From IMG/VR virus record IMGVR_UViG_3300047550_003446, positions 1 through 20,077 of that record: a DNA stretch of 20,077 nucleotides; one strand, 5' to 3'. The notes beneath the pieces were generated by a model. The model saw only the letters and a program-made list of their open reading frames with translations. It was not told where the DNA came from and searched no databases. Position 1 is the first letter of the stretch. Every line of letters starts with the position of its first letter. Below are positions 1-20,077 of the stretch, in pieces. This DNA comes from a virus. The position numbers were made by a program, and so were the translations under genes.

Positions 1-1
1 G

Positions 2-29
2 TTGACACCGTTTACAGTTCTGGTATCAT
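2..29 (+). promoter_or_regulatory. Sigma70 promoter with extended -10
   Basis: TTGACA at 2-7, a 16-nt spacer and TATCAT at 24-29. TG at 21-22 gives an extended -10 (TGgTATCAT). It lies just upstream of the secreted-protein gene starting at 67 and would drive the left rightward arm. The call is by consensus only. Confidence 0.6.
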
Positions 30-66
30 TACCACATCGACAAACGAAACCGAAAGGGGAAAAACT

Positions 67-456
67 GTGGAAAAAAAAGGAAAATTGATCTGCAAATTGC
101 TTCTGACGCTTGGAATCACAACTGCAACATTGGGAGCAAACGCCCAAAGTCAAGATGATGTAATACGAGTTACAGAACTAAAAGAAAACGAAGTAGAAGC
201 GATCAAAAAAGAGTTTTTGACGACGAACCTAAAGGATCCGTATTCTGTCCAGTTGAAAGATTTGAGCGGTGTAAAATCATCCAAAGAAAGTAAATTAATG
301 ACAGTTTGCGGATCATTCAATGCAAAAAATAGTTACGGTGGATATACCGGGTTCCGTACATTCTATGCTGTACTGTCCGGCGAAAATGTGTTTATTTTGA
401 TTATTTCAGAATCTTTGGCAGAAGAAAGGTGCGCTAAAGTGTTTAGAAGAAAATAA
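67..456 (+). CDS. Small secreted protein with signal peptide
   Basis: 129 residues from a GTG start, preceded by AAAGGGG at 52-58. The N-terminus is a standard Sec signal: a basic stretch (MEKKGK), a hydrophobic core (CKLLLTLGITTATLG) and an ANA/Q cleavage site near residue 26, so the mature protein should be periplasmic or exported. The mature part holds two cysteines, one in a VCGSFNAKNSYGGYTGF motif and one near the C-terminus (ERCAKVF), which could form a disulphide. The KDPYSVQLKDL and NAKNSYGGYTGF stretches recall small exported proteins of proteobacterial chromosomes; this is from memory. The function is unknown; a role at the cell envelope is inference only. It is the first gene after the promoter at 2-29. 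Confidence 0.75.
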   Translation: MEKKGKLICKLLLTLGITTATLGANAQSQDDVIRVTELKENEVEAIKKEFLTTNLKDPYSVQLKDLSGVKSSKESKLMTVCGSFNAKNSYGGYTGFRTFYAVLSGENVFILIISESLAEERCAKVFRRK

Positions 457-522
457 TGGATAACACGATAACTCTTGCTTTCCGGGTTTACCAGATTGTC
501 CAAGCTATCAACTAAAAACACC

Positions 523-538
523 GCAGGGGAAACCCTGC
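523..538 (+). other. GNRA-loop hairpin before the 48-aa ORF
   Basis: GCAGGG at 523-528 pairs perfectly with CCCTGC at 533-538 around a GAAA tetraloop. No U tract follows, so it is unlikely to be a terminator. It lies 20 nt upstream of the next start codon and may stabilise or set the 5' boundary of the downstream message. No gene is seen between 457 and 558. Confidence 0.5.
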
Positions 539-558
539 AAACCTTAAAGGGGTAAAAC

Positions 559-705
559 ATGAAATACCTTGTAACTTTCACCTACACCGCAACAGTCGAA
601 GTCGAAGCTGAAGACGAGCAACAAGCGCGCGAGATTGCATCCGATAGCTTCACACTGGATCAACTGGAGTACTTGGACACTGACACCGACGAGATTGAAG
701 AGTAA
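559..705 (+). CDS. Hypothetical 48-aa acidic protein
   Basis: ATG at 559 to TAA at 703-705, with AAAGGGG at 546-552 at good spacing. It begins MKYLVTFTYTATVEVEAEDE and ends in a strongly acidic tail (DTDTDEIEE). The alternating hydrophobic N-terminus followed by EAEDEQQAREIA looks like a beta-strand pair plus helix, as in many small phage or DpnD-like mini-proteins; that likeness is weak. It has no recognisable catalytic motif. It shares the unusual AAAGGGG ribosome site with its neighbours. Confidence 0.6.
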   Translation: MKYLVTFTYTATVEVEAEDEQQAREIASDSFTLDQLEYLDTDTDEIEE

Positions 706-762
706 ACACCTAAGCATTTAGGCATTTGAGCATTCACCGATAAACTTTAAAGGGGTTTCATT

Positions 763-828
763 ATGCGTTCAGCACATCAACACTTGAGGTTGTATCAACT
801 TTCATCGAATTATAGTGAGTTGGTTTGA
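763..828 (+). CDS. Possible 21-aa leader peptide or mini-ORF
   Basis: ATG at 763 to TGA at 826-828, encoding MRSAHQHLRLYQLSSNYSEL plus V. The support is AAAGGGG at 748-754, the same motif as before the neighbouring genes, at 8-nt spacing. It ends 28 nt before the DUF7227-type gene and may act as a coupled leader peptide. No homology is recognised, and it could be a remnant. Confidence 0.35.
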   Translation: MRSAHQHLRLYQLSSNYSELV

Positions 829-856
829 TTTTCTTTTAGAATCAAAGGGTTATATC

Positions 857-1591
857 ATGGCAAAGCAAAAAGCATTTAAGGCAAAATCAGGTATCATTTT
901 TCAGGGTCCTTCACTCATTGACGGTTCACCGATTGTGTGCGTGATGATTGTCTCATCGAGCAACAGTAAGACAGGGAACATGGTACAGACTCACATCATC
1001 CGGTCAGACATGGACCCCCTCACAGCAAACCGAACGGGGGCCGATAGGGGTATATGTGGGGATTGTCCACATCGAGGTGTAGCAGACCCTGAAGCTACTC
1101 AAGGGTTAGCTAGGGGGAGGTCATGCTACGTTAACATCGGACAATCCCCCCTGAGTGTATACCGCAAGTTCACCCGTGGGGGTTACCCGGTGTTATCCCT
1201 CGAGGAAGTGCAGCAGACCGTAAAGGGGCGCATGGTACGGATCGGGTCCTACGGTGACGGTGCAGCAGTACCGTCTGAGGTTTGGCAGAATATCCGAGAG
1301 CATGCTCAGGGTGTAACCGCTTATACACATCAGGGGTTGAATCAGGATTCTACGTTCATGGTATCGGCTGATTCTCTGTCAGTGGCTCAACAGGCATGGA
1401 AGGTTGGAAAGCGCACCTTTAGGATCGTCACCGATTACGCTCAGAAGCAACCTAACGAGGTTATTTGCCCCTCTTCTAAGGGGGTAACTTGTAATGATTG
1501 CGGGTTGTGTGATGGTAACAAACAAGTCAAAAGTGTAGTGATCGAAGTGCATGGTACAGGTGCGAAGAACTTCAAGGGTGTGACCGTATGA
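857..1591 (+). CDS. DUF7227-type cysteine-rich phage protein
   Basis: 244 residues. ATG at 857 is chosen over the in-frame codon at 815 because AAAGGG (844-849) precedes it at proper spacing and the residues upstream are unlike the rest. Two cysteine clusters stand out: CGDCPHRG at residues 67-74 with C90, and C204 followed by CNDCGLC at 212-218. These suggest a metal (Zn or Fe-S) site. The stretches KTGNMVQTHIIRSD, ANRTGADRGICGDCPHRG and SCYVNIGQSPLSVYR match a family I recall from many phages and annotated as DUF7227 of unknown function. The gene is much richer in G+C than the leftward operon. Its stop overlaps the next start (ATGA). Confidence 0.75.
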   Translation: MAKQKAFKAKSGIIFQGPSLIDGSPIVCVMIVSSSNSKTGNMVQTHIIRSDMDPLTANRTGADRGICGDCPHRGVADPEATQGLARGRSCYVNIGQSPLSVYRKFTRGGYPVLSLEEVQQTVKGRMVRIGSYGDGAAVPSEVWQNIREHAQGVTAYTHQGLNQDSTFMVSADSLSVAQQAWKVGKRTFRIVTDYAQKQPNEVICPSSKGVTCNDCGLCDGNKQVKSVVIEVHGTGAKNFKGVTV

Positions 1592-1701
1592 TACCTTCGA
1601 TTATCACTACAAGTGCTCTGGTACTAGCATCTAAGCCGATTCACCCCCTGGTTTGGTTTCTTTGGTTCCTCGCAAAGAGCATAAAGAAGACACTGTTCTA
1701 A
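1588..1701 (+). CDS. 37-aa hydrophobic peptide
   Basis: ATG at 1588 overlaps the preceding stop as ATGA, a standard translational-coupling arrangement. The peptide begins MIPSIITTSALVLASK and continues IHPLVWFLWFLAKSIKKTLF. It has two short hydrophobic stretches and a basic C-terminus, which suggests membrane association. It is the last ORF before the terminator at 1710. Function unknown. Confidence 0.5.
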   Translation: MIPSIITTSALVLASKPIHPLVWFLWFLAKSIKKTLF

Positions 1702-1709
1702 AACCTACA

Positions 1710-1729
1710 AGCCCCCTAGAGGGGCTTTT
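1710..1729 (+). terminator. Rho-independent terminator of the left arm
   Basis: AGCCCC (1710-1715), loop CTAGA and GGGGCT (1721-1726), followed by TTTTCTTT. It begins 9 nt after the stop of the 37-aa ORF and should end the rightward transcript started near position 36. Confidence 0.85.
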
Positions 1730-1782
1730 CTTTGGTGTAATACCCACAATGGCAGTAGGGTTATTCGGAGGTTAAACGCTCG

Positions 1783-1870
1783 TTCGCTTCGCTCACTCGC
1801 TTAACAGTTCCCCTTCGGGGAAACCAAAAGTAAACCCAAGAAAACCCCTATCGTGTCTTCGCTTCGCTCA
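1783..1870. repeat. 13-bp direct repeat TTCGCTTCGCTCA
   Basis: Identical copies at 1783-1795 and 1858-1870. The first copy sits in a partly self-complementary stretch bounded by GTTAA (1771-1775) and TTAAC (1801-1805). The sequence recalls the GCTTCGCTC-type repeats scattered in many bacterial genomes and plasmids. Confidence 0.6.
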
Positions 1871-2369
1871 GACCAGATGAATCCCCATGTGAGATATTTT
1901 GAATAAATTCAAGAAGTTACTTGGAGGGTTTGGGGTACTATCAAACCAAAAAGCCAACCTGTAGCATTGTTTTAGGTATATTTTACAGAAAACCAATACA
2001 AAAGTCAACAAATATCAATCCGTAAACAATAAAAATTTTATAGTTTTTGCAATGATTTTACAACGAGCACAACGGATACCTCAAGATATTTCTAAAAATC
2101 AATTTTAAGGTATCTAAAAAGGGCTACAACGGGTTAATTTTATAATTTAAGGGTAGAATACCTGACAGTACACCAAAGGATTGTAGAAGGTTTTGGAGGG
2201 TGATTCTGCTCTGTAAATCGCTAGAACACTCATTGTGATATTTTATAGGGACACCGCAGATATTTCATACTACCTCACAAAACACCCTTGAAAACCGCAT
2301 AACATATTTATATAATTTTTTTAGTGTTTTCTCCTAAGGGATTTCGTTTTTTCTTTATATAAATCAATA

Positions 2370-2440
2370 GGTTACAAGTGCGTTTTATGGAGGTTTCCAT
2401 AAGACTTATGGAATTTTCCATAAAAACACTACAAGTAACC
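2370..2440. repeat. Nested palindromes with TTATGGA/TCCATAA units
   Basis: Four alternating units: TTATGGA 2385-2391, TCCATAA 2396-2402, TTATGGA 2406-2412 and TCCATAA 2417-2423. They are enclosed by GGTTAC (2370-2375) and GTAACC (2435-2440). They can form two small hairpins or one long cruciform. The cluster lies 13 nt past the end of the leftward helicase-like gene. It could be an operator array, replication iterons or a bidirectional transcription end; no clear U tract follows on either strand. Confidence 0.6.
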
Positions 2441-2453
2441 TGTCGATTGCACA

Positions 2454-3656
2454 TCAAATTACATCATCCAACCACTTCTCCAACAACTCTCTCATTCGAG
2501 AACTGACAATACACACTTGAATCTCCTTATCGTTTCTGATAGCACTTCTCCAAATCCACTGTATCAGTTCATTCAATGCGAACTTATCAGGGTCACAGGG
2601 ATGACCATAATCATTCAAATACACAGAAACAGGTACATCCGGATATCTGTTGTACGCATGAAATAAAACTGTTTTATGGCTGTAGATATTTGTACCTTTA
2701 CACGAACTAAAAACAAAAGATTTATCAACTGAAATAACTCTACTTTTGATGTTATCAGCAAACTCTTTCTTTGTGCAAAACATGAAATCATCTGAAGATA
2801 CTTTACAGTTAACCTTAAAGGAGGTCATTGCTTTGAGTAATGAACTTCTTTGTGCTTGTGTACTGTTCTTATACCAAGAGGAACTAAGACTTGATTTAGA
2901 CTTAGATATTTTATCTACTGAAGGTGTACTTACAATCTTTAGTAGATTCTTGATATTTTGTTTTACTTCTGATTCATCCTTTAACAACCTTATACCAGTA
3001 AATGATTTATGTGTGATACCTTTGAGAGTCAAAAATGAGTGCATGATACTTCCTTCGTAGTTATATGTAAGAAGTATTACTCTACTTGCACTGGTAATTA
3101 AATCTAATGGTAGGTGCAATAGAAAGGCTTGCATTTCTCTTTTAGGTACAAACACAGCACCAATATCAGATAGATATTTTAATTTACTGAACTTATGTCC
3201 ATCTTTGATATCCCACTTCCATTGTACTCTACCAAGATTATCGTAATCTATCTCAATGAGATTTTCATCAATAAGACTTTGAAAATCAGACGAAGAGTAC
3301 TCTGTGAAAGGTGATATGAACTCTACTTCTTCATCTACAATCAAAACGTATTGTTTTTCTTTGATGTACTCTAGGTGTTCTTTACGAAGTTCAGAGAACA
3401 TCTTGTGAGTAATACAGATGTTTCTACCTTCTTGTAGGAGTTCAAGTAAATGCTTACCTTTGGTTTTGTGGTGCTCTGTAGTAGGGAATAACATGAAGAG
3501 TTCTGGACACTCACTAGGAACTCTTTCTTCAACCTCTGATAGCATCGGTGAGACATACAGGTATCGGTTGTGCGGATTGCTACGCATCCAGTTAATGATA
3601 CCTGTAGTCTTTCCTGTACCCATCAAAGAATCTACTACTTCAATGGTTTTATTCAT
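2454..3656 (-). CDS. P-loop NTPase, DEAD-like helicase family
   Basis: 400 residues. The ATG at 3656 is preferred over the in-frame ATG at 3671 because AAGGAG sits just before it. It overlaps the preceding gene by 8 nt. Walker A is MGTGKTT at residues 12-18. A DEAD-box-type Walker B (LIVDEE) is at about 105-110. The C-terminus has QWIWRSAIRNDKEI, which resembles a superfamily 2 motif VI with its arginines, then SSRMRELLEKWL. The Walker A is tight against the N-terminus, as in phage DEAD-like or origin-binding-helicase-like proteins. It probably unwinds or remodels DNA during replication. It is the last gene of the leftward operon. Confidence 0.75.
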   Translation of the reverse strand: MNKTIEVVDSLMGTGKTTGIINWMRSNPHNRYLYVSPMLSEVEERVPSECPELFMLFPTTEHHKTKGKHLLELLQEGRNICITHKMFSELRKEHLEYIKEKQYVLIVDEEVEFISPFTEYSSSDFQSLIDENLIEIDYDNLGRVQWKWDIKDGHKFSKLKYLSDIGAVFVPKREMQAFLLHLPLDLITSASRVILLTYNYEGSIMHSFLTLKGITHKSFTGIRLLKDESEVKQNIKNLLKIVSTPSVDKISKSKSSLSSSWYKNSTQAQRSSLLKAMTSFKVNCKVSSDDFMFCTKKEFADNIKSRVISVDKSFVFSSCKGTNIYSHKTVLFHAYNRYPDVPVSVYLNDYGHPCDPDKFALNELIQWIWRSAIRNDKEIQVCIVSSRMRELLEKWLDDVI

Positions 3657-4269
3657 AGTTCTCCTTTTCATCTAGGTATTCTTCATCAATCGGTAAAGAG
3701 AATTTCATGTAAGTTAAATCCTCTGAAAACCAATAAGGAATCAGGTGTTTTGTAAATTCAAAAAAATCAGGTTTTCTCCTAAAAACATAAAACTCTGGTG
3801 CAGTGTCAACTATCCAAGACCTTTTTAGTTTTCCAGACTCCAAAATATGAAATGTGTAGTGCTGAATGAGAGAATTAAAAAGACTGATTGCACGATTGGT
3901 GTTAGTTTTATTCATACCAAGACTAATTATGAATTTTTCCCATTTCTTAACTTTAACAAGGTACAATCTCCTGTTATCTGGCATAACATTTGTTTTAAGA
4001 TACCGAGTGTTTAATTCTGGTTTATATCTCAATATACACTCCAAAGGTTTACCTTCTTTATCAAGCATAGGTGTAAAAGAACCCCTAGAACTCAAACCTC
4101 TAATATACCATACACCTTCAATGCAAACTTCTACGTGGCTCATGCCGTACTCTACCGTTCTCTCTTCTGGTGTCATTGTAAAGTAATTATACAAACCACC
4201 CAAGATAATACCCCCAGAAACCAAACTAAATATAACAAGAACCATTAGAAAAAACTCTTCTGTGTTCAT
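3649..4269 (-). CDS. Hypothetical protein with N-terminal membrane anchor
   Basis: 206 residues. Residues 7-30 (FLMVLVIFSLVSGGIILGGL region) form one transmembrane helix, followed by a long soluble domain with many aromatic and charged residues and no motif I recognise. The start overlaps the upstream stop as ATGA. The 3' end overlaps the helicase-like gene by 8 nt, so the genes are probably translationally coupled. The soluble part is likely cytoplasmic or periplasmic depending on orientation, which cannot be settled. Function unknown. Confidence 0.7.
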   Translation of the reverse strand: MNTEEFFLMVLVIFSLVSGGIILGGLYNYFTMTPEERTVEYGMSHVEVCIEGVWYIRGLSSRGSFTPMLDKEGKPLECILRYKPELNTRYLKTNVMPDNRRLYLVKVKKWEKFIISLGMNKTNTNRAISLFNSLIQHYTFHILESGKLKRSWIVDTAPEFYVFRRKPDFFEFTKHLIPYWFSEDLTYMKFSLPIDEEYLDEKENYE

Positions 4270-4469
4270 TCTTTCACCTGTACAGTACTATCAATAAAGT
4301 ACACATGGTTAACCTCTTTGATTTCTTGTACATCAAGAACCTGTTGTTGTACGATGATAACTGGTGTTTCATTGTGATGAAGACTAATACTCAACGCTAA
4401 GACATTCTTTTCAGGAATCTGAGGAAATATCTTCCGAAGTTCTACAAATGCTTTGTCTGTTATGTTCAT
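4266..4469 (-). CDS. Hypothetical 67-aa protein
   Basis: The start overlaps the upstream stop (ATGA) and GGAGGGG precedes it, so it is a well-supported small gene. The mixed alpha/beta sequence (MNITDKAFVELRKIFPQIPE then ALSISLHHNETPVIIV) has no known motif. The stop again overlaps the next start by 4 nt. It is part of the leftward coupled run. Confidence 0.65.
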   Translation of the reverse strand: MNITDKAFVELRKIFPQIPEKNVLALSISLHHNETPVIIVQQQVLDVQEIKEVNHVYFIDSTVQVKE

Positions 4470-5002
4470 TCTTCCCCTCCATCATTACCTTGAATTTCAC
4501 TATCCCAGTCACTCACGATAAACTCAAGAGTAACCCTACAAAACCCATCAGAAAAACCTCTTACAGACGCTTTAAAGCCTCCTGATGAGACAAAGTAATC
4601 ATCGCAGTCATTTTCAAGGAAACCCTTTACAGCGCAATCCAATTCCCTTTGTGCAAATAATACAAGTTTACCTATACTTGGTACAGTAACATCATCACCT
4701 GTAAACCATTTCCAATCTAAATGTTGCATTACAGAATAAATCTTATCAAAGTCAATGTGTGAAATGCAGTCTTCTTTACTCTTTTGAAGTTTATCAAGAA
4801 ACTCCTTGTCTGTTTTTAGGTGTTTTGGGAAGGTGTTTTCAGGTTGTTTGTCTGAAATTTGTTTGTCTTTTTTGGATACAATACCTTTTCCTGCTTCGTA
4901 CCCGTCACTCCAACCTCTCTCATACCCATCAAGATCACCTTTCTCGTAACCAAGATCAAACCCGGCATCCCACGCTACGTTGATATCTGATTCATTGCTC
5001 AT
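4466..5002 (-). CDS. Hypothetical protein with Gly-Tyr-Glu repeats
   Basis: 178 residues from ATG at 5002, chosen because AAAGGAGG lies directly upstream; the in-frame ATG at 5023 falls in the terminator/promoter element. Residues 8-36 hold a repeating helix with glycines every fourth position (DAGFDLGYEKGDLDGYERG, then WSDGYEAGKG). This resembles the glycine-zipper-like repeats of Yae1/FliH-type helices and suggests helix packing. The rest is an acidic, unrecognised domain (HLDWKWFTGDDVTVPS). It is the first gene after the internal leftward promoter at 5045-5073. Confidence 0.7.
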   Translation of the reverse strand: MSNESDINVAWDAGFDLGYEKGDLDGYERGWSDGYEAGKGIVSKKDKQISDKQPENTFPKHLKTDKEFLDKLQKSKEDCISHIDFDKIYSVMQHLDWKWFTGDDVTVPSIGKLVLFAQRELDCAVKGFLENDCDDYFVSSGGFKASVRGFSDGFCRVTLEFIVSDWDSEIQGNDGGEE

Positions 5003-5021
5003 ATTTCCTCCTTTACATAAC

Positions 5022-5064
5022 AAAAACCCCTAACCAATACACAGAGTGTACCAGAAAGGGGTTT
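5022..5064 (-). terminator. Leftward terminator hairpin containing a promoter -10
   Basis: Read on the minus strand, AAACCCCT (complement of 5057-5064) pairs with AGGGGTTT (complement of 5024-5031), and a run of five T residues overlaps the end. The 25-nt loop holds an inner TACAC/GTGTA hairpin. It would end transcripts arriving from the genes at 5110-9556. Confidence 0.55.
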
Positions 5065-5073
5065 GGTTGTCAA
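5045..5073 (-). promoter_or_regulatory. Internal leftward sigma70 promoter
   Basis: On the minus strand, TTGACA (complement of 5068-5073), a 17-nt spacer and TACACT (complement of 5045-5050). The -35, -10 and spacing are the same as in the main leftward promoter at 9585-9613. It should serve the gene starting at 5002 and those downstream. Confidence 0.75.
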
Positions 5074-5094
5074 GTGAAAATAAAATATTTTCAC
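5074..5094. promoter_or_regulatory. Perfect palindrome abutting the -35 (operator candidate)
   Basis: GTGAAAATA (5074-5082), spacer AAA, TATTTTCAC (5086-5094). It is a perfect 9+3+9 inverted repeat ending exactly where the -35 box begins. It could bind a dimeric regulator. No U tract follows, so terminator function is less likely. Confidence 0.5.
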
Positions 5095-5109
5095 GCACAT
5101 CAAGTATTT

Positions 5110-5454
5110 TTATACTTTAGGTTTGTATTTGTACTCTTGAAGTACACAAGTTACATTTCCTTCTGAACTTTTTAGTTCTCGCACAGCAAGAATCTTATTG
5201 TTCTTCTTGATACCTACAAGAGCATCTACTACAACATTCTTGGTGTCCATCTGAAGAACTTCAGAAGCTAGTACTTCGTAATCTCCGATTAACTTCATCA
5301 AATCTTCTGTTCTGTAACAGGTACTATCAAATTCCTGTTGAAATCTAGGAATACCTTGTGCTTTTACAGAAGAACACATCAGAAGGGCACTCAACAAAGC
5401 ACTCAGGAATACAATCTGAAGAAATCTAAGGAATTTATTCTGGAATTTATTCAT
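5110..5454 (-). CDS. Small secreted protein with signal peptide
   Basis: 114 residues from ATG at 5454. The longer in-frame start at 5487 would add MWLSKEVKSKN ahead of a clean signal sequence and overlap the upstream gene. The signal has basic residues, a hydrophobic core (FLQIVFLSALLSALLMC) and a probable VKA/Q cleavage near residue 32. ALLMC does not fit a normal lipobox. The mature part has two cysteines (STCYR and VTCVL) and could be disulphide-bonded in the periplasm. It lies 4 nt after the two-helix membrane protein gene, so the pair may act together at the envelope. Function unknown. Confidence 0.7.
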   Translation of the reverse strand: MNKFQNKFLRFLQIVFLSALLSALLMCSSVKAQGIPRFQQEFDSTCYRTEDLMKLIGDYEVLASEVLQMDTKNVVVDALVGIKKNNKILAVRELKSSEGNVTCVLQEYKYKPKV

Positions 5455-5458
5455 GTTT

Positions 5459-5785
5459 TTACTCTTTACTTCCTTTGATAACCACATCGTAGTTATCGTC
5501 GGTCTTTGTAGAATCAGAGATAAGATTAGGGATTCTCCAAGATTCCATATTTGGGTTATTCAAAGAGTTAATACTCTGTTGTTTACGTTTAGTATCAAAC
5601 GCAATAAACAACAACTCAATGAACAACACAATACTGGTGCACACCGTAACTACAATAGCTACAATACCTACAGAGTAAAACAGAGATACACCAACCAAAA
5701 ACAAAGATACAAACAGTGCTACACCAAATCCAATGGCATCTGTAAATAAATCTTGTACTTTACTGAAAAAATTACTGTCAATCAT
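5459..5785 (-). CDS. Hypothetical membrane protein, two helices
   Basis: 108 residues from ATG at 5785, which has AAGGAGG upstream and overlaps the preceding stop by 8 nt. Residues about 20-40 (GFGVALFVSLFLVGVSLFYS) and 41-63 (VGIVAIVVTVCTSIVLFIEL) are two adjoining transmembrane segments with almost no loop, then a polar C-terminal tail (KRKQQSINSLNN onward). The pairing of a two-helix protein with a secreted protein immediately downstream recalls phage lysis or superinfection-exclusion cassettes, but no signature of either is visible. Confidence 0.7.
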   Translation of the reverse strand: MIDSNFFSKVQDLFTDAIGFGVALFVSLFLVGVSLFYSVGIVAIVVTVCTSIVLFIELLFIAFDTKRKQQSINSLNNPNMESWRIPNLISDSTKTDDNYDVVIKGSKE

Positions 5786-6005
5786 TTGATTCCTCCTTAA
5801 TATACGTAATAACATTTGCTAAAGACTTAGCAAATACTTCCTCGTGTTGTAACTGAATTGTGTACTCCAAGAATTTCTCTGATTTACTTTGCATTTCCAT
5901 CAAAAGATAATCAGCAACCTTCTCTGAAATACACAATCGTTCTTCAAGGTAAGTCAGAACGATTTTCTTGATGTCTTCATCTTGTATGTTAACTTGTACT
6001 TTCAT
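5778..6005 (-). CDS. Hypothetical 75-aa helical protein
   Basis: ATG at 6005 with AAGGGGGG upstream. The sequence is nearly all helix-forming and rich in Glu, Lys and Leu (IKKIVLTYLEERLCISEKVA). No motif is recognised. It overlaps the following membrane-protein gene by 8 nt, which supports it as a real gene. Confidence 0.65.
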   Translation of the reverse strand: MKVQVNIQDEDIKKIVLTYLEERLCISEKVADYLLMEMQSKSEKFLEYTIQLQHEEVFAKSLANVITYIKEESND

Positions 6006-6028
6006 TCTGACCCCCCTTATACTTTAAT

Positions 6029-6727
6029 TTACTCTGAAATAAAGTCTACCACACCTTGTACTACCGTGTCAACCTTTTTACTCTTTCGAGGTTTAGAGGA
6101 TTTCTTCAAATCTCGTTGTGCAGCATCTTCAAGTTCTTTGTTGTGTTTGCTTTCAAAGTACTCGTTACGCTTTTCAAGTCGAGCACGAATCTCGTCTGCA
6201 TCAAACCACAACTCTTTACCACCTTGTACATCTTTGATTTCAGATTCACTCAAAAAACCTTCGTATGTACTGGCAATTAACTTATCAAGTTGTTTTGTGC
6301 TGAATTCAACGAAGTTTTTAATGTCACTTTGTTTACTGCGTGGTGAACCATAAGAAGCTGAATGTACAAGCATCTGTGCTGAATCAGTAACAAGAACATC
6401 ATGGCAGTTCAGAGCAATAATACTTGCTGCACTGTGACAATCGCCAGTAATAATACCGTAAACATCAGCAGAACTCAATCGAATCGCTTCAATAATCTGT
6501 GTACAACCTTCCAATGAACCGCCACCAGAGTTGATGTAGATTTCAGCAATGTCACCTTCATTTGTATTCAACAAATATTGCACGACAGGTCTGTAATACC
6601 GACCATCTTTTACATCTTCGTCAATAAAGAAACGAGCAAGAGTGGACGATCGTTCTTGAAGATAAAATGAAATCTCAGATTCTTCGATTGTACCTACCAT
6701 TCCGTTTTGGTTTTTGAATTCTTTCAT
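6029..6727 (-). CDS. ClpP-fold serine protease
   Basis: 232 residues with AAGGAGG before the ATG. ClpP/crotonase-fold features are visible in order: YINSGGGS at residues 64-71 (the oxyanion-strand glycines), GDCHSAAS at 95-102 with S99 at the nucleophile position, and MLVHSASYGS at 119-128 with H122 at the catalytic histidine. The position of the ClpP catalytic Asp appears to be Glu (E172 in GGKELWFDADEI), a conservative change if my alignment is right. The Lys-rich C-terminal tail (KKSSKPRKSKK) is extra. Phage ClpP-like enzymes can be prohead proteases, but this gene lies with PhoH and the replication-type genes, far from the portal, so a regulatory or host-directed role is also possible. 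Confidence 0.8.
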   Translation of the reverse strand: MKEFKNQNGMVGTIEESEISFYLQERSSTLARFFIDEDVKDGRYYRPVVQYLLNTNEGDIAEIYINSGGGSLEGCTQIIEAIRLSSADVYGIITGDCHSAASIIALNCHDVLVTDSAQMLVHSASYGSPRSKQSDIKNFVEFSTKQLDKLIASTYEGFLSESEIKDVQGGKELWFDADEIRARLEKRNEYFESKHNKELEDAAQRDLKKSSKPRKSKKVDTVVQGVVDFISE

Positions 6728-6740
6728 ATATCCTCCTTAT

Positions 6741-7418
6741 TTAGTGTTTACAAAATCCCCAATACTCTTGCTCTTTTTGCATACGCCAGAGTATTGCATC
6801 AAACAGATATTCAAAAGATTTTATTTCTCTCTTTTTAATACCGTTTTCAAGTTTTTCTATCTTTGCATAATATTTTTTAGGTCTTTCGGGTCTAAAAAAT
6901 ACTCCTGTTTTTCCAGTATGAATGGAAATTTTATAGTTATTTTTATTAAAATTTTGCTCAGATATAGTTGCCCATCGACAGTTCTCCTTAAAGTAACCCA
7001 AAGAGTTATCTATTCTATCAAGAGTCAATCCTTCTTGATAAGTTGGTAACATATCTTTTTCAAAATTATCAAAAGATAACCATTCTTCACAAACAAATAT
7101 ACCTCTATTAACATAATCCCTTTGGATTTTTTCGTTTTTAACTCTATTTACAGAAGCGCGAACCATCATATCTTCCCATATTCCGTAAATTTTAGTGTAT
7201 GACTTACCGTGTGTTGTCAAAAGATTTCTGTGAACCTCAACATTCAGACAACCACAAGATTTAGTATTACCACTCATTACTGAACGAATGAAGATTTCTT
7301 TGATTTTACCACAATCGCACTTAAAATTTCCTTTCCAACGAGTTTTCCCAGATGGAAACTGGTGCTCCACCGTCTTACATATAAAGGTAAGTCTGTTGTA
7401 TTTTTCACCAGTTTCCAT
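6741..7418 (-). CDS. HNH homing endonuclease (free-standing)
   Basis: 225 residues. The ATG overlaps the phoH stop (TAATG) and no separate ribosome site is seen. A zinc-ribbon-like CDCG (residues 34-37) and SCGC (54-57) come first. The HNH core follows at about 105-150, with GLTLDRIDNSLGYFKENCRW: D134, N138 and N146 are at conserved positions of this phage HNH family. The C-terminal part (TGVFFRPERPKKYYAKI) resembles an AP2-type DNA-binding repeat. The gene sits between phoH and the ClpP-like gene, which are otherwise tightly packed, and was probably inserted there as a mobile gene. Confidence 0.85.
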   Translation of the reverse strand: METGEKYNRLTFICKTVEHQFPSGKTRWKGNFKCDCGKIKEIFIRSVMSGNTKSCGCLNVEVHRNLLTTHGKSYTKIYGIWEDMMVRASVNRVKNEKIQRDYVNRGIFVCEEWLSFDNFEKDMLPTYQEGLTLDRIDNSLGYFKENCRWATISEQNFNKNNYKISIHTGKTGVFFRPERPKKYYAKIEKLENGIKKREIKSFEYLFDAILWRMQKEQEYWGFCKH

Positions 7419-8170
7419 TAGGAATACGCCTTAATAATTGTCTTTGTCAGTTCAGAACGAACAACATCTTCTACATCAAACTCATGGTATGCTACAGAAT
7501 TAAACTTTGGTGTACCATCTTCCTTGAAGAAACGAGGAATAGCATCGCGCAAAGCATTTCTACCCTTAGCATCTACATACAACTGAGAGTTATCACCCAA
7601 AACACAAACCTTTGAGTTAACACCAGTACGTTCAAGAACCAACTTCAGAATCAACGGTGATAGCTGCTGTGTTTCGTCAATCATAATCAAGCAGTTGTCA
7701 AACGTGCTACCCAACATATAGTTTGGAATCTTAAAGTGAATCCTGTGGTCAAGGTCAGTTTCAACTTTACCTTTACTCAGCAAATCACACAAAAGAATCT
7801 TTGTAGAATTAAAGTGCGGTTCTACCTTTTCCTGTAAAGAATTTGGTAGAGCACCAATCTTATCCAATCCAGCTTCCACAGGTGTACGCACAACCAGAAT
7901 CTGCTTGCTTGGATCACGGAGGTATTCTTGCACATAAGTATACAAAACAGCAAGGGATTTACCAGAACCAGAACTACCTACAACAAAAGTCAAGTCATTC
8001 TCAAGAATCTTATTCCGAAGAACCTTTTGTTTATCTGTAAGTTGAATCTTGGTCATTCCGTACTGTTCAGACCACATTTTATTGTGTTCTCGTTGAATAA
8101 CTTGTGAACCACTTGCAACCTTTTCTCGACGAGTAGGTTTCTTTCGTTGTTTAGGATTATTCTGCTGCAA
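7418..8170 (-). CDS. phoH: PhoH-like ATPase
   Basis: 250 residues starting with TTG at 8170, supported by AGGAGG six nt upstream. The PhoH hallmarks are all present: Walker A GSSGSGKS at residues 65-72, VVRTPVEAGLDKIGALPNS at 93-111, YMLGSTFDN at 151-159, Walker B LIMIDETQQL at 161-170, VLGDNSQ further on, and a late VVRSELTK. PhoH proteins are P-loop ATPases, often fused to or acting with RNases; phage copies are common and of unsettled function. It is leftward, downstream of small early-type genes, and its stop overlaps the HNH gene. Confidence 0.92.
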   Translation of the reverse strand: MQQNNPKQRKKPTRREKVASGSQVIQREHNKMWSEQYGMTKIQLTDKQKVLRNKILENDLTFVVGSSGSGKSLAVLYTYVQEYLRDPSKQILVVRTPVEAGLDKIGALPNSLQEKVEPHFNSTKILLCDLLSKGKVETDLDHRIHFKIPNYMLGSTFDNCLIMIDETQQLSPLILKLVLERTGVNSKVCVLGDNSQLYVDAKGRNALRDAIPRFFKEDGTPKFNSVAYHEFDVEDVVRSELTKTIIKAYS

Positions 8171-8191
8171 TCTATCCTCCTATTTCATTAG

Positions 8192-8659
8192 TTAATGAAG
8201 AGTACCCTCTTCCGTATCAAACCCCGTAGCTTTCTCGCACATATCAAGAAGTTCTTTTGAATGAATACTTGTTATAGTCTTCAGTGCTTGTTCAAACATA
8301 ACAAATTCAGTACGCATAAGAATACTACACATCAACCTGATATCTTCTGGGTGAAACACCCTCAAAAGATTCTCGTAGTACTCTTTGGCAAAAGGTTCAA
8401 AGAACTTATCGTCTAAACTATAAGAAACCCTCGTAGCTTCCTTGCTATCAGTACCGAATGTATTCTTCGTATAAGCCTCTACAAGCCCTCGGAGCACATG
8501 AGTAAGGTGTTGATATACCTCTGGTGGTACAGAAGGTTCTGAGGAGCTTTTAGAGGGTTCTACGGGGCTTCTGTGATTCACAGAGCGTTCTTCATCAAGA
8601 CTGCTTACGGGGTCGTCCAGCAGGACGCTGCTCTTTGACTTCTTGAACACTTTGAACAT
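8192..8659 (-). CDS. Hypothetical 155-aa protein
   Basis: ATG at 8659 lies inside the upstream gene, giving a 65-nt overlap in another frame. A GGAGG is about 14 nt upstream, further than usual, and a GTG start downstream at about 8593 is the alternative. The N-terminus is a polar Ser/Pro-rich linker (VEPSKSSSEPSVPPEV), then an all-helical domain (FFEPFAKEYYENLLRVFHPE, SILMRTEFVMFEQAL). No family is recognised. If the short start is used the basic N-terminus (MFKVFKKSK) is lost. Confidence 0.6.
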   Translation of the reverse strand: MFKVFKKSKSSVLLDDPVSSLDEERSVNHRSPVEPSKSSSEPSVPPEVYQHLTHVLRGLVEAYTKNTFGTDSKEATRVSYSLDDKFFEPFAKEYYENLLRVFHPEDIRLMCSILMRTEFVMFEQALKTITSIHSKELLDMCEKATGFDTEEGTLH

Positions 8660-8834
8660 CTTCTTCGTCCTCCTTTAGAATCATTTCTGTAAAAAACTCA
8701 CCAATGAATTGTCGTGGGTATCCTTCATTTGTATCAGAGATTACATACCCTTCTTTACCCGCTTTAGCGATTGCTTCAGAATACGCTACGAGGTTGTACT
8801 CACGGATTTGAATTTTAATTGGTTTGCTTGGCAT
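8595..8834 (-). CDS. Hypothetical 79-aa protein with AT-hook-like tail
   Basis: ATG at 8834 is chosen over the one at 8879 because TAAGGAG lies 9-10 nt upstream. It overlaps the preceding gene by 20 nt. A small beta-type N-terminus (PIKIQIREYNLVAYSEAI) is followed by an acidic stretch and a C-terminal PAGRPRKQS. GRPRK is the core of an AT-hook, which binds the minor groove of AT-rich DNA. This suggests DNA association, but one short motif is weak evidence. Confidence 0.6.
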   Translation of the reverse strand: MPSKPIKIQIREYNLVAYSEAIAKAGKEGYVISDTNEGYPRQFIGEFFTEMILKEDEEDVQSVQEVKEQRPAGRPRKQS

Positions 8835-9093
8835 TATTACTCTCCTTACTTGATTTAATAATTTCTTGTTCAACTTCAATTCTTAGATTTAGAATCGACA
8901 AATACAAATACATCGCGGCTTCTTGTTGTAAAAGCAAGTCTCTTTGAACAGTACTCAAAGAGTTAAAACGTTCTGTATCCAGAAAGTTAGAAAGCGCATC
9001 GTATTTTTCGTATACATACGATAATTCGTCAATTACTCGTTTTAGATACTCAGGAAGAGTATTGTAATCTTCAACCTCAATATCATCGTTCAT
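8815..9093 (-). CDS. crAss001_48-like small phage protein
   Basis: 92 residues with AAGGAGAG before the ATG. The pattern is LKRVIDELSYVYEKYDALSN, then FLDTERFNSLSTVQRDLL, then LQQEAAMYLYLSILNLRIEV. It follows the arrangement I recall for the small, widespread phage family called crAss001_48-related: helix with VIDE, FL...F..L...R.LL, then Q..AM..Y..IL..RI. Two long helices probably form a coiled coil. The family's role is unknown to me. Confidence 0.65.
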   Translation of the reverse strand: MNDDIEVEDYNTLPEYLKRVIDELSYVYEKYDALSNFLDTERFNSLSTVQRDLLLQQEAAMYLYLSILNLRIEVEQEIIKSSKESNNAKQTN

Positions 9094-9095
9094 TA

Positions 9096-9278
9096 TTACT
9101 CTCCTTGTCTAAACTTGTTAATAAACTCTTCGTCACGAATCATTCCCTCTTTGTAAAGAGAGTTGATGTACTCTTGTGCTTCTTTTTCTTCTGCTGTAAG
9201 TTCTTCCATGAAGTCTACTTCGTCTTCAACGTACTGCATGAACTTATTCTTGTGTTTCAGTTTAATACTGTAAGTCAT
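9096..9278 (-). CDS. Hypothetical 60-aa acidic protein
   Basis: The start overlaps the upstream stop as ATGA, and the stop lies 2 nt before the next ATG. The sequence has a short basic N-terminus (MTYSIKLKHKNKF) and then an acidic helix (YVEDEVDFMEELTAEEKEAQ). No motif is recognised. Its position in the coupled run is the main support. Confidence 0.6.
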   Translation of the reverse strand: MTYSIKLKHKNKFMQYVEDEVDFMEELTAEEKEAQEYINSLYKEGMIRDEEFINKFRQGE

Positions 9279-9556
9279 CCTTGTAGTTTCTCCTTTAGAT
9301 TTGAAATCTGAATCTCTTGAAGAGTATTCAAGTACACTTGTGCAATTACTGTAGAGGTCAATACGAATTCTCTTTCTGTATCTGGTGCTCCTAGACTTTC
9401 TAGGATATCTACCGTCAACATCCAGAGAATACTCTCTAGGTTCTCTTTGGGTAATCCTGTGTCTGGTAGAGGTGAATCTGAAATACTCTCTTTTACAATT
9501 TCAATCATTGATTCTACCAGAGGGATTGTTTGATCTTCTTCCTGTTTATCTGTCAT
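9275..9556 (-). CDS. Hypothetical 93-aa acidic protein, first leftward gene
   Basis: ATG at 9556, with AAAGGAGG directly upstream. An in-frame ATG at 9613 is excluded because it lies in the promoter at 9585-9613, upstream of the expected transcript start. The protein is acidic and helical (TIPLVESMIEIVKESISDSP, LESILWMLTVDILESLGAP) with no known motif. As the first gene after the main leftward promoter it is probably expressed early. Confidence 0.65.
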   Translation of the reverse strand: MTDKQEEDQTIPLVESMIEIVKESISDSPLPDTGLPKENLESILWMLTVDILESLGAPDTEREFVLTSTVIAQVYLNTLQEIQISNLKEKLQG

Positions 9557-9584
9557 GTTTCCTCCTTTGTTTTGGTATAGTAGT

Positions 9585-9613
9585 AGTGTACGATAAAAAG
9601 TACATTCTGTCAA
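9585..9613 (-). promoter_or_regulatory. Main leftward sigma70 promoter
   Basis: On the minus strand, TTGACA (complement of 9608-9613), a 17-nt spacer and TACACT (complement of 9585-9590). The leader before the first start codon at 9556 is only about 20 nt. The same -35, spacing and -10 recur at 5045-5073. Confidence 0.8.
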
Positions 9614-9688
9614 GTCTTTTATGAAATTTATTTTAGATTTATTTCTTAGAGACAGTACTCTAAATATATTTTCATAAGATACTTGACA
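9608..9688. promoter_or_regulatory. Symmetrical divergent control region
   Basis: The 21-nt left arm 9608-9628 and the inverted right arm 9668-9688 match at 18 of 21 positions. Each arm holds TGTCAAGT/ACTTGACA (a -35 box) and TTATGAAA/TTTCATAA. The 39 nt between the arms are AT-rich. The symmetry suggests shared regulation, such as UP elements or regulator sites, of the two divergent promoters. Confidence 0.6.
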
Positions 9689-9712
9689 AAAATGACTTCT
9701 ACAGGTTATACT
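9683..9712 (+). promoter_or_regulatory. Main rightward sigma70 promoter
   Basis: TTGACA at 9683-9688, an 18-nt spacer and TATACT at 9707-9712. It shares the ACTTGACA start with the leftward promoters. About 350 nt of leader follow before the first rightward gene at 10070. Confidence 0.75.
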
Positions 9713-9725
9713 ATCTGTTCGGTAA

Positions 9726-9954
9726 GGGTAACTTCAGTTACACCCAGTGCAAATCTGTAGAATCCGACGGTTACTTATAGGGAAACCTTAGTGTCAGCCG
9801 AGGGGAGTCATCGTAAGTCGTTCTTTGAAATGCTTTTGACTATGACACGTGCAACGTACTGCACATCTGGATGACGAGGATGTCATTAGGTAAAGTAAAA
9901 CACCACTCCAACCTATTTGAACTTACAGTTCATTTGGGTAGGGGTTACTTTATC
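9726..9954 (+). ncRNA. Long multi-hairpin leader RNA
   Basis: No gene is supported here. Successive stems are: GTAAC/GTTAC (9728-9741, loop TTCA); GTCAT+AGTC (9807-9819) with GACT+ATGAC (9838-9846); GTGCA/TGCAC (9849-9864); ATGAC/GTCAT (9871-9886); and a long terminal hairpin. In the last, GGTAAAGTA (9889-9897) pairs with TACTTTATC (9946-9954), ACTCC (9905-9909) with GGGGT (9941-9945), ACCTA (9911-9915) with TGGGT (9935-9939), and TGAAC with GTTCA around TTACA. It may be a cis-regulatory leader, an RNase III site or an independent small RNA. Confidence 0.5.
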
Positions 9955-9989
9955 TAAAATCTAAGGATATTTAAGTTTTCTTTAGTTTA

Positions 9990-10032
9990 CTTTAAGTATA
10001 TTAAAGAGTTCTTTAAGTGTACTTTAAGTGTA
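9990..10032. repeat. CTTTAAGTGTA direct repeats
   Basis: CTTTAAGTATA at 9990-10000, then CTTTAAGTGTA twice in tandem at 10011-10021 and 10022-10032, in a very AT-rich stretch 40-80 nt upstream of the gene at 10070. They could be protein-binding sites or a slippage product. Confidence 0.5.
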
Positions 10033-10069
10033 CTTTTAATATTAACTTACAGGTATCATAGGAGGATAC

Positions 10070-10621
10070 ATGCCAAAATACACATCATATAGAGAACTAC
10101 AAAGAACAGATTTAGAGAATGTATTTTTGTATGACCCCATTGAAGGGGTATTTATTAAAAGAAAAAATAATAAAAGTATAGAGTTCAAAGAATCTTATGA
10201 TGATAAGATTCCTCAGATTGACTTTAGTATACAAGGAAAGTACTACAGAATACCTGCTCATACTCTTGCTTGGGTTTTACACTTCGGGTACTTCCCTGAA
10301 GGTGTTGTACTTCACAGAGATTTAGATAAATACAATCTCAGGATTAGTAATTTACTAGATGTGTCTCAGAAGCACTACAAGGCTTTCTTGACTGCTCACA
10401 AAAATCTTAATGAGAATTGTAAGGTTCTGTTACACCCTACAGATCAGTACAAGTTCATCGTAGGTTTCTTTATAAATGGTAAGTTAAGGTACAGAGTATT
10501 CCAAGATGATATTGCAGCAAAAGAGTACATTAAAATAAAGAAGAGGCAACTTATTAGGCAAATAAGATTGTTAGGTGGTGTAATACCAGAGAACTACAAA
10601 ACAGAATTAGATTTATTGTAA
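10070..10621 (+). CDS. HNH/AP2-like putative endonuclease
   Basis: 183 residues with AGGAGG six nt before the ATG. Residues about 60-98 (PAHTLAWVLHFGYFPEGVV, then LHRDLDKYNLRISNLLDVS) follow the layout of phage HNH_3 endonucleases, where AHRLAW...G.iP.g..v.HiDg...NNR..NL is usual. Here the core is HRDLDKYNLRISN, so H, D and N are kept but the usual NN pair is only partial; activity is uncertain. The C-terminal region about 115-160 (HPTDQYKFIVGFFINGKLRY) resembles an AP2-type DNA-binding domain. It is the first rightward gene after the long structured leader. It could be a homing endonuclease or a derived DNA-binding protein. Confidence 0.6.
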   Translation: MPKYTSYRELQRTDLENVFLYDPIEGVFIKRKNNKSIEFKESYDDKIPQIDFSIQGKYYRIPAHTLAWVLHFGYFPEGVVLHRDLDKYNLRISNLLDVSQKHYKAFLTAHKNLNENCKVLLHPTDQYKFIVGFFINGKLRYRVFQDDIAAKEYIKIKKRQLIRQIRLLGGVIPENYKTELDLL

Positions 10622-10639
10622 GTTTATTGCTTTTCTATA

Positions 10640-10668
10640 TTGACATTTACTGTGTTTTGTAGTACAAT
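10640..10668 (+). promoter_or_regulatory. Rightward sigma70 promoter
   Basis: TTGACA at 10640-10645, an exact 17-nt spacer and TACAAT at 10663-10668. It lies 18 nt after the stop at 10621 and would drive the structured RNA, the CxxC mini-protein and the two tRNAs up to the terminator at 11430. Confidence 0.8.
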
Positions 10669-10757
10669 ATTGGTGTGTTTTGATAGAGAGTTCTTGAGAC
10701 TTTAGATTTACCGTTCAGTACGCTACGTCTGTCGAGTAATCCCAAACAAATCCTTTA

Positions 10758-10835
10758 ACTGACAATCAAGCACACTTCCGAAGAATACAGCACTGAGACT
10801 GTGTATCTTTCGTGTTAATCGGGTTGACAGTCAGT
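10758..10835 (+). ncRNA. Structured RNA in a 290-nt gene-free leader
   Basis: ACTGAC (10758-10763) pairs with GTCAGT (10830-10835). After a 2x2 internal loop TCAA (10766-10769) pairs with TTGA (10824-10827). The inner arm CGAAG+ATACAG (10779-10790) pairs with CTGT, AT and CTTTCG (10799-10812) around an 8-nt loop, with small bulges. The layered pairing is more than expected by chance. The remaining 10669-10757 and 10836-10911 hold no supportable gene. Its role is unknown: leader, processed RNA or riboswitch-like element. Confidence 0.5.
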
Positions 10836-10911
10836 CTTCCTCCTACTGATTGTATATGAGACAACCGCTGGACTCGTAACCAGCAACTTTAAGAATAAAA
10901 AAGGAATAACC

Positions 10912-11121
10912 ATGAAATGTATCCTCTGCTATAAGCACTTTAGAGATAGGACTCTTGAAGAGATTCTTCAAGATGATGCTATTGAGTACCTGTGTAATTC
11001 TTGTTATGAAACAGACTTTGACACTGTTAACGGAATTCCTGAAGATTTGAAGCAAGAGATTAACATGGTTGTTCGTATGAATAACGGCAAGAAGTATTTC
11101 TTGACTGATTTTGAAGAGTAA
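10912..11121 (+). CDS. Zinc-ribbon-like CxxC mini-protein
   Basis: 69 residues, with AAAAAGGAATAACC before the ATG. Two CxxC pairs (C3-C6 in MKCILC and C28-C31 in LCNSC) about 22 residues apart make a likely four-cysteine zinc site. The C-terminal half is acidic (GIPEDLKQEINMVVRMN). Small zinc-ribbon proteins of this kind usually bind nucleic acid or RNA polymerase; the specific role here is unknown. It lies between the structured leader and the tRNA pair in one transcription unit. Confidence 0.7.
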   Translation: MKCILCYKHFRDRTLEEILQDDAIEYLCNSCYETDFDTVNGIPEDLKQEINMVVRMNNGKKYFLTDFEE

Positions 11122-11131
11122 GTTTTAGTTT

Positions 11132-11205
11132 GCCCCTATAGTTAAATAGCATAACAAAGGTCTTGTAAACCTTAGTCCGCGGAGCGTTACCGTGTGGGGG
11201 CACCA
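11132..11205 (+). tRNA. tRNA-Thr (anticodon UGU)
   Basis: A 74-nt cloverleaf folded by hand. The acceptor GCCCCTA pairs with TGGGGGC, with discriminator A and encoded CCA. The D stem is GTTA/TAAC. The anticodon stem is AAGGT/ACCTT with loop CTTGTAA, giving anticodon TGT. The T stem is CGCGG/CCGTG. The T loop is AGCGTTA rather than the usual TTCRANY, keeping only C56, so modification or tertiary folding may be unusual. It would read ACA threonine codons. Confidence 0.85.
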
Positions 11206-11212
11206 AGTTTAT

Positions 11213-11288
11213 GCAACTGTAGTTCAGTGAATAGAACCACGGATTTCTACTCCGTAAGTCGGGGGTTTGAATCCCTCCAGTTGCCCCA
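11213..11288 (+). tRNA. tRNA-Arg (anticodon UCU)
   Basis: A 76-nt cloverleaf. The acceptor GCAACTG pairs with CAGTTGC, with discriminator C and encoded CCA. The D stem is GTTC/GAAC. The anticodon stem is ACGGA/TCCGT with loop TTTCTAC, giving anticodon TCT. The T arm is GGGGG/CCCTC with loop TTTGAAT. It reads AGA and AGG, codons used often in this AT-rich genome (for example AGA throughout the terminase). It lies 7 nt after tRNA-Thr. Confidence 0.93.
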
Positions 11289-11291
11289 GAA

Positions 11292-11392
11292 TTTTACCTC
11301 GGGACCGTTATGTTACTAACCGCAAGGTAGGCGTGTAAAGAAACGTCAGTAGCATCCTAGAGTAAAACCGTAGGGGATGCGGTATCATCCTC
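11292..11392 (+). ncRNA. Structured RNA after the tRNA pair
   Basis: The outer stem is TTTTA (11292-11296) with TAAAA (11363-11367), continued by CTC/GAG. Inside it ATGTTACT (11310-11317) pairs with AGTAGCAT (11348-11355) over 8 bp with one wobble, and a CGC/GCG hairpin at 11321-11333 lies within. A second hairpin, GGGGATG (11373-11379) with CATCCTC (11386-11392), follows. It does not fold as a third tRNA. It could be a processed RNA, a tRNA-operon spacer structure or a new element. Confidence 0.5.
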
Positions 11393-11429
11393 ACCAAATA
11401 GATTGGAATTTGCTACTCCGATTGATAAG

Positions 11430-11460
11430 CCCTGTCTGTCCACAGGGTTTTTGGTTTTTT
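11430..11460 (+). terminator. Rho-independent terminator after the tRNA region
   Basis: CCCTGT (11430-11435), loop CTGTCC and ACAGGG (11442-11447), followed by TTTTTGGTTTTTT. It should end the tRNA transcript. The loop is also complementary to GGACAG downstream, see the leader element entry. Confidence 0.85.
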
Positions 11461-11483
11461 CTAAATTGGACAGTTTTTATAGG
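11430..11483 (+). promoter_or_regulatory. Endonuclease leader element, copy A
   Basis: The hairpin with loop CTGTCC (11436-11441) is followed, 18 nt after its 3' arm, by TTGGACAG (11466-11473) and TTTTTATAGG (11474-11483), ending 10 nt before the ATG of the HNH gene. The loop can pair with GGACAG, giving a pseudoknot-like fold. A second copy of this layout is at 19619-19669 before the GIY-YIG gene. Confidence 0.45.
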
Positions 11484-11493
11484 ACAGATAAAA

Positions 11494-12177
11494 ATGAATA
11501 ATGAAGATACTCCTGTAGATATACAGGAAATTAAGACTAAAGTTTGCAGAAAATGTGGCGTTGAAAAACCTATTGAGGAATTTAATAAAAACAAAAATCA
11601 TAAAGATGGTCTAGCAAATCAGTGTAAGGAGTGCGCTAGGCTTTATAGAATAGAGAATAAAGAAAAATCAGCAGCGTACGGAAAAGAATACAGAAAAAAT
11701 AATAAAGAAAAAGTACGGGCTAGACATAAAAAATATGTTGCTGAAAATGCTGAAAAAGTAAAGCAAAGAAAAAGAAAACATTATCTTGCTAATAAAGATA
11801 AGATAAAAAAGACAACCAAACTGTATTTAGAGAAAAATAAAGAGAAAATTTCAGAGTACAGAAAAGCCTACAAAGCAGAAAATAGGGATTTGGTAAATTT
11901 TAATACAGCGATATATAGAGCAAGAAAACTTCAGGCAACACCAAATTGGTTAACTGAAGAACAATTGGAAGAAATAAAAGATTTCTATACAATCTGTAAA
12001 ATGTTTCAAATATATACTGGTTTGACTTATCATGTCGATCACATGATACCTCTTAGGGGTGAAGATGTTTGTGGTTTACACGTGCCGTGGAATTTGCAAA
12101 TAATTGAAGCATCTGAAAATTTACAAAAAAGTAATAAATTATTAGAGGAATTTGAAAATGCCATTTATCAAGGGTGA
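11494..12177 (+). CDS. HNH endonuclease with N-terminal zinc ribbon
   Basis: 227 residues from ATG at 11494; the in-frame ATG at 11377 is rejected because it reads through the terminator. A zinc ribbon comes first: CRKCG (C18, C21) and CKEC (C44, C47). Residues about 52-135 are a Lys-rich helix of repeating NKEK...YRK units. The HNH nuclease is at the C-terminus: YHVDHMIPLRGEDVCGLHVP with H180 and H183, then WNLQIIEASENLQKSNK with the conserved Asn residues. Similar proteins are common beside phage terminase genes. Its stop overlaps the small terminase gene. It could supply the cut that moves the ORF-less intron 1 kb downstream. Confidence 0.85.
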   Translation: MNNEDTPVDIQEIKTKVCRKCGVEKPIEEFNKNKNHKDGLANQCKECARLYRIENKEKSAAYGKEYRKNNKEKVRARHKKYVAENAEKVKQRKRKHYLANKDKIKKTTKLYLEKNKEKISEYRKAYKAENRDLVNFNTAIYRARKLQATPNWLTEEQLEEIKDFYTICKMFQIYTGLTYHVDHMIPLRGEDVCGLHVPWNLQIIEASENLQKSNKLLEEFENAIYQG

Positions 12178-12517
12178 CCCTAATATTAACCGTGACGGAA
12201 GACGCCCAAAGAAAGACAAGAAGACTCCAAGACAGATTAGAAATTCTGAATTGGAGTCATTGCTTCGTAAAATCAAACCTCACGTTTCAAAAAGCATTAT
12301 GACCGCTGTTGGTATAATGGACCGTGTTGAAGACGTGTCGGATGCTTCTAAACTTAAAGCAGCTACAATTATTCTTGATCTATATAAGGATACAGTCATT
12401 AAACTGTATGATGGTCAAGATAATGAGACTGATGAGGATTTGGAAGAAGTCGAAGCAAATAAACCATTCCAAGTATTTTCTTTCGATACAGAAAAGAAAG
12501 AAGATCAATCTGAGTAA
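12158..12517 (+). CDS. terS: Putative small terminase subunit
   Basis: 119 residues from ATG at 12158. A TTG at 12152 is in frame but only 3 nt from the AGAGG site, so ATG fits better. The N-terminus FIKGDPNINRDGRRPKKDKK matches the polar GxPNxxxxGRPK opening common to small terminase and terminase-like DNA-binding proteins. A helical middle (VSKSIMTAVGIMDRVEDVSD, KAATIILDLYKDTV) would be the oligomerisation region, and the tail is acidic. The position just before the large subunit supports the call. It overlaps the HNH gene by 20 nt. Confidence 0.7.
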   Translation: MPFIKGDPNINRDGRRPKKDKKTPRQIRNSELESLLRKIKPHVSKSIMTAVGIMDRVEDVSDASKLKAATIILDLYKDTVIKLYDGQDNETDEDLEEVEANKPFQVFSFDTEKKEDQSE

Positions 12518-12576
12518 TTACAAACGGAACTTCTTCTAAGAACTAAAATACATGAAAGTTCCGTAGGAGATTTTCT

Positions 12577-12984
12577 TTGAGTAAAACAAAAAGTACAGTA
12601 AAACAAAAATCAAAAGAACCAAAAGAAATTGTTTTTAGACCAGCATCAGAAGCACAATCACAATTTTTGAAATCTGATGCTTGGTTGACATTATATGGCG
12701 GCGCAGCATTTGCTGGCAAGTCAATGTGTCTTCTTGGTAGTATGTTACCGTTGATACCATATCCCGGTACTCGTGCTTGTGTTATTCGTAAAACAACAAA
12801 ACAACTTTCTGGTTCTGGTGGTTTGTTTGACGCAGCGATTAACTTATACAGTAAAATTGACCCTAAGATAAAAATTAAAACCAGAGACTTAACTCTTGTT
12901 TTTAGTTCTGGTGCTGAGATTCAATTTACATACCTTGATAAACCTGCGGATAGGATGAACCTTCAAGGTAGAGAATACTCCCGT
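12577..12984 (+). CDS. terL: Terminase large subunit, exon 1
   Basis: Start TTG at 12577 with TAGGAGA six nt upstream. Exon 1 encodes residues 1-136. The Walker A variant GGAAFAGKS is at 41-49, followed by ACVIRKTTKQLSGSGGLFDA and the typical MNLQGREYSR at the exon end. Unspliced RNA reads a TAA immediately after CGT (R136), so unspliced message gives only a truncated ATPase fragment. Joined to exon 2 the protein is 487 residues, a normal size for TerL. It packages DNA into proheads with the portal encoded just downstream. Confidence 0.92.
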
Positions 12985-13248
12985 TAACATTAGCGGCATT
13001 TAGTAGAAATGCTAAATGAAAACTTCCTTAATTCAGGGAAAGTCTCAAAGAGATAATCCTGAGCGAAGCCCAAAAGGGAACGTGCAACGACTATCGAAAT
13101 CACACGAAAGTGGAAGAGAGTAGAGTAGACTCAAGTGAGTCGAAATGGGAAGGTTCCTGAAAAGGAACGTGATATAGTCTAATCTCTATGGTGACATAGA
13201 GCAGCCAATAGGCGGGACGAGATTAACGACCTCGTTTGAATACCAATG
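12985..13248 (+). ncRNA. Group I intron (ORF-less, group IA-like) in terL
   Basis: 264 nt. The 5' exon ends CCGT (12981-12984) and pairs with GCGG (12993-12996), giving the U·G pair of P1. The intron ends in G (13248). Visible stems: P2 CATTTAG/CTAAATG (12997-13018); P4 TCAGG/CCTGA (13033-13037, 13058-13062); P5 TCTC/GAGA; P6 CCC/GGG (13069-13078); P7 GACTAT (13089-13094) with ATAGTC (13174-13179); extra hairpins CAC/GTG and GACTC/GAGTC; P3 CTTCC (13023-13027) with GGAAG (13148-13152); P8 GTTCC/GGAAC; P9 CTCTATG/CATAGAG with a GTGA loop. ATGTT in exon 2 can pair with AACAT in the P1 loop (P10-like). No ORF lies inside. Confidence 0.93.
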
Positions 13249-14304
13249 ATATGTTTCGACGAAGGCCAGCAATTAACAGAAGACAACGTGTTTTATGCGT
13301 TAAGTCGCTTGAGGTCAACTAGAGTACCTTACCCACGTCAAGCGGTAATTACTTGTAACCCTGACCCCGACAGTTTTCTTTTTAATTTTGTAAAGTTTAG
13401 TTTGGATGACAACTTAATTCCGATTAGACGAGAAAGTTACGATAAAAGATTTTTCTGTAGAACACCTAGCGGTATTCTTTGGTATAATACCTTAGAAGAA
13501 GCACAAGAAGTTCACGGTACTGATGAAGATTCGGGTGTTAAATCCTTTCTGTACATTCCGGGTTGTATTTACGATAACCCAATTGGTCTTGAACAAAATA
13601 AAGATTACATTGCTACACTAAAAGCACTTCCAGATGTTGAGAGAAGAAGACTTCTTGAGGGTGCTTGGGTTCGTGCTCAATTCTCTGGTTTCTTCAAAAG
13701 AGAATGGGCTAAGATGGTGTATACTCATAACTCTACAACGAGAAATAGAGTGCGCGCTTGGGACTTGGCTGCAACACTTCCTTCAGAGGTTAATCCTGAC
13801 CCTGACTGGACTGTTGGTTCACTTGTAAGTAAAACATCAAACGGCGAATACACAATTGAACACGTTGCTAGGATTCGTGATAGAACACATAAAGTAGAAG
13901 AGTTCATTTTCAATACAGCACTCATGGATGGTGAAGACGTAACAATTTGTCTACCACTAGACCCCGGTGCTTCTGGAATGGCGTATACTAGAGATTTACA
14001 AAGAAGGTTGTCAGAAAGAGGTTTCTCTGTAATGACAAAGCGACCTGACAAGTCAAAGATGATTCGTTTCAAACCATTTGCAAGTATTGCAGAAGCAGGT
14101 TTCTTATCTGTTGTAAAAGCAGACTGGAACGATATGCTTTTTAATGAACTTGAAGCATTTGACGGAACGGGAAGAATACACGACGATTCCGTCGATAGTC
14201 TTAGCGACTCTGTATGGGCACTAAACAGAACCATCCAACTCCCTGACTTTGTTCTTCCAGACTTATCTCAAGGTAACTCTCTTGCTGATATAAATAGATT
14301 TTAA
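13249..14304 (+). CDS. terL: Terminase large subunit, exon 2
   Basis: Exon 2 starts in phase 0 with ATA, so splicing gives GREYSR joined to ICFDEGQQL, a perfect Walker B with its catalytic Glu. An ATG at 13246 gives an open frame but no ribosome site precedes it, and its last base is the intron's final G. The C-terminal RNase H-like nuclease shows RAWDLAAT (D near residue 308), LPLDPGASG (near 374) and HDDSVDSLSDS (near 447-456), which hold the three acidic metal-binding positions. The TerL cuts concatemers and drives packaging. The portal gene follows after 25 nt. Confidence 0.92.
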   Translation: MCFDEGQQLTEDNVFYALSRLRSTRVPYPRQAVITCNPDPDSFLFNFVKFSLDDNLIPIRRESYDKRFFCRTPSGILWYNTLEEAQEVHGTDEDSGVKSFLYIPGCIYDNPIGLEQNKDYIATLKALPDVERRRLLEGAWVRAQFSGFFKREWAKMVYTHNSTTRNRVRAWDLAATLPSEVNPDPDWTVGSLVSKTSNGEYTIEHVARIRDRTHKVEEFIFNTALMDGEDVTICLPLDPGASGMAYTRDLQRRLSERGFSVMTKRPDKSKMIRFKPFASIAEAGFLSVVKADWNDMLFNELEAFDGTGRIHDDSVDSLSDSVWALNRTIQLPDFVLPDLSQGNSLADINRF

Positions 14305-14329
14305 CAATAAATAATTCATAAGGACTTTT

Positions 14330-15808
14330 ATGACCACAAGTACTAAAAAAGTTCAGAAGGCTGTTACCAGAGAGGGTGTAGAACTCCCTCGTTTTCAAAT
14401 GTCTGAAATGGGATACGCTGGTCTGAAAGTTTCTGCTGGTATTCCTCACGAGGAAATGAAGAAAGAACTTCAGTTTCCTCAGAGTATTGTAACTTTTAAG
14501 CAAATGTCTCACCATAGTACTATTGCTGCTGCACTTTCACTTTACGATATGATGATTTCAAAAGTAAAGTGGAGAGTAAAACCTGTAGAGGGTGCTACTG
14601 AAAAAGAGATTCAAGACGCAAAGTTTATTCAAGAATGTATGCACGACATGGATCATTCTTGGATGGATTTTGTACAAGAAGCAGGTAGCATGAAACCCTA
14701 TGGTTTTGCAGTTCACGAAAAGGTATTTCGTAAGAGACTGAAAAGCAAAGGTAGTAAGTTCGATGATGGTTTGATTGGATGGCAGAAGTTACCTATTCGT
14801 TCACAAGACAGTATCGACAAGTGGTTCTTTGACCAAGACGGTAGAGAAATCATTGGTGTACAGCAAAATCTGAATCTTGTTCAAGATGGTTTCGGTAGGT
14901 TTACAAATGTAATCAACGGTAAAGAGATTACACTACCCCGTAAGAAGTTTCTGTTGTTCCGCACAGGTAAACACAAGGGTAATCCTTTTGGTAAGAGTTG
15001 TCTAAGAGATTGTTATTACTCTTGGAGATACCTTGTAGATATTGAAGAACGCGAAGCAACTGGTGTACAACGTGACCTCGCAGGCGTTCCTTGTATTTAC
15101 ATTCCTCCGCAGTATATGAGTGCTGATGCTTCGCCAGAACAGAAGCAGATTTATGAGTACTTCAAAAATATCGTAAGAAATATTCAGTTTAATCAACAAG
15201 CAGGTCTTGTAATGCCTCAAGCATTTGATCCTGACTCTAAACAACCCTTGTTTAAGTTTGAGTTGATTTCTTCTGAAGGTGGTAAGAATTACGATACAAC
15301 AAAAATCAAAGAATACTACAAGAACGCTATTCTGACTGCACTCTTTGCAGACCTTTTGATTCTCGGTCAAGGTGCTACAGGTTCTTACGCTCTCGGTGGT
15401 ATTAAGTCACAATTGATGGCAGTTGCTATTGAAGCACTGCTAAAAGAGATTCAAGACGTTGTAAACAATGACCTGATTCGTCATACTTTTGAACTTAACG
15501 GTTGGGATACTGCTCGTATGCCTACCATTCAATACGAAGACTTTGAAGCAGATGACCTTGAAGCGTTCTCTAAAGCAATTCAACGATTTGCTAGTACAAG
15601 TATGCTTGAAGTTGATCGTGCGGTTCTTAACAAGGTTCGTGAAAGTATTGGTGTTGACGTATACCCTGACGAAGAAGAACCCCACATGGAACTCATGCCT
15701 AACTTTAGTTCTAAGTCTGGTGAAGGCTTGAAATCCCCGTTTGAAGGCACAAGAACTTCTCAAGGTTCAGGTAATGACAACGATGCGAACATGGACAATG
15801 CAGGTTAA
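14330..15808 (+). CDS. Portal protein, DUF935 (Mu gp29)-like
   Basis: 492 residues, with AAGGAC upstream of the ATG. The order is typical: an N-terminal wing (SHHSTIAAALSLYDMMISKV then KWRVKPVE), a stem region (FIQECMHDMDHSWMDFVQEA), GYAVHE-like GFAVHEKVFRKR, GNPFGKSCLRDCYYSWRYLV, and a C-terminal clip and tail ending in a polar linker (EGTRTSQGSGNDNDANMDN). These resemble DUF935-type portals, which form the dodecameric DNA gate and dock TerL. It directly follows terL. No scaffold or capsid gene comes next in this window, which is unusual in order. Confidence 0.82.
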   Translation: MTTSTKKVQKAVTREGVELPRFQMSEMGYAGLKVSAGIPHEEMKKELQFPQSIVTFKQMSHHSTIAAALSLYDMMISKVKWRVKPVEGATEKEIQDAKFIQECMHDMDHSWMDFVQEAGSMKPYGFAVHEKVFRKRLKSKGSKFDDGLIGWQKLPIRSQDSIDKWFFDQDGREIIGVQQNLNLVQDGFGRFTNVINGKEITLPRKKFLLFRTGKHKGNPFGKSCLRDCYYSWRYLVDIEEREATGVQRDLAGVPCIYIPPQYMSADASPEQKQIYEYFKNIVRNIQFNQQAGLVMPQAFDPDSKQPLFKFELISSEGGKNYDTTKIKEYYKNAILTALFADLLILGQGATGSYALGGIKSQLMAVAIEALLKEIQDVVNNDLIRHTFELNGWDTARMPTIQYEDFEADDLEAFSKAIQRFASTSMLEVDRAVLNKVRESIGVDVYPDEEEPHMELMPNFSSKSGEGLKSPFEGTRTSQGSGNDNDANMDNAG

Positions 15809-15830
15809 TGTTTAAGAAAGGAGGTAAGTT

Positions 15831-16574
15831 ATGCCGTGGAGTTTATCTAATTTACCTCCTGCGCTAAAGAATAAAACTGAAGAGCAGAAAAAGATATTTA
15901 TTCGTGTTGCTAATGAAGCACTGAAGAATGGTCGAACAGATCAAGAGGCTATCTTTGCAGGTTTAGCTGCGACAAACAATCTAGGAACCCGTAAAAAGGC
16001 CGTAGAGAAGGTTGTAAAGGTCACACCTAGTCATGTACCCAAGAAAGTACAGGAAGACCTTGTAGATACCTCTAAAGCCGTCCTAGAGGCATCCTTTGGA
16101 AGAGAAGTTCTAACGGATGCTTTGGGAAACACTTACAGTAAAAATGTACTACCGATTCGTAGAGAATTCTTAGGTGATGAAGCGTTACCTACAGATACGG
16201 ATAGAAATTTAGTATACGCAGACTTCAACGATAACAATGAACTTGTCTTGAGGTTTGATACTGGTGAAGAGATAGTTACAAAGAGTATAGCTGTTGAACA
16301 AATCTACGAGCAATTTGTAAGTATTTATAATCAACAACAACAAGATGCAGGACCAGTACAACCGAGTAATATCAAACATTACGATCAGATGCTTACTGGT
16401 ACACTTGTTGTCATTGGTGACGGTACACATAAAATTCACGAAATAGTTTCAATATACTTCACAAAGAACGGAAGAGATGTTTCTGTTGATTGGGAATTTG
16501 ATAGCAATAAAAATATTATAATAAGATCAAATGTAGACCTTACTGGTGTTTTGTTGGTCGCACATGGAAAATAA
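15831..16574 (+). CDS. ChaB-domain phage protein, possibly structural
   Basis: 247 residues, with AAGGAGG before the ATG. The first 45 residues (MPWSLSNLPPALKNKTEEQK, then FIRVANEALK and AIFAGLAATN) fit a ChaB-like domain, as seen at the N-terminus of several phage structural and prohead proteins. The rest is unlike it: a middle beta-rich part and a C-terminal part (LTGTLVVIGDGTHKIHEIVS, then SVDWEFDSNKNIIIRS) with a fibre-like or jelly-roll look. The C-terminal NVDLTGVLLVAHGK resembles the ends of the next protein (GLTGVRVFVVGF), so the two may share a fibre or collar domain. Function uncertain. Confidence 0.6.
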   Translation: MPWSLSNLPPALKNKTEEQKKIFIRVANEALKNGRTDQEAIFAGLAATNNLGTRKKAVEKVVKVTPSHVPKKVQEDLVDTSKAVLEASFGREVLTDALGNTYSKNVLPIRREFLGDEALPTDTDRNLVYADFNDNNELVLRFDTGEEIVTKSIAVEQIYEQFVSIYNQQQQDAGPVQPSNIKHYDQMLTGTLVVIGDGTHKIHEIVSIYFTKNGRDVSVDWEFDSNKNIIIRSNVDLTGVLLVAHGK

Positions 16575-16597
16575 AAATTAAATTCTAAGGAATAAAA

Positions 16598-17356
16598 ATG
16601 GCAGTTAAAGAATACTACCACGACCTAGACCTAGTTAAAGTTGGTCAACTTATCAATACTCGTCTACATAACGTAACAACAACACAACGAAACGCTCTTG
16701 CTAGTACACTGGCAGGTGCTAACGAAGGTCTTGTAGTATTTGATACAGACGAAAATCAGATTTACATTTTTGATGGTTCTGTATTTCTTCCTACAAAAGT
16801 ACAAGGTGCAATGGTTTACAAGGGTACTGTTACATCCCTTACAACGGCACCTGCTAATCCTGAAACCGGATTTACTTATGTCTTTACAGGCACACCCGGT
16901 ACGCTTACTTGGGCTGGTCAAACATTCAGCCCTGACCCTGACGTAGAGGTTGGTGATGTTCTGATTTACCGTGGAAGTAATATTTGGGATATTATCGAAG
17001 GTAATGATGATATTGCTACAGAGACTACCGCAGGTAATATTCGTCTTGCTACACAAGCAGAGGTAAATGCAGGGACAGTTACAGATGAAGCTGTTACACC
17101 CGCAACTTTATCCGGTTACGCATCAAATAAAAAACTTGCAAAGACGCATTTTGAGATTACAGATATCACAGCACTTACACCTAAGACGATTACACATAAT
17201 CTGAATCTTTCCAATAAAGATGCTTTTGCTGTTCGTACAGCAAATTCTAGTGGTTCTGAGATTTCTCTTGACGTTGATTCTGTGGATACAAATTCGCTTA
17301 CAATTACGGCAGCTATTGGTCTTACTGGGGTTAGGGTTTTTGTTGTTGGTTTCTAA
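16598..17356 (+). CDS. Tail-fibre-like structural protein
   Basis: 252 residues, with AAGGAATAAAA before the ATG. A short N-terminal helix precedes LVVFDTDENQIYIFDGSVFL, a common phage fibre module. Then comes a Gly/Thr-rich region, and ATETTAGNIRLATQAEVNAG followed by VTDEAVTPATLSGY, the classic tail-fibre repeat. The C-terminus (TPKTITHNLNLSN ... GLTGVRVFVVGF) resembles the end of the previous protein. It is probably a virion surface or fibre component, co-transcribed with the portal. Confidence 0.7.
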   Translation: MAVKEYYHDLDLVKVGQLINTRLHNVTTTQRNALASTLAGANEGLVVFDTDENQIYIFDGSVFLPTKVQGAMVYKGTVTSLTTAPANPETGFTYVFTGTPGTLTWAGQTFSPDPDVEVGDVLIYRGSNIWDIIEGNDDIATETTAGNIRLATQAEVNAGTVTDEAVTPATLSGYASNKKLAKTHFEITDITALTPKTITHNLNLSNKDAFAVRTANSSGSEISLDVDSVDTNSLTITAAIGLTGVRVFVVGF

Positions 17357-17372
17357 ATAATTTGAGGGTTAC

Positions 17373-17609
17373 ATGGCTGATACTTTTTTCAATCCTATAG
17401 ATATTGCAATTACAGACAGCAATGCTAACCCTCCTACGGGTTTTGCTAGATTACAGGTTAAGAATAACGGAAAGTTACACGTTAAGGCTATGGGTAACGA
17501 AGTTGTCATTGAACCTACAGTTGTTACTAAACTAATAGTTGACGGTGGTAACGCCAACACTGTCCCTGAGAATTTTGTTCTCAGGTTTGATTTTGGAGGG
17601 GCTACTTAA
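17373..17609 (+). CDS. Small structural-type protein, 78 aa
   Basis: GAGGG precedes the ATG. The sequence is beta-rich (GFARLQVKNNGKLHVKAMGN, then VVIEPTVVTKLIVDGG) and looks like a small fibre, baseplate or head-fibre domain; no family is recognised. Its stop overlaps the next start (TAATG), so it is tightly coupled with the collagen-like protein. Confidence 0.6.
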   Translation: MADTFFNPIDIAITDSNANPPTGFARLQVKNNGKLHVKAMGNEVVIEPTVVTKLIVDGGNANTVPENFVLRFDFGGAT

Positions 17610-19069
17610 TGTCATTAAATGGACAATTTCAATTCCGCAGAGATTCCGCTGCAAACTGGTCTTCCGCAAATCCTGTGCTGCTTTCTGGTGAATTAGGTTT
17701 AGAAACTGACACTGACCAGTTCAAAATTGGTGACGGTACAAGTACTTGGAATATGTTACCTTACGGTGGTCTTCAAGGACCACAAGGTGTTCAGGGCATT
17801 CAAGGTGAACCCGGTAGAGGTATTGTGAGTATCACCAGAACCGCAGGTAATGGCGCAGCAGGTACTACAGATACTTATACGATTACTTATACGGATAGTA
17901 CAACAAGTACATTTACAGTTCGTAACGGTTCTTCTGTGGTTGTAGGTACAACAAATACTGTTACACCTGTAACAGCACCTTCAGTTACCGATGCGGATGC
18001 AGGTGAAAACGTAAGTCTTACTTTTAATCTCCCAAGAGCAAGAAACGTAGCAGCAGGTACAACAACTACAGGAAATGCGGGTACAAATGCTTCTGTAAGT
18101 TCTGCACAAGACGCTAACGGTGACGTTACGTTAAATTTTACGATCCCTAGAGGGGATACTGGTGCTACTGGTCCTGCTGCAAATGCTTTTACAAACATTG
18201 CTGTTACGGGTCAGAATACGGTAAGCGCAGATCAAGCAAACGATACGCTTACTCTGGTTGCGGGTGCAAACATCAGTATTGTAACAAATGACGTTACAGA
18301 TTCAGTTACTATTAGCAGCACTGCCGTTGCTCAAAATACTTTTGCAGTTGTTACTGGAAATACTGGTACAGCCACAGCAGACCAAGCAGGTGATACTTTA
18401 GCGATTACGGGCGGTACAGGTATCAGTACAGCCGCTACAGATACCCCTGATGGATTGGTGATTACTAACACTGGGGTTACAAGTGTTACAGCAGGTACAG
18501 GCATTGGTGTTTCAGCGGCTACGGGTGGTGTGACTATTAGCAACACCGGCGTGACCTCGGTCAACGGAGCAACCGGTGCAGTCACGGTGGGTCGAGCAGA
18601 CATCCCCGCACCAACACTGACAAACGCCACGGCAACGCTGACAACTGAGCAAGTGGTGGCTCGTTGGACAATACCCGCAAACTTCCTGCAAGTGGGCGAT
18701 GCAATCAGGATTCGCGTTGCCACTCAGACCGCAGCAGCATCAGTGCTGACCGTGCGCCTTCGTGCAGGGGCTACGGGTACTGCAACGGATGGTCAGGTGG
18801 TCATACTGACAGCATCAGCGGCGCAGGCTGCTAACGCCTACCAGACATGGGAGTTTTTGGCATATGTCACTGCAGTAGGCGCAACGGGTTCCATTCGCGG
18901 CTCAGGAAACGGCATTGCACAGGCTGCCGTGCTTGGCACCCCGACTGCTGCAAACGCTGCGGTCACGATCAACACCACTGCTGCGGTAAACATTCAGATG
19001 ACGCTGGCAGAAGGTACAACGGCAGGTGTTGTGACCATTATCGGCGCAGGCTTGTTTGTAGGGGATTGA
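17609..19069 (+). CDS. Collagen-like tail fibre / receptor-binding protein
   Basis: 486 residues. The N-terminal module (QFQFRRDSAANWSSANPVLL, SGELGLETDTDQFKIGDG, TSTWNMLPYGG) is the common phage fibre head-attachment type. A short collagen-like run GPQGVQGIQGEPGRG follows at about 52-70. The middle is Thr/Ala-rich repeats with DTYTITYTDSTTSTF and paired SNTGVTSV-like motifs at about residues 290 and 312. The C-terminus (about 315-486) is a separate globular-looking domain (IPANFLQVGDAIRIRVATQT, AAGTTAGVVTIIGAGLFVG-like) probably for receptor contact. The DNA from about 18540 to 19069 is far richer in G+C than that before it. Confidence 0.8.
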   Translation: MSLNGQFQFRRDSAANWSSANPVLLSGELGLETDTDQFKIGDGTSTWNMLPYGGLQGPQGVQGIQGEPGRGIVSITRTAGNGAAGTTDTYTITYTDSTTSTFTVRNGSSVVVGTTNTVTPVTAPSVTDADAGENVSLTFNLPRARNVAAGTTTTGNAGTNASVSSAQDANGDVTLNFTIPRGDTGATGPAANAFTNIAVTGQNTVSADQANDTLTLVAGANISIVTNDVTDSVTISSTAVAQNTFAVVTGNTGTATADQAGDTLAITGGTGISTAATDTPDGLVITNTGVTSVTAGTGIGVSAATGGVTISNTGVTSVNGATGAVTVGRADIPAPTLTNATATLTTEQVVARWTIPANFLQVGDAIRIRVATQTAAASVLTVRLRAGATGTATDGQVVILTASAAQAANAYQTWEFLAYVTAVGATGSIRGSGNGIAQAAVLGTPTAANAAVTINTTAAVNIQMTLAEGTTAGVVTIIGAGLFVGD

Positions 19070-19070
19070 T

Positions 19071-19286
19071 ATGGCACTAATTTCTTCAAATACACTTGAG
19101 ATTCGTAGAGTAATGCAAAGGGATATTGACATCAACGGTAAAATATCTTACTTTGAAAATTTGCAATACAGAACAAAAGATGTAGTCATAAGTATTCTAG
19201 GGGTTTCTCTCGGTTCATGGAGTGCTTGGCAATCTCTTGATAGGACAGACCTGATTTATGTTGACGAGAACGGAAATCCCGTATGA
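19071..19286 (+). CDS. Hypothetical 71-aa protein
   Basis: ATG at 19071 follows the fibre stop by 1 nt, with a weak GGGG upstream. The sequence (MALISSNTLEIRRVMQRDID, then ILGVSLGSWSAWQSLDRTDL) has no recognised motif. The base use returns to the AT-rich type. Its stop overlaps the next start (ATGA). Confidence 0.6.
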   Translation: MALISSNTLEIRRVMQRDIDINGKISYFENLQYRTKDVVISILGVSLGSWSAWQSLDRTDLIYVDENGNPV

Positions 19287-19462
19287 TTAAAGTAACTCGC
19301 ACAATTACCCTAAACGGTCAAACTGCTGAAGAGTACAACAATATCCTTGAGCATTTTTCTCTTACAAATCCTGAAGAACAAGGTTGGAAACTTCACAAAG
19401 AACCTTTGATTCACAAGGTCACAGCAGTAAAGCAAGAAGAACTTACTTCTCTTCCAAGTTAA
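19283..19462 (+). CDS. Hypothetical 59-aa protein
   Basis: ATG at 19283 overlaps the preceding stop as ATGA, which supports translation by coupling. It begins MIKVTRTITLNGQTAEEYNN and ends in KQEELTSLPS. It looks like a small beta/alpha protein of unknown function. Confidence 0.55.
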   Translation: MIKVTRTITLNGQTAEEYNNILEHFSLTNPEEQGWKLHKEPLIHKVTAVKQEELTSLPS

Positions 19463-19473
19463 GGAGAATCAAG

Positions 19474-19578
19474 ATGAAGTGCAGAGAGTTTCCTAAGTCC
19501 TATGAAGAACATTTAGTTTTTGATTACGCTTATTTTGTATTTATTACAGATTTACTCAATGCACTTTCTCTGGTATAA
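19474..19578 (+). CDS. Hypothetical 34-aa peptide
   Basis: ATG at 19474 has AAGGAG at 19461-19466 at good spacing. It begins MKCREFPKSYEEHLVFDYAY and continues into a hydrophobic end (FVFITDLLNALSLV), so it could be membrane-associated. The stop TAA lies within the -10 box of the next promoter. It is short, so confidence is moderate. Confidence 0.45.
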   Translation: MKCREFPKSYEEHLVFDYAYFVFITDLLNALSLV

Positions 19579-19579
19579 T
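19551..19579 (+). promoter_or_regulatory. Promoter before the GIY-YIG gene
   Basis: TTTACT at 19551-19556, a 17-nt spacer and TATAAT at 19574-19579, with TGG before it as an extended -10. It overlaps the last codons of the 34-aa ORF and would start a leader of about 95 nt before the gene at 19681. Confidence 0.75.
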
Positions 19580-19589
19580 AGTTTTTTGA

Positions 19590-19669
19590 AAAAGCAAGGA
19601 TAGGATGGCCCCCGAAAAGTCTTTGTCCAAGACCTTCCTTTGCTTCCCAACATTGGACAATTTTATAGG
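19590..19669 (+). promoter_or_regulatory. Endonuclease leader element, copy B
   Basis: An outer stem AAGCAAGGA / TCCTTTGCTT (19592-19646, one bulge) encloses the hairpin GTCTT (19619-19623), loop TGTCC, AAGAC (19629-19633). After 19 nt comes TTGGACAA (19653-19660) and TTTTATAGG (19661-19669). The loop TGTCC can pair with GGACA. The order and spacing match copy A at 11430-11483, with different stem sequences. Confidence 0.45.
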
Positions 19670-19680
19670 TGGACTCTATA

Positions 19681-20077
19681 ATGGAATACGTTTACGAAAT
19701 TCTTCACAAACCCTCTGGTAAAAAATACATTGGTTGTAGATACTCGGTTGATGCAGACCCGGAACAACTTTTCAATCCGAATCATAAAAAACCTTACTTT
19801 ACATCAAGTAAAGTTGTCAAGTCTTTGATAGAGCAAGATGGTATTGATAGTTTTGAAATTCTGAAAATTCAGGTTTTTGAAAATGGCGGTGCCCTTGAAG
19901 CGGAACAAAATATACTTAAAGTTGTACTTGAAAAAGAACCTGAAAATTGGTTGAATCTTTCTGCTAATTGCTTGACACACCACTCAGACATATTTAAGAA
20001 AAGAATGTTTAATAAATACGGCGTCGAACATGATATGGAACTTGATTGGGTTAAGGATAAAATAAAAGAAACTAATC
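19681..20077 (+). CDS. GIY-YIG-type homing endonuclease (3' end cut)
   Basis: 132 codons visible, running off the window. It opens MEYVYEILHKPSGKKYIGCR, which fits the GIY-YIG core (VYEI, then KKYIG and an Arg). The core continues PYFTSSKVVKSLIEQDG and ALEAEQNIL with a Glu at the metal-binding position. After that, CLTHHSDIFKKRMFNKYGVE opens what looks like the NKYG-type DNA-binding repeats of Seg/Mob-like enzymes. GGTGGA about 8 nt upstream could be the ribosome site. It is probably a free-standing homing endonuclease, with its own promoter and structured leader. Confidence 0.75.
   Translation, partial: MEYVYEILHKPSGKKYIGCRYSVDADPEQLFNPNHKKPYFTSSKVVKSLIEQDGIDSFEILKIQVFENGGALEAEQNILKVVLEKEPENWLNLSANCLTHHSDIFKKRMFNKYGVEHDMELDWVKDKIKETN

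Follow-up and report, generated by a model that had tools for sequence, protein, structure and literature searches.

The terL gene of this viral DNA is encountered as two open pieces separated by 264 nt at the edge of the Walker B motif, which raises the question of what the intervening stretch is, whether its removal could yield one protein, and how it came to lie there. The window, by which we mean the whole stretch of DNA analyzed, is an IMG/VR virus record of 20,077 bases, a metagenomic fragment with approximately 38% G+C; a megablast search against phages returned no similar phage record for the window as a whole. Its genes include a terminase small subunit-like ORF, terL, a Mu-type portal gene and tail genes. 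The small ORF (12158-12517, + strand; phrog_3900) is placed as the terminase small subunit (terS) by position only. In terL, exon 1 (12577-12984, +) comprises 136 codons with a TTG start, carries the Walker A sequence GGAAFAGKS and matches positions 142-266 of the PHROG_979 profile. Exon 2 (13249-14304, +) begins with ICFDEGQQ (Walker B), includes the C-terminal RNase H-like nuclease domain and matches PHROG_979 positions 267-620 as well as PF17289 and PF03237. The Walker A and Walker B assignments are based on motif and invariance, and the TerL profile matched no PDB chain at E<0.01.

The Rfam group I intron family (RF00028) matched positions 12975-13201 over the full model with 90.4 bits (E 2.5e-22; gathering score 50), a value that excludes chance. 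This search, which had been proposed in a preliminary description of the sequence, confirmed that positions 12985-13248 (+) are a group I intron without ORF in terL, with exactly the coordinates given there. No ORF of 60 or more amino acids was found inside the 264 nt, and thus no homing endonuclease gene of the kind that marks a mobile group I intron.

The fold, comprising P2 to P9.2 with P7 as a pseudoknot, was drawn on an alignment of the window intron with five related introns inserted at or near the same position. Standard pairs occupy 94.6% of 354 cells, a percentage that is somewhat favoured by the structure having been drawn on the window sequence, and two-sided changes, which are unaffected by this choice in the other introns, occur in 32 of 59 pairs. 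When the 3' partners were slid by 1-3 columns as a control, 35-43% of cells were paired and only 4-7 pairs showed two-sided changes. Across the six introns, every cell of the core helices P3, P4 and P7 is paired. P3 (5' strand CUUCC, 13023-13027, +, with GGAAG at 13148-13152) carries one two-sided pair change, and P7, the guanosine-binding helix (GACUA, 13089-13093, +, with UAGUC at 13175-13179), shows a compensatory change from U-A to C-G in locus L133. The P9 hairpin (CUCUAUG/CAUAGAG, 13184-13201, +) and the P9.2 hairpin (GACGAG/CUCGUU, 13216-13236, +), the latter lying outside the Rfam model, are both 100% paired, with two-sided changes in 4/7 and 6/6 pairs, respectively. Between the 5' strand of P7 and the 3' strand of P3 lie P7.1, read from the sequence, and P7.2, which is 100% paired with two-sided changes in 5/5 pairs; these hairpins place the intron in subgroup IA, or close to it.

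Both splice sites are fixed by P1 and P10. The 5' strand of P1 (CCGU, 12981-12984, +) lies in exon 1 and pairs with GCGG (12993-12996), generating a U.G pair at the 5' splice site, and both strands are identical in all four introns found at this insertion point (site A, SR^I). P10 is formed by exon bases +3 to +7 (AUGUU, 13251-13255, +) and intron bases 2-6 (AACAU, 12986-12990); in relatives the strands read AGCUUU/AAAGUU, with a compensatory swap at +5. The intron thus combines the core of the family model, U.G in P1, a terminal G (13248) with P10, and exact exon ligation in silico, as expected of group I. The helices P1 and P2 to P9, the terminal G and the IA assignment from the P7-P3 hairpins, all read earlier from the window by itself, were recovered here.

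Exon 1 ends in ...TACTCCCGT (12984) and exon 2 starts with ATATGTTTCGACGAA (13249), the predicted ligated junction being TACTCCCGT followed by ATATGTTTC. With the intron removed in silico, ...GREYSR continues in phase 0 into ICFDEGQQ..., giving a TerL of 487 aa; its exon 1 part aligns as far as PHROG_979 position 266 (residue S135), its exon 2 part from 267 onward. Compared with TerL of Limnohabitans phage DC31 and of Pseudomonas phages PAK_P3 and phiK7A1, the spliced protein shows 42-44% identity and a gap-free junction, and intron-free relatives at approximately 62-64% identity read QGREYSRxxFDE, with no extra residues between SR and xxFDE. Read on from exon 1, the intron begins with the stop codon TAA (12985-12987). 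Hence the phase 0 junction and the immediate stop on unspliced RNA, both put forward in the preliminary description, hold, and the proposed split of Walker B holds in part: the insertion borders the motif on its 5' side, three codons ahead of the acidic D-E pair, but ICFDE lies wholly inside exon 2, so that the motif itself is neither split nor restored. Splicing, as predicted from the sequence, would connect the part of the ATPase that holds Walker A with the part that holds Walker B.

We are highly confident that this locus carries a self-splicing group I intron of IA type, which most likely moved between related phages. Splicing, as we infer it, would begin with folding of the intron in the terL transcript and binding of exogenous guanosine at P7. 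Guanosine would attack just 3' of the P1-paired U of CCCGU, and the freed 5' exon would attack after the terminal G, placed by P10, joining the exons in phase 0 into an uninterrupted TerL; failing this, translation of exon 1 would end at the TAA. The intron would persist in an ATPase motif, a place where it could hardly be cut or deleted, and it would most likely move where neighbouring freestanding endonucleases of homing type break the DNA in trans, or via recombination.

The last three intron bases (13246-13248) are ATG in frame with exon 2, as in 4/4 site A introns, probably by chance, and this leads gene callers to give exon 2 as a gene (an ORF starting MICFDEG). The intron also accounts for terL being annotated automatically in two parts in such contigs, a point of consequence since this gene widely serves as a marker in classifying phages. 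The same ATG and the reported ORF would also suit a relic that does not splice, with terL either broken or working as two pieces, the second starting at the ATG. This we consider very unlikely, since P3, P4 and P7 are fully paired in every aligned intron, P1 and P10 are kept, both exons are still open and conserved, and the introns at the two other terL sites described below lack the terminal ATG; to our knowledge, there is no precedent for separate Walker A and Walker B pieces of TerL.

The TerL clade of the window was collected by a TerL alignment scan (80 relatives) and a scan for MNxQGREY codons, and related ORF-less introns were found at three sites. Site A is occupied in four loci: the window, L121, L123 (the same contig as L059) and L127 (L062). 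Site B (D^E), 12 nt downstream, is occupied in two, L125 (L106) and L133, and here the D-E pair is truly split by the intron. The third site, in Walker A (YGG^AAFAGKS), holds introns of 213-233 nt in L121, L124 (9141-9370), L126 (1837-2069) and L128 (2664-2876). L121 holds two introns (246-461 and 744-999, oriented), such that a single gene combines a Walker A intron with a Walker B intron. In local searches the site B intron of L106 scored 49.2 bits (E 1.1e-11) and the Walker A intron of L128 67.9 bits; that of L121 scored 69.1 bits. The Walker A introns in L124, L126 and L128 escaped searches of the whole loci. Those of L124 and L126 were called by 77-81% identity to other Walker A introns, and in L124 the P7 strands GGUCA/UGACC still pair. 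Members free of introns are L117, L119, L120, L129 and L132 (near-identical), L122 (L033), L131, L037 and L038.

Since the window is one metagenomic contig, an assembly chimera or sequencing artefact could in principle produce such an insertion, a possibility that we regard as negligible: introns that are 75-78% identical and precisely bounded fill this site in three further contigs, which come from two or more other samples (3300020045, 3300048016). Two further scans were less informative. Six window-TerL peptide patterns run against viral contigs gave no matches, the patterns being too specific, and a search of DNA with a pattern for short introns that end ahead of D-E matched 27 loci with no TerL Walker B intron among them; its P7-to-exon spacing and its TNGAYGARG reading missed the relatives, and this negative was not used. 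More distant relatives bear inserts elsewhere in conserved parts of TerL: KIL1 has two, L103 and L109 carry one at approximately residue 449, in the HDDSVD region, and L043 has an intein-like one. L103 also has a second group I intron (3179-3394) in the gene after terL, in which P1 (CCCGU with AAGCGGC) is nearly that of the window's intron; it is possibly an ectopic relative. Two matches to the int-alpA RNA family flank the terminase region in L124 (8246-8313 and 12412-12479).

Intron sequences are 75-90% identical within site A, 78% within site B and 77-89% within the Walker A site, and 61-74% identical between sites. The TerL tree, calculated from residue 43 onward with introns excluded, behaves differently. 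Forcing the site A carriers together is 50 log-likelihood units worse (AU p 4e-6), and the corresponding constraints for site B and Walker A carriers are 47 (AU p 0.0015) and 162 units worse (AU p 6e-5). Thus, the introns group by site whereas the TerL tree does not, which indicates horizontal movement or repeated loss. Horizontal movement accounts most simply for the patchy distribution; repeated loss, or recombination inside terL, could also be its source. In L059 and L062, exon 1 is 85-88% and exon 2 only 48-66% identical to those of the window, which raised the possibility that exon 1 had been co-converted with the intron. This was rejected because the intron-free L033 has the same contrast (85, 67, 52%), showing that exon 1 is simply more conserved.

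The distribution also bears on the earlier suggestion that splicing ties synthesis of the packaging motor to a self-splicing RNA. Given the TAA straight after exon 1, no terL product would arise without splicing, and in this sense the suggestion stands; the intron could then act as a regulator, a splicing-dependent timing device for the motor. This regulatory sense is not borne out and we find it extremely unlikely, since close relatives without any intron occur throughout the clade.

What moved the introns, if they were mobile, may be sought next to them. A freestanding HNH-type endonuclease gene (11377-12177, +; phrog_1035, labelled endonuclease VII) lies directly upstream of the terS-like gene and is a candidate mobiliser in trans, in keeping with a freestanding endonuclease near an intron-bearing gene. 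Its homologues directly adjoin terL in L042, L044, L047, L048, L065 and L067 and lie just after terL in L046; all seven of these terL loci are intron-free. Between terS and terL there is a NUMOD4-HNH-like gene in L124 and L128 (read from the sequence), a GIY-YIG-like gene (T5orf172/MUG113, phrog_681) in L126, L033, L059 and L062, and an endonuclease remnant in L133. Across the clade loci, no single endonuclease family is exclusive to introns or accompanies all site A introns. The window holds three freestanding HNH-type genes within its 20 kb (6741-7418, -; 10070-10618, +; 11377-12177, +), the first being distantly related (32-34% aa) to HNH genes that lie next to terS in L106 and L035. Two tRNA genes (Thr-TGT, 11132-11205; Arg-TCT, 11213-11288) are located just upstream of the HNH and terminase genes, and tRNA clusters occupy the same place in relatives.

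Mobilisation in trans by such homing-endonuclease-like genes is plausible from their proximity. A more specific form, which extends the self-splicing, mobile intron set out above by naming the mover, is collaborative homing: freestanding endonucleases beside terS and terL would cleave intronless terL in one of the two Walker motifs, A or B, and the intron would protect its own genome and be copied into the break. HNH, NUMOD4-HNH-like or GIY-YIG-like genes surround terS-terL in most members, homologues of the window's HNH abut terL in the seven loci above, and a precedent exists in F-CphI, a freestanding endonuclease beside the intron-bearing psbA of phage S-PM2 that works with an ORF-less neighbour intron (PMC6083498). 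The pairing of endonuclease and intron is nonetheless inconsistent and the same families occur in several intron-free genomes (L033, L035, L042), so that we view this mover as a serious but somewhat doubtful possibility. More tentatively still, the two ATPase motifs in this TerL clade might form a shared hot spot, whose three adjacent sites would receive small ORF-less introns through the trans action of interchangeable HNH and GIY-YIG endonucleases at the terS-terL junction. The arrangement of ORF-less introns beside a cluster of freestanding endonucleases opens collaborative homing to direct testing.

Group I introns in terL are already published as a class, from phages LL-H, Moonbeam, SIOphi and KIL1, and the window intron alone would be a further example. 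The intron of Lactobacillus phage LL-H was reported by Mikkonen and Alatossava (1995, as cited in PMC4299906). It differs in its size (approximately 840 nt, with ORF168 inside) and TerL family, and the LL-H terL locus gave no RF00028 match at the gathering score. If its length is 837 nt, as we take it to be, the exons rejoin as IIAVWF^EEFANL and the site is apparently also Walker B, with the reservation that the last intron base would then be C and the assigned boundary could be one or two bases out. Pseudomonas phage KIL1 (KU130126) has RF00028 introns in a related TerL, intron 1 being 69.6% identical to the window's over 76%, but both lie in one terL at approximately residues 243 and 449 (window TerL numbering) and not in Walker A or B. 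In Bacillus phage Moonbeam the terL introns (PMC4299906) contain homing endonuclease genes, and in Bacillus phage SIOphi, whose terL intron splices in vitro (PMC11878797), the Walker B coding region is uninterrupted. Beyond terL, the bnrdE element of SPbeta, reported as an intron (PNAS 95:1692, as cited in PMC3185647), is 67% identical in DNA over 90% of the window intron, and the matched stretch has no ORF; its host gene, however, encodes ribonucleotide reductase. Pseudomonas jumbo phages (kmuB and others) have introns in an RNA polymerase subunit region that reach 72% identity over 85% of the window intron. In PhiPA3 an intron borders catalytic aspartates of a vRNAP gene (PMC11620839), but it encodes an HNH endonuclease (gp210).

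What we add here is the presence of ORF-less introns at three sites in two ATP-handling motifs within one TerL clade, a multi-site pattern of which we found no description in the literature consulted, mostly papers available without subscription. It makes terL a repeated target of mobile introns. Published statistics establish that group I introns favour conserved sites (PMC2814812); the choice of a conserved motif as homing site, suggested for the window at the outset, agrees with them and is strengthened by the three-site pattern. TerL inteins of mycobacteriophages likewise concentrate in the P-loop and Walker B (PMC5050341). They too are mobile self-splicing elements, but splice as protein instead of RNA and belong to other TerL families. 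The introns of the present clade, independent or related, occupy P-loop and Walker B codons, the motifs also chosen by inteins in other TerL families, and provide a natural replicate set for asking why splicing parasites settle in catalytic motifs. An apparent insert at TerL residue 49 in L043 was considered as an intron and rejected, as it is an in-frame, intein-like reading frame: the insert (approximately 186-1170, some 330 aa) lies in the P-loop at GK^S, starts with Ala and ends with ...VTHN before Ser.
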